From Bacteriovoracaceae bacterium (GTDB lineage Bacteria; Bdellovibrionota; Bacteriovoracia; Bacteriovoracales; Bacteriovoracaceae), in assembly GCA_029865945.1 (NCBI GenBank), contig JARXAH010000047.1, positions 1-50,268 of the forward strand: a stretch of 50,268 bases of DNA, read 5' to 3'. Every line of letters starts with the position of its first letter. Position 1 is the stretch's first letter. Shown here in pieces: positions 1 through 50,268 of the stretch. The notes beneath the pieces were generated by a model that was not told the DNA's origin, searched no databases, and saw only the letters and a program-made list of their open reading frames with translations. The translations under genes and the position numbers were made by a program.

Positions 1-52
1 GATGTTGTAAATAACGCCCGCTATTAAGAATAATCTACCCAACTCGATATGA

Positions 53-805
53 TTATTTCTGTAGCTTTCCGAGAAGATAGCCAGTGGCCACCAATGCCGC
101 AGTTGTTGCCCTAAGAATGGGAGTGGGAAGAGTGCAAGTTAAAAAGGGATTTCTATCACCAAGATTTTGATTTTCTACTTGGTAGCGATGAAAGGTGGAC
201 CTTTCGTCTCCAGACCAACCGCCCTCCGGCCCAATCATTAAATGAATTTCTTGATCAACAGAATTGGGAAATGAAATTTTATTTTTTTCTTTACCTATAT
301 CCAGCATTACATAAGAAATTGGGCCATTTATGTTTTGCAAAAAATCTTTAAATTTTATGTTCTCCTTCCAAACTAATTCATAGTAATGATTAGATTGTTG
401 GTAGGCCTGTTTTAAAAGATCTTGCACTCTGCGTTGATTTAAATCATAACGTTGAGAATAATCGGTATCCAAAATCAATACCTCTTTAATACCAAGCTCG
501 ACACAATCAACTAACAAATCTTCCATTTGCGGTTTCTTAATTTTACCCACTGCAATTGAAAGTTGATGGGGCCTTGGTTTAGTGAGAATCTCTAAAATTT
601 CAAACTCGGCCCGTTTAAACTTTTCCTGGGATAAATATTTGGCCTTGAGCGCAACACCGGATCCATTTAAAAATAAAATTTCCTCTCCCACTTCCAATCG
701 ACTGACACGAAGGAGATGATGAAGATCATTTTCCTCATCACACACCATACGGTCACCAATTGATTGCGCTGAAAAATTAAAAGAAGGTTGATAGAGTGAT
801 TTCAT
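53..805 (-). CDS. rsmE: 16S rRNA m3U1498 methyltransferase RsmE
   Basis: Family role: SPOUT-class methyltransferase that methylates N3 of U1498 in 16S rRNA of the 30S subunit. The sequence shows the family glycine loop IGPEGGWSGDE in the C-terminal half and the final knot motif LPTPILRATTAALVA (usually LG..ILR.ETA). I chose the ATG at 805, giving 250 aa, because it overlaps the prmA stop as ATGA and begins MKSLYQPSF, like the short N-terminus of the family. An upstream in-frame start at 853 would add 16 residues inside prmA. The 4-bp overlap implies translational coupling with prmA. The usual Glu in LR.ETA is Thr here, a mild divergence. Confidence 0.93.
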   Translation of the reverse strand: MKSLYQPSFNFSAQSIGDRMVCDEENDLHHLLRVSRLEVGEEILFLNGSGVALKAKYLSQEKFKRAEFEILEILTKPRPHQLSIAVGKIKKPQMEDLLVDCVELGIKEVLILDTDYSQRYDLNQRRVQDLLKQAYQQSNHYYELVWKENIKFKDFLQNINGPISYVMLDIGKEKNKISFPNSVDQEIHLMIGPEGGWSGDERSTFHRYQVENQNLGDRNPFLTCTLPTPILRATTAALVATGYLLGKLQK

Positions 806-1809
806 AGGCCAACTTGAACTTGTAATCCGATCCAACCATCTCTTCGTTCGCAAATAAATTTTGCATCCTTTGAAAGATTTTTTACATGAGTCATTAATTC
901 TTCTTCCTGTGATTCTAAGACACCTGAGAGGATGAGAAATCCACCTCCTTTAAGTGAACTCAGGAGCAAAGGCAAAAAATCAACGATGGTGTTCAAAAGA
1001 ATATTGGCCACAATGACGTCGTATTTATTTTTCTTAAATGAAAAATTTTCTCCTAAGTAAAAATGGGAACTAGTAAGATTCATTTCATTGTATTCGTGAT
1101 GCTTCTTTGACTCTTCTAAGGCCAGCTCTTCAATATCCACAAAATCAAAATTCCAAGTTGGCCTAAATTTTTTATAAGCGACCCCTAAAATTCCTGAACC
1201 GCAGCCAAAATCCAAAAAATTTCCCGCATTATTTGCGGCCACTAGATTTTTAAGCCCCACGAGAAATTTTAAGCAAAGAAAAGTAGTAGCATGCTGTCCC
1301 GTCCCGAACGCTTGACCTGGATTCATTTTGAGGACCACTTCAGCGTGGGCACCGACATGTTCACTCTCCCACCATAGCGGGACAACCGATAAAGATTGGT
1401 CGATATCAATGGGTGCAAAATATTTTTTCCATTCATGTTCCCAAGAAGTGTCGACAAGAGGGAGCGCTTCACCCAAGACTCCTATTTCACACCAAGGAGA
1501 ACTTCGTAAAATTTCTTGTGTTTCCCCTAAGGACTCTGCTTCGAGATAAAGAGAACAAAATTTTTGAAACTCTTGTTGACGCTGTTCTATGATTTCATAA
1601 GTAGCAAGATCCACACTACTTCCACTAAAGGCCATATCCCCTAAGATTTGATCAATTTCAGCTTCAGATAATTCGTATTCTTTAACCCCAACACAGCCGA
1701 CAAGATCAGCAGCGGCCCACGCTAGGAAATGAGATTTGTCATCCAGCGAAATATGATCAAAAAAAGTAAAATCACTTCGAAAAACTAAGGGTTGAGAAGA
1801 AATATTCAT
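802..1809 (-). CDS. prmA: Ribosomal protein L11 methyltransferase PrmA
   Basis: Family role: SAM-dependent methyltransferase that trimethylates ribosomal protein L11. The 335-aa product has a divergent N-terminal substrate-recognition region followed by the PrmA signature NPGQAFGTGQHATT, the SAM-binding loop FLDFGCGSGILGVAY, and the catalytic-domain motif VANILLNTIV with a GGFLILSGVL strand. The N-terminal half is longer than in E. coli PrmA. It is the first gene of a two-gene unit with rsmE and is divergent from udk. An AAAGG-like stretch lies about 10 nt upstream of the ATG. Confidence 0.93.
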   Translation of the reverse strand: MNISSQPLVFRSDFTFFDHISLDDKSHFLAWAAADLVGCVGVKEYELSEAEIDQILGDMAFSGSSVDLATYEIIEQRQQEFQKFCSLYLEAESLGETQEILRSSPWCEIGVLGEALPLVDTSWEHEWKKYFAPIDIDQSLSVVPLWWESEHVGAHAEVVLKMNPGQAFGTGQHATTFLCLKFLVGLKNLVAANNAGNFLDFGCGSGILGVAYKKFRPTWNFDFVDIEELALEESKKHHEYNEMNLTSSHFYLGENFSFKKNKYDVIVANILLNTIVDFLPLLLSSLKGGGFLILSGVLESQEEELMTHVKNLSKDAKFICERRDGWIGLQVQVGL

Positions 1810-1913
1810 CTTTAAATTCTACCTTTAAATCTGCCTAAAAAAAGAGTGACTGAATTCATTTAAGTAAATATTATACGACTCGTTAGATGTCACGTGATTC
1901 GAAGTCACAAGAA

Positions 1914-1922
1914 TGCTAGAAT
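1914..1922 (+). promoter_or_regulatory. Probable extended -10 promoter of udk-rnj
   Basis: TG-C-TAGAAT at 1914-1922 matches an extended -10 (TGn plus a TATAAT-like hexamer). Seventeen bases upstream lies only a weak -35 (GTGATT, 1894-1899). An initiation site near 1929 would give a leader of about 40 nt to the udk TTG start. An imperfect palindrome, GTGATTCGAAGTCAC (1894-1908), overlaps the -35 and could be an operator, which is speculative. Confidence 0.4.
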
Positions 1923-1967
1923 AAATTCACATACTGTTAAATATCGATAGAGTGATGAGGGGGAATT

Positions 1968-2636
1968 TTGTATTTAGTAGGAATCGCTGGAGGATCTGGT
2001 TCAGGAAAAACAACCTTTGCCTATAAAATTACCGAAATTGTTGCAAATGAATTGGGTGGTGAAGAGATCTCCATCCTCTCTATGGATTCCTATTACTTGC
2101 CCACCCAACCAAAATCCCACTTATCCGAAACCGGAAAACCAAATTTTGATCACCCAAGCGCCTTCGACTGGGAACTATTAAGATTTCATTTGGAGTCTCT
2201 CAAAAAAGGGGAATCCATTGATGTGCCCGTGTACAATTTTTCAAAAAGCGCCAGAGAGAATAATCAAACTAAAAAAGTTGGCCCAGCTTCGGTCGTGTTA
2301 TTTGAAGGAATTTTTTCGCTTTTTTTAAAAGAAATTAGAGATATTTTAGATATCAAAGTTTTTTTGCATGTTGATGCAGACATGAGATTTACGAGAAGAT
2401 TGCACCGTGATGTGAAAGAACGAGGTCGATCTCTAGAGTCTGTCATTGCCCAATATTATGAAACCGTGCGGCCTATGTACCAAAAATACTTAGATCCCCA
2501 AAGACAATTTGCTGATTTTATCGTCGGAGAAGAAAATGATAATGCGGCAAAAATTTTGTCAGCTCGCCTAAAAGAGATTTTACTTCCAATGCCTGAAAAT
2601 AAAATGGAAAATAATAAAGAACAAACACTTCATTAA
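1968..2636 (+). CDS. udk: Uridine kinase family protein
   Basis: Family role: phosphorylates uridine or cytidine to UMP or CMP in pyrimidine salvage. The Walker A GGSGSGKTT lies right at the N-terminus. It is followed by SMDSYYLP, the NFDHPSAFDW motif, VPVYNFSKSAR and the FEGIFSL strand, all in family order; length 222 aa is typical. The start is TTG at 1968, supported by GAGGGGG 4-5 nt upstream and by the expected start of the first beta strand. A lysine/asparagine-rich tail follows the core. It is read with rnj 40 bp downstream. Phosphoribulokinase-like members share this fold, so nucleoside specificity is from family resemblance. Confidence 0.88.
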   Translation: MYLVGIAGGSGSGKTTFAYKITEIVANELGGEEISILSMDSYYLPTQPKSHLSETGKPNFDHPSAFDWELLRFHLESLKKGESIDVPVYNFSKSARENNQTKKVGPASVVLFEGIFSLFLKEIRDILDIKVFLHVDADMRFTRRLHRDVKERGRSLESVIAQYYETVRPMYQKYLDPQRQFADFIVGEENDNAAKILSARLKEILLPMPENKMENNKEQTLH

Positions 2637-2676
2637 ATTACTAATAAAATTAATAAAGTAAAATAAAATAAATCCT

Positions 2677-4326
2677 ATGAAAAATTCCCAAACTTCCAAA
2701 GTCACCTTTACTCCCTTAGGTGGCCTTCGCCAAATTGGCGCCAACATGTCGCTTTGGGAAGATGAAAAAAATGGTTTCATTATTGATTGCGGAATTATGT
2801 TCCCCAATGAAGATTCTTTTGGCGTCGATTACCTCATTTGTGATTTTAAAAACTTGGACAAAGAAAAATTTAAAGATTTGATTATCACCCATGCCCATGA
2901 GGATCACATTGGAGCAGTCAACCATCTTCTCGAGTTTCATCCGAAACTTACTGTTTGGGCAAATCCTCTTGTGCAACAATTTTTGAAGCGCAAGCACCCT
3001 CAGCTTTTTTCTGGTATCACCACTGTTCGTACCATTACTCCAGAAATCGCCATCCAGCTGGGGAGTTTTCACTTAGTTCCTTTTGTCGTTCCCCATTCTG
3101 TTCCTGATAGCCTTAACTTTATTATTAAGCATGATGAACAAGAATACGCTTGGATTTATAGTACCGATTTCAAAGTGAAATCCAATTCCACCGAAGGTGA
3201 CTGGAAAGAAGCTTCTTACCCTTACGAATTTGTAAAATCCCAAACGTTTCAAAAAAGATTAGTCTCTCTGGTGGATTCCACCAATGCACTCGTTCCCGGA
3301 TCGACTCCAAGTGAACAAGAATTAAAGGCGGCGATTAGAAGTTTGTTTCAAAGTCAGGGAAGAATTTTTATCACGCTTTTTAGTTCTAATTTAATTCGCC
3401 TAAAAAATATTATTTCCCTGGGTATTCAAGAGCAACGAAGAATTATTCCTGTTGGCCGCTCCGTATGGAATGCCATTGCGATAGCTCAAGAATGTGATTT
3501 TTTGGCGAAAAATCTTCCCCTCTACGACGAAGAGGCCCTCAACGATGCTGAGATTCAAGACCCCAATAACTTATTTATTGTTTCGGGATGCCAAGGTGAA
3601 ATCCGCAGTGCGGTCCACCGAGTCGCTAGCGGTCAAGATGGAAAACTTAAACTTAAAGTCGGAGATCGGTTTGTCTTTAGCTCTAAGACTATTCCTGGAA
3701 ACGAAAATAAATTAGGCTTCATCCAAAACAAGATTGCGGAATCAGGCGCCACCATCATTACGGCACACGATGAAATGATTCACGCCTCCGGTCACCCTGC
3801 ACAGGATGACTTAAGATCTTATTTTGAAAACTTGCTTCCCTCAGTAGTTATCCCGATCCACGGCGAAACTTGGTATTTGCAGCGAATGACGGAATTTGCC
3901 AAACGTATCAATCCTGATACGAAAACTTATTTTATGCTCAACGGGCAAAGTCTCGTATTCTCCTCCCAAAATATCGAATTAGATTTCGGAATTCACCACG
4001 GACTTGACCCGGTCGCCTATCACGGAAGAAAAATTCCCATTTCGAAAACCCAAATCAATGTGAGACGAAAAATTGCCTCCATGGGCGTTATTTTGTGTAG
4101 TTGGAATAGAAGAAATCTCGTCTTATCATTACTGGGACTGCCAGAATTTTTATCAGAAGCTAAAGCTAGAAAGGCTGAAGAATTTCTCGGATGGATATTA
4201 GATGAATCCGGCCATAATAAAGATACACCTGAATCCTTAAGCGAAAAACTGCGAATCAAAATCAGACAAAGCTATGAACTCATTTTAGGCTATCGGCCGA
4301 TCGTAGAAGTTCACTTCCACGAATAG
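2677..4326 (+). CDS. rnj: Ribonuclease J (metallo-beta-lactamase/beta-CASP RNase)
   Basis: Family role: zinc-dependent endo/5'-exoribonuclease in mRNA decay and rRNA maturation. The metal-binding signature THAHEDHIGA is at residues 71-80. Further ligands are expected in VVPHS and YSTDFK, and the beta-CASP region carries ITAHDEMIHASGHP and VIPIHGE. Length 549 aa matches RNase J without a large C-terminal extension. The ATG at 2677 lacks a clear Shine-Dalgarno, but the product starts like the family (FTPLGGLRQIGANM). It is probably cotranscribed with udk. The paralogous MBL RNases are less likely because of the LGG..IG.NM start. Confidence 0.9.
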   Translation: MKNSQTSKVTFTPLGGLRQIGANMSLWEDEKNGFIIDCGIMFPNEDSFGVDYLICDFKNLDKEKFKDLIITHAHEDHIGAVNHLLEFHPKLTVWANPLVQQFLKRKHPQLFSGITTVRTITPEIAIQLGSFHLVPFVVPHSVPDSLNFIIKHDEQEYAWIYSTDFKVKSNSTEGDWKEASYPYEFVKSQTFQKRLVSLVDSTNALVPGSTPSEQELKAAIRSLFQSQGRIFITLFSSNLIRLKNIISLGIQEQRRIIPVGRSVWNAIAIAQECDFLAKNLPLYDEEALNDAEIQDPNNLFIVSGCQGEIRSAVHRVASGQDGKLKLKVGDRFVFSSKTIPGNENKLGFIQNKIAESGATIITAHDEMIHASGHPAQDDLRSYFENLLPSVVIPIHGETWYLQRMTEFAKRINPDTKTYFMLNGQSLVFSSQNIELDFGIHHGLDPVAYHGRKIPISKTQINVRRKIASMGVILCSWNRRNLVLSLLGLPEFLSEAKARKAEEFLGWILDESGHNKDTPESLSEKLRIKIRQSYELILGYRPIVEVHFHE

Positions 4327-4709
4327 GAACATGCAAATTTTTTTCATTAGCTAATTATTTAGATTTATTGTATCTACCTACGTAGTTTTGTAACTGCCTA
4401 AGGCCCTCTGGAAATTTCGTCACGATTAGGACGACGTTTTGAGGCTTGCTCCTGGCAAGCCGCAGAAAAAGGAGTCCGTAGAGTGGCGAAATTTACGAGG
4501 GACCTAGGTAGTTACGATTTATTAAATTTATCTAACGTAACCCGCCAAGACTCCTTTCTTTTTTACTCACTGTGTAGAAATTTTTACTTGTGTATATTTT
4601 TTAATTTTATTTTTCCTGGGAAGTGGGCCATGGTCCGGCCTTATAGAAAGACGGTTGCAAAATCGTATGAATCATTTAAAAATGCATTTAAATTTTAAAG
4701 GAGAAATGT
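4327..4709 (+). other. Intergenic region with a dispersed structured repeat
   Basis: The 383 bp between rnj and the first lipoprotein gene hold the palindromic element at 4392-4513, described separately. An open frame at 4483-4698 begins inside the repeat and shows no family resemblance; I do not call it. The AT-rich 4515-4690 stretch probably includes the lipoprotein promoter, but I could not fix -35/-10 boxes. AAGGAG at about 4699-4704 is the ribosome-binding site of the next gene. Confidence 0.5.
4392..4513 (+). repeat. Palindromic dispersed repeat, copy 1 (122 bp)
   Basis: The element begins AACTGCCTAAGGCCC and ends GGGACCTAGGTAGTT. The two ends are imperfect inverted repeats of about 32 bp (left ..GGAAATTTCGTCAC, right GTGGCGAAATTT..). 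Inside is a hairpin, GGCTTGC-tcctg-GCAAGCC (4443-4461). A second copy lies inverted at 23965-24109. The core shared segments are nearly identical, but this copy has only 6 bp where copy 2 has a 29-bp insert. No coding capacity is evident. It resembles a non-autonomous mobile palindromic unit (MITE- or REP-like) or a structured RNA. Confidence 0.85.
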
Positions 4710-5681
4710 ATGAACTTTCAGTTAAAATCTATTGGAACTAAAACCGTAGGAATCATTTTATTTTCCGCGCTTTTAGCTTCTTGTGGAACAAAACGTAACG
4801 CACCCATAGTGACGAAAAATGAAGGGGCCGGCGCTTCTTCATCACCATCTTCATCTGCACCCTCTGAAGGAACAGAGAATCTAACTACAAACACCGAAAA
4901 ATCGGAAAGCACAGAAAATGAAATTAACTGTAAGAAAGATGCTCAAGTAGATGCGACAGCAGATTGCCTTTTAGAAGAAAACGTCAATCCTGATCCTGAA
5001 TCTGTAACTACGCTAACGATTGGCAATGAAGATTTTTCCTCTCTCATTATTAAATCTAGCGAAATCGTAGAAAATGGAAATGCTAACGAAGTTCAGTACC
5101 TCACGTTTGAACATCGTTTGGAAGCGAATGGACCGCGTAAATCTACGATGATGACGGCGAGACATTCTACGGTAGACATTAAGGGAGCAACCCACGTATT
5201 TGCTAATATTTATTTACCTTACGGTAAATTTGATGTTGCGAATAATATTTTTGAAGTTGAAGTAAAAGATGAAGAGGAATTTAATGCTCTCAAAGCTTCT
5301 CTTCTAAAAAACAATGGATTGGATTCAACTGCTGCTCTCGTAACGACTAGTACCATTAATGAATTTAAATTTAATCAAGATGATGCGGAAGCGACAAAAC
5401 TTTTTATTCCTCAAACTAGAGTTCGTTTCTTGAGACTAAATGCTCAAAAAATTGAAAAATTTACTTTTGAAGATGCAAAAGCAAAAAGTGATTGTGCTTA
5501 TGGAGCTCAGTATACAACATCTATTTTAATAAATTTATTTGAACTTGGTGATGTTTCTGATTTTTATACTGCTCCAGATAAATCATTGAATGTAGATTTT
5601 TCTAATAAAGAGACATTATTCACGTCTGAGTTATCAAAAACTCCTTCTATGAAGACGAGAGTTGACGAATCTACCTTCTAA
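4710..5681 (+). CDS. Lipoprotein of unknown function (paralogue A)
   Basis: I do not recognise a named family. The 323-aa product has a lipoprotein signal peptide ending in the lipobox LLASC, then a low-complexity Ser/Glu/Thr-rich linker (roughly residues 30-75), then a globular domain. The domain aligns by eye with the next lipoprotein (6078-6851): FEVEVKDEEEFNALKASLL versus YNVSTNEEFNEFKAKLL, RFLRLNAQKIE versus TFLKLNFEKIE, and INLFELGD in both. It therefore belongs to a tandem paralogous pair, expected at the inner face of the outer membrane or on the surface. A good Shine-Dalgarno (AAGGAG) precedes the ATG. The final residues may be affected by a frameshift: an open +1 frame continues from 5653 to 5850. 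Confidence 0.75.
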   Translation: MNFQLKSIGTKTVGIILFSALLASCGTKRNAPIVTKNEGAGASSSPSSSAPSEGTENLTTNTEKSESTENEINCKKDAQVDATADCLLEENVNPDPESVTTLTIGNEDFSSLIIKSSEIVENGNANEVQYLTFEHRLEANGPRKSTMMTARHSTVDIKGATHVFANIYLPYGKFDVANNIFEVEVKDEEEFNALKASLLKNNGLDSTAALVTTSTINEFKFNQDDAEATKLFIPQTRVRFLRLNAQKIEKFTFEDAKAKSDCAYGAQYTTSILINLFELGDVSDFYTAPDKSLNVDFSNKETLFTSELSKTPSMKTRVDESTF

Positions 5682-5850
5682 AGAATTTACGGGTGTTAGT
5701 TCAGAATGTACTGGTGAAGTACCTTGCGCTGATGCACTTAGAGTGCCCAACAAACAAGTAGAAAACGGCCCGAAAATTGCGCCTCCGGCGTCTAATAATA
5801 AGAGAAGACCACTCACGCCCTACTCGAGTGGGTTTAAAATAAAAATGTAA
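5653..5850 (+). other. Open +1 frame, possible frameshifted tail of lipoprotein A
   Basis: The frame one base ahead of the lipoprotein A frame is open from 5653 to the TAA at 5848-5850. It reads LTNLPSKEFTGVSSECTG and then a Pro/Asn/Lys-rich end. Dropping one base near 5673 would join the two frames as ..VDESPSKEFTG... Against this, paralogue B ends about 38 residues after the shared INLFELGD motif and lipoprotein A already ends at a similar distance (about 45), so the annotated stop may be genuine. There is no ribosome-binding site for independent translation. Confidence 0.25.
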
Positions 5851-5874
5851 ACGATTAGTTATTAAACAAAAGCA

Positions 5875-5910
5875 GGGATCACTTTCAAGAAAATGAGAGT
5901 GGTCCCTTTT
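5875..5910 (+). terminator. Rho-independent terminator downstream of lipoprotein A
   Basis: The arms GGGATCACTTTC (5875-5886) and GAGAGTGGTCCC (5895-5906) form a 12-bp stem with two G-U pairs and an 8-nt loop, followed by TTTT (5907-5910). It separates the transcription units of the two lipoprotein paralogues. The remaining 5911-6065 stretch shows no further clear signal. Confidence 0.75.
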
Positions 5911-6077
5911 CGGCACTTGAAGAAAAAGCGAACAACAAATCTAGTTTAAGTGAGACAAAGTTTCTTACTCAATGAATCAGTGAAAAAATCCAAGCAAATT
6001 AAATTTACTTCTTACAATAAATTCATTACCAATGAACTGCTGGCGACCTACTTTAATTTAATGATAAAGGAGTGCTC

Positions 6078-6851
6078 ATGAACTGGAAAAATTTAGTTCT
6101 GTTTTTTGGATTAGTATCTGCATTGTCTTCATGTGGAACGAAAAAATCAAGTACCCTTGTATCATCTCCGGCCGCTGGAACTGGGGGCACGACAACTGAT
6201 ACTACGACCGACACGACGATTGATACAACAACCGATACGGCAACAACACCTGATCAAGTCGTTCTAACTTATGTAGAATCTCCTTTTGAATCGCTGAGTA
6301 TTCAGCCAACATCCATTGATAAACCTGATTACTTCATGGTTACCTTTGAACATACTAAAACACCAGAACAACAGATCGCTGATGAAACAGCTTTTGCGGC
6401 ACGCTACAATAAAGAAAGTGAAGGTAACCACCTTTTTATCAATCAAAATTTAGATTTTGGAAAACCTAATGCACAATACAATATTTACGAATACAATGTT
6501 TCGACGAACGAAGAGTTTAATGAGTTCAAGGCAAAACTACTCAATGATCGCAACACAAAAAACGCTATGGTGACTATTACTAGAGTAACGTCCATCGCTG
6601 GTCAACCGGTAACGACACCTTTCAATAAAGTTACATTTTTGAAACTTAATTTTGAAAAAATTGAAAACTTAAATTACGCTGAAGTGGCTGCTCGTTTTTC
6701 CAACCCTGCAGACGCCACCATCAACCTTTTTGAACTAGGCGATCTATCAACCTTTATCACTAAAAATATCGATGATGTGATTCCCTTTACCCCTGCTACT
6801 GCAGATGGATACAGAGGATTTGTTTCTAACTTAACTCCTGTGAAAATTTAA
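6078..6851 (+). CDS. Lipoprotein of unknown function (paralogue B)
   Basis: No named family is recognised. I start at the ATG at 6078 because AAGGAG (6067-6072) lies 5 nt upstream; an in-frame GTG at 6072 overlaps that site and is less likely. The 257-aa product has a short signal peptide with lipobox ALSSC and then a Thr/Asp repeat linker, TTDTTTDTTIDTTTDT. Its domain is homologous to lipoprotein A just upstream (shared INLFELGD, EEFNxxKAxLL, LxKIE motifs). The pair likely arose by tandem duplication, but each has its own ribosome-binding site and a terminator lies between them. msrC follows after only 2 bp. Confidence 0.75.
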   Translation: MNWKNLVLFFGLVSALSSCGTKKSSTLVSSPAAGTGGTTTDTTTDTTIDTTTDTATTPDQVVLTYVESPFESLSIQPTSIDKPDYFMVTFEHTKTPEQQIADETAFAARYNKESEGNHLFINQNLDFGKPNAQYNIYEYNVSTNEEFNEFKAKLLNDRNTKNAMVTITRVTSIAGQPVTTPFNKVTFLKLNFEKIENLNYAEVAARFSNPADATINLFELGDLSTFITKNIDDVIPFTPATADGYRGFVSNLTPVKI

Positions 6852-6853
6852 GT

Positions 6854-7369
6854 ATGTCTACACTTTCTGAGTCTCTCAATAAGGCCAATGAAGATTTAAA
6901 AAACAAGGGTGGTGTCGATTACGACACTACTCACTTGCAATTAAAATCTCTTACCCAATCTGAAAATAATTTCATCGCCAATTTGGCCAATATCTCTTCT
7001 CTACTTAAGACTAATCATCAGTATTTTTGGGTTGGATTTTATTTAGTGGAAGAGTCCTCCCAACAACTTGTTTTAGGGCCATTTCAAGGAACTCTCGCGT
7101 GTACTAGAATTCCAATCGGGCGTGGAGTTTGCGGAACGGCGTGGAAAAATCAGGAATCACTTTTTGTCCCCAACGTTCATGAATTTCCCGGACACATCGC
7201 GTGTGATTCACGAAGTGAGTGTGAGATTGTGATCGTTTTGAAAAACTCCGAGACACAAAAAATTTGGGGCGTCTTAGATATCGATAGCAGTGCTGTAGGC
7301 GGATTAAAAAACGAAGATTTCCAAGCTTTAAAACTCATAGGGGAAACTATTAGTAAGCTTGGAAAATAA
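6854..7369 (+). CDS. msrC: GAF-domain free methionine-(R)-sulfoxide reductase
   Basis: Family role: reduces free L-methionine-(R)-sulfoxide, protecting against oxidation. The 171-aa GAF protein carries the fRMsr signature almost in full: LGPFQGTLACTRIPIGRGV, CGTAW, FVPNVHEFPGHIACDSRS, EIVIVL and GVLDIDS. The three catalytic or resolving cysteines (in LAC, VCGT and IACDS) are present. The gene starts 2 bp after the lipoprotein B stop and may be cotranscribed, although the link looks positional rather than functional. It converges on ftsZ with only 13 bp between stops and no obvious terminator. Confidence 0.93.
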   Translation: MSTLSESLNKANEDLKNKGGVDYDTTHLQLKSLTQSENNFIANLANISSLLKTNHQYFWVGFYLVEESSQQLVLGPFQGTLACTRIPIGRGVCGTAWKNQESLFVPNVHEFPGHIACDSRSECEIVIVLKNSETQKIWGVLDIDSSAVGGLKNEDFQALKLIGETISKLGK

Positions 7370-7382
7370 AAAATTTTCGTCC

Positions 7383-8870
7383 CTACTGTTCTTTTTCTTT
7401 TTGATTATCTCGTCTCAAAAAAGTTGGCTTATCAAACTCTTCTTCATTGAAATTCACAAAACCTAATTTTTCCGCAATAGATCTCGTTCGGTGGGAAAGA
7501 TCCCAAGTTGAGCTATCACTTTTCTGTGCATCGTGATGATCACTGCTCGCCTTATCATTTTTATTTACATGGTTGGAAGTAAATTGTTTTTGCTGTTCAA
7601 TTTTTTGGCCTTGTTCTTGGATATTTTTTGCAACACCAGCATGGGAATTTGATGAATTAACCGTAGGGTTTGTTATTGCTGAATGATTGGCCGCCATCGT
7701 CTGCTGCGATTGAATTTTCTTTTGCAATTCATTTTGTAGTGCATTTGCATCCAAGTCATTATTCGTTTCAAAAAAGGAATTTGAAGAAGTTGTATGACTA
7801 CTAACATTCCCTACATTATTCTTTGATGATGAGTGAAACGAAAAATCGTGATTCATTGTAGATTTCATATCCTCACTATTAACTGGGTTTAATCCCTTCA
7901 ATTCATTTTTTCCTCTCAATCCGGTAGCTATCACGGTGACCTTCAACTGATCTTCTAAATGTTCATCAATCACTGTTCCAAAAATAATCTCTGCTTCCTC
8001 ATCGGCCGCTTCCATAATGAGTGTCATTGCTTCATTAGCTTCATGAGTGGTTAACGTTTTACTTCCTGAAATATTAATAATAATTCCAGTAGCACCATCG
8101 ATAGAAATATCTTCAAGTAACGGTGAACTTATTGCAGCCGTTGCTGCCTTAATAGCCCGATCTGGCCCCGTCGCAAGACCAGTCCCCATGAGTGCGAGCC
8201 CTTTATTTTTCATGACAGTACTAACGTCTGCAAAATCGGCATTGATGAGGCCGGTATTGTTAATCAGGTCACTGATACCTTGAACCGCATTGAGTAATAC
8301 TTCATCCGCTCGCTTGAAAGTATCTACGAGTGATAAATTTTCTCCGGCAAGTACGAGCAAGCGTTGATTAGGAATCGTGATCATAGAATCCACACAATCC
8401 TGCAACTCGCGAATTCCAGAATCTGCTTGGCGAATGCGCTTCTTGCCTTCAAAACTAAATGGCCTGGTGACGACACCTACTGTGAGTGCTCCCAATTCTT
8501 TAGCGAGTTTGGCAATGACGGGAGCTGCACCTGTTCCCGTTCCGCCGCCCATTCCTGCAGTAACAAAAACCATATCTGCCCCTTGAAGGGCCTCACTTAT
8601 TTTTTCGTAATCTTCGAGCGCGGCCTTGCGTCCTACTTCCGGATTGGCCCCTGCTCCCAATCCTTTTGTAATTTCTGATCCGAGTTGAATTCGATGTTCT
8701 GCAAGACTCACACTGAGCGCCTGCGCATCCGTATTGGCCACAATATATTCTACACCAGAGAGTCCGTAGGTAATCATCGTGTTGACGGCATTACAACCAC
8801 CACCACCCACTCCAATCACTTTAATTTTTGCGCCTAATTTTCCTGGTTTATCACTCGTTAATTCAAACAT
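7383..8870 (-). CDS. ftsZ: Cell division GTPase FtsZ
   Basis: Role: tubulin-like GTPase that forms the cytoplasmic Z-ring. The GTP-binding elements [11 protein letters not shown] (about 20-30) and the tubulin signature GGGTGTG (108-114) are intact, as is the T7 loop NADFADV. After the globular domain (to about residue 330) comes a long disordered Gln/Asn/Ser-rich linker of about 130 residues. The protein ends with the conserved peptide FDKPTFLRR that binds FtsA and other partners, plus a charged tail. Total 495 aa, longer than E. coli FtsZ. GGAGG lies 5 nt before the ATG. It is the last gene of the dcw run. Confidence 0.98.
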
Positions 8871-8906
8871 AGGGCCTCCGTTGCGATTCTTTTCTTATAC
8901 TTAAAG

Positions 8907-10205
8907 TTAAAAAATATCTTTGAGAACCGATTTTATGGATTTAGAAAAACGCTCCATGATCGCAGAGTGTTTTATTTCCTCATCCGTTTCATCTTTATTT
9001 TCTTTATTTTGTTTATTTTCTTTACTGCTATTTTGTACGTGAGATTCTTCATTGGGAAGAGCTAGGCCGTGAGTTGGCTCTCGAATTAATCCCAGTACTG
9101 TTGAAAATTTTGGATTTTGCATCACCGTAGTCATTCCACCAAATGGAATGGGGTAACCAATTTTTGCAGGACGCTCTAAAATATATTCGGCCAGTTCCAC
9201 GAGGTCGCGAATGAGAGCTCCTCCACCCGTTATCACATAACCGCCACTAATCATTTCTGAGTAACCTTTATCTTCAATTTCATTTTTGACAAGAGTAAAA
9301 AGTTCTTCCGCCCGCGACCCAAGAACCGAAGAGACATAACTCACCTGAACTTCCCGAGGCTTGGTTCCACTAATTCCTTGCACAGAAATTTGAGATGATT
9401 GATTTACTTTTTCTGGAAGCACAGATCCGTGATGAATTTTAATTCGCTCCGCTTCATTGTGAGGTGCTTTGAGGGCCACCGCTAAATCATTAGTAAAATG
9501 ATTTCCACCCACAGGAATAATTTGCGAGTGTATGAGACTACCTTCCTTCCAAATGGCAATGTCAGTCGTTCCTCCCCCAATATCAATGACGACCACTCCC
9601 AATTCTTTTTCTTCAAGCGTGAGCACCGATCGAGACGAGGCTATAGGTTGCAACACAATTTGTTCTGGTTGAATTCCTGCTTGAACCACACAACGAATAA
9701 GATTTTGAATGAGTGAAGTCTGTCCCGTTACGATGTGTACGTGCGCTTCAAGTCTGATACCATGCATTCCGGTTGGATCTTTGATTCCCCGAATATTGTC
9801 GACCCGAAATTCTTGAGGGATCACATGTAAAATTTCACGATCAGACGGAATAACAATCGCCTTTGCGGCATCGAGAACGCGGTCCACATCTTCTTTGGTA
9901 ATCGATTTCCCTTTAACGGCCACAACGCCTGAACTATTAAAAGAATAAATATGACTTCCAGCAATTCCAATGACTGCTGACCTCACCATGTGAACGGCGG
10001 CCATAAGTTTTGCTTCTTCTACAGAACTAAGAATGGATTTGACTGTTTGATCAATATTTACAACGGAGCCTTTCTTAAGGCCGTTGCTGGGATGAGATCC
10101 AACTCCAAGAATTTCGGTATCGCCTGACGGTTGATCGGCACCAATAATAGTACAAACTTTAGTGGTTCCCACATCAATCGCAACGCGAAGGTTTTTGTCT
10201 GTCAT
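8907..10205 (-). CDS. ftsA: Cell division protein FtsA
   Basis: Role: actin-like ATPase that anchors FtsZ to the membrane and recruits the divisome. The sequence shows the phosphate-1 motif AIDVGTTKVCTI at the N-terminus, VVIDIGGGTTDIAIW (phosphate 2), and VITGGGALIRDL (adenosine motif). A charged Lys/Glu linker then leads to a terminal amphipathic helix (RFSKSIKSVLKDIF) that fits the membrane-targeting sequence. I chose the ATG at 10205 (432 aa) because AAAGGA lies upstream and the product starts just before the first beta strand; an upstream ATG at 10238 lacks this. It sits 36 bp upstream of ftsZ. Confidence 0.95.
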   Translation of the reverse strand: MTDKNLRVAIDVGTTKVCTIIGADQPSGDTEILGVGSHPSNGLKKGSVVNIDQTVKSILSSVEEAKLMAAVHMVRSAVIGIAGSHIYSFNSSGVVAVKGKSITKEDVDRVLDAAKAIVIPSDREILHVIPQEFRVDNIRGIKDPTGMHGIRLEAHVHIVTGQTSLIQNLIRCVVQAGIQPEQIVLQPIASSRSVLTLEEKELGVVVIDIGGGTTDIAIWKEGSLIHSQIIPVGGNHFTNDLAVALKAPHNEAERIKIHHGSVLPEKVNQSSQISVQGISGTKPREVQVSYVSSVLGSRAEELFTLVKNEIEDKGYSEMISGGYVITGGGALIRDLVELAEYILERPAKIGYPIPFGGMTTVMQNPKFSTVLGLIREPTHGLALPNEESHVQNSSKENKQNKENKDETDEEIKHSAIMERFSKSIKSVLKDIF

Positions 10206-10316
10206 ACTTGAGATTCCTTTCTCGTCACTGGTAATCAAACCACAAACCAGCTATCAGCATCATGCCAAAAGTTACTCACGAATAATCATCAAGATTATTG
10301 CGAGTATACTTTAATG

Positions 10317-11069
10317 CTATAGTCCGTCTGTAAACTTGACAACTACTTTCTTTGTGCTCGCCAAGTTAACGAGTGCTGGCATTCTATCAAGTTTTTCAAA
10401 ATGATTTAATACCTTAGTTAATTTATCTAATTTAATATCCCACGAATCATCTCCTAAGAAAACGCTCAATCCTTTAGATTTTGTTTTTAAAATGAGTGTC
10501 AATTCATCTTCCGAATTTAGTATCACTTCTGATAAGTTAGTGCGGATCGACTTAGGAAATAAATCCAACAATTTTACAACTTTTAATTGTTTTTGCGCGA
10601 CCAAATCTTCCCAATTGATGGCCATGTAAGGGAGTTTTTCATTGAGCATTCCTTCTTGCCTAAGGATTACCTCAAACGATGGGTCCATCATTTCACCTTG
10701 ATCTCCCAGAATTCCCATGTAGCTTCGTTTCAATTTCTTATCGTAAATTTGTGCTTTAAGAAGTGGCCTTGGGCATTCGAATTGAAAATGAAACCGATGG
10801 GCGATGGGATTATAGTCTACGTGATAGTCTCTTAAAAAATATTTATCTACCGATCCGTCACTCATTAATTTTTCTTTAATTTTAAGTAACGATGATCCGG
10901 ATTCGTAGTCTTTGATGATGGATAAGGCCAATTTCCCGACGTGCAACTTTGGACATTGATTGGCATGGATAACATATTTGGTTTCAGTCTTTGAAAAAAA
11001 TAATTTATCGGATGCAAAAACTTGTGGTTGGATAACAAAAAAAATGGCGAATAAAGAATAAAGTTTCAT
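10317..11069 (-). CDS. Putative divergent FtsQ/DivIB-like division protein
   Basis: The call rests mainly on position: it lies between murB and ftsA, exactly where ftsQ sits in dcw clusters, and overlaps murB by 4 bp (ATGA). The 250-aa product has an N-terminal hydrophobic segment (residues 3-18, which could be a cleavable signal ending VFASD) and a large extracytoplasmic part. The C-terminus (VFLGDDSWDIKLDKLTKVLN then KKVVVKF) resembles the end of FtsQ, where a strand, an L..vL helix and a final V+F strand occur. I cannot see a convincing POTRA domain near the membrane. If it is FtsQ, it would bridge FtsL/FtsB and recruit FtsW/FtsI. It could instead be an unrelated periplasmic protein. Confidence 0.55.
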   Translation of the reverse strand: MKLYSLFAIFFVIQPQVFASDKLFFSKTETKYVIHANQCPKLHVGKLALSIIKDYESGSSLLKIKEKLMSDGSVDKYFLRDYHVDYNPIAHRFHFQFECPRPLLKAQIYDKKLKRSYMGILGDQGEMMDPSFEVILRQEGMLNEKLPYMAINWEDLVAQKQLKVVKLLDLFPKSIRTNLSEVILNSEDELTLILKTKSKGLSVFLGDDSWDIKLDKLTKVLNHFEKLDRMPALVNLASTKKVVVKFTDGL

Positions 11070-11980
11070 TTGGGTTCTTGCACCTCCAGTTCTAATTCTA
11101 TCCCTTTCTCCTCTTTAATGCGCCTCTTAATATGTTCGACTAGGCGGATAAAATCCGAGTAGGATGCTCGGCCTTTATTTTCAATAAAATTGGCATGAAG
11201 CAAACTAATTTTAAGATCTCCCATTTCAAATCCTTTGAGACCGATCTCATCGATTAATTTTCCCGCCTGTTCTGGTAGCGGATTTTTGAAAACGCATCCA
11301 CAATTTTTAGACGCCAAAGGCTGGGTCTTTTTTCGGTAAGTTAAATATTCATCAATTCTTTGATTCACAAGTGATACATCTATTTTTTCATACTTAAGAA
11401 CCGCAGCAACGATGATATCTCCGTCATGTAAAAATAAATTTTTTCGATATGCAAAATCTCGCCCAGGATCGATCTCGATCGTTCTTAATTCCCCCGTAGA
11501 ATTCATCACATCAACAGATTGCAAAATGCTTTCCGTCTCGCCATATTTTGTTCCCGCATTCATAAAGATGGCGCCACCCAAACTGGCCGGTATACCAGTG
11601 AGAACTTCCCAACCCAGAAATCCAAATTTTTTTGCATACTTAACAAGGGTACTAAGGGAAACAGAGGCCGGAATGAAAAATGTTTTTTTCGTCTCACTAA
11701 AAATGGATTCATCAAAAGGAAATTGCAATTTGATATAAATCCAGTCACTGGCGTCATCTGGAATTAACGTATTTGCTCCCCACCCAATGGGAAGGTATTT
11801 TATTTTATTTTGTTTTGCGAAGTTAAGAAAAATTTTTAAACCTTCTAAAGATTTAATGATGACGTAGTTGCCTTGGGAGACCAGTCTGAGAGTAGATAAA
11901 CTAGTAAGCTCTACCTCAAAGTAGGCCTCTAAATCTTGATGCTTGGGAAACTGAGATAATGTAGTTTTTGAAATTGACAT
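11066..11980 (-). CDS. murB: UDP-N-acetylenolpyruvoylglucosamine reductase MurB
   Basis: Role: FAD/NADPH-dependent second step in making UDP-MurNAc in the cytoplasm. The FAD-binding motif LPIGWGANTLIPDD, the LTGIPASLGGAIFMNAG stretch and the FAYRKNLF substrate motif are clear. The proton-donor motif reads NCGCVFKNP (227-234 region), with Cys229 where many MurBs have Ser. A terminal HANFIENKGRAS completes the fold. Length 304 aa. It follows ftsW by 7 bp with no murG or murC between them, and overlaps the FtsQ-like gene by 4 bp. Confidence 0.95.
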   Translation of the reverse strand: MSISKTTLSQFPKHQDLEAYFEVELTSLSTLRLVSQGNYVIIKSLEGLKIFLNFAKQNKIKYLPIGWGANTLIPDDASDWIYIKLQFPFDESIFSETKKTFFIPASVSLSTLVKYAKKFGFLGWEVLTGIPASLGGAIFMNAGTKYGETESILQSVDVMNSTGELRTIEIDPGRDFAYRKNLFLHDGDIIVAAVLKYEKIDVSLVNQRIDEYLTYRKKTQPLASKNCGCVFKNPLPEQAGKLIDEIGLKGFEMGDLKISLLHANFIENKGRASYSDFIRLVEHIKRRIKEEKGIELELEVQEPK

Positions 11981-11987
11981 AATTATT

Positions 11988-13100
11988 TTAGATAGGTCTA
12001 GTTTGCTGAACTTTGCGCATGCTAATCGCAGACAAATATAAACCTAAAACTATAAAATTGGCCACGAGGGAACTACCACCGTAACTGATAAAAGGTAGAT
12101 TGAGACCTTTCGTCGGAAGTAAACCAACGGTGACGCAAATATTAAGTAGTGCTTGAAAACCAATACTAAAGATGGCAGCAAGTGCAAATAGTGATCTGGT
12201 TTCCTCTAATACTCGCGTTGCAATTTTGAAACCATGATATAAGAAAAACATATACAAGAAGAGAACACCCACAAATCCAATAAATCCTAACTCCTCAGAA
12301 ATGACACTTAAGATAAAATCGTTGTGGGCCTCTGGAAGATAGAATAATTTTTCGCGGCTATTTCCAATTCCCAAACCAAACCAGGATCCATTGGCAAATC
12401 CAAGGAGAGATTGAATCACCTGAAAGCCAGAATTTTGTGGATCTTGCCAAGGATCCATGAAAGCAAATAAACGTTGAACACGGTAAGGCTTGGCCACCAT
12501 GATAATCGTACAACTCACGGTTGCGAGCATTAAAAAAGAATAGAAAAATTTTCTTGGAAATGAACTCATATAGGCAACGAAAAATATGTTCATCATGCAA
12601 AGCATGAACATTCCAAAATCAGGTTGGAAAACTAAAATAAGTGGCGGCCCAAGTAACATGGCAAGGTAAGTCATTCGTTCTTTGGATTCCCAAAAGACGA
12701 AATTTTGAAACAAATGAACGCTACATAACATGGTGGTATATTTTAAAATTTCTCCCGGCTGTAAGTGAAATGGGCCAACATCAATCCACCTGTGGGAACC
12801 TTTAACAACAACACCGATGCCAGGCACAAAAGTCATTAACACCAAGATGGTAGCAAAAATTTGCCACACGAAAGCGTTGCGAACCCAAAACTCAAATTTA
12901 GTAAGTCTCAATACCAGTAAAATACTGATGCCAAAGAGGCAGAATAAAATTTGTCGACTAATGAAGTGAAAGGAATTACCGAATTGTTCTTTGCCTAACA
13001 AGTAGCTTGAAGAAAAAACCATGACCAGTCCCAATGCTACGAGCATTGTTACTCCAAGAAAAAACCATCTTTCGTTGGATAGACCGGTCGTTTTTATCAT
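11988..13100 (-). CDS. ftsW: Peptidoglycan glycosyltransferase FtsW (SEDS family)
   Basis: Role: septal lipid II polymerase working with the FtsI-type transpeptidase in the inner membrane. The 370-aa protein has about ten hydrophobic segments. It carries the SEDS hallmarks: GSHRWIDVGPFHLQPGE, the long loop motif LPEAHNDFILSVISEELGF and the late ISYGGSS. The genomic context (murD upstream, division genes around) favours FtsW over RodA. It is the fifth gene after ftsI in the operon. Confidence 0.95.
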   Translation of the reverse strand: MIKTTGLSNERWFFLGVTMLVALGLVMVFSSSYLLGKEQFGNSFHFISRQILFCLFGISILLVLRLTKFEFWVRNAFVWQIFATILVLMTFVPGIGVVVKGSHRWIDVGPFHLQPGEILKYTTMLCSVHLFQNFVFWESKERMTYLAMLLGPPLILVFQPDFGMFMLCMMNIFFVAYMSSFPRKFFYSFLMLATVSCTIIMVAKPYRVQRLFAFMDPWQDPQNSGFQVIQSLLGFANGSWFGLGIGNSREKLFYLPEAHNDFILSVISEELGFIGFVGVLFLYMFFLYHGFKIATRVLEETRSLFALAAIFSIGFQALLNICVTVGLLPTKGLNLPFISYGGSSLVANFIVLGLYLSAISMRKVQQTRPI

Positions 13101-13124
13101 ATGAATTTATTATATCTGATTATG

Positions 13125-14504
13125 CTACAACTGATAGATCAGTTTTTTATAATAATTGCCCTTTTCCACATAATCTCTAAAAACATCCGTGCTAGGATTT
13201 CCCGGACACAGTACAATTGAGTCTCCGTTGCGAGATTTTTGGTAGGCAAGCAGTACCGACTCGTCAAAAGACCCCACAATGATAGTCTGGGTAAAATCCC
13301 CTAGATCACGGTTCATCGCTTCTTTACACTCGCCCACTAGCACCAAAATTCTCACTTTGTTTTTGATTACTTCTTGGTAGCGCTCAAAAGTAATCTCCAT
13401 GTCTTTTCCGCCCGCAACCAAAATGACCGGATCCTTAAAAGACTCAAGAGATTTTCGCAAATCATCCATCGTTTCAGATTTGGAATCGTTATAAAATTGG
13501 ACACCATTTTTTTCACAGACAAATTCCAAACGATTTGGGACGCCTGGGAATTTTTCAATCATGCTTTGGATGGAAGCATCACTTAAGTTCAGGGATTTTG
13601 CCACCGTGATAGCGGCCAGCATATTTTCACGATTATTTTGGCCAATGATTCGCATTTTACTAACTTTAAATTCCGAGTGGTAATTGATGTTAGAGTGGAT
13701 TCGGTGTTCATGGAAATGTGTACCTTGAACTTCTGACATAACTCCTAGCGTGACAAAAGATTTTCTTGAATACCAATAGACGGGTGCCTTTAAATCTCTG
13801 AGCGCATAATTTGTGGCGAGTTTGTCAAAATTGGCCACCAGCAAATCATCCGGGCCCAAAAGTTTGGCCACCTTTAGACTTGTATCCATAAATTCGCCCA
13901 CCGATTTATAACGATTGGGGATCATGGTCTCATCCAAATTAGGGTAAATAGCAACGGTAGGTTTGAAAAATTCTAATCCTTGGATCTGATAAGGAGATAA
14001 TTCTAAAATACAATAATCTATCTCATCTTTATTTGGCAAAGCGTGAAAATTAATGAAAGGTTCTTCACTGGTTCCGCCTACAAAAATATTTTTTTTATCC
14101 ATTCTAAGGGCGTAGGCAATCATCATGGCAATACAAGTTCTGCCATAACTTCCGCAAACAGCTATGATTGGCTTTTGGCAAAATTTTGCAGCAAAAGTAA
14201 ATTCAGAATAAACTTCTTTTCCTGACTCGCGGGCCGCCACTAATTGCGGCAAATAAGGATCCACCGAAGAAGTATAAACGATCAGATCGGCCTCTAAAAA
14301 ATCTTCTTCTTTATGCTCACCCAAAGTTAACTGAGGAGTGGGATTAATTTTCTTTAAGCGCTTAAGCTGCTTATTTAAATCAAAAATAGGACGAATATCA
14401 GTTACACGGATGTGACACTCAAGTGTGTTGAAAAAATTTATAAGGGCAAAGCCTTTTTTTCCCAGTCCAACGATTAAAACTTTTTTTCCGCGATACCTTT
14501 GCAT
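13125..14504 (-). CDS. murD: MurD-type UDP-MurNAc-L-Ala:D-Glu ligase with degenerate active site
   Basis: Family role: ATP-dependent addition of D-Glu to UDP-MurNAc-L-Ala. Position between mraY and ftsW, 459-aa length, the N-terminal Rossmann start (VLIVGLGKKG) and the C-terminal ligase motifs (YNDSKSETMDDL, VAGGKDME, CPGNPSTDVFRDYVEKGN) identify MurD. Oddly, the P-loop reads GSYGRT (118-123): Arg122 replaces the catalytic Lys of GTNGKT, confirmed in the codon (AGA). ELSSFQ is ELSPYQ. The N-L-x-x-D-H-L-D motif is NLDETMIPN (189-197), so the Mg-binding His is Met194. The carbamylated Lys position aligns by eye with Ser209. ATPase activity is thus uncertain. AAGGT precedes the ATG. Confidence 0.85.
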   Translation of the reverse strand: MQRYRGKKVLIVGLGKKGFALINFFNTLECHIRVTDIRPIFDLNKQLKRLKKINPTPQLTLGEHKEEDFLEADLIVYTSSVDPYLPQLVAARESGKEVYSEFTFAAKFCQKPIIAVCGSYGRTCIAMMIAYALRMDKKNIFVGGTSEEPFINFHALPNKDEIDYCILELSPYQIQGLEFFKPTVAIYPNLDETMIPNRYKSVGEFMDTSLKVAKLLGPDDLLVANFDKLATNYALRDLKAPVYWYSRKSFVTLGVMSEVQGTHFHEHRIHSNINYHSEFKVSKMRIIGQNNRENMLAAITVAKSLNLSDASIQSMIEKFPGVPNRLEFVCEKNGVQFYNDSKSETMDDLRKSLESFKDPVILVAGGKDMEITFERYQEVIKNKVRILVLVGECKEAMNRDLGDFTQTIIVGSFDESVLLAYQKSRNGDSIVLCPGNPSTDVFRDYVEKGNYYKKLIYQL

Positions 14505-14508
14505 TGAA

Positions 14509-15585
14509 TTACCTTATTTTAAGAGTGGATAATGAAATAATAGCTGTTAGTAGTCCTACGATCCAAAATCGAACAATTACTTTTGGTTCTTCCCAGCCTT
14601 CCAATTCGAAGTGGTGATGGATAGGCGCCATTTTAAAAATTCGCTTGCGCCTCGTCTTAAAGGAGGCCACTTGCAAGATGACTGATAGCGCTTCAACGAC
14701 GAAAATGCCACCAAAAATTAATAGTAAAAATTCATTCTTGCTGATCACTGCCATAGCCCCAATCATACTACCTAAGGAGAGAGATCCCAGGTCGCCCATA
14801 AACACTTGCGCTGGGTAGGCATTGAACCATAAAAATCCAAGTCCTGCGCCAATAAAGGCCGCACAAATCACACTTAATTCGCTTAAATTTTTCACATAAG
14901 GAATAAATAGGTAGTGAGAAAATTCTACGTGACCACCGACATAACATAGAATGGCGAGCGTCACAAAACTCGTAATAATGGGACCAATTGCCAGCCCATC
15001 TAGGCCATCAGTTAAATTAACGGCGTTACTTGTTCCCACGATCACAAAGGAGGCCCAAAGCGGATAGGCCCAGCCAAGATCCATAATGGGGGATTTCATA
15101 AAAGGGATATAAATGAGGCCGTCCATGTGATCAGCGTAAAAAAGAAAATAACAAACCGAGGCAGAGAGAAAAAATTGCCAAAAAAGTTTTTCCCTCGCAC
15201 TTATACCATCGCTACTTTGTTTTTTGATTTTTTTCCAGTCGTCCATCCAGCCTAAGGCAGCGTGACCCAATGATATGGCGAGGACGGCCCAAAAAGGCGC
15301 GCCAAAAAAATTTCCACAAACCGAAATCGCCACTAGGCCACCCAGCCAAATAAAAAGACCACCCATGGTAGGTGTTCCGCCTTTCTTTTTGTGAGATTCA
15401 GGGCCAACATCTCTAATCACTTGTCCAAACTGTTTTTGCTTGAGCCAAATAATGCAGCGACTCCCGAAATAGTAGGAGAAAATAAATCCCAAAATGATCG
15501 CTACGAATGCACGAAAAGTGATGTAGCGAAGAATTTCAAGACCAGCAATTTGATGAACGTAAGGATAAAGAAAATGAAAGAGCAT
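14509..15585 (-). CDS. mraY: Phospho-MurNAc-pentapeptide transferase MraY
   Basis: Role: makes lipid I by moving phospho-MurNAc-pentapeptide to undecaprenyl phosphate at the inner membrane. The 358-aa polytopic protein has KKGGTPTMGG, the Asp pair in GWMDDWKK, NLTDGLDGLAIGP, NAYPAQVFMGDLGSLSLG and the HHHFELEGWEEPKV motif. All these are MraY-specific and the catalytic Asp residues are present. A 129-bp gap separates it from murF; that gap holds an inverted-repeat structure. The murD start is 4 bp after its stop. Confidence 0.97.
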   Translation of the reverse strand: MLFHFLYPYVHQIAGLEILRYITFRAFVAIILGFIFSYYFGSRCIIWLKQKQFGQVIRDVGPESHKKKGGTPTMGGLFIWLGGLVAISVCGNFFGAPFWAVLAISLGHAALGWMDDWKKIKKQSSDGISAREKLFWQFFLSASVCYFLFYADHMDGLIYIPFMKSPIMDLGWAYPLWASFVIVGTSNAVNLTDGLDGLAIGPIITSFVTLAILCYVGGHVEFSHYLFIPYVKNLSELSVICAAFIGAGLGFLWFNAYPAQVFMGDLGSLSLGSMIGAMAVISKNEFLLLIFGGIFVVEALSVILQVASFKTRRKRIFKMAPIHHHFELEGWEEPKVIVRFWIVGLLTAIISLSTLKIR

Positions 15586-15626
15586 GGCCTGATGACCTCA
15601 AATATTTTTAATATAATTAAGATAAT

Positions 15627-15700
15627 ACTAATTATGTAGAATAATCGGATGTTAGGAGATCGCAGCTCCACAACCCAGACGGTTGTTTTACATAATTAGT
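15627..15700 (-). other. Inverted-repeat structure in the murF-mraY gap
   Basis: A perfect 12-bp inverted repeat (ACTAATTATGTA at 15627-15638, its complement at 15689-15700) encloses 50 bp. Inside are a 6-bp stem with a 5-nt loop, ACAACC-cagac-GGTTGT (15670-15686), and a small GGAG/CTCC stem (15655-15669). The transcript could fold as a three-way junction between the murF stop and the mraY start. It is not followed by a strong U-run in the minus direction, so a terminator is not indicated. An mRNA processing or leader role is possible. Confidence 0.5.
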
Positions 15701-15714
15701 GTAAGTATTCCAAT

Positions 15715-17178
15715 CTAACCTAAATCCACCAAAGACTCCAGCTGTAAAGCGCGACTTCCCTTTAAGAAAATAAAAGAGTGCTCTTTTGTCCATTTAGGCC
15801 AATAAATTTTAGCTTCGAGAGTCGTGTCAAACACTAAGCATTCACGATCAAGACCTTTTTGAAATTTCTTTTGCATCGAACCAACATAAACCACATTTAT
15901 CCACCCCATTGTCCTAACGAGTTGCCCAAGTTCTTCGTGATATTGGTCTTCTTGAGGCCCAAGTTCTCGCATGTCAGCAAGAATAATTAGTGATTGCTTG
16001 AGCTCTTCATCGCCGTGCTGAAGACAAAAAGTTTTGAAGGCCAACAACGCTGCTTCCATGGAACTGGGGTTTGCATTATAAGCATCAAGGAAAATTTTAT
16101 TTCCAAATTTTGATTCTAACCACTGAGAACGATTATTGGTGGGACGAAACTGAGACGCGGCCTTCTCTAGGGAGGAAATAAATTCTACGGAAACCTCTGC
16201 TGGAGGTAAACATAGGTACGCCATAACGCAAGCATTCGCTAGGTTGATAAAATTGTGTTCTCCTAAAATCCATGGATTTTCTATTTCAAATAATTTTTCT
16301 TTCCCCTTTGTGTGAACAAACAGCTGATTATTCTTAATTCGGTAGTAAAAATCCACTAACTCTACATTTTTTGCATCTCGAGAAAATGTCTTAACCCAAG
16401 AATGCTTACTTAACTTTTTTAATTCTAGGTCGTCATCATTTCTTAAGAAAAAATTCATGGAATGTTTTTCTTTTTTTTGTAATGACTGGAAGCGGTAAAA
16501 GGAAGCCTCTTCTTTACAAACATCGGCAAGCGTTGGGAAAAATTCCATATGGGTATGGCCAATATTAGTGGTCAATCCAATATCAGGAACAGCTACTCGG
16601 CATAAAAGCTCCATCTCTCCGGGGTGATTGCTGCCATATTCGACAACAGCAAATTTTGTCGTCCTCGTATCAATTTCTAATAACGTTAAGGGAACACCAA
16701 GATGGTTATTATTATTTTTCTTAGTAAAGACCACTGTGTCCTCCCAAAGGGATTTCATGATGTGAGACAACATCTCTTTAGTCGTTGTTTTGCCATTTGA
16801 TCCTGCGATGCCAATTAAAATTCCACCACAGGTGTCTTGCCAATGAGCAGAATGAAGTTGCGCCAACTCTTGCAAGTAAAGAACTGTGTTTTTAACTATT
16901 AAAATACTTACTTCAGGATATTGCTCTTTTATGGTTTCAATGATGGAACGGGCCTGCTTACTGTCTTGTGCGATGAGGAGAGAAGATTTTTGAGCTGCCT
17001 CCAATAAAAATTGATCGGCCTCAAATTTTTCTCCAGAAATTCCAATAAAAGACTGCCCACTTTTCAAAATTCTTGAGTCTGTGCAAATTTCCAAGTGAGA
17101 AGGCAATTGATGGTAATTTGCACCTTCGATGAATTGAATAATAGATAAGGGGCGAAAATAAAAACTTAATTCAACCAT
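15715..17178 (-). CDS. murF: UDP-MurNAc-tripeptide:D-Ala-D-Ala ligase MurF
   Basis: Role: adds D-Ala-D-Ala to complete the cytoplasmic pentapeptide precursor. The P-loop GIAGSNGKTTTKEML is intact, followed by NNNNHLGVPLTLLE, YGSNHPGEMELL, TNIGHTHMEFF and the C-terminal LDAYNANPSSMEAAL, all MurF hallmarks. I prefer the ATG at 17178 (487 aa): AAAGGA lies 6 nt upstream of it but directly abuts the alternative ATG at 17184. It overlaps murE by 8 bp, so translation is probably coupled. Confidence 0.96.
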   Translation of the reverse strand: MVELSFYFRPLSIIQFIEGANYHQLPSHLEICTDSRILKSGQSFIGISGEKFEADQFLLEAAQKSSLLIAQDSKQARSIIETIKEQYPEVSILIVKNTVLYLQELAQLHSAHWQDTCGGILIGIAGSNGKTTTKEMLSHIMKSLWEDTVVFTKKNNNNHLGVPLTLLEIDTRTTKFAVVEYGSNHPGEMELLCRVAVPDIGLTTNIGHTHMEFFPTLADVCKEEASFYRFQSLQKKEKHSMNFFLRNDDDLELKKLSKHSWVKTFSRDAKNVELVDFYYRIKNNQLFVHTKGKEKLFEIENPWILGEHNFINLANACVMAYLCLPPAEVSVEFISSLEKAASQFRPTNNRSQWLESKFGNKIFLDAYNANPSSMEAALLAFKTFCLQHGDEELKQSLIILADMRELGPQEDQYHEELGQLVRTMGWINVVYVGSMQKKFQKGLDRECLVFDTTLEAKIYWPKWTKEHSFIFLKGSRALQLESLVDLG

Positions 17179-18622
17179 GGTCATTCCTTTGATTCATGAA
17201 TGAAACGACAACGCCCTCATCACTATAAGGATGTTTCACATCATTGATTTGGATATAATCTTCGTGGCCTTTTCCGGCCACGAGCAGTACTTCATTAGGC
17301 CTAAGCCCTTTGAGAGCTTGCTTAAGCAATTTTTCTCGGTCGCTATCGCGCTCGTACGGGATGGTTATTCCAGGGATAATGTCATCGATGATCTCCTCTG
17401 GTTTTTCAAACCGAGGGTTATCAGAGGTAACGTAAATATAATCTGCAAACTTTGAAACGGCGGCCCCCATGAGCGGTCTCTTGGTTTTATCCCGATTGCC
17501 GCCACATCCAAAGAGAACTTTTACTTTTCGATCTAGGAAATTCTCTTTTAAAGACTTGCATGCGTTCTCTAATGCATCTGGTGTGTGAGCATAATCAATG
17601 GTGACCACACCGCCCTTTGGCATTTTTTTTATGATCATTCTTCCAGGGACTTGAGGGATTTTATTTAAGTCCACCGGCCTCAAAATTTTATTTTCTCGTC
17701 CTAAAATATCTCTTAGTAGCGAAATGGCCACCGATAAATTGTCTCGCATGAAATGGATTTCTGTCATGGGATTATTAGAATTTGCAAAATCTACCACATC
17801 GCATAGTTTTGCCTGACGACTAGGAATCTTTTTGAAAATTTCTTTTTGACTAGCAGGTAAAAATAAAGAAGCATCTGGTTTTAAGTATTTTAAAATTTTC
17901 AATTTTGAAGCGAAATAGTGCTCCATGGTTTTATGATAATCTAGATGATCTTGGGTAAAAGAAGTCCAGCCGGCACCATCAAGTTGAACATGAAAAAATC
18001 GCTCTTGATCGAGCGCGTGACTGCTCATCTCAAATACACAATAATCAAATTCCTTTTGATACTGATAAATATATTTTCGAAATAATAAATATCCCGGACT
18101 AGTGAGTGAAAAATTCTCCCCAACTTTTCCATTGAGAAAAAGTCCAAGCGTACCGATCAGCATTGTTTTGCACTGTTGCTCCATTAGTAAATGATGCAAA
18201 AAATAGGTCGTGGAAGTTTTCCCATTCGTACCGGTTATCCCAATCATTTTCTTATTTTGAGGATAGGGATATATTTCATCACACAATTTTTCTTGAAACT
18301 CATGCCACTCACTGGGTCTAATCACTACGAACGAGAGCGCTGCTGGTATTTTCATTTGAGGCATTGATGAAAAAAAAATTAACTTAGGAAGTGTCGCTAG
18401 ATCATTAATCCGTTTCTCTAAAATATTTTGCGCTTCAAGTCCCGCATGCAAATGATAGAGAATAATTTCATCAGACTTTGCATGATTCAATTGATCATGA
18501 ATTTTTGAATAAGAAACACGCTCATTTTGGCTAGAGGGAAAATTCCCACTTAAAAAAAAATTTTGTAACTTATTTAAACTTAAAACATTTTGAATTACTA
18601 AAGAATCGCTATCTCTACTCAT
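17171..18622 (-). CDS. murE: UDP-MurNAc-dipeptide:meso-DAP ligase MurE
   Basis: Role: adds the third stem-peptide residue. The intact P-loop GITGTNGKTSTTYF, the FEMSSHALDQERF and FTQDHLDYH motifs, TIDYAHTPDAL and VLFGCGGNRDKTKRPLMG are present. The DNPR motif (in VTSDNPRFEKPEEI) is the known marker of meso-diaminopimelate specificity, so the wall should be DAP-type. Length 483 aa. The N-terminal third is more divergent than the core. It overlaps ftsI by 8 bp and murF by 8 bp. Confidence 0.96.
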   Translation of the reverse strand: MSRDSDSLVIQNVLSLNKLQNFFLSGNFPSSQNERVSYSKIHDQLNHAKSDEIILYHLHAGLEAQNILEKRINDLATLPKLIFFSSMPQMKIPAALSFVVIRPSEWHEFQEKLCDEIYPYPQNKKMIGITGTNGKTSTTYFLHHLLMEQQCKTMLIGTLGLFLNGKVGENFSLTSPGYLLFRKYIYQYQKEFDYCVFEMSSHALDQERFFHVQLDGAGWTSFTQDHLDYHKTMEHYFASKLKILKYLKPDASLFLPASQKEIFKKIPSRQAKLCDVVDFANSNNPMTEIHFMRDNLSVAISLLRDILGRENKILRPVDLNKIPQVPGRMIIKKMPKGGVVTIDYAHTPDALENACKSLKENFLDRKVKVLFGCGGNRDKTKRPLMGAAVSKFADYIYVTSDNPRFEKPEEIIDDIIPGITIPYERDSDREKLLKQALKGLRPNEVLLVAGKGHEDYIQINDVKHPYSDEGVVVSFMNQRNDHG

Positions 18623-20636
18623 ATACTGGCTCTTGAAAGTGAAGTTTCACCTTGGCCTGCACGGATTTTTTTGTCCCTGCGCTAGGTTCTTGAGAGACAA
18701 CAATACCATGGCCATTGGATTCTAAATAGATTTGTTCTCGATCGGCCAATTCAAAACTTTGAATTTTATCTAGGCCTCGAAAATCAGGGATCGTGGGAAC
18801 TTTAGGATCAAATTTCTTATCATTTTTCTTGTCATTTTTCTTATCGGTTTTCTTAGCGCCAATAGTTTTCGCAGATTTAATTGATAGAGTCTGCTCTAAG
18901 GCCATTAAATCTAATTCTTTGGATTTCTCTTCCATTGGGGCGGCATTGAGATCGCCTCTTTTATATAAAATGGACTGGGCAACATTGGCAAAAATAGGCG
19001 CGGCCACATCATTGCCGTAAATTTTTCCTTTAGGTTCATCTATGTAGACAAAAATAATAAAGCGGTTTTGCACGTTGGAAGGATAACCTGCAAAGGCCGC
19101 AAAATACCCAGAGTATTTTCCAGTCTTATCCACTTTTTGCGCCGTACTGGTTTTTCCCGCTATTTCATAGTGATCAATTTTTGCGTTCCAACCCGTTCCT
19201 TCGTCAATAACGCCTTTTAGCATAGATTCTAATTTTTCCCTCGTCTTCGCAGAAAACATCATGGGCGGCGGTGTGGCGACTGTTTGCTTATTATCTTTAT
19301 TCTCTGCTACGTTTAGATCCTGAGTAGGATCCAAAATAACTTTGGGGGCCATCCACTCTCCGTTATCCGCAATCGCTCGGTAGAGGGATAGAACTTGAAT
19401 CCCCGTTAAGGCCACTCCTTGGCCGAAACTAATATTACTAAAACCAATTTTACTCTCCAACTGTTTGGGTTGATAGATTCCTCTGGATTCCGAAGGTAAT
19501 CCAATATCTGTTTTTTCACCAATTCGATACTTCGTTAGATATTTTGCAAATTTATCATTTCCTAGGGCAAAAGCAATTTTTGTCGTTCCAATATTGGAAC
19601 TATTTTGCAAAATCTCTGCCACCGATAATGTTCCAAATTTATGCCCTGAAGCTTCGCCAATGGTGCGATTGCCAATTTGAAATTTTCCATTCTCACAAAA
19701 AAATTTAGTATTTGGATTAACTATTCCCTCTTCCATCGCCGCAGCAATCGTAAATGTTTTAAACACGGATCCTGGCTCAAAAGGATTAGAAATAAAACCA
19801 AGTGAACGATTTTCTGGGGGGTAGAGATTGTACTCATTGGGATCAAAAGTTGGGTAATTGGCCATCGCCAAAATTTCTCCACTCTTTGCATCCATAATAC
19901 CAATGCCTCCGCCCTTAGCATTTGTTTTTGCAATTCCTTCTTGCAAAAATTTTTCAGCTATCGTTTGCATATCTTTATCAATGGTTAAATAAACATCTTC
20001 CCCGCGGGAATGGAACTCAATCGTTTCAAATTTGATAGCTCTTCCTTTCGCATCTCGCATGTATCTAATGACCTTCGCCTGCCCTTTTAATTTTTGATCA
20101 TAAGCAAATTCCACGCCACCAATTCCATGATTATCAACACTAACAAACCCAATCAGAGATGCGGCCAGTGTTCCATTGGGATAAAAGCGACTTACCTTTT
20201 CATCCACATAGATACCCTCTAAATCTTTAATTCGTTTAACTTGTTTTTCGTTTAAGCGAATTTCTCTTTCCAGGTAAGTAAATTTATTTCGGTGCTTTAT
20301 TTTTTTAATATACTCGTTACAATTTTGTTCTTCTAAAATCTGACACAATTTTCGTATTTCGCGGTTATTGAGCAATTCTTTAGGCATGACAAAGATATCG
20401 TAACTTCTTCGGTTGATCGCAAGCGGAAGTCCATTGCGATCGTAAATATTTCCACGGTTTGGGTAAGCGGTCACTGTCCTGAAATACTGACTGGCCGCAT
20501 AGTTTTTCAATTTTTCTTTTATGGATGTTTGAATATAAATGCCGCGGATGACAATTCCTACTGCGATCAAAGACAAAATGATAAAAGTAAATCCTGCTCT
20601 GGTCCTAATTCGATTATTCATATTTAAGTTTATCAT
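18615..20636 (-). CDS. ftsI: Septal peptidoglycan transpeptidase FtsI (PBP) with PASTA domain
   Basis: Role: class B penicillin-binding protein that cross-links septal wall with FtsW. There is one N-terminal transmembrane helix (about 14-33), then a PBP dimerisation domain (YPNRGNIYDRNGLPLA). The transpeptidase domain carries SVFK (Ser290 nucleophile), SSN (346-348) and KTS (495-497, commonly KTG). A Lys/Asp repeat linker (KKTDKKNDKKNDKKFD) leads to one C-terminal PASTA-like domain (about 610-670). At 673 aa it is longer than E. coli FtsI. An alternative ATG at 20621 would shorten it by 5 residues; neither has a clear Shine-Dalgarno. Confidence 0.95.
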   Translation of the reverse strand: MINLNMNNRIRTRAGFTFIILSLIAVGIVIRGIYIQTSIKEKLKNYAASQYFRTVTAYPNRGNIYDRNGLPLAINRRSYDIFVMPKELLNNREIRKLCQILEEQNCNEYIKKIKHRNKFTYLEREIRLNEKQVKRIKDLEGIYVDEKVSRFYPNGTLAASLIGFVSVDNHGIGGVEFAYDQKLKGQAKVIRYMRDAKGRAIKFETIEFHSRGEDVYLTIDKDMQTIAEKFLQEGIAKTNAKGGGIGIMDAKSGEILAMANYPTFDPNEYNLYPPENRSLGFISNPFEPGSVFKTFTIAAAMEEGIVNPNTKFFCENGKFQIGNRTIGEASGHKFGTLSVAEILQNSSNIGTTKIAFALGNDKFAKYLTKYRIGEKTDIGLPSESRGIYQPKQLESKIGFSNISFGQGVALTGIQVLSLYRAIADNGEWMAPKVILDPTQDLNVAENKDNKQTVATPPPMMFSAKTREKLESMLKGVIDEGTGWNAKIDHYEIAGKTSTAQKVDKTGKYSGYFAAFAGYPSNVQNRFIIFVYIDEPKGKIYGNDVAAPIFANVAQSILYKRGDLNAAPMEEKSKELDLMALEQTLSIKSAKTIGAKKTDKKNDKKNDKKFDPKVPTIPDFRGLDKIQSFELADREQIYLESNGHGIVVSQEPSAGTKKSVQAKVKLHFQEPVYE

Positions 20637-20664
20637 TTTGATGGCACTCGCTATAGGCCAAAAG

Positions 20665-20970
20665 CTAGGGAACGACTAGGATTTGTTTATTTGAGGGGGC
20701 GTGAAGATCATATTTTTCGGCCATTCCTCTCAGTGAAACTGATGAAAGCGCGTTGGCCCGCTCTGCTTTTAATTCTTTGTTAAGCATAAATGTTTGATAA
20801 GATTTTTTTTTGAGTTCACCAATTTGATAATCGAGTTCCACATTTTTCATGCGAACTGCGATGTAGGAAACTCCCATGAGGGCAAACAATAATACAAAAA
20901 TGGTATTGCGAGTACTTCCGAAGATGAGGTGAAAAAAGTTGCCGATTTTTTTTAGGCCAATCCATGCCAT
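20665..20970 (-). CDS. ftsL: Cell division protein FtsL
   Basis: Role: small bitopic divisome protein that forms a complex with FtsB and FtsQ. The 101-aa product has a short cytoplasmic N-terminus, one transmembrane helix (about 22-40) and a coiled coil rich in Lys/Leu/Glu. It ends with MAEKYDLHAPSNKQILVV, matching the FtsL pattern of A.+.gL..P...Q...v. Position between rsmH and ftsI is canonical. AAAGGA lies 5-6 nt upstream of the ATG. Confidence 0.88.
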   Translation of the reverse strand: MAWIGLKKIGNFFHLIFGSTRNTIFVLLFALMGVSYIAVRMKNVELDYQIGELKKKSYQTFMLNKELKAERANALSSVSLRGMAEKYDLHAPSNKQILVVP

Positions 20971-20995
20971 AAAAATCCTTTCTATAGAAATCGTT

Positions 20996-21946
20996 TTAAA
21001 TTTTTTTGCGCTCTATTATCCTTAGTTTAGCACTCCTAGCTCTTCTGTTTAAAGCAATTTCTTGCTCACTCGCAATGAGTGGTTTCTTCGTTAAAATTCT
21101 AAATTCTGCTTGATCACAATCAAGAAAGAAATTTTTTACGATTCGATCTTCCAGTGAATGAAAGGAAATAATTCCCATTCGCCCCCCTGGTTTCAATAAT
21201 TGAACGCCAAGCTCCATCGCTTTTTGGAGCACGGCCAATTCTTGGTTCACCTCAATTCTCAGCGCTTGAAAGACTCTTGTGGCCGGATGGCGATGTTGAT
21301 GTCTAAGGGATTTTGGGTAGGAATAAAAACAAATGGCCTCTAATTCTTTGGTGGTTTGAAGGGGATTTTTTCGCCTTGTTTCCACTATTTTTTCTGCGAT
21401 TCTCTCTGCAAATGGCTCTTCGCCATAGTCAGTAAAAACTTGAATCAACTTATCAAGCTTGTAATGATTTAAAATATCAGCGGCAGTTATCTCACTACGT
21501 AAATCCATTCGCATATCGAGCGGGCCATCCTCTCTAAAGGAAAACCCTCTTTTAAAGGAATCAAGATGATGGGACGAAACTCCGATGTCCGCCAAAATCA
21601 TATCGAACTTGATTCGTTCCGTTTCGCTCCCCTCAGTTACCAACTGAGATAAAACTTTAGCAAAATTGTCATGAAAAAAAGTAACTGAATGGTTAAGGCC
21701 AAGCTTAGCTAACTTTTCTTTTCCGGCACTTAAGGCCTCTTCATCTTGATCGATAGCGTACACCTGGAGATGAGGAAATTTTCTCATAAAGGCAATCGAG
21801 TGACCGCCGCCACCGAATGTTAAATCCAAATAAGTAGCGGCATTTTTATCAGATTCAAAATGAGGTAAGAAATGGAGGATTTGACTTAAGAGTACAGGCT
21901 CATGTTCTAGATAATCTTCTTTGTTCTCATTCGTCTCTTTAGTCAT
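20996..21946 (-). CDS. rsmH: 16S rRNA m4C1402 methyltransferase RsmH
   Basis: Role: methylates N4 of C1402 in 16S rRNA; its gene usually opens dcw clusters. The sequence has HEPVLLSQIL at the N-terminus, the SAM loop YLDLTFGGGGHS, YAIDQDEEAL, DMILADIGVSSHHLD, FSFREDGPLDMRMD, RVFQALRIEVNQEL and the C-terminal GIISFHSLEDRIVKNFF motif. Length 316 aa is typical. It overlaps mtnP by 8 bp; the usual upstream mraZ is absent. Confidence 0.97.
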   Translation of the reverse strand: MTKETNENKEDYLEHEPVLLSQILHFLPHFESDKNAATYLDLTFGGGGHSIAFMRKFPHLQVYAIDQDEEALSAGKEKLAKLGLNHSVTFFHDNFAKVLSQLVTEGSETERIKFDMILADIGVSSHHLDSFKRGFSFREDGPLDMRMDLRSEITAADILNHYKLDKLIQVFTDYGEEPFAERIAEKIVETRRKNPLQTTKELEAICFYSYPKSLRHQHRHPATRVFQALRIEVNQELAVLQKAMELGVQLLKPGGRMGIISFHSLEDRIVKNFFLDCDQAEFRILTKKPLIASEQEIALNRRARSAKLRIIERKKI

Positions 21947-22790
21947 TGATAAGAGTTTTTATCCAAGGATACATTTCAACATTGAAGCCTTTAGTCACAA
22001 TGCTGTTTTTATTTACGGGATCCAATTCCCATTTTCTTGATAGCATCTTAGGGAGTACTTCAATTAAAAATTTGGTCACGTTCGCTTGATTCCGCTTCAT
22101 GACTTTCATGATCTCTTCTAAGGTGCAAAATTCATCCTTCCAACAGTCAAAATCCGTAATCATCGATATGGCCGTGTAAGCGAGGCCGGCTTCTTGCGCC
22201 AAGTAGGATTCAGGCACGTTGGTCATCCCGATCACACTCGCACCCCAGCTTTTGAAGAGAAGAGATTCTGCTCTACTAGAAAATTGCGGCCCTTCTACGC
22301 AAAGATAAGTGCCTCGGTCATGAACAAGCGAGCTTCCTAAAAGGGATTTTGCTTCTTGAAATAAAAATTCTCTCATAGGCGCAAAAATAGGATAAGCAGC
22401 TGAAACATGTCCAACGACCCCCGCTTCAAAAAAGGAGCGTTTTCGCAGGCCCTTGGTCATATCCAGCATTTGATCCACAAAAACAAAATGTCCTGGTTTA
22501 TATTGTTCTTGAAGTGAACCCACTGCCGACAAAGAAAGTACGGCCTGAGCTCCCAAAAATTTTAATGCGTAAATATTGGCGCGGTAGTTCACTTCTGACG
22601 GAGAAATCTGATGATTCACTCCATGACGTGGAAGAAAATAAAAAGTAACTTCACTATTTTTAATTTTTAGTTCAAGGATGGGTGCGGAAATTTCACCAAA
22701 AGGAGTTAATAAATTGTGCTCTTTAACTAGCTCCCAGTTACTTTGTGCCAATTCATAAATTCCTGATCCACCAACAATTCCAAGTTTCAT
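21939..22790 (-). CDS. mtnP: S-methyl-5'-thioadenosine phosphorylase family protein
   Basis: Family role: cleaves methylthioadenosine (or another purine nucleoside) with phosphate, in methionine and purine salvage. The product begins MKLGIVGGSGIYELA, with the phosphate-binding GGSGIY. It continues with FLPRHGVNHQISPSEVNYRA, SLSAVGSLQ, CVEGPQFSSRAES and IGMTNVPESYLAQEAGLAY. The late motif ITDFDCW has the Asp expected for 6-aminopurine (adenine) recognition. I use the ATG at 22790 (283 aa), matching the family start; a longer frame runs into dksA. The association with rsmH is operonic (8-bp overlap). Confidence 0.88.
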   Translation of the reverse strand: MKLGIVGGSGIYELAQSNWELVKEHNLLTPFGEISAPILELKIKNSEVTFYFLPRHGVNHQISPSEVNYRANIYALKFLGAQAVLSLSAVGSLQEQYKPGHFVFVDQMLDMTKGLRKRSFFEAGVVGHVSAAYPIFAPMREFLFQEAKSLLGSSLVHDRGTYLCVEGPQFSSRAESLLFKSWGASVIGMTNVPESYLAQEAGLAYTAISMITDFDCWKDEFCTLEEIMKVMKRNQANVTKFLIEVLPKMLSRKWELDPVNKNSIVTKGFNVEMYPWIKTLIND

Positions 22791-22803
22791 CTTGTTTACC
22801 CAA

Positions 22804-23229
22804 TTATATTTGCATTTGTTTGAAGGCCTCACCCATAGATTTAGATTTTGAAGACATAATATTATGATCTTCATCTCTCTCTAAATCTTCTTTGCAGTTG
22901 ATACATAAATCTGCGGTTGGTCTGGCAATTAATCTTGCAAATTTTATCTCTGCCCCGCACTCTTCACAAAACCCAAAATCTTCAGAATCTAAATGCTGTA
23001 ATGATTTCTCAATTTTCTTTAAATAAAATAAATCGCGATTTCGCATCCGCAAGATCTGCGCTTGTGTTAAATCTACCGTGGCCATGTCCACTTCATCAGA
23101 CATTTCATCTTTTACATTTAAATTCCCAACAATCGGATTTTCTTGAAGAAATAATTTCTCTTTTTCTTCCATCAATTTTTCTCGAATTTTTTCTTTTTGC
23201 TTTAAACTTAAACCCTTTTCCTTACTCAC
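22804..23229 (-). CDS. dksA: DksA/TraR-type zinc-finger transcription regulator
   Basis: Family role: binds the RNA polymerase secondary channel and, with ppGpp, adjusts rRNA and stress promoters. The 141-aa product has a Lys/Glu-rich coiled-coil N-terminus. The tip DEVDMA (45-50) matches the DksA D..D.A pattern needed for activity. The C4 zinc finger has Cys88, Cys91, Cys109 and Cys112 (FGFCEECG, LCINC), followed by a charged tail. The intact tip argues for a functional DksA rather than a tip-less TraR-like relative. It lies 30 bp after mglA and upstream of the wall-synthesis genes. Confidence 0.88.
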   Translation of the reverse strand: MSKEKGLSLKQKEKIREKLMEEKEKLFLQENPIVGNLNVKDEMSDEVDMATVDLTQAQILRMRNRDLFYLKKIEKSLQHLDSEDFGFCEECGAEIKFARLIARPTADLCINCKEDLERDEDHNIMSSKSKSMGEAFKQMQI

Positions 23230-23259
23230 AACAACCCCACATTAAAATTAATAAAAAAA

Positions 23260-23850
23260 TTAATTTATTCCCCCACGAACATTGATCAGAACTAATTTGC
23301 TAATCATTTTCAAAGTTTCAAAAACGCCTTCGCCTTTGATGGCCACTGACTCAAACTCAGGATGATTTAATTCATTAAGTTTTTTTGTTAGGTCCTGGCG
23401 AGGCACTATATTGGACATATCACGTTTGTTCCACTGAAATACTAGTGGAATTTTACGAATGTCATATCCCTGTTCTTCTAAGTTCAACTTTAAACTACTT
23501 AAGCTCTCTAAATTGTCATCCATTCGCGAAACTTGCGAGTCCGCCACAAAGATGACGCCATCGACTGCGCGCAAGATCAGTTTACGACTTGGTTCGTAGA
23601 CTACTTGACCGGGAACGGTATAAAGATGGAAGCGTGTTTTGTATCCTCTAATTTCCCCTACGTCTAGAGGTAAAAAGTCAAAAAATAAAGTTCGCTCATT
23701 ATCGGTATCCAAGGTGGAGAGACTACTTTTGATTCCACCTTGAGTTTTATGAAAAATGTATTGAATATTTGTGGTTTTTCCACCAAGCCCGGGCCCGTAG
23801 TAAACAATCTTGCAATTGATCTCTTTACTCTTTTCATTCATCAGCGCCAT
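23260..23850 (-). CDS. mglA: MglA-type Ras-like small GTPase
   Basis: Family role: polarity and motility GTPase (Myxococcus gliding; also polarity-linked processes in Bdellovibrio). The P-loop GPGLGGKTTN (19-28), TRFHLYTVPGQVVYE (switch II region with the MglA-specific TVPGQ), KLILRAVDGVIFVADSQ and the NKRD base motif are all present. Length 196 aa. The ATG at 23850 gives MALMNEKSKEINCKIVYYG, matching the family start. No mglB-like roadblock gene is adjacent. It heads the long co-oriented run that includes dksA and the dcw genes. Confidence 0.93.
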   Translation of the reverse strand: MALMNEKSKEINCKIVYYGPGLGGKTTNIQYIFHKTQGGIKSSLSTLDTDNERTLFFDFLPLDVGEIRGYKTRFHLYTVPGQVVYEPSRKLILRAVDGVIFVADSQVSRMDDNLESLSSLKLNLEEQGYDIRKIPLVFQWNKRDMSNIVPRQDLTKKLNELNHPEFESVAIKGEGVFETLKMISKLVLINVRGGIN

Positions 23851-24170
23851 AAAACCACCACTTTACTTAACAAGGATTGAATTAATAATTGTTTATTACT
23901 CTTTAGTCTTTATAAATTATCTTACATAGTAAAAAAAAATGAAACTAGCGTAATAATTATTTATAACGACCTAGGTCCCTCGTAAATTTCGCCACTCTAC
24001 GGACTCCTTTTTCTGCGGCTTGCTTGGAGCAAGCCTCGAAACGTCGTCCCTCGACTGTGCTTGAGCACACTCTCGACGTGACGAAATTTCCAGAGGGCCT
24101 TAGGTCGTTCCATAACAAGTAGGAAGAAAAAATTATTTATACCCCGGATTTAGACTTCAAAAATTCTCAC
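23851..24170 (-). other. Intergenic region upstream of mglA with repeat copy 2
   Basis: The 320 bp between recR and mglA contain the 145-bp palindromic repeat (23965-24109). The AT-rich 23851-23964 stretch must hold the mglA promoter; candidate -10-like boxes (GATAAT, TATAAA on the minus strand) occur, but I cannot assign a -35. No open frame of interest is seen. Confidence 0.5.
23965..24109 (-). repeat. Palindromic dispersed repeat, copy 2 (145 bp, inverted)
   Basis: Read on the minus strand it starts AACGACCTAAGGCCC and ends GGGACCTAGGTCGTT. It matches copy 1 (4392-4513) over nearly all of its length with only a few substitutions. It carries a 29-bp segment containing the hairpin TGTGCT-ca-AGCACA, where copy 1 has 6 bp. 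The shared internal hairpin is GGCTTGCT-cca-AGCAAGCC. The outer stem differs from copy 1 at paired positions (AACGACC/GGTCGTT here, AACTGCC/GGTAGTT there), so pairing is preserved while sequence changed. Confidence 0.85.
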
Positions 24171-24794
24171 TTAAAGTACAACTTTGTTAGAAAAGGAAGC
24201 TGAAATGGTGAGCGGGTCAAGATACTCAAAATTCCCTCCGATGGGCATGCCAAGACCGATTCTCTCGACGGAAACGGAAGAAAATCTTTGCTTAATGAGG
24301 TCAGCCAAAAATGCGGAAGTGACGTCCCCTTCGACTGAGGGATTGATCGCTAAAATAACTTTTTGATATTCTCCAACAGCTAAACGTTCCAAAAGTGAAT
24401 CTACACGAAGATTCCTTGAGGTTACACCCAACATAGGATTTAGAACGCCGCCAAGCAAGTGATAGTGGCCTTTAAAAAAGTTCGCGTTCTCGATGGCCAC
24501 AAAGTCGGTAAACTGCTCAACGACACATAGAGACTTTTGCAACTTGCGCTCATCGTCGCTACAAAGATGACACACTTTTTTTCCCAAACTTTCTGGTAAA
24601 TCCGTAAAACATCCGCACCATTCGCAATTTTGCAACGAACGCAAATGATCGATGGATTCTAGGAATTGCTGGGTATCTTTTTCATTCCAACGAAGCATGT
24701 CGAGGACATAGCGAAGGGCCGTTCGTCTTCCCACGCCTGGGAGGCCCTGAAGCGCGGAAATGGCCTCTTCAATTTTAGGAGGTAACTGCAACAT
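24171..24794 (-). CDS. recR: Recombination mediator RecR
   Basis: Role: with RecF/RecO loads RecA at ssDNA gaps. The helix-hairpin-helix LQGLPGVGRRTALRY, a C4 zinc finger (CEWCGC...VCHLC), and a Toprim domain (LCVVEQFTDFVAIE, VILAINPSVEGD, TSAFLADLI) are in order. It ends with RIGLGMPIGGNFEYLDPLTI. Length 207 aa is typical. It starts 2 bp after the ebfC stop; the ebfC-recR pair next to dnaX is a widely conserved arrangement. Confidence 0.97.
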   Translation of the reverse strand: MLQLPPKIEEAISALQGLPGVGRRTALRYVLDMLRWNEKDTQQFLESIDHLRSLQNCEWCGCFTDLPESLGKKVCHLCSDDERKLQKSLCVVEQFTDFVAIENANFFKGHYHLLGGVLNPMLGVTSRNLRVDSLLERLAVGEYQKVILAINPSVEGDVTSAFLADLIKQRFSSVSVERIGLGMPIGGNFEYLDPLTISASFSNKVVL

Positions 24795-24796
24795 GA

Positions 24797-25108
24797 CTAA
24801 AAAAATCCGGGAATATTCATTCCGCCCGTTATCTTAGACATAGCGCCAGAAACCATCTCTTGGGATTCTTTCACCGCTTGGTTGACGGCCGTTTTTACTA
24901 ATTCTTCTAGCATTTCCGTATCTGAGGGATCGACACACTCTTTTGAAATTTTCAATTCTAATATTTCTTGCTTTCCATTCACTCTCACTTTAACCATCCC
25001 GCCACCAGAGGATGATTCCACTTCTCTTTCCGCTAGTTCTTTTTGCAGTGCCGTTAACTTCGCTTGCATTTGGTGTGCCTGCTTAACTAATTGATTAATA
25101 TTTTTCAT
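24797..25108 (-). CDS. ebfC: YbaB/EbfC family nucleoid-associated protein
   Basis: Family role: small dimeric DNA-binding protein conserved between dnaX and recR. The 103-aa product has the coiled N-terminus (NQLVKQAHQMQAKLTALQKEL), the core VESSSGGGMVKVRVNGKQEIL, and the ending SKITGGMNIPGFF typical of the family. The dnaX-ebfC-recR order supports the call. Confidence 0.94.
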   Translation of the reverse strand: MKNINQLVKQAHQMQAKLTALQKELAEREVESSSGGGMVKVRVNGKQEILELKISKECVDPSDTEMLEELVKTAVNQAVKESQEMVSGAMSKITGGMNIPGFF

Positions 25109-25117
25109 ATGAACTCC

Positions 25118-26695
25118 TCAAGTATGATTTTCATTATTATTTTGGTCTTGTTCAGATAAAAAAACACTATCGATCTTAGCATCAAAAGTCTTCTGTAGTT
25201 TTCGTATGACTTCGGACTCAACTAAATCAGTTTTTTGTTTTTGCATTTTTTTTTGCGTCTCTACTTGCTGAAATTCTAAAAAAGTTCGTCCCTCGGATTC
25301 TTCCACCGGATATTGAAAATCTACTTTCACGAATTGGTCAACAAACCCTAAAGCCTCTACCAAAATTGACTGCAAATTTTTTTGCTGCTGATCATTAAAA
25401 TACTCATAAAAAATATTCGCTTCTTTGCGAAAACCTATTCTCAAAAATAATTTATTTGTGCGAACAGAGACCTCTTCTAGTTCTTGCTCTCCGCCTAAGA
25501 AAACGCCTTGCTGTAAATGTGAATAAATTCCTGGCGCGCGGTGAAAAAGTTTTTGCATCATTTGCTTAAAATCTTCAAAGTGAAGCGCTTTCAAAATAAC
25601 CTTTGGTGCTTGTGAAGCTATTTCAATTTTATTATCTTCTGGATTTGTAGTTTGGGACTCTGCCCACTCCTTGCGTTTAGCAATTTTATTGAGAATAATT
25701 TTTATCGCTTTATCTGGAATGAGGGATTTAAGTGCCCAGTCTATATCTTTGGACAAGGTCTCAAAAATCCACGTTAATTCCATTTGCTGAGTAGGATTTT
25801 TTTCTTTCAGGGTTTCATCAAAAATTTTATCGAGTAGCTGCTGAGAAAATCTTTTTTCATCTACGTTCGAGTGAAATAATTCCGACAGTGAGTGATTTAA
25901 TTTTTGAGCATTCCCTTCCATCAATTCTTGAAAAATCTTTGCCATTAGGCCTTCTTTAGCGATTCCCAAAAGCTCAGACGTTTCAAGTCCTAGATCCTGA
26001 TTTTGATTTAGAAGTCTCACTTGATCAAAGAGGGTAAGCGAATCGCGAATAGAACCGCGCGCTTCTCTCGCCAAAATTTGGATGAGGCCATCATCGATTT
26101 GAATTTTTTCAAGCGCAGCTATTTTCTTCAAATATTGGCCTAAAACTTCAACCCCAATCGATTTGAGATCAAAGCGCAGACAGCGCGACAAAATGGTATC
26201 CGGAATTTTTTCAACTTCCGTGGTCGCAAAAATAAATTGTACGTGAGCAGGTGGTTCTTCAATGGTCTTGAGAAGAGCGTTGAAGGCAGAAGTGGAGAGC
26301 ATGTGTACTTCATCGATCACATAAATTTTAAATGGCCCAACGGTCGGAACATAAGAAGTTGATTCAATCAGTTCACGAATATTTTCTACGCCATTGTGAG
26401 AAGCGCCATCCATTTCCAAAAAATCGAGGGAACTTCCTTGGTCGATACTTAAACATGATGGACAAACCAGACATGGCCCAAGCTCAGCACTGCGATTTTG
26501 ACAATTGCGGGCCTTGGCCATAATGCGAGCGAGCGTTGTTTTTCCTACTCCCCGAGTACCGGTAAGTAAGATAACTTGGGTTTGACGATCACCTGAGAAC
26601 ACCGCAGTTTTTAGGGCCTGTACGGTTGGTCCTTGGCCAATGACTTCCGCAAATGTTTTGGGCCGATATTTGCGAGCAAGTAATTGAAACGTCAT
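25118..26695 (-). CDS. dnaX: DNA polymerase III subunit tau/gamma
   Basis: Role: clamp-loader ATPase of the replicative polymerase. It starts LARKYRPKTFAEVIGQ. It then shows Walker A GTRGVGKTTLARIMAK, four zinc-binding Cys (ARNC, GPC, CPSC), Walker B IYVIDEVHMLS, the sensor FATTEVEKIPDTILSRC and RGSIRDSLTLFDQ. Length 525 aa, shorter than E. coli tau. The C-terminal part (after about 360) is Lys/Gln-rich and poorly conserved. The 4.5S RNA gene lies just upstream, as in several other bacteria. Confidence 0.97.
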   Translation of the reverse strand: MTFQLLARKYRPKTFAEVIGQGPTVQALKTAVFSGDRQTQVILLTGTRGVGKTTLARIMAKARNCQNRSAELGPCLVCPSCLSIDQGSSLDFLEMDGASHNGVENIRELIESTSYVPTVGPFKIYVIDEVHMLSTSAFNALLKTIEEPPAHVQFIFATTEVEKIPDTILSRCLRFDLKSIGVEVLGQYLKKIAALEKIQIDDGLIQILAREARGSIRDSLTLFDQVRLLNQNQDLGLETSELLGIAKEGLMAKIFQELMEGNAQKLNHSLSELFHSNVDEKRFSQQLLDKIFDETLKEKNPTQQMELTWIFETLSKDIDWALKSLIPDKAIKIILNKIAKRKEWAESQTTNPEDNKIEIASQAPKVILKALHFEDFKQMMQKLFHRAPGIYSHLQQGVFLGGEQELEEVSVRTNKLFLRIGFRKEANIFYEYFNDQQQKNLQSILVEALGFVDQFVKVDFQYPVEESEGRTFLEFQQVETQKKMQKQKTDLVESEVIRKLQKTFDAKIDSVFLSEQDQNNNENHT

Positions 26696-26732
26696 TTGAA
26701 TGTTATCGATTTGCTAAAGAATTTTTTAACTA

Positions 26733-26823
26733 AAAAAAGCGTGGCCAAGCACCCAACACATTCTGCTACCGTTGCTTCGTTCCCGACCTGGCGGAGTTCA
26801 CAGCGACATTGTCACCTGACCAC
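26733..26823 (-). ncRNA. ffs: Bacterial small SRP RNA (4.5S RNA)
   Basis: Role: RNA core of the signal recognition particle, bound by Ffh. On the minus strand the conserved apical segment reads GTGAACTCCGCCAGG followed by TCGGGAACGAAGCAACGGTA, the universal SRP domain IV. The ends pair: GTGGTCA at the 5' side (26823-26817) with TGGCCAC near 26746. A T-run (26733-26738) serves as terminator. The size of about 85-90 nt and lack of an Alu domain fit the small bacterial type. The 5' end was set from the promoter at 26830-26858 and the base of the stem. Confidence 0.95.
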
Positions 26824-26829
26824 CGATCG

Positions 26830-26858
26830 ATCATATCAGAAATAGTCTCTTATGGTAA
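26830..26858 (-). promoter_or_regulatory. Promoter of the SRP RNA gene
   Basis: On the minus strand TTACCA (26858-26853), a 17-nt spacer and TATGAT (26835-26830) form a sigma-70-type promoter. It would start transcription near 26823, exactly at the base of the SRP RNA helix. It overlaps the last codons of the DCC-family gene (stop at 26850). Confidence 0.7.
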
Positions 26859-27263
26859 GAAAAATTCGCGCTCAAGCGCGGTCGGTAAACGGCAAGAATC
26901 GCTTTTTCCAAAGATAGCATAACGATGATTGGCCACAAATTGATAAAGCCATGGGCCCAAGGGAGTGAAAAGCCAGAGGATGGGAGGCAAAACCCAATTA
27001 AGGGGAAATCGTAAGTAAGAACTAATACGTCTAATGGCAAGATAAGCAAAAAGTAGTTGATCAGAATTTTTCTTTAGCAGAATGACGGAAGTCGGTCCTT
27101 GGATAAAAATGGAATGAGGGAGAAGTGTTTTAGCTGTCTCTCCTTGCAAGGATGCAATTTTAATTTTATCCGTTGGTGATTTAAATCTCATAAAAAAATC
27201 AACAAATCCGTTGCAAAGATTGCAAACGCCATCAAAAAAAATAATATCGTAGTCTTTATCCAT
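26850..27263 (-). CDS. DCC-family (DUF393) thiol-disulfide oxidoreductase-like protein
   Basis: Family: DUF393/DCC proteins (YuxK-like), proposed thiol-disulfide oxidoreductases of unsettled function. The marker FFDGVCNLCNGFVDFF is at the N-terminus, with Cys14 and Cys17 in a CxxC arrangement. The family pair R(H)RYAIFG and a final Cys-containing SDSCRLP follow. A hydrophobic stretch (NWVLPPILWLFTPLGPWLYQFV) lies in the middle. I take the ATG at 27263 (137 aa): the upstream in-frame start is TTG, and the ATG overlaps the CPBP gene stop by 8 bp. Confidence 0.85.
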   Translation of the reverse strand: MDKDYDIIFFDGVCNLCNGFVDFFMRFKSPTDKIKIASLQGETAKTLLPHSIFIQGPTSVILLKKNSDQLLFAYLAIRRISSYLRFPLNWVLPPILWLFTPLGPWLYQFVANHRYAIFGKSDSCRLPTALEREFFLP

Positions 27264-27864
27264 AAATAAGTGTGGTGGCCGCAAAACCTAAATTAAAAAA
27301 TAAATGCATGATCATGGTCATTGTCAAAGATTGGGTTCGGCTTCGAACAATTCCCAAAAAGATGGCCAAAACAAAAGTGTAAATTGTTTGATAAATAATG
27401 AATTGTTGAAACATTCCTGTTAATTGAAAATAGGAAAGTAAGTGGGAAAGGGCAAAGAAAAAGGATGTTAAAAGAATGATTCTCAAGTCACTATAATTGA
27501 ATTTTCTAAAGCTTTCCCATAGTAAAAAGCGAAAAAGTCCCTCCTCGAGAAAGGGTGCTACGCAAAAGGCGATGATCATAATTTCTGGGTCTCGAAAATT
27601 CATGGGAAAAGAGAGATGAAGCGTGCCCATTAACTGAAAGCAAATAAATCCAAAAACAGAAAAACATCCTAATGCAACGATGAAATACTTATTTGTCTTA
27701 AATTTAAGGGAATTTTTTGTTTCCTTTTTGAATACAAAAAAACTCAGCAACACCAAAAAAAACTCAAAAGCGTAGGAATATTGAAACGGAAGTTCTCGCC
27801 ATACGAGAGGATCTAACCCCAATCTTAGGACGAGAAAAGCAAATAATAAAAACCATGCCATCAT
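27256..27864 (-). CDS. CPBP-family intramembrane metalloprotease
   Basis: Family: CAAX prenyl protease 2/bacteriocin-immunity-like membrane proteases. The 202-aa protein has about six hydrophobic segments and the three expected motifs: EEGLFR (Glu107, Glu108, Arg112), FALSH (His141) and HLFFN (His187, Asn191). The substrate is unknown. It overlaps the DCC-family gene, suggesting one transcript. The ATG at 27864 could alternatively be one codon later. Confidence 0.87.
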   Translation of the reverse strand: MMAWFLLFAFLVLRLGLDPLVWRELPFQYSYAFEFFLVLLSFFVFKKETKNSLKFKTNKYFIVALGCFSVFGFICFQLMGTLHLSFPMNFRDPEIMIIAFCVAPFLEEGLFRFLLWESFRKFNYSDLRIILLTSFFFALSHLLSYFQLTGMFQQFIIYQTIYTFVLAIFLGIVRSRTQSLTMTMIMHLFFNLGFAATTLIYG

Positions 27865-27957
27865 TTATATTCTCAACTATGCCAAGCAATTTATAATACC
27901 ATTATACGGCGGTCATAAAATTTTGATGAGTTTTATTTTTCGCGATTTAAAAAAAGA

Positions 27958-28047
27958 TGGCGGAGAACATGGGATTCGAACCCACGAACGGTTTAACCCG
28001 TTACACGCTTTCCAAGCGTGCGCCTTAAACCACTCGGCCAATTCTCC
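27958..28047 (-). tRNA. tRNA-Ser (anticodon GGA)
   Basis: The minus strand folds as a class II tRNA. The acceptor GGAGAAT pairs with GTTCTCC, with discriminator G and an encoded CCA (27960-27958). The D-arm contains TGGCCGAG. The anticodon arm CACGC-TTGGAAA-GCGTG gives GGA, reading UCC/UCU. A long variable arm (ACGGGTTAAACCGT) and the T-arm GTGGG-TTCGAAT-CCCAT follow. Total 90 nt including CCA. Confidence 0.97.
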
Positions 28048-28074
28048 GCAATGAACTTTAAAATGAGCTCTTAA

Positions 28075-28102
28075 ATTATCCCAAGTAGACTAAAAGTGAC
28101 AA
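28075..28102 (-). promoter_or_regulatory. Promoter of tRNA-Ser
   Basis: On the minus strand TTGTCA (28102-28097), a 16-nt spacer and GATAAT (28080-28075) form a near-consensus sigma-70-type promoter. It would start about 20 nt before the mature tRNA 5' end. Confidence 0.7.
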
Positions 28103-28130
28103 GTTTGGATTCCACCCTCTCATCATTTTT

Positions 28131-28637
28131 TCACCTAGAACTTAAGACTGAATTATATTTTTCTCGCCGTTCTCTAAAAAACCTAGACAATAATTCCCCA
28201 CACTCAAGCCCCTTAACTCCCCCCACCACTTTCATTTGATGATTGAGTCTTGCATCATTGTGCAAATGAAAACCCAATGAGATTGCTCCGCCCTTTTTAT
28301 CAAAAGCACCAAAAATCACTGTTTCCAATCTTGCTTGTTGAATAGCGGCCATGCACATGGGACACGGCTCTAAAGAAACAACCAAGTGGCAGTTGGTCAA
28401 ACGCCAATTTTTCATTTTTTGCGCTGCCTCTGTTATGGCATAAATTTCTGCGTGTCCACAGGGATTAAACGCGGCCTCTTTTAAATTGCGCGCTCTAGAA
28501 ATTTCACGGAAATTCTCATCAACCACGATCGCGCCAACAGGAACTTCTTGATTATCAAAAGCAATCTGTGCCTCTTGAATGGCCTGATCCATAAAATTTT
28601 CCCAACGTAAAAGTTGAGCAGCGGGATTTAAATTCAT
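28131..28637 (-). CDS. tadA: tRNA adenosine(34) deaminase TadA
   Basis: Role: converts A34 to inosine in tRNA-Arg. The zinc and catalytic motifs are present: CGHAEIYAI (His and catalytic Glu) and LEPCPMCMAAI (two Cys). These are flanked by VPVGAIVV at the N-terminus, VIFGAFDKKGGAISL, and the C-terminal VVGGVKGLECGELLSRFF, all typical of TadA. Length 168 aa. The segment before HAE reads NPCG rather than the common DPTA. Other nucleoside deaminases share HAE/PCxxC, but the C-terminal features favour TadA. Confidence 0.92.
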   Translation of the reverse strand: MNLNPAAQLLRWENFMDQAIQEAQIAFDNQEVPVGAIVVDENFREISRARNLKEAAFNPCGHAEIYAITEAAQKMKNWRLTNCHLVVSLEPCPMCMAAIQQARLETVIFGAFDKKGGAISLGFHLHNDARLNHQMKVVGGVKGLECGELLSRFFRERREKYNSVLSSR

Positions 28638-28652
28638 GTTAGTTAATTTCAG

Positions 28653-29396
28653 TTAATTTTTGATGATGGAAAATTTCATTTTCATTTTTTCCTGTGCGTA
28701 TTGCTTCCAATAATTAAAGAGCAAATCTACGTCGTTTCTCTCTTTTTTGTTTGCGGTGATGAACCTAACACCGTAGGAATAACCACGCCCTGGAATTCCT
28801 TCACTCATAGAACTTAAGTGAACTTGGTAATGACGTACTTCGCCTAAGAATTCCATAATCAATGTTCCAGAACAAGGAATTTCAAGCATCCTAAATAATG
28901 TTAAACACCCAGCGCCACGACGGATATCGGTTAAGCGCGACTCGATCACTTCTCCTAAAAAAACAAATTTGGCCTTTAAATCGGCGCGAAAACGAAAATC
29001 ATAATCCCCCATGGAAACCAGAGGATAATAGAGCGGCGTATACATCAGATAAAACATGATGAGCGTTAACAAAAATATGGCCAAGGAAGACGCCACCGTA
29101 ACAAAACTTTGAGGCTCTCCAAGGTTTTGCAATAAATGATAAAGCATATAAGTATCAAGCATGGCCGTGAGGCCCCAATAGGAGTAGTAAAGAAATTTTA
29201 AGGAGCGCCAGTAAAAGCGAAAAAAACCGATAGAAAAAAGTAAAATTCCCAACCATAACAAAAACTTGATTCGCGATAAAACGAAATAATTGTAGAAATG
29301 ACTTCCAAAATAAATAATGACGATTAGCCAGTAGCAAAGCATCGAAAATTTATGTGAAACATGTAAAGTAAGTTTACCGGATAAATCTCTTCCCAT
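28653..29396 (-). CDS. Membrane protein with C-terminal PilZ-like domain
   Basis: No named gene is recognised. The 247-aa product has four to five hydrophobic segments in residues 18-135, then a soluble domain. That domain contains FRFRADLKAKFVF, TDIRRGAGCLTL (resembling the D/NxSxxG loop), GTLIMEFLG and YGVRF, the order seen in PilZ c-di-GMP-binding domains. The arginine cluster before the first strand could be the RxxxR equivalent but is imperfect. If correct, it is a c-di-GMP-responsive membrane protein. It lies 15 bp upstream of tadA on the same strand and is divergent from ung (44 bp). Confidence 0.55.
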   Translation of the reverse strand: MGRDLSGKLTLHVSHKFSMLCYWLIVIIYFGSHFYNYFVLSRIKFLLWLGILLFSIGFFRFYWRSLKFLYYSYWGLTAMLDTYMLYHLLQNLGEPQSFVTVASSLAIFLLTLIMFYLMYTPLYYPLVSMGDYDFRFRADLKAKFVFLGEVIESRLTDIRRGAGCLTLFRMLEIPCSGTLIMEFLGEVRHYQVHLSSMSEGIPGRGYSYGVRFITANKKERNDVDLLFNYWKQYAQEKMKMKFSIIKN

Positions 29397-29440
29397 AGAA
29401 TCATTTTAACTTAAAAATTCGTGAAACAATAACTACTATT

Positions 29441-30145
29441 ATGACCCTAAATGAAACCATCATATCATTTACATCAAGTACTCTAAGAAGTCCTTGGAAT
29501 GATCTTCTCAAGGAGGAGTTGCAAAGGCCCTACATGATTTCCTTGACGAATTTTTTAAATTCAGAAAGAGAAAAAGGTAAAATAATATATCCCAAAAAAA
29601 ATGAAATTTTTGCTGCCTTTGAACATACACACCTCGATCAAGTGAGAGTGGTCATCATTGGACAAGATCCCTACCATGGTGAAGGGCAGGCCCACGGACT
29701 CTCCTTTTCTGTCGCTAAGAATGTTGCCTTGCCACCGTCACTTAAAAATATTTTTAAGCAAATTCAAAATGATTACCCAAAAGTAAAATTTAAAAATGGA
29801 TGCTTAATTCCTTGGGCAAAACAGGGAGTATTTCTCCTCAATTCTGTTCTCACTGTCGAAGGTGGAAAACCAGGTTCACATGCAAATAAAGGATGGGAAA
29901 TTTTTACCGACCGTCTGATCCAAGAGTTAAATGCTCAAAATAGGCCAATCGTCTTTTTATTGTGGGGAAATTACGCAAAGTTAAAAGGTGGCCACATTGA
30001 TCCTAAAAAGCATTTTATCTTAACTTCACCTCACCCATCGCCACTCTCCGCTTATCAGGGTTTCTTAGGAAACGAACATTTTAAGTTGGCCAACGAATTT
30101 CTTGAGCAAAATGGAATGAGACCAATTGATTGGTCAATCCACTAG
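29441..30145 (+). CDS. ung: Uracil-DNA glycosylase (family 1)
   Basis: Role: removes uracil from DNA, starting base-excision repair. The water-activating motif GQDPYHGEGQAHGLSFSV (Asp76) is intact, as are NIFKQIQNDY, LLNSVLTVEGGKPGSHANKG and the minor-groove loop HPSPLSAYQGFLG. Length 234 aa matches UNG. The next gene starts 77 bp downstream with its own promoter. Confidence 0.98.
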   Translation: MTLNETIISFTSSTLRSPWNDLLKEELQRPYMISLTNFLNSEREKGKIIYPKKNEIFAAFEHTHLDQVRVVIIGQDPYHGEGQAHGLSFSVAKNVALPPSLKNIFKQIQNDYPKVKFKNGCLIPWAKQGVFLLNSVLTVEGGKPGSHANKGWEIFTDRLIQELNAQNRPIVFLLWGNYAKLKGGHIDPKKHFILTSPHPSPLSAYQGFLGNEHFKLANEFLEQNGMRPIDWSIH

Positions 30146-30158
30146 CCGCCACAAATTT

Positions 30159-30187
30159 TTCGCATAAAGTCAAAATCAAGTTATAAT
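30159..30187 (+). promoter_or_regulatory. Promoter of the outer-membrane barrel gene
   Basis: TTCGCA (30159-30164), a 17-nt spacer and a perfect TATAAT (30182-30187) lie in the short gap after ung. Initiation near 30194 would leave a leader of about 29 nt before the ATG at 30223. Confidence 0.6.
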
Positions 30188-30222
30188 TGAATATAAGTCA
30201 ATAAGTGTATCTGAGGTTTAAC

Positions 30223-31167
30223 ATGGATGTTGCTCAGTCTAATTTTTTATATCGCCGATGGACGATCCTTCATTTACTCTTTTTTGCGTTAATGATTCTT
30301 GCGCTCTCGCCCAGAATTATATACGCCCAAAAAATTACCAAGGTAAAAGGTAGCCAAGTTATTTTTAGTGTAAAAGGTCTCAGCGTCAGTGGCGGTGATA
30401 TCCTTGTGATTTCTTCTGATGGATATGAAGCGGGTAAACTTAAAGTCGTAAAGGTTGGTTCAAGTGCGGCCATCGGAAAAATTATTGAAGGGTCAGCTTT
30501 AATTGGCGATAAAGTTAAGATTGATAAAAAATCATCCCCTTCACTCGATTCGGGCGATTCTTATCTCAGCTCAAATGAGAGCAGTAAAGGCAGCCGGGCC
30601 AGTAACAAAAAATCTGGCAGGTCAAAATTCTATGGGGCCGTTGGTTTAGGAATGTTAAATTTTTCCACTATTGAAACGGCAACAGGTGATTTTGAATTTA
30701 ATGCTATGACGGGAATAAATTTAAAAGTGGCAAAGATGAATAGTCGCGGTGGTTGGGGTGCCTCTTTTTATTTCGGAAGAACCACTGCAGCTTTTAAACA
30801 AAGATCAGCATTAATTTTTAATGATATCGATTTTAATTACTTAAGGTTGAATTTTGATTTAATGAAAGCGCTCTTTACAAAGGGAATTTACGGTCGGCTT
30901 GGTGCCGGAATAGCAAGTGGCTCTATTACCGCGACCATTCAAGGTTACGGAAATTACACACTTGATCTAACCGGTGTAAATGGTAACGCTGGGCTTGGAT
31001 ACCAATACTTAAGTAATAATTGGTTCGTGCAATTAGAGGGTGAAATTGGGATTGCGTATTATATGTCGTCAAAAGCGACGGCCCCAGCAGGGCTCACTGC
31101 TGCGAGCCCTGGAGTTATTGGACAAATGGTCTATGGAGCTATCATTAATGTTGGGCACTCATTTTAG
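30223..31167 (+). CDS. Outer-membrane beta-barrel protein with N-terminal small beta domain
   Basis: Not assignable to a named gene. The start is set at the ATG at 30223 (314 aa) because GAGG lies 6 nt upstream; an in-frame GTG at 30205 is less likely. A signal peptide ends near IIYA-QK (about residue 35). Residues 36-100 (KVKGSQVIFSVKGLSVSGGD, then a repeated GD..KI pattern) look like a small SH3/OB-type beta domain. A Ser/Lys linker follows, then alternating amphipathic strands with glycine and aromatic residues. The terminal Phe in GHSF is the usual barrel-assembly signal. It probably sits in the outer membrane, with the beta domain in the periplasm. Confidence 0.65.
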   Translation: MDVAQSNFLYRRWTILHLLFFALMILALSPRIIYAQKITKVKGSQVIFSVKGLSVSGGDILVISSDGYEAGKLKVVKVGSSAAIGKIIEGSALIGDKVKIDKKSSPSLDSGDSYLSSNESSKGSRASNKKSGRSKFYGAVGLGMLNFSTIETATGDFEFNAMTGINLKVAKMNSRGGWGASFYFGRTTAAFKQRSALIFNDIDFNYLRLNFDLMKALFTKGIYGRLGAGIASGSITATIQGYGNYTLDLTGVNGNAGLGYQYLSNNWFVQLEGEIGIAYYMSSKATAPAGLTAASPGVIGQMVYGAIINVGHSF

Positions 31168-31177
31168 TTATACCAAC

Positions 31178-32668
31178 TTAGAAGGAATCAACGGTGACAA
31201 TTTCATCCGTAATTTGTGAGGCGATCTCAGGAATATAAATTCCTGTAAAAGTATGGCCACAACGCGAGATCCAATAGTTGTTGTCATGGTAAGCGTAGCC
31301 GGGACGATACAGAATGGATTTCAAATTTTCTGAGCCGCTAAAAAAAGTAACACTGGTAAACTGGGAATCATTTTCAGTCGGTTTTTGATAGTAGATTAAT
31401 AGTGACGATTTACTTAAATTTCTAAATTCCATTCCATTAATTATCCACCAATTTGAAAAAGGGTGCTTATTTGTAAAGTTAACGTAATTGGTAGTGGAAA
31501 TCTGCCAATAAATGGGGTCATTAAACATTTGCCCAGGGCATGCCCAACCGGTCATAGTTTCACCTTCTGGAGGAACTCTTTTGATTCCGTGCTCACTACC
31601 TTGAATATAAATGGTTGTCTTCAAGGGGACATAGGAAAAGGAAAGGGATAGCTGTTTTCCGGGATTTACTGCATTTTTTAATGGTGCGAAATTTGGGAAA
31701 AAATCCTCTCGATTGCTCGCAACATAGAGACGATTAGCATTATCTTTATCTTGTGTTTGAATTTGAGTTTGAGTTTGAGTTTGAGTTTGAGTTTGAGTTT
31801 GAGTTTGAGTTTGAGTTTGAGTTTGAGTTTGAGTTTGAGATTGAGATTCTCTCATCTCATATACCTCGCCCAAGTAAGAAAGATCAGATTTTTCAATCTC
31901 AGGTGATAAAAAATCCCATTTCAAATCACCGTCCACAAAATAAAGCACAGGTATCATTTTGGAAACGATGCTTGAAAATTGGTCTTTAAAATTAAAAGTT
32001 TCTGCTCTATCGATGGAATTCAATACTAAACTATTGGGCCAATTAATCGGAAGAGATTTTAACTGGGCAACGACAGCTTCCGCCTCCTTGTAATTCATCT
32101 TCATTCCCATATTGATTTGCTGGTTGCCTTCAATAGAAATGTGCGACGGCAATTGAACAGGAATAATTTCGATTGAACCATCTATCCTAAAATCATCTCT
32201 GGTGCTTGAATTTTGTATAAAATCCAAGGCGTCTTGGCTGGGTAAAAGATAGATATCCATGAGATGAAGAAAATTTTCTCTTAAACTACTAAAATTTGAA
32301 AATTCTTTTTTATCTCCAGTTGAGTTCAGGATATCTGTGAGGGAATTATCTCTCGCCCATTTTAATAATTCATGTTTTACCGCGATCTTCGAGTCAAGCA
32401 ACTTAAGCTTAACAGTTTGTGAGGTAGTGGAATTTGTAAGAACTAAATTGGTGGCCTTAAAATTCCATTTGGGAAAATCGTTTACTTTTTGTCTCAACGA
32501 ATCTTCCAGAAAGTCGGGCCGCAAATCTAAATCGCCATCTTTGCCCAGTCTGGCGGCGGATTTATCAAACCGTTCTGTTGAGGGATTATCTTTTTTGCAG
32601 GAATAAAGATGAGCTGAGCAAAGTAAAAGCACAAAGAATCTCATCCATCTCGATAGATTTAAGTACAT
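31178..32668 (-). CDS. Lipoprotein with Gln-Thr repeat linker, unknown function
   Basis: No family is recognised. A near-perfect Shine-Dalgarno (AGGAGG, 5 nt spacing) supports the ATG at 32668. The 496-aa product has a signal peptide with lipobox LYSC (Cys24), then a domain to about residue 280 including DLDLRPDF. A (QT)12 linker follows, encoded by a hexanucleotide tandem repeat, then a C-terminal domain rich in aromatic residues and with a Cys near each end (WACPGQ, SRCGHTF). Two domains joined by a flexible linker suggest a surface or periplasmic adhesin- or enzyme-like role, but none can be named. It converges on the barrel gene. Confidence 0.7.
   Translation of the reverse strand: MYLNLSRWMRFFVLLLCSAHLYSCKKDNPSTERFDKSAARLGKDGDLDLRPDFLEDSLRQKVNDFPKWNFKATNLVLTNSTTSQTVKLKLLDSKIAVKHELLKWARDNSLTDILNSTGDKKEFSNFSSLRENFLHLMDIYLLPSQDALDFIQNSSTRDDFRIDGSIEIIPVQLPSHISIEGNQQINMGMKMNYKEAEAVVAQLKSLPINWPNSLVLNSIDRAETFNFKDQFSSIVSKMIPVLYFVDGDLKWDFLSPEIEKSDLSYLGEVYEMRESQSQTQTQTQTQTQTQTQTQTQTQTQTQIQTQDKDNANRLYVASNREDFFPNFAPLKNAVNPGKQLSLSFSYVPLKTTIYIQGSEHGIKRVPPEGETMTGWACPGQMFNDPIYWQISTTNYVNFTNKHPFSNWWIINGMEFRNLSKSSLLIYYQKPTENDSQFTSVTFFSGSENLKSILYRPGYAYHDNNYWISRCGHTFTGIYIPEIASQITDEIVTVDSF
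31765..31836 (+). repeat. Hexanucleotide tandem repeat, 12 perfect units
   Basis: GAGTTT is repeated 12 times without interruption, with degenerate units on both sides (GTGTTTGAATTT before, GAGATTGAGATT after). On the minus strand it encodes Gln-Thr dipeptides inside the lipoprotein. The unit is a multiple of three, so copy-number change alters linker length without a frameshift. Confidence 0.95.
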
Positions 32669-32841
32669 GTAGGCCTCCTAAATTTAAAAAATTGAGAACA
32701 TATTGAGTGCAAATAAATATTTAAATATTCTTTCAAAGTAGAGATAAAACTAAGGACTGCTCTAAATGGAAATATGTTGAAATAAATCATTTTATTCTTA
32801 AAACTGGCCTACTTCTGGCAGGACACGTAAAATGAGAGTTT

Positions 32842-33831
32842 ATGAAAAAGAAAAAAATTTTAGTAACTGGAGCGGCTGGTTTCGTTGGAACAAATTTTTT
32901 ATTTCAGTTTGCCTGCAGAGAAGATATTAAAAATAACTATGATTTTGTGATTGCTGACGCTCTGACTTATGCTGGTAATTTTGATCGAATTCGTCCCCTT
33001 TTTGAAATTCATCAACACTTAATTTTTTGCAAAATTGATATAACCAATAAAGAAGAATTGGGAGCATTGTTTACGAAGCATGCTTTTGATGGAGTCATTA
33101 ATTATGCGGCCGAATCGCACGTCGATCAATCTATCGAGTCGCCTGATAAATTTGTTCAAACAAATATCATAGGAACTCATCATCTTTTAAAAGAATCATT
33201 GGGCGTTTACCAAAAAACGCAAAACGAGCACTTCAGATATCTACAAGTCAGCACCGATGAAGTTTACGGTTCACTCAATAGTCATGATTTGCCATTTACA
33301 GAATTGACATCCATAGCACCTAACAGCCCTTACAGTGCAAGCAAGGCCTCAGCTGACTTACTGGTCCGTTCCTATTTTGAAACATTCGGTCTTCCCACAA
33401 TCACCACAAGGTGTTCAAATAATTTTGGCCCTTATCAAAATGCAGAAAAATTTATTCCCGTAGTTATAAGTAAGGCGTGGCAAAACGAATCCGTCCCCAT
33501 CTACGGAAGTGGTCGCAATATTCGAGACTGGATTCACGTAGATGATCATAATCATGGTATTTGGTTGGCATTCGAAAAGGGAAGGCCTGGTGAAATTTAT
33601 AATTTTGGTGGTGGACAAGAATTAGAAAATATAGAATTAGCAATGCTGATTTTAAAAAAATTAAATAAACCGGAATCCCTCTTAAAAATGGTGACCGATC
33701 GCAAAGGACACGATTGGCGCTACGCGATTAATTTCAATAAATCAAAATCGGAACTCGCCTGGGGGCCAAAACGGTCGATACTCAATGACTTGGAATCGGT
33801 GATTCAAACTTATTTACCAACTTCATCTTAA
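32842..33831 (+). CDS. rfbB: dTDP-glucose 4,6-dehydratase
   Basis: Role: second step of dTDP-L-rhamnose synthesis. The extended-SDR cofactor loop VTGAAGFVGTNF, YAAESHVDQSIESP, STDEVYGSL (with the active-site DE), YSASKASADLL (YxxxK), RCSNNFGPYQ and the substrate motif GSGRNIRDWIHVDDH are all RmlB-typical. Length 329 aa. The start lacks a good Shine-Dalgarno. A divergent GT2 gene and a 398-bp gap separate it from rfbA, so it has its own transcript. Confidence 0.95.
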   Translation: MKKKKILVTGAAGFVGTNFLFQFACREDIKNNYDFVIADALTYAGNFDRIRPLFEIHQHLIFCKIDITNKEELGALFTKHAFDGVINYAAESHVDQSIESPDKFVQTNIIGTHHLLKESLGVYQKTQNEHFRYLQVSTDEVYGSLNSHDLPFTELTSIAPNSPYSASKASADLLVRSYFETFGLPTITTRCSNNFGPYQNAEKFIPVVISKAWQNESVPIYGSGRNIRDWIHVDDHNHGIWLAFEKGRPGEIYNFGGGQELENIELAMLILKKLNKPESLLKMVTDRKGHDWRYAINFNKSKSELAWGPKRSILNDLESVIQTYLPTSS

Positions 33832-33863
33832 GTTTCTGGGTATTTCATCCTCAAATCCTAAAT

Positions 33864-34715
33864 TTAATCTCTTGTTTTAATTTTCAACTTAAACCAATTT
33901 ATGAATTGAGATTTTAATTTTTTTATTTTATTTTTTTTCTGCTGCAGGAGAAAATATCTTTTCTGAATTTCCTCAACATAGATTGGGCTTAAAAAAAGTT
34001 CGTTATGTTTTTGGGTAATTTTTTGATAGGTATCAAAAACTTTATAGGGATCATGGCCAAACTTTTCACTTCGTGAATGATTTCTTTTTCGGTAATAAAA
34101 ATAAAGATGATCTAACTTTTTGAATTTCGCTCCCTTTCTAAAAAATTTTAACCAATAATCCCAATCTTCATGTCCATTTAATAAATCTGGTGAATAACCC
34201 TCACTGAGTAGAAAAAAATGATATCGATAAATTGCTGAAGCATGCACGCAATTATTAAAAAGAAATTCTGGCAACGTGGGTGTTGTTAATCTCCAGGCGC
34301 CTTTTTGTTTTCCAAAAAAAATTCCATCGGTATAGCAAACGTCAAAATCTGGATTTGTTTCCAAAAATTCGATGCACGAGCTTAAATATTCTTCATTTAA
34401 AGCATCGTCACCATTTAAAACCATAGCATAGTCAGATACATGTGAAGACAAGGCAGCATTGTAGGCAATTGATGGCCCTTCGTTTTTTTTTCGTATAATT
34501 TCTTTGATTTTATATTTGCTTCGGAGTTCTTGATTCATTTCTAAGGTCTGCAGTTTTTCCAAGGTTAGTAAATCATTAGATCCATCATCAACAATAACGG
34601 TAATGTAATTATGAAAGGTTTGCTTGGATAGTGAATCTAAAGCATCCAACAAAAATTCCCCCTCATTGTAACAACTAACCACTACTAAGCATTCAGGTTT
34701 TTTTCTCTCTGGCAT
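33864..34715 (-). CDS. Family 2 glycosyltransferase
   Basis: Family role: inverting sugar transferase on surface glycan intermediates, cytoplasmic. The GT-A fold markers are present: VVVSCYNEGEFLLDALDSL, VIVDDGSND, the NEGPSIAYNAAL segment, and the DxD-equivalent LNGDDALNEEYL. A later GHEDWDYWLKFF fits the acceptor/catalytic region. The C-terminus is Lys-rich and basic, suited to membrane association. Donor sugar unknown. GGAG lies 6 nt before the ATG. It is the lone minus-strand gene between rfbB and rfbA. Confidence 0.85.
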   Translation of the reverse strand: MPERKKPECLVVVSCYNEGEFLLDALDSLSKQTFHNYITVIVDDGSNDLLTLEKLQTLEMNQELRSKYKIKEIIRKKNEGPSIAYNAALSSHVSDYAMVLNGDDALNEEYLSSCIEFLETNPDFDVCYTDGIFFGKQKGAWRLTTPTLPEFLFNNCVHASAIYRYHFFLLSEGYSPDLLNGHEDWDYWLKFFRKGAKFKKLDHLYFYYRKRNHSRSEKFGHDPYKVFDTYQKITQKHNELFLSPIYVEEIQKRYFLLQQKKNKIKKLKSQFINWFKLKIKTRD

Positions 34716-35113
34716 TGATTACTCCACTAAAAAAATTGATGATAGCTCAAGGTTTACTCCTAGTAAAAGTTGGCCATCCACACAGTTTGTGATAGGAATT
34801 TTAGACTTAACAAATTTTCAAAGAATAAGTCTGAATAAGGCTGGTTTGCCAATTATCGCCTTGATTAGAAAATGAAAATTAGTTAATATCTTCATAAATA
34901 CTAATTAAAGATGTCAGCTTCTCATTTTGATGCAGTTATGGTGTTCCAAAAATAAATAAATTTCTTGGCAAGGATTCGGCCAACAATTAAATAAAGCAAA
35001 ATAGATGAGATTAGGACAAAAACAATCTGAATGTTTAGTATGATTGAATTCCCAATAGTGTTTTCAATTTTATTGAATTTTCATACAAGTTAGATTTACC
35101 AATAAGGCTTGCC
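34716..35113 (+). other. 398-bp intergenic region upstream of rfbA
   Basis: AT-rich and non-coding. It contains the candidate promoter at 34861-34889 pointing to rfbA and the start region of the divergent GT2 gene. No hairpin, repeat or open frame is convincing. Confidence 0.5.
34861..34889 (+). promoter_or_regulatory. Candidate promoter of the rfbACD-epimerase operon
   Basis: TTGATT (34861-34866), a 17-nt spacer and TAATAT (34884-34889) form a good sigma-70-like promoter. The rfbA start is about 220 nt downstream, implying a long leader if this is the only promoter. Confidence 0.45.
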
Positions 35114-35977
35114 ATGAAAGGAATTATTTTAGCTGGCGGCACTGGAACGAGACTATATCCCTCGACAAAAAGCATATCAAAACAGCTTCTTCCTCTTTAC
35201 GACAAACCCATGATTTACTATCCCCTAGCATCCTTAATGCAGACGGGAATTCAAGAAATTCTCATCATCACAACGCCAAGGGACTTGGAAAGTTTTAAGG
35301 ACCTCCTTGGTGATGGCAGTGATTGGGGAATAAATTTATCTTATATGACTCAATCTCATCCAGGTGGGATTGCTCAAGCTTTTATTATTGGTAAAGATTT
35401 TATAAAAAATGAATCTGTTTGCTTGATTCTAGGTGATAATTTATTTTATGGTGAAGGTCTTGATACGCAGTTTGCAAAGGCCTCCCATTTAAAAGAAGGT
35501 GCCATTGTTTTTGCCTACCGAGTGAGTGATCCAGATAGATATGGAGTTGTTGGGTTTGATGAATTCAATAATGCGATTAGTATCGAAGAAAAACCTCTTT
35601 CTCCAAAAAGTGATTTTGCCGTAACGGGAATTTACTTTTATGACTCCCAAGTATCCCACATCGCTGAACAACTAAAACCCTCGGCACGAGGAGAATTAGA
35701 AATTACTGACCTCAACCGAATTTACCTCTCTCAAAAAAAACTGAAAGTAGAAACTATTGGGAGAGGACAAGCATGGCTCGATACAGGCACGCACGATTCC
35801 TTAATGGAGGCATCCAATTTTGTTCATGCCATCGAAAAACGACAAGGCCTAAAAATTGCATGCCTTGAAGAAATTGCTTACATGAAAGGATGGGTTACCA
35901 AGGAAAAGCTAATCGAATTTGCTAATCAATACAAAAATAATTCTTACGCAAAATATGTGAATAAATTATGGAAATAA
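35114..35977 (+). CDS. rfbA: Glucose-1-phosphate thymidylyltransferase
   Basis: Role: makes dTDP-glucose, first step of the rhamnose route. It shows the nucleotidyltransferase signature [20 protein letters not shown] followed by [26 protein letters not shown] (metal-binding Asp), GVVGFDE, SIEEKP and [10 protein letters not shown]. Length 287 aa is exactly typical. It overlaps rfbC by 10 bp. Confidence 0.97.
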
Positions 35978-36525
35978 TAACGACAACTATTCAAGATTTA
36001 CTGATCATAAAACCTAAAATCTCAGACGATGATAGAGGGATTTTTTATGAGACGTTTCAAAAAAAAAAATACGAAAAAAACGGTATTACTGCAAATTTTG
36101 TACAAGATAATCGCTCTCTTTCCACAAAAGGTACCTTAAGGGGACTTCACTTCCAAAAAAACCCTCACTCCCAAGCAAAATTAGTTTCTTGCTACTCAGG
36201 TAAAGTACTGGATTTAGTCGTTGATTTAAGAACGTCTTCCCCAACTTACAAACAAAGCTTTCGTATCATTCTTGATGCTGAAGAAAAACTACAATTATTT
36301 ATACCTAAGGGCATGGCCCACGGTTTTTATGTACTGAGCGAGTTGGCAGATTTTGTTTATAAGTGTGATGAGTTTTATCATCCGGAATCCGAAAGTGGCA
36401 TCCATTACCTCTCCCATCAAATTAAGGATATGTGGCCAATGGAAGTTTTAAATCAAAATTCTTTAAAAATTTCATCCAAAGATTTATGTTTACCTCACCT
36501 CGATGAGCTTTCATGCGAATTTTAG
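35968..36525 (+). CDS. rfbC: dTDP-4-dehydrorhamnose 3,5-epimerase
   Basis: Role: epimerises the keto sugar at C3 and C5. The RmlC cupin markers are present: [29 protein letters not shown] (active-site His), [23 protein letters not shown] and [14 protein letters not shown]. Length 185 aa. It overlaps rfbA by 10 bp and rfbD by 13 bp, so the three genes are tightly coupled. Confidence 0.96.
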
Positions 36526-37412
36526 TTTTAGGATCTACTGGGCAATTAGGTCAAGAATTCAAGTATTATGCTGAAAAATATTCCACAACATTGCCAAGGA
36601 ATTGGGATTGGTTTTGGATGGATAAAAATAGTTTTAACTTATTAAACCTTGATCAACTAAAATCAAACTTAGAAAATTTCAGCTTTGATGTATTAATCAA
36701 TTGCGCGGCTTATACCGCGGTGGACCTCGCGCAATCTAGCCCAGAAAAAGAAATCTGCATGAAAATTAATTTTCATGCTCCGGAAATCATGGCCATGATC
36801 TGCAAAAAAAAACAATCTAGGTTCATCCATTTTTCTACCGATTATGTTTTTGATGGAACGAACAAAGGAAAACCCTACCAAGAAAGTGACATCACTTCCC
36901 CTTTAAATCATTACGGAACTTCCAAATTACTAGGAGAGAAGGCCATTCAAAACATAGATGGTAATTATGATATTTTTAGAACTTCATGGATTTATGGATC
37001 CTTTGGAAAAAATTTTGCAAAAACCATTACTTGCAAAATTCTTCAAAAGGAATTATTGCAAATTGTTACTGATCAAACGGGAACTCCCACTTGGTCTTTT
37101 AAAATTGTAGAATCCATTATCCATTTACTACAAGGCCAGAACCTGAACGAAGAATCTCATTTATTTCACTTAAGCCAATTGGGAAACGCAAATTGGTATG
37201 ATTTTGGATGCGCAATCTATAAGTTAATTTGCAAAAGAATTCCCAATCAAGAAGAAATTTTCCCCATACTTTCTGCGCAGCTAAATCAACCTGCGAAAAG
37301 GCCTGAATGCGTGATCCTTGATAAAACAAAATGGATAACATATTCAGGATTAAATTTGCAGGATTGGAATTATTGTCTAGAAACCCATTTCCATGAACAA
37401 GGATTTATATGA
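36513..37412 (+). CDS. rfbD: dTDP-4-dehydrorhamnose reductase
   Basis: Role: last step giving dTDP-L-rhamnose. The product starts [16 protein letters not shown], then has NCAAYTAVDLAQ, FSTDYVFDG, YGTSKLLGE (YxxxK), FRTSWIYGSFGKNF and the RmlD-specific QTGTPTW. Length 299 aa. This completes the four-gene rhamnose pathway in the window. Confidence 0.95.
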   Translation: MRILVLGSTGQLGQEFKYYAEKYSTTLPRNWDWFWMDKNSFNLLNLDQLKSNLENFSFDVLINCAAYTAVDLAQSSPEKEICMKINFHAPEIMAMICKKKQSRFIHFSTDYVFDGTNKGKPYQESDITSPLNHYGTSKLLGEKAIQNIDGNYDIFRTSWIYGSFGKNFAKTITCKILQKELLQIVTDQTGTPTWSFKIVESIIHLLQGQNLNEESHLFHLSQLGNANWYDFGCAIYKLICKRIPNQEEIFPILSAQLNQPAKRPECVILDKTKWITYSGLNLQDWNYCLETHFHEQGFI

Positions 37413-38329
37413 AAATATTGATTACGGGAGGGGCCGGATTTATTGGATCTCACCTTGTCCATCAATTAAATTTAGAGCATGAAATATATATCATCGACGA
37501 TTTAAGCTCTGGAAATTCCGACTACCTTGCCGGAGCAAAATATCATTTCTTCCAAATGAAGATTGAAAACCATGAATTAGTTCACGGCCTTTTTGAAAAA
37601 TACCATTTTGAGGTGGTGATACACCTGGCCGCAAAAGCTTCCGTTGCATTCTGTGAGAACAATCCCGTAAAGGCCAAAGAAATTAATTTTGAGGCGTCAG
37701 TTAATCTACTAAAAATAAGTCAACTTTTTAAAGTTAAAAAATTTATTTTTGCGTCCAGTGCATCTGTATATGGAATTCCACAAAGTTTGCCGCTTAGTGA
37801 ATCTCAACTTGAACTTAATCCCATTAGTTTATATGGCCAATGGAAATTAGATTTTGAAAATGAATTATTAAAGGCCGAAAGTATCATTTCTTATAGTTTT
37901 AGATTTTTTAATGTTTATGGCGAAAGACAAGATCCCAAATCCCCGTACTCAGGAGTGATCTCGCTTTTTTTAAATGAATTTAAGAAAGACGATGATACTT
38001 TGCCAAGTATTAAGATATTTGGAACCGGCGAGCAAACGAGAGATTTTATTTATGTTGGAGAGATTGTAAAAGTGATGAATTATTTTCTTAATTCCAAAAT
38101 TGCTTCGGGAAAATTTAACTTAGGCACGGGAATCCAAAGCTCGCTTCTAGATTTAGTTTTCATTCTAGAAAATGTTGCTAATAAAAAATCTTCTTTAAAT
38201 TTTTTACCTAGGCAGCCTAACGATATTTTACACTCGGTCGCAGATATCGGATTGCTAAAAAAAGTTATGCCAAGCTTTAGTTCTATTGGACTACTTGAAG
38301 GGATTAAAAAACTATTTCATCACCACTAG
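37409..38329 (+). CDS. NAD-dependent epimerase/dehydratase (GalE-like SDR)
   Basis: Family role: nucleotide-sugar epimerase or dehydratase acting on a UDP- or dTDP-hexose. The sequence shows ILITGGAGFIGSHLV, IIDDLSSGN, HLAAKASV, ASSASVYG, LYGQWKLDFE (YxxxK), FRFFNVYGERQDP and GTGEQTRDFIYVGE. Length 306 aa. The SSGN and YGERQDP motifs favour UDP-hexose/HexNAc 4-epimerases, but the exact substrate cannot be read. It overlaps rfbD by 4 bp (ATGA) and its stop overlaps the convergent sugar transferase stop in a shared CTAG. Confidence 0.85.
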   Translation: MKILITGGAGFIGSHLVHQLNLEHEIYIIDDLSSGNSDYLAGAKYHFFQMKIENHELVHGLFEKYHFEVVIHLAAKASVAFCENNPVKAKEINFEASVNLLKISQLFKVKKFIFASSASVYGIPQSLPLSESQLELNPISLYGQWKLDFENELLKAESIISYSFRFFNVYGERQDPKSPYSGVISLFLNEFKKDDDTLPSIKIFGTGEQTRDFIYVGEIVKVMNYFLNSKIASGKFNLGTGIQSSLLDLVFILENVANKKSSLNFLPRQPNDILHSVADIGLLKKVMPSFSSIGLLEGIKKLFHHH

Positions 38330-38886
38330 TGCGAGATATTTTTCATAAAAAACACTTTAAAGGCAGTCATAAAAATAATTTTTACATCCAAATAAATACT
38401 TTGATTCTTGAGATAAAATTCATCTAGCTGTACTTTTAGGGGAATAGGAATTTCATCTCTACCATTTATTTGTGCCCAGCCAGTAATTCCAGGTCTTAAA
38501 GTGTCTACCGATTTTGATGTTCTTAATTCGATCAGATCAGTTTGATTAAATAGGGCAGGCCTAGGGCCAACAAAACTCATATCCCCAACCAAGACGGAAT
38601 ATAGCTGAGGAAGTTCATCTAAGCTCAATTTTCTTAGTATTGGACCAATAGAGGTTAAGTATTTTTCCGGATTGGTTAAAAGATGGGTGGCCAATTGAGG
38701 AGTGTCAATTTTCATGGTTCTAAACTTAGGCATTAAAAATATTTTATTATATCGCCCAACTCTTTTTGACCAATAACATATCGGGCCTGGCGAGGTAAAT
38801 TTCACCAAAATTGCAAGAATGATTAATGGGATAAAAAATATTAACCCGACAAATAAAACTAAAAAGAGATCTAAAATTCTTTTCAT
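38326..38886 (-). CDS. Initiating undecaprenyl-phosphate sugar phosphotransferase (PglC/WcaJ type)
   Basis: Role: transfers a sugar-1-phosphate to undecaprenyl phosphate, starting repeat-unit assembly at the inner membrane. The 186-aa monotopic form has one N-terminal hydrophobic helix with the Ser-Pro break (KFTSPGPICYWSKRVGR). It then shows KFRTM, LRKLSLDELPQL, VLVGDMSFVGPRPAL and RPGITGWAQINGRDEIP. This is the short core family like PglC, without the WbaP extra helices. Next to a WbpM/PglF-type dehydratase and an aminotransferase, the donor is likely a UDP-diaminotrideoxy or QuiNAc-type sugar (inference). Confidence 0.92.
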   Translation of the reverse strand: MKRILDLFLVLFVGLIFFIPLIILAILVKFTSPGPICYWSKRVGRYNKIFLMPKFRTMKIDTPQLATHLLTNPEKYLTSIGPILRKLSLDELPQLYSVLVGDMSFVGPRPALFNQTDLIELRTSKSVDTLRPGITGWAQINGRDEIPIPLKVQLDEFYLKNQSIYLDVKIIFMTAFKVFFMKNISH

Positions 38887-38898
38887 ATTTGTACTAGG

Positions 38899-40761
38899 TC
38901 ACTGTAAGTATTCATGGATATCTTCTGCCTCATTAGAGATAATTTGACACAATCGCTGCCGAACTTCTTCATTTTTCAAGCTACTCAGTACAGTTTCAAA
39001 TAAGATGAGGTCTTCCCATATTTGGTCACTTATTTTGTGCTTAGATGAAACAAAAATTTTTTCTTGCGAAGTCTCAATAATTTTTTCAGTGTCATAAAAT
39101 AGCTCTTCATAGAGTTTTTCACCGGGCCTCATTCCCGTTTCTTTTATCTGTATATCTACATCTGGCACAAGCCCATTTAATTGAATTAACTGTTTAGCTA
39201 GGTCTAAAATTTTGACTGGCTCTCCCATATCGAGCACCATAATATTGCCATTTTTTCCTATCGTACTTGCTTGAAGAACTAACTGCGATGCTTCTGGTAT
39301 AGACATAAAGTATCTTGTCATTTCCTTGTGGGTAATGGTTACAGGACCTCCTGCTTTAATTTGATCTAAAAATAGTGGCACCACGGATCCGTTGCTCGCC
39401 AAAACATTTCCAAATCGCACAATCACAATCGTACTTTCGAGACATTTTTCCGCAAATTTTTGGCAAAGCATTTCGGCAACTTTTTTAGTAGCACCCATCA
39501 CGCTCGTCGGCCGAACCGCTTTATCGGTAGAAATAAGAACAAATTTTTCGATTTTATGATCAGTCGCCACTTGCAAAAGACATTTGGTACCAAAAATATT
39601 CACCTTTACTGACTCGTGAGGGTTTGATTCCATAAGTGGAACATGCTTATAGGCAGCTGCGTGATAGCAAATTTGCGGCCTATAATCTTGAAACAATTTT
39701 TCTAGTCGAATTTTATCTCTTACGTCTCCGATCTCTAAAACATATTTTACCAAGGGAAAATGCGATTTCAGTTTGCGCTCTAACTCATAAAGAAAAAATT
39801 CTGAAGAATCAAATAAGACTAAAGTAATCTGATCAATATTTGCGAGCTGAAATACGAGTTCGCTTCCTATCGATCCACCGGCGCCAGTAACTAAGACAGT
39901 TTTCTTTTTAAGCGTAGGATTTAAGAGATCCAAATTTAACCGTACAGGTTCTCTTCCTAGTAAATCGTTGACATCGAGTGGCCGCAATTGAGAGAGAGAT
40001 ATTTTCCCACTCACAATATCTTTAAAGCTTGGAATGGTTACTAATTCTATTTTAGGATTATTTACATCTTTGACAATTTTTCTAATTTGAATGGAACTCA
40101 AAGAAGGAATCGCAATAATTATTTTTTCAATATGATGAGCTTTTATCTGCTCACCAATTTGATCTAAATTTCCTAATACTTTGTGACCTAGTAACGTTCT
40201 TCCTATCTTGCCCACAGAGTCATCTAGTAATCCTATGATGTGAAAGTCGTAATCCGTATTTTCATATTCACGTAGTAGTTTCTCTGCTGCACTCCCTGCC
40301 CCTACCACAAGTGTACTTTTGCCAATTTTGTTGTGTCGCTTTTCTCTTTTAAAAAATCTGTACGCTAATCTTCCCCCACCCATTAAATATACGGTCAACA
40401 TGAGATCAATTAAGAATACAGACCTAGGTATATTATCCATTCTGTTAGAAAAAAACATAAAGCAAACAATAAGAATTTCTGCGAGAACTGCACCTTTCAC
40501 GATTGCTCTTAAATCTGGAATGCTTGCAAATTTCCACAAACCTCGTGAAACTTTAAAAATAGAAAAACTTAAGATCTTAAAGAAAGCGGAAGCTATAAAT
40601 AATAATTTGAATTGTGAAAAAATGAGAAGACTAGTTTGAATATTAAAATCATTAAATCTTATCAATAAAGCTAGCGGGACGGAGCAGGCACAAATGATCA
40701 AATCAAAAACATTTGCGACAAACAACTTGTGATTCTTAATTTTTTCAATCATAAAAAACAA
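38899..40761 (-). CDS. WbpM/PglF-type membrane UDP-GlcNAc 4,6-dehydratase
   Basis: Family role: C6-dehydration of UDP-GlcNAc to the 4-keto-6-deoxy sugar. The 620-aa protein has four N-terminal transmembrane segments (to about 130). A first Rossmann-like domain follows (VVGAGSAAEKLLREY), then the catalytic SDR domain: VLVTGAGGSIGSELV, YHAAAYKHVPLMESNP, STDKAVRPTSVMGATKK (altered SMxxxK catalytic motif) and RFGNVLASNGSVVPLF. It lies between the aminotransferase and sugar transferase genes, so the set could make a bacillosamine-like or QuiNAc initiating sugar. Confidence 0.92.
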   Translation of the reverse strand: MFFMIEKIKNHKLFVANVFDLIICACSVPLALLIRFNDFNIQTSLLIFSQFKLLFIASAFFKILSFSIFKVSRGLWKFASIPDLRAIVKGAVLAEILIVCFMFFSNRMDNIPRSVFLIDLMLTVYLMGGGRLAYRFFKREKRHNKIGKSTLVVGAGSAAEKLLREYENTDYDFHIIGLLDDSVGKIGRTLLGHKVLGNLDQIGEQIKAHHIEKIIIAIPSLSSIQIRKIVKDVNNPKIELVTIPSFKDIVSGKISLSQLRPLDVNDLLGREPVRLNLDLLNPTLKKKTVLVTGAGGSIGSELVFQLANIDQITLVLFDSSEFFLYELERKLKSHFPLVKYVLEIGDVRDKIRLEKLFQDYRPQICYHAAAYKHVPLMESNPHESVKVNIFGTKCLLQVATDHKIEKFVLISTDKAVRPTSVMGATKKVAEMLCQKFAEKCLESTIVIVRFGNVLASNGSVVPLFLDQIKAGGPVTITHKEMTRYFMSIPEASQLVLQASTIGKNGNIMVLDMGEPVKILDLAKQLIQLNGLVPDVDIQIKETGMRPGEKLYEELFYDTEKIIETSQEKIFVSSKHKISDQIWEDLILFETVLSSLKNEEVRQRLCQIISNEAEDIHEYLQ

Positions 40762-40765
40762 CCTT

Positions 40766-41920
40766 TTAAAATCTTACACTACTTGGTAAATTGACTATCT
40801 GATTAAAATATTTCGTCGCATAGGTAATATTCGTTTTCGGAAGCGACGAATACATCGGCAGATCTGTCATCAAAATCCATATAGGCCGAGTTCTTATTCC
40901 AGCTTTATTCGTTTCAATTAAAAAAGAATCTCTTGCTTCTTTGCTTTGAAATTCAATCGCATTGAGCCAATAATTTGAGATTCTGCCTTCCGATTCATCC
41001 ATAAACTTTATATTTTTATCTTGAAAAAAATTTTTATATTCTAATGCCGTTGCTCTCTTTGATCTTATTTTTTCGTCAATGGATTCCATTTGTGCCATTC
41101 CTAGGGCCGCATTAATATTTGGCATTCGATAATTGTAACCGATTTCATCATGAAAAAAATCCCATTCGTGCTGAACTTTAGCTGTCGTTGAGAGATGCTT
41201 TGCGCGAATAAATAGTTCTTCATCGTCGGTTACTATCATTCCTCCACCGCCACTTGTCACAATTTTATTTCCATTGAAGCTAAAAATACTGAGTTTACCC
41301 ATGGTTCCGGTGTGCCGACCTTTTGAAAAAAAACTTCCCAGCGATTCTGCGGCATCTTCGATGATGGGAATATGAAACTTGTGACAAATTTCTGCAATTT
41401 TCTCCATCTGAACAGGATGTCCAAAGACGTGCATGGGAACACAGGCCGAAATTTTTTTTCGACTAACTTTATTTATCGCGATCTTTTCTTTCAAGATAAC
41501 ATTTTCATCTAAAAATTTTAATAGGGCGTCTGGACACATGCCGAGATTACTCGGAGAACTATCCACGAACACCGGAGTGGCCCCTGTATAGGAAATCGCG
41601 TTGGCAGTGGCCACAAAACTTAAGGCTTGAGTTAAAACTTCAGAATCCGAATTTACATGAAGTAATTTTAAGGCAAGATGTAAGGCAGAAGTTCCATTTA
41701 CGGTCGCAACAGCATACTTAGTACCAATATAATCACTCATCATTTTTTCAAATTTTGGGACGTAAGACCCAACTGAAGAAACAAAGGTGGAATCAATACA
41801 ATCATTTAAATATTTTTTTTCGTTTCCATTGAAAACGGGAGCATGAAGCGGAATCGTAGACTGATTCGGATAAAGAAATTTTATAAATTCGATAATATCT
41901 TTAAACATGGTACTGATCAT
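40766..41920 (-). CDS. legC: LegC-family UDP-sugar aminotransferase
   Basis: Family role: PLP-dependent C4 amination of UDP-4-keto-6-deoxy-GlcNAc. It shows IPLHAPVFNGNEKKYLNDCI then STFVSSVGSYV, characteristic of the LegC branch, and VNGTSALHLAL, HVFGHP, IEDAAESLGS and FSFNGNKIVTSGGGG with PLP Lys219. Length 384 aa. An alternative ATG (41908) would shorten it by 4 residues. It overlaps legB by 20 bp. No legI or legH follows, so the product may be used as a UDP-4-amino sugar rather than for legionaminic acid. Confidence 0.85.
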   Translation of the reverse strand: MISTMFKDIIEFIKFLYPNQSTIPLHAPVFNGNEKKYLNDCIDSTFVSSVGSYVPKFEKMMSDYIGTKYAVATVNGTSALHLALKLLHVNSDSEVLTQALSFVATANAISYTGATPVFVDSSPSNLGMCPDALLKFLDENVILKEKIAINKVSRKKISACVPMHVFGHPVQMEKIAEICHKFHIPIIEDAAESLGSFFSKGRHTGTMGKLSIFSFNGNKIVTSGGGGMIVTDDEELFIRAKHLSTTAKVQHEWDFFHDEIGYNYRMPNINAALGMAQMESIDEKIRSKRATALEYKNFFQDKNIKFMDESEGRISNYWLNAIEFQSKEARDSFLIETNKAGIRTRPIWILMTDLPMYSSLPKTNITYATKYFNQIVNLPSSVRF

Positions 41921-42884
41921 TTTTGTATTTCTTTAAATTGTTTGGATCCAAAAACCAATGAATAGTTTCTTCTAAGCCCTTTCCAAAAGTAAATTCTGAT
42001 TGGAATCCAGTAAATTTTTTAAGAAGATCATTATTGCAAAGAAGACGTTGCACCTCAGAACCGGGAGGGCGGATCCTTATAGAGTCTCTCTCTATTTCAA
42101 CATTTTCTATTTTCATAATTTTTATAATTTGATGGTAGATATCCAAAATGGAATGCTCTACGCCTGTTCCAATATTGATGACTTGCCCAATTGTTTGATC
42201 AGAGATCGCGATGGCAAGCATCGCCCTGCATGTATCAAGAACGTAATTAAAATCTCTCGTCGTCGTAACATCTCCTAATTGAATTTTTTTTCGCCCCGAT
42301 GCTAGTTGAGAGATCATAGTGGGGATGACGGCGCGTGCGGATTGTCTGGGCCCAAACGTATTAAAGGGACGTGCGATCGAAAGGGGTAATTCAAAGGAAT
42401 GGAAAAAACTCATAGCGATGGAATCGGATCCAATTTTAGACGCACTATACGGGGATTGAGGTTGCAGAGGATGTTTTTCATCGATGGGAACATAAAGAGC
42501 AGTTCCATAGACTTCACTAGTTGAGGTATGCATCACCCGCTTAACTTTATTTTTCAGAGCGGCCTGGCAAATATTTAGGGTACCATTTACGTTTGTTTCA
42601 ATATAGCTTTGCGGAGCTTTGTAAGAATAAGGTATGCCAATGAGAGCCGCCAAATGAAATATAATTTCTATTTCCTTGGTTATTTCATCACACAAAAAAG
42701 GGTCACGAACATCACCTGAAATAATTTCTAGATTGGGAAGGTGAGATAGTCCTTCAAGCCATCCCCAATAATTAAAAGAATTATAGCAAGTGAGAGCACG
42801 GACTTTATAACCTTTAGCGATGAGATGCTCAACCAAGTGAGAACCAATAAATCCATCTGCACCAGTAACTAATACATGTTTCAT
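41901..42884 (-). CDS. legB: LegB-type UDP-GlcNAc 4,6-dehydratase
   Basis: Family role: NAD-dependent soluble 4,6-dehydratase that feeds LegC. The product begins VLVTGADGFIGSHLVEHL and has CYNSFNYWGWL, typical of LegB. It continues with SGDVRDP, HLAALIGIPYSY, HTSTSEVYGTA, SPYSASKIGSD (YxxxK), ARPFNTFGPRQSARAVIP and TTTRDFNYVLDT. Length 327 aa. It overlaps legC, confirming a pair. A WbpM/PglF-type enzyme with the same reaction type is three genes away. Confidence 0.87.
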   Translation of the reverse strand: MKHVLVTGADGFIGSHLVEHLIAKGYKVRALTCYNSFNYWGWLEGLSHLPNLEIISGDVRDPFLCDEITKEIEIIFHLAALIGIPYSYKAPQSYIETNVNGTLNICQAALKNKVKRVMHTSTSEVYGTALYVPIDEKHPLQPQSPYSASKIGSDSIAMSFFHSFELPLSIARPFNTFGPRQSARAVIPTMISQLASGRKKIQLGDVTTTRDFNYVLDTCRAMLAIAISDQTIGQVINIGTGVEHSILDIYHQIIKIMKIENVEIERDSIRIRPPGSEVQRLLCNNDLLKKFTGFQSEFTFGKGLEETIHWFLDPNNLKKYKNDQYHV

Positions 42885-42905
42885 AAATCACTCAATTTTG
42901 AAAAA

Positions 42906-43904
42906 TTATCTTTCTGGGACTTTTTTTGTTCTATAAGTTAAAAATATAAAAGGCAGCACACCTAGCAAATCAAATATATAGTTGAATGCAAAGTAAATTG
43001 AAAAAACGTCTGAACCATTTTGAATTCCTACTAAACTTAAAACTTGAAAGAAGGCCAGATGACCCAGGCCAAGGCCAGAAAAAGAAATGGGCAAGGTCAT
43101 TAAAAAAATTCCGATAGGAATGACAGACATAAGTTCAAAAGGCCCGCCCAGGAAACCTGGATTGATGGAATAAATAATAAGAATAAAGGCCACCGTATTT
43201 AATATTTGAATAAAGATGCTACAAATGGCTATGCCAAAGAGATCTTTCTTGTTTCGAGAAAGTCTTAAAAAGTAGTCCTTGAAATTATCAAGTCTCCGGT
43301 GAAAGAAAATGGAACTATTGAGACTATATAATTTTTTAAATTTCCCGCCGAAGAGTACAAAAAATTTTTCTTTAAATATCACAAACAAAATTACAAAAAA
43401 GAGAACCGCAGAAAGAATATAAAAGAAACTAAAAAGCCTGGCAGAATTTTGCGAAAAAATAATAATGTATAGGCCGAAAAAAACGGAAATGGTGGCCAGA
43501 CTAATAACAGAAAATATTTTTGAAAAAACAGAGGTGTAAATACTATTATCTTTATTGATTGCCGGGTCTACCGTCATTAAATGTCTAATTCGGTAAAGCT
43601 CAGCAAAAACTGAGCTGGGCGTAACGCAATTTAAAAAACTTGATGCCCAGGAAATCGCCAACATTTTTCTCATCGAAAAATGTTTCGAAGATTTGACCTG
43701 CATCAACAGCGAAATTCTTTTCGAAGATAAGAGCAATTGCAGAAAAGCAAAAAGAAAAAAATAAAATGCTACCTTGGGATTGTTAAGGCCTATTTTGATA
43801 TTTTCTAAGTCGTATTTTTCAGTCATGACAATCCATGCCACCACCGAAAGACTAAAAATAAACTTTAAAATATAAAATTGCTTTGAGTTAATAATGGATT
43901 TCAA
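42906..43904 (-). CDS. Lysylphosphatidylglycerol synthase TM-region/flippase-like membrane protein
   Basis: Family: UPF0104/YbhN-like proteins with the MprF flippase-type domain. The 332-aa product has about eight hydrophobic segments. The family signature LPISFSGLGLGHLAFFQVLSLVG lies near the C-terminus, and SSFLNCVTPSSVFAELYR in the first third matches the usual T/PG..GGE.. region. It may move a lipid or lipid-linked sugar across the inner membrane, which would fit its place in the glycan operon, but this is inference. It is not a Wzx-type protein by sequence appearance. Confidence 0.75.
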   Translation of the reverse strand: MKSIINSKQFYILKFIFSLSVVAWIVMTEKYDLENIKIGLNNPKVAFYFFLFAFLQLLLSSKRISLLMQVKSSKHFSMRKMLAISWASSFLNCVTPSSVFAELYRIRHLMTVDPAINKDNSIYTSVFSKIFSVISLATISVFFGLYIIIFSQNSARLFSFFYILSAVLFFVILFVIFKEKFFVLFGGKFKKLYSLNSSIFFHRRLDNFKDYFLRLSRNKKDLFGIAICSIFIQILNTVAFILIIYSINPGFLGGPFELMSVIPIGIFLMTLPISFSGLGLGHLAFFQVLSLVGIQNGSDVFSIYFAFNYIFDLLGVLPFIFLTYRTKKVPER

Positions 43905-43933
43905 TTGAAAATTTCCTCTACTAAAAGCAGCAC

Positions 43934-45178
43934 TTAAAAATGAAGAAATTCACTTTCAAGGATCGATATTAACTTAGTTCTTTCAAACTCTTGTTGATAG
44001 CAATTAAGTGCATTTTTTCCAAATTCCTTAAGACGTTCTGGTGAAAGCTTTGACATGGCCAAGATAACCTCGGCCAATTTTTCTGGATGAGAGGCAGGAC
44101 AGCTCATTCCAGCATCCCAATCATTGACAATTTTTGCACCTTCTCCATTGAGAGACGCCAGCACTGCTTTCCCACTTGCTAGATAGGACTGTAACTTGCA
44201 AGGAATCGTAACTGAAAATAGATCATCATTAGTTAAACTTACTAATAAAACTTCTGCATTGTTATAGTAGTAGGGCATGCTGTCCACGGGCTTTCTGCCC
44301 ATAAAATGAAAATGATTACTCAAATTTAATTTTGCCACTTCTGATTCTGCCCATGATTTCATGACTCCATCACCTAAAATGACAAAATGAATATGATGAT
44401 GTTGTTGATTTCTTAAAATTTCAGCTGATTTAATGATCGTTTCAAAGTCTTGAGCAGAGCCGATATTGCCCGCAAACATCACTCTAAAACCACTTTGGGG
44501 CAATTGGGGGTCAAAGAATTTTTTGTTTTGTTTGTACTGGGATTCTGAGCTTTCTTCAATATCACTAAAACATGGCTCGGCCCACTGGGGCCAATAACTA
44601 ATTTTAGAAAGTGGGTATCCCATTTTGGTAATTCTAGGAATAAAGCCTTTTGAGGTGACTAAAATTTTATCGGTATTTTGATAAATCCATTTCACCAAGC
44701 TACTCACGGCCTGCAATATTTTTTTGTTGGAGACAGCTTTGGTAGCAATCAAGCTTTCTGGCCATAAATCTGTAACCCACATCACCATGGGTATTTTTTT
44801 CAATCGTTTTAAAAAGATAGCAGGGATAGCTGACGTAATGGGTGACAATTGATAGACAAAAATTTTATCGAATTTCCCTCTCACTAAAAAAGGGGCCATC
44901 AAAGTTGCATTAATAAAAAATGACAAGTAGTTTAAAACGAGTTTAATGCTTTTATTTTTCCCTCGGGGGATTAAGGGAATGCGAATGACTTTAACTTTTC
45001 CGTAATATTCAGTCTTAGGAAAAAATCCAGAGTATCCTTGATATAAACTGCCTTCTGGGTAATTGGGAAATCCAGTAAGGACCGTAATCTCGTGACCACG
45101 ATTTGCTAACTCTTCACTCAAATCATTGATCTTGAAAGGTTCCGGCCAATAATATTGGGTGACGATTAGGATTTTCAT
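43934..45178 (-). CDS. wbuB: WbuB-like family 4 glycosyltransferase
   Basis: Family role: cytoplasmic GT-B glycosyltransferase; WbuB is linked to L-FucNAc transfer in O-antigen clusters. The start ILIVTQYYWPEPFKINDLSEEL, then VLTGFPNYPEG and WVTDLWPES, match this group. The donor domain has RVMFAGNIGSAQDFETIIK, FVILGDG and LQSYLASGKAVLASLNGEGA. Length 414 aa. It directly follows wbjD by 5 bp, the same order as in L-FucNAc loci. Confidence 0.85.
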   Translation of the reverse strand: MKILIVTQYYWPEPFKINDLSEELANRGHEITVLTGFPNYPEGSLYQGYSGFFPKTEYYGKVKVIRIPLIPRGKNKSIKLVLNYLSFFINATLMAPFLVRGKFDKIFVYQLSPITSAIPAIFLKRLKKIPMVMWVTDLWPESLIATKAVSNKKILQAVSSLVKWIYQNTDKILVTSKGFIPRITKMGYPLSKISYWPQWAEPCFSDIEESSESQYKQNKKFFDPQLPQSGFRVMFAGNIGSAQDFETIIKSAEILRNQQHHHIHFVILGDGVMKSWAESEVAKLNLSNHFHFMGRKPVDSMPYYYNNAEVLLVSLTNDDLFSVTIPCKLQSYLASGKAVLASLNGEGAKIVNDWDAGMSCPASHPEKLAEVILAMSKLSPERLKEFGKNALNCYQQEFERTKLISILESEFLHF

Positions 45179-45183
45179 GAAAT

Positions 45184-46314
45184 TTATTTATCTTTTTTTC
45201 TCCAGACAACTCTGTTTATATAATCCGTATAACTTTGAATGACTTTCACCACTTGATCGGAAACTTTTTCGGATTGATAGTCTTGAACATCCAACGGGAT
45301 ATAATTGATAAATTGGTTAACTGCAATATCGATGGAATCAATCACTCTTTCTGGTGTCAGCCCAGACATGATAACTGTTCCCACATCCATTCCCTCGGGT
45401 CGCTCGTGGGCCTGTCTGATCATGATCGCTGGAAATTTTACAATGGAAGCCTCTTCAGTAATGGTACCGCTATCGGAAATGACACAGTAAGCGTCTTTTT
45501 GAAGTTTATTATAATCTAAAAATCCCATCGGTTTCATAAATTCGATATTTTTATGAAACTTTTTCTCGCCCAATAATTCAAGCTTCTTTTTAGTTCTTGG
45601 GTGCGTGGAGACGATGATTTTTTTAGAATATTTTTCTGCTACGGCATTGAGAGAATTGAGCAAATTCATAAAATTGACTTCATAGTCAATATTTTCCTCT
45701 CGGTGAGCACTGACAATAAAGTAGTCTTTAGCTTTTAGATTTAATGTATCCAATATCTTACTTTTGTCGATCATCGGCCCGTAATGTTTTAAAACCTCTT
45801 TCATTGGACTTCCAGATTTTATAATTAATTCTGGTCTAACGCCCTCAGAGATGAGGTATCTTCTGGAATGTTCCGAATGCACAAAATTTATGTCAGATAA
45901 GTGATCAACAATTTTACGATTAATTTCTTCTGGAACTCTTTGATCAAAGCATCTATTTCCCGCTTCCATGTGAAAGATGGGTATTTGTAATTTTTTAGCG
46001 GAAATAACGGCGAGACAGCTATTAGTGTCACCATAAAGAAGTAGTGCATCAGGCCTTTCTTTTTGCATTAACTCATCAGATTTTGCAATGACCTGGGCAA
46101 TGGTTTGAGAAGCAGACTCACGGGCGGCCTCTAAAAAAAAATTAGGAGACCTTACACCCAATTCATTAAAGAATACTTCGTTTAACTCGTAGTCGTAATT
46201 TTGACCAGTGTGAACTAATACGTGGTTAAAATATTTATCTAAAAGAAAAATAATTCTACTGAGCTTTATAATCTCAGGCCTCGTTCCAACAATTGTCATC
46301 ACTTTTAAAGACAT
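45184..46314 (-). CDS. wbjD: UDP-N-acetyl-L-fucosamine synthase / UDP-HexNAc 2-epimerase
   Basis: Family role: WecB-like C2 epimerase, last step to UDP-L-FucNAc. The product has VGTRPEIIKLSR, LVHTGQNYDYELNEVFF, LLYGDTNSCL, HMEAGNRCFDQRVPEEINR, SAHREENID, DSGTITEEAS and RQAHERPEGMDVG. GNRCFDQRVPEE and HERPEGMD are typical of the WbjD/FnlC branch rather than plain WecB. Length 376 aa. Operon order wbjB, reductase, wbjD, wbuB supports this. Confidence 0.88.
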   Translation of the reverse strand: MSLKVMTIVGTRPEIIKLSRIIFLLDKYFNHVLVHTGQNYDYELNEVFFNELGVRSPNFFLEAARESASQTIAQVIAKSDELMQKERPDALLLYGDTNSCLAVISAKKLQIPIFHMEAGNRCFDQRVPEEINRKIVDHLSDINFVHSEHSRRYLISEGVRPELIIKSGSPMKEVLKHYGPMIDKSKILDTLNLKAKDYFIVSAHREENIDYEVNFMNLLNSLNAVAEKYSKKIIVSTHPRTKKKLELLGEKKFHKNIEFMKPMGFLDYNKLQKDAYCVISDSGTITEEASIVKFPAIMIRQAHERPEGMDVGTVIMSGLTPERVIDSIDIAVNQFINYIPLDVQDYQSEKVSDQVVKVIQSYTDYINRVVWRKKDK

Positions 46315-46332
46315 GCTATCAAACCTCTAAAA

Positions 46333-47394
46333 TTATCGTAAAAATTCACCATCAGTTACAATATTTTGACCGATCAAAAGATTATTTTCTTTTAAATATT
46401 CCCAAGTTTTTTCTGGTCCCATTAAATCTGTTCCTGAAGAATACTCAGAAGTTAATGGGCCGACCTTAAATTCTTTAACGAGTTCAGGCAACATCGGTCG
46501 AATAGAATAAAATTCTCCGGTCTCATAGGCACGGGGGGCCTCTTCATCAGAAATCATTACTTCATCCGTTTTTTCACCTGGTCTAATTCCTGTATATGCA
46601 ATCTCGATTTTTCGGTTTTCAATTAAAGCTTTAGCCAACGTTACCATATTGGCCGCTGGTACTCGTGGAATAAAAGTTTCACCAGGTAGCGCACGATCAA
46701 TGGCGTGAAAGATCGTATCTACGGCACGATTTAAAGGAAGCAAAAAGCGAGTCATTTCGGCAGTAGTAATGGTGAGCGGGCCACCGTTTTTAATTTGTTC
46801 ATGAAATAGAGGGATGACTGACCCACGCGATGCCAAAACATTTCCATACCGAACACAAATAAATCTCGTTTCAGGACATGAAATATTGGCAGAAATAAAT
46901 ACTTTTTCCTGGATTGCCTTGGTCATTCCCATAACGTTGACTGGCTTACAGGCCTTGTCCGTTGAGACACCGACTACTGTTTGAATCTTAAAATTATGCT
47001 CCCTGATGGCGCGCACGATATTTTCTGCCCCTTCGATATTTGTTCTCACAGCTTCGTAGGGAAAATATTCACAAGAAGGAACTTGCTTTAAAGCAGCAGC
47101 GTTAACCACAATATCAGCATTTTTTAAAAGCGATACCACAGATCCGTAGTCTCTTATATCGCCAATTCTAAATTCCAAAACATTTAAAAAATTCTTGTAG
47201 ATGAGTTCATCCGTAGAACTTTTTTTATTTAAAAATTCCAATCGCATGAAGTGTTGCTTGGCCTCATCTCTGGAAAATATAATTACCTTTTTGGGTGAGC
47301 CATTTTTGCCTTCAAGAATTCTTCTCGTAAGGACTTTACCAAGTGATCCGGTCCCGCCGGTAATAACAACTACTTTTCCTTCAAATAATTTCAC
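46333..47394 (-). CDS. wbjB: UDP-GlcNAc 4,6-dehydratase/5-epimerase (L-FucNAc pathway)
   Basis: Family role: converts UDP-GlcNAc to the 4-keto L-series intermediate (FnlA/WbjB). The sequence shows VVVITGGTGSLGKVLTRRIL, IFSRDEAKQHFMR, IGDIRDYGSVV, NAAALKQVPSCEYFP and STDKACKPVNVMGMTKAIQEK (MxxxK-type active site). RYGNVLASRGSVIPLF and GIRPGEKTDEVMI follow. Length 353 aa. It overlaps the reductase gene by 4 bp. Confidence 0.9.
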   Translation of the reverse strand: MKLFEGKVVVITGGTGSLGKVLTRRILEGKNGSPKKVIIFSRDEAKQHFMRLEFLNKKSSTDELIYKNFLNVLEFRIGDIRDYGSVVSLLKNADIVVNAAALKQVPSCEYFPYEAVRTNIEGAENIVRAIREHNFKIQTVVGVSTDKACKPVNVMGMTKAIQEKVFISANISCPETRFICVRYGNVLASRGSVIPLFHEQIKNGGPLTITTAEMTRFLLPLNRAVDTIFHAIDRALPGETFIPRVPAANMVTLAKALIENRKIEIAYTGIRPGEKTDEVMISDEEAPRAYETGEFYSIRPMLPELVKEFKVGPLTSEYSSGTDLMGPEKTWEYLKENNLLIGQNIVTDGEFLR

Positions 47395-48275
47395 AGGTAA
47401 AATTCCTTATGTTTGTAAAGTTTTGAACTTATAAATTGCTCATGCATCGTCTTTATCATCGATTCCCAATCTCGCGGTAGAAAATTTAATTTTTCTCGCA
47501 GTAATGTGGAATCTAAAGATCGGTTGATCACTAAATCATTGCTTTCGTTGATCTGAATTTTCTTTCCGTAAATCCTTGCAATTAAACCCAATAAATCAAA
47601 CTTGTTAATGGGATTACTAGAAAGTTGATATAAACCTGAAATTTCTCCTGACACGAAAGCTGGAAGTATTTTTTGACTAAGAATTGAGGCAATTTCCACA
47701 GTCGGAAATCCGGTATAGATGGCCTGTTTATACCCTTTACATTCAATTTTCTGACTTAAAAACCAGTCTACAAGGCTGACATTAGAATTTAATTCATGTC
47801 CTATAAAGGATGTTCGAATGGTTAAACAATTCTCACCTGAAATTTCGCCTAAATACTTTGAAAGGCCATATAAATCTCTTGCGTCAGCAATGTCGTCTTC
47901 TTTGTAATTTCCCTTAACTCCAAGGAACACGCAATCAGTACTAAAATGAACTAGCTTAACATTATGTCTCTGGCAGGACTGCGCCATGAGCTGGGGAAGT
48001 AGGGAATTGATAGCAATAGAATTGATTTTATTTTTGGGAGAGCCAATTTGTTTAATAATTCCAATACAATTCAAAGCGACATCTGGTTTAAATTCACTTA
48101 ACAACTGTTCAAATTTTTCCTCATCATGCTTTACAAAGGAAACGGTAATGCCGGTAATAAGCTCCGGATGCCAAGGATTAGATCGAACGGTGCCACGAAC
48201 TTCATGTGTTTTGCTTAGCTCGGTGTATAAAACGTGTCCAAGCATGCCACTTGCGCCAATTATAAGAATTTTCAT
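47391..48275 (-). CDS. RmlD-like SDR reductase (probable L-FucNAc pathway 4-reductase)
   Basis: Family role: NAD(P)H-dependent reduction of a 4-keto nucleotide sugar. The product has ILIIGASGMLGHVLYTEL, NCIGIIKQ, HFSTDCVFLG, YGLSKYLGE (YxxxK) and IRTSFIGHEL. At 294 aa it resembles RmlD in size and lacks the C-terminal cupin domain of classical WbjC/FnlB. Position directly before wbjB and wbjD suggests it does the FnlB-type reduction (inference). A second RmlD (rfbD) is elsewhere in the window, so this one is not needed for rhamnose. Confidence 0.75.
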   Translation of the reverse strand: MKILIIGASGMLGHVLYTELSKTHEVRGTVRSNPWHPELITGITVSFVKHDEEKFEQLLSEFKPDVALNCIGIIKQIGSPKNKINSIAINSLLPQLMAQSCQRHNVKLVHFSTDCVFLGVKGNYKEDDIADARDLYGLSKYLGEISGENCLTIRTSFIGHELNSNVSLVDWFLSQKIECKGYKQAIYTGFPTVEIASILSQKILPAFVSGEISGLYQLSSNPINKFDLLGLIARIYGKKIQINESNDLVINRSLDSTLLREKLNFLPRDWESMIKTMHEQFISSKLYKHKEFYL

Positions 48276-48439
48276 AGTAGATGATTATACTTTTCTGCCA
48301 ACAAAATATCAAAGTAAAGTTTTAAGGCGATACTTAATGGACATGACAAAGAAAAGAAACTACTAATACTTTGCTTATTATAAAAAAATCAACCAAAATT
48401 AATCCTGGACACCCACCCTAACCAAGTTGAGCAAATTTA

Positions 48440-49453
48440 ATGATTCTCTATGCATCCAATATAAGTACAGGAGGCGGAAAAATTCTGTTAGATGAAGTCA
48501 TCAGCTCATCTTACTTTGGAAAACTTGAAGTCATTTACTTAGATACTAGGTATTCACCACCTACAAACGCGACCTTGAGCAACACGAAAATAGTGTACGT
48601 AAAACCGAAGCTAATTCACAGAATTTGGTCTCAAATAATGCTTTACCAGTCCTCAAGAGAAAATCCCAACTCCACGGTGGTCTGCTTTGGAAATCTTCCC
48701 CCTCTTTTTAAACTAAGTTCAAAAACAATCGTCTACCTTCAAAACGCTTTTATTTTGCCAGGAATTGCTTCACCTAAAGATAATATCAAGACTTTTTCAA
48801 GAATATTGTTTGAAAAGTTGTGGTTCAAAATTTTTATTCATAATGCAACAGAGATATGGGTTCAAACTAAGTGGATGAAAAATGTTTTAGAAGAGAACAT
48901 CATAAAACCAGTATTACTAAAACCAATCATCCCTTTGATTAAGTATAAAAATATTCCTCTTACCGAGAGTGGTGAACTCAAAAAATCTATCGACTTCATA
49001 TCCATCACTGGTGCTTATAGACACAAAAATCTCATACAACTACTTGAAGCCATCCTAGAATCAAATATTGTTGACAAAAAATTTGTGATTGTGACTGATT
49101 TTGTGAATTGCAAAATAAACAACATGGCCAAAGAAATAAGAAAAAGAAACATCCAACTAGATCTGAGAATCCATGTTGAAAGAAATGAAATTTATAAATT
49201 GCTTTCACATAGCAAGTGCATGATCATTACGAGTTCCATAGAATCATTTTGCTTGCCGCTTCATGAATCCATGCACTTTAATTTGGACTTAATCGCGCCT
49301 CATTTACCTTTTATTTTAGAGTACAAGACCCCTGACATAACCATCGATCCCCTATCCAAGGAATCAATTAAAGTTGCATTAATTCAGTATATTGAACCGC
49401 AAAAGAAATTGCATTCAGAAGATAGGAAATTGAAAAATGGAATCACCCGCTAG
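48440..49453 (+). CDS. GT-B glycosyltransferase (family 1/4-like)
   Basis: Family role: glycosyl transfer in surface polysaccharide assembly, cytoplasmic. It starts MILYASNISTGGGKILLDEV, with the GGG loop of GT-B enzymes. The donor domain shows ISITGAYRHKNLIQLLEAIL and ITSSIESFCLPLHESMHF, the latter corresponding to the family E-x7-E motif. Length 337 aa. There is no clear Shine-Dalgarno. The stop overlaps that of the convergent oxygenase gene in a CTAG. Donor and acceptor unknown. Confidence 0.75.
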   Translation: MILYASNISTGGGKILLDEVISSSYFGKLEVIYLDTRYSPPTNATLSNTKIVYVKPKLIHRIWSQIMLYQSSRENPNSTVVCFGNLPPLFKLSSKTIVYLQNAFILPGIASPKDNIKTFSRILFEKLWFKIFIHNATEIWVQTKWMKNVLEENIIKPVLLKPIIPLIKYKNIPLTESGELKKSIDFISITGAYRHKNLIQLLEAILESNIVDKKFVIVTDFVNCKINNMAKEIRKRNIQLDLRIHVERNEIYKLLSHSKCMIITSSIESFCLPLHESMHFNLDLIAPHLPFILEYKTPDITIDPLSKESIKVALIQYIEPQKKLHSEDRKLKNGITR

Positions 49454-50235
49454 TTAAATTTTCTGGATTTATTGCCTTTCTTGTCATGAAGATTTTTCTT
49501 AACCCACAATGCGCTGTGAGGATCTTTAACTACTATTTGATTTTCTGGACAACTATCTTTGGTATAATAATAAAGAATAATCGATTTCCTAAAATCTCCC
49601 TCAGGAAAATTCACAATTTCTGGCACCCCATGAAAACTCAGATCGTGAGAATTAAAAATAACTAACCGATTAAAAATGGGCCCAATTTTTTTAATACAGT
49701 TCAAACCCGTCGTATCATAAATACAAAATTCCCCTTTCCAATGACTTTCCCAATTTTTATTTAAAAACAAAATGGCATTCATTCTTCGATTCAAACCTGT
49801 GGCATCATGATAGTTTCCATCAACGTGTACATCTAAAATTCCGCCTGGCATCATTGCGTTCAGTCCACCGCCAGTGAAATAAGGGTCTGGAATAAGTTTT
49901 TTAATTCCCATTCGCTCGGACATCGCCTCAAGAAAAATAGAGGAGTTCAAAATTCGCACCACTTCCAGCGAACCCTCGGGAATATCAAACTCTGACTTCC
50001 AAGTCGTTCTCAATTTAATTTCAATATCGATGTCATTATTTTTTTCCCAAATTTGACTATCAATAGACGTAAAATTTTCCAGTGCCTTATGGGCAACTTC
50101 TTCAGGAAAAAAATTATCGATCACAATATGTTTATAAGGTTCATTGAAAAATTGCTGATCGGTTTTTGCTTGAATGATTTTTTCAGCACTTTGCAAAGCA
50201 ATCTCTTTCAATTCTTTTTGTGAAAAAAATTTCAT
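49450..50235 (-). CDS. 2-oxoglutarate/Fe(II)-dependent oxygenase
   Basis: Family role: Fe(II)/2OG dioxygenase (prolyl-4-hydroxylase-like), usually hydroxylating a small molecule, peptide or sugar. The iron triad is visible as H137-x-D139 in LDVHVDGNYH and His202 in FHGVPE. Arg216 in FRKSIILYYYT is placed to bind 2-oxoglutarate. Length 261 aa. It appears complete: the ATG at 50235 is 33 bp from the window end. Its place in the glycan locus suggests a modification role, but the substrate cannot be inferred from sequence. Confidence 0.82.
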   Translation of the reverse strand: MKFFSQKELKEIALQSAEKIIQAKTDQQFFNEPYKHIVIDNFFPEEVAHKALENFTSIDSQIWEKNNDIDIEIKLRTTWKSEFDIPEGSLEVVRILNSSIFLEAMSERMGIKKLIPDPYFTGGGLNAMMPGGILDVHVDGNYHDATGLNRRMNAILFLNKNWESHWKGEFCIYDTTGLNCIKKIGPIFNRLVIFNSHDLSFHGVPEIVNFPEGDFRKSIILYYYTKDSCPENQIVVKDPHSALWVKKNLHDKKGNKSRKFN

Positions 50236-50268
50236 GATTCATCGGGACGGAACCCGGCGAATCGTACC

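Follow-up and report, generated by a model that had tools for sequence, protein, structure and literature searches.

Background

What kind of sequence is a short palindrome that occurs twice, in opposite orientations, on a single bacterial contig, and whose ends differ between the two copies in such a way that they still pair? The question was raised by a preliminary description of the window (the whole 50,268-nucleotide stretch of DNA analysed here), which saw two possible causes: a folded RNA or single-stranded DNA on which selection acts, or a non-autonomous palindromic unit that has moved recently. Our analysis supports both readings together. In our favoured explanation, to which we assign a probability of about 0.7, the palindrome is a miniature inverted-repeat transposable element (MITE) moved by an IS66 transposase, and within it lies a conserved, independently inherited core that would act in folded, single-stranded form, most likely as RNA.

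MITEs of bacteria are commonly regarded as insertion sequences (IS) that have decayed, with an interior of no consequence. Here, the interior is conserved and the ends change. Correia/NEMIS, ERIC and QMITE2 are short, intergenic, palindromic MITEs of bacteria that fold as RNA with stable transcript folds, and the Correia element is known to be cut by RNase III (PMC10969869). The Chunjie MITE of Geobacter uraniireducens and the multicopy palindromes of G. metallireducens are size-variable palindromic MITE families, and one multicopy set is reported to resemble sequences in many other genomes (PMC10969869, PMC2700814).

Results and discussion

Two complete elements in the window

The boundaries and internal features of both window copies are given in Table 1. 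The inverted recurrence noted earlier was confirmed (92% complementarity over 96 nt and 90% over 40 nt), as was terminal pairing with a compensatory difference between the copies (AACTGCC/GGTAGTT in copy 1, with a G-U pair, and AACGACC/GGTCGTT in the mate), and the inner hairpin GGCTTGCT/AGCAAGCC is present. An element does lie at both places, but the limits first proposed for it (4392-4513 and 23965-24109) missed the outer left end GTATCTACCTACGTAGTTTT (4370-4389). Similarly, the description of the copies as near-identical does not extend to their module content, as the longer mate has an extra hairpin module. Each copy sits inside a perfect 8-bp target-site duplication, which had been overlooked.

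Table 1 Features of the two element copies in the window
Feature	Position	Strand	Evidence
Copy 1, complete element, 146 bp	4370..4515	+	Covariance-model match, 172.5 bits; aligned with other copies
Copy 1, left target-site duplication GATTTATT	4362..4369	.	Identical to 4516-4523
Copy 1, outer left end GTATCTACCTACGT, identical to bases 1-14 of the IS66 terminal repeat	4370..4383	+	
Copy 1, inner left repeat GTAACTGCCTA, pairs with right end	4390..4400	+	
Copy 1, conserved central hairpin GAGGCTTGCTCCTGGCAAGCCGCA	4441..4464	+	Pattern match; within R2 core match 4407-4501
Copy 1, right end ACCTAGGTAGTTAC (GTAACTACCTAGGT on the other strand)	4502..4515	+	End-sequence search; pairs counted in covariation test
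Copy 1, right target-site duplication GATTTATT	4516..4523	.	
Mate, complete element, 168 bp	23963..24130	-	Covariance-model match, 143.1 bits; sequence
Mate, target-site duplication AAATAATT, 3' side (read on - strand)	23955..23962	.	
Mate, target-site duplication AAATAATT, 5' side	24131..24138	.	
Mate, extra hairpin module TCGAGAGTGTGCTCAAGCACAGTCGAGG, absent from copy 1	24049..24076	-	Alignment with other copies

Fold stability is far beyond chance. The + strand of copy 1 folds at -71.8 kcal/mol, compared with -38.1 ± 3.6 kcal/mol for shuffled sequences (z -9.5), while its - strand folds more weakly (-57.4 kcal/mol, z -6.5). The mate folds at -76.1 kcal/mol (z -7.1).

Copies throughout the genome

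The preliminary description had counted two copies, and reserved its doubt for the case that no others existed or that the end stems no longer paired. A DNA search located the element at about 35 places in its genome (G000; 3.08 Mb, 103 contigs), a number that includes halves of single copies split at contig ends and that was confirmed using a covariance model (R1) built from 21 genome copies; the ends pair in both window copies. Many copies are found at contig ends, as expected because repeats break assembly, and split halves were recognised by their equal 8-bp flanks (ACTATTTC on contigs 49 and 39; ATTGTTTG on contigs 33 and 99).

Copies range from 146 to 216 bp and have no transposase gene inside. 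The left end is double: the outer end GTATCTACCTACGT is followed, after a short spacer, by an inner copy GTAACTACCTA, which is the pairing partner of the right end. The interior comprises a central hairpin and a long stem whose bulges are fixed. The terminal inverted repeats, outer left GTATCTACCTACGT and right GTAACTACCTAGGT, are equal at 12 of 14 positions. Whole hairpin modules are present in some copies and missing from others, the longest (216 bp) having three extra. These extra hairpins are of four types, each present or absent as an entire module (L024, L026-L028, L031-L037).

Perfect 8-bp target duplications flank 10 of the 13 tabulated copies (eight found by automatic comparison; the other two, one of them the mate, once the boundary had been moved by one base, as read by eye and then tested), a number reached in none of 20,000 shuffles. 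The two flanks of copy L003 differ: one is identical to the flank of L006 and the other is close to that of L011, a pattern that recombination (or misassembly) between copies would produce.

A resident IS66 element with matching ends

Searching with the end sequence revealed an IS on contig C76 (1337-2850), whose two perfect ends, GTATCTACCTACGTCCCT, lie 1.5 kb apart and begin with GTATCTACCTACGT, as does the outer left end of the element. This IS encodes one protein of 471 aa that matches the IS66 transposase family NF033517 (E 3.8e-83) and Pfam PF03050 (E 1.7e-42). The flanks of the C76 copy do not match. The ends of a second IS66 of the genome (L260) read GTAACTACCCA, and AAAAAAAG stands on both sides of it as a perfect duplication of 8 bp. 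In two related genera, the IS66 ends GTATCTATTCAGCG (G016) and GTAACTACTCACCCCC (G018) resemble the MITE ends of still other related genera (G084, G025).

Based on the target duplications, the copy number and the resident IS with shared ends, the element is, as far as sequence can establish, a MITE, that is, a small non-autonomous transposon. Its mobility can be read from the perfect 8-bp duplications of many copies together with the resident IS66 with matching ends, in agreement with the suggestion of a mobile non-autonomous palindromic unit. In the mechanism that we propose, an IS66-family transposase encoded elsewhere (the C76 IS) would recognise the ends GTATCTACCTACGT... and GTAACTACCTAGGT..., and very probably it moves the element in trans, creating the 8-bp target duplication.

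IS66 MITEs are an already known kind of element. IS66-family insertion sequences and their non-autonomous derivatives share with the present element the ends GTA(A/T)CT..., the 8-bp target duplication and a resident transposase with matching ends. They are unlike it in that its interior is not IS-derived and that its folded core is common to families of other end types, and no description of an IS66 MITE of such build was found in the literature searched.

One core in families with different ends

Model R1 also detects elements in other genera, which have quite different arms and the same central hairpin (consensus GAGGC(T/G)T(G/A)C-loop-GYANGYCGCA). Within the bacterial family, 16 of 115 genomes contain the hairpin pattern; among 291 genomes sampled from the phylum, 22 do. 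A reversed control pattern matched none of these genomes, and one genome has 108 matches to the hairpin pattern itself. When 31 cores from about 20 genomes were aligned, invariant bases were seen around conserved loops; the core has conserved GA/GCA and (T/A)AGG/CAACG loops.

A search of the element's own genome with a model of the core (R2) recovered families with other ends. At least five families of this genome have the core hairpin, and they differ in ends and target duplications (8 bp for IS66; TTA/TAA; TA; CTAN; CCTCAG). TTA/TAA duplications flank 6 of the 7 copies with reliably identified ends in the family that ends in TACCAATTCCGTTTAAT. The family with ends TACTGATGCAGG sits at TA, and its equivalent in genome G022 has ends TACCCTTCGCAG. 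Duplications of 4 bp, CTAG and TAAA, accompany the ends GGGGCC(G/T)TTGAAAAA, with CTAG and CTAT in G022. Finally, a copy with ends CCTCAG/CCTGAG (L322) is flanked on both sides by TTAGTTAA, as read by eye. The CCTGAG family (L322-L331, own genome) is built like the window family: here too the left end is double, its outer part being followed by a spacer and then by an inner end copy, which pairs with the right end.

Because at least four other families carry the core with different ends and target duplications, we infer that the core has an inheritance of its own, separate from that of the transposase. That it is a conserved structure carried by MITE families with unrelated ends is well supported, and this recurrence, together with pairing that compensating mutations maintain, suggests selection acting on the folded centre. 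With R2, the window copy reaches only 22 bits (E 9e-4 for 90 kb; approximately 0.03 for the whole genome) and older copies of its family 27-29 bits, values that fit descent from a common core, weakly if taken alone.

About ten viral contigs carry the full core. Many other pattern matches in viral contigs are without paired arms and look like chance, and a search of viral contigs with an exact 21-mer gave no match. The core query gave one short, chance-level match against plasmids. An 18-mer search of named genomes returned ten single matches in unrelated organisms, which is approximately chance level, and was not used. Neither the element nor its relatives matched Rfam at the gathering score.

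With Correia/NEMIS, ERIC and QMITE2 the element shares short intergenic palindromes and stable transcript folds. It differs from them in sequence and core, and each of those is described as a single family with one kind of end, whereas here one core has several. Membership in Correia/NEMIS was rejected, as the element has an 8-bp duplication instead of TA, and other termini. Similar palindromes occur in delta-proteobacterial genomes and, like the viral contigs that carry the core, serve as a lead. The Geobacter multicopy palindromes, by their published description, could be relatives. No description of the core was found in the literature searched.

Placement of cores behind genes

In other genomes, low-copy cores have a gene on their right side that is read towards the element and whose stop codon is approximately 45-60 nt away. 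Using simple ORF calls, the right-side gene was found to end against the core in 26 of 30 cases (<< 14, >< 12, <> 3, >> 0), and in 15 of 16 cases in a second low-copy set, mostly from G213; over the two sets, >> is absent or rare. Downstream of nuoI, among 20 genomes of one genus (L292-L311), the core is present in four species, reduced to remnants in three and absent from the rest. At one of these loci (L304), it was lost between direct repeats GCGGCTGA.

Cores behind stop codons, and directly behind nuoI in particular, are what would be seen if the core were a host 3'-end element (a terminator, RNA stabiliser or insulator) that had been picked up by several MITEs. We regard this explanation as rather unlikely, given that a terminator-like site (a G+C-rich stem followed by a T run) was found at neither window copy and that MITE copies in the element's own genome are not clearly oriented with respect to genes.

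The low-copy cores L272-L283 (G213) and L221-L231 (several genomes) have locus-specific outer arms, yet these are almost fully paired (GGAACCTCTT...AAGAGGTTCC and AGAAACTT...AAGTTTCT are examples). Between the orthologs L222 and L226, the arms differ as AACGG/CCGTT versus AGCGG/CCGCT. The locus-specific arms in G213 gave rise to the idea that cores insert into the loops of pre-existing hairpins. Two observations speak against this: the outermost bases (GAA.../GAG...) are common to the arms of a family, and comparison of the nuoI loci shows deletions and remnants and no intact empty hairpin. We prefer, without proof, fast compensating arms to insertion into pre-existing hairpins.

Probable selection on pairing

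In the alignment of the window family, 12 of 50 pairs have changed on both sides, compared with 0-5 pairs in slid controls, and the cells with both-side changes number 21 versus 4.2 in shuffles. The covariation covers the arms as well as the inner hairpins. Departures on the + strand are G-U in 60 cells at 15 positions and A-C in 4 cells at 3 positions, and for these as for the covariation counts the cells are not independent events, since the copies are related. The alignment of cores from many genomes is 94.6% paired and contains 64 both-side-change cells, versus 19 ± 3 in shuffles and 3-20 in slid controls; the cores in this alignment were picked by pattern, which introduces some ascertainment of the G-U pair within the hairpin. 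Together with the retention of the core across families with unrelated ends, the covariation and the preponderance of G-U over A-C on the + strand speak for the proposed selection on a folded RNA or single-stranded DNA. The low-copy relatives have no G-U excess (156 vs 151), and strand-specific RNA selection is therefore not general; general selection on the + strand was rejected as unsupported outside the window family.

Compensatory changes could also be a mutational by-product in an ordinary MITE without selected function, if template switching by DNA polymerase within the palindrome copied one arm from the other. The arms are indeed long and near-perfect, the low-copy relatives have perfect locus-specific arms without strand bias, and the loss of the core between direct repeats in one ortholog is a slippage event. 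However, template switching should erase internal mismatches as well. Unpaired bases and mismatches inside the palindrome are fixed across the aligned copies, and the stem keeps its internal bulges, and the hairpin base its GA/GCA loop, across genera too. A core common to families with unrelated ends is also left unexplained, and we consider template switching an unlikely explanation.

The E. coli REP hairpin is AAGGCG...CGCCGCA. That the core resembles REPs in its mobilisation too, with a RAYT (Y1) transposase working on single-stranded DNA, is highly improbable and was rejected: its hairpin is of similar shape and REPs likewise sit behind genes, but of the genomes with the core 20 of 27 have Y1 transposases and of those without it 26 of 35, none is present in the genome with 108 pattern matches, the core lies near 0 of 20 Y1 loci, and the 8-bp duplications are those expected of DDE-type transposition.

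A proposed folded passenger

We return to a MITE, very probably moved by an IS66 transposase, with a core of separate descent. The element is more than an IS in decay: between the ends lies a conserved folded core and not IS remnants, comprising a hairpin GAGGC-stem-GCCGCA set within a long stem that has some mismatches. Action of this core as a folded single strand is favoured, probably as RNA and less probably as single-stranded DNA. Of the concrete leads on what the core does, a role at the 3' ends of genes is the strongest. Most likely, it would act as RNA within transcripts that cross the insertion, where a host factor may bind or process it and so render insertions near genes tolerable or useful.

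More tentatively, and at somewhat less than even odds, a single folded core, conserved across the phylum in both sequence and structure, may travel with MITE families whose transposases are unrelated to one another (with 8-bp, 4-bp, 3-bp and TA duplications). It would constitute a transposase-independent selfish or regulatory module of RNA or single-stranded DNA, whose fast compensating arms let it adopt new transposase ends. Its logic would then be comparable to that of SINEs, which borrow different machinery. If the core is functional, this would explain the persistence and spread of such palindromes, provide an uncurated RNA family of hundreds of members for testing, and offer a natural experiment in which one passenger is carried by several transposases.

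Elsewhere in the window, a 496-aa ORF on the - strand (31178-32668), for which no NCBIfam family match was obtained, contains tandem TTGAGT hexamers at 31751-31846.
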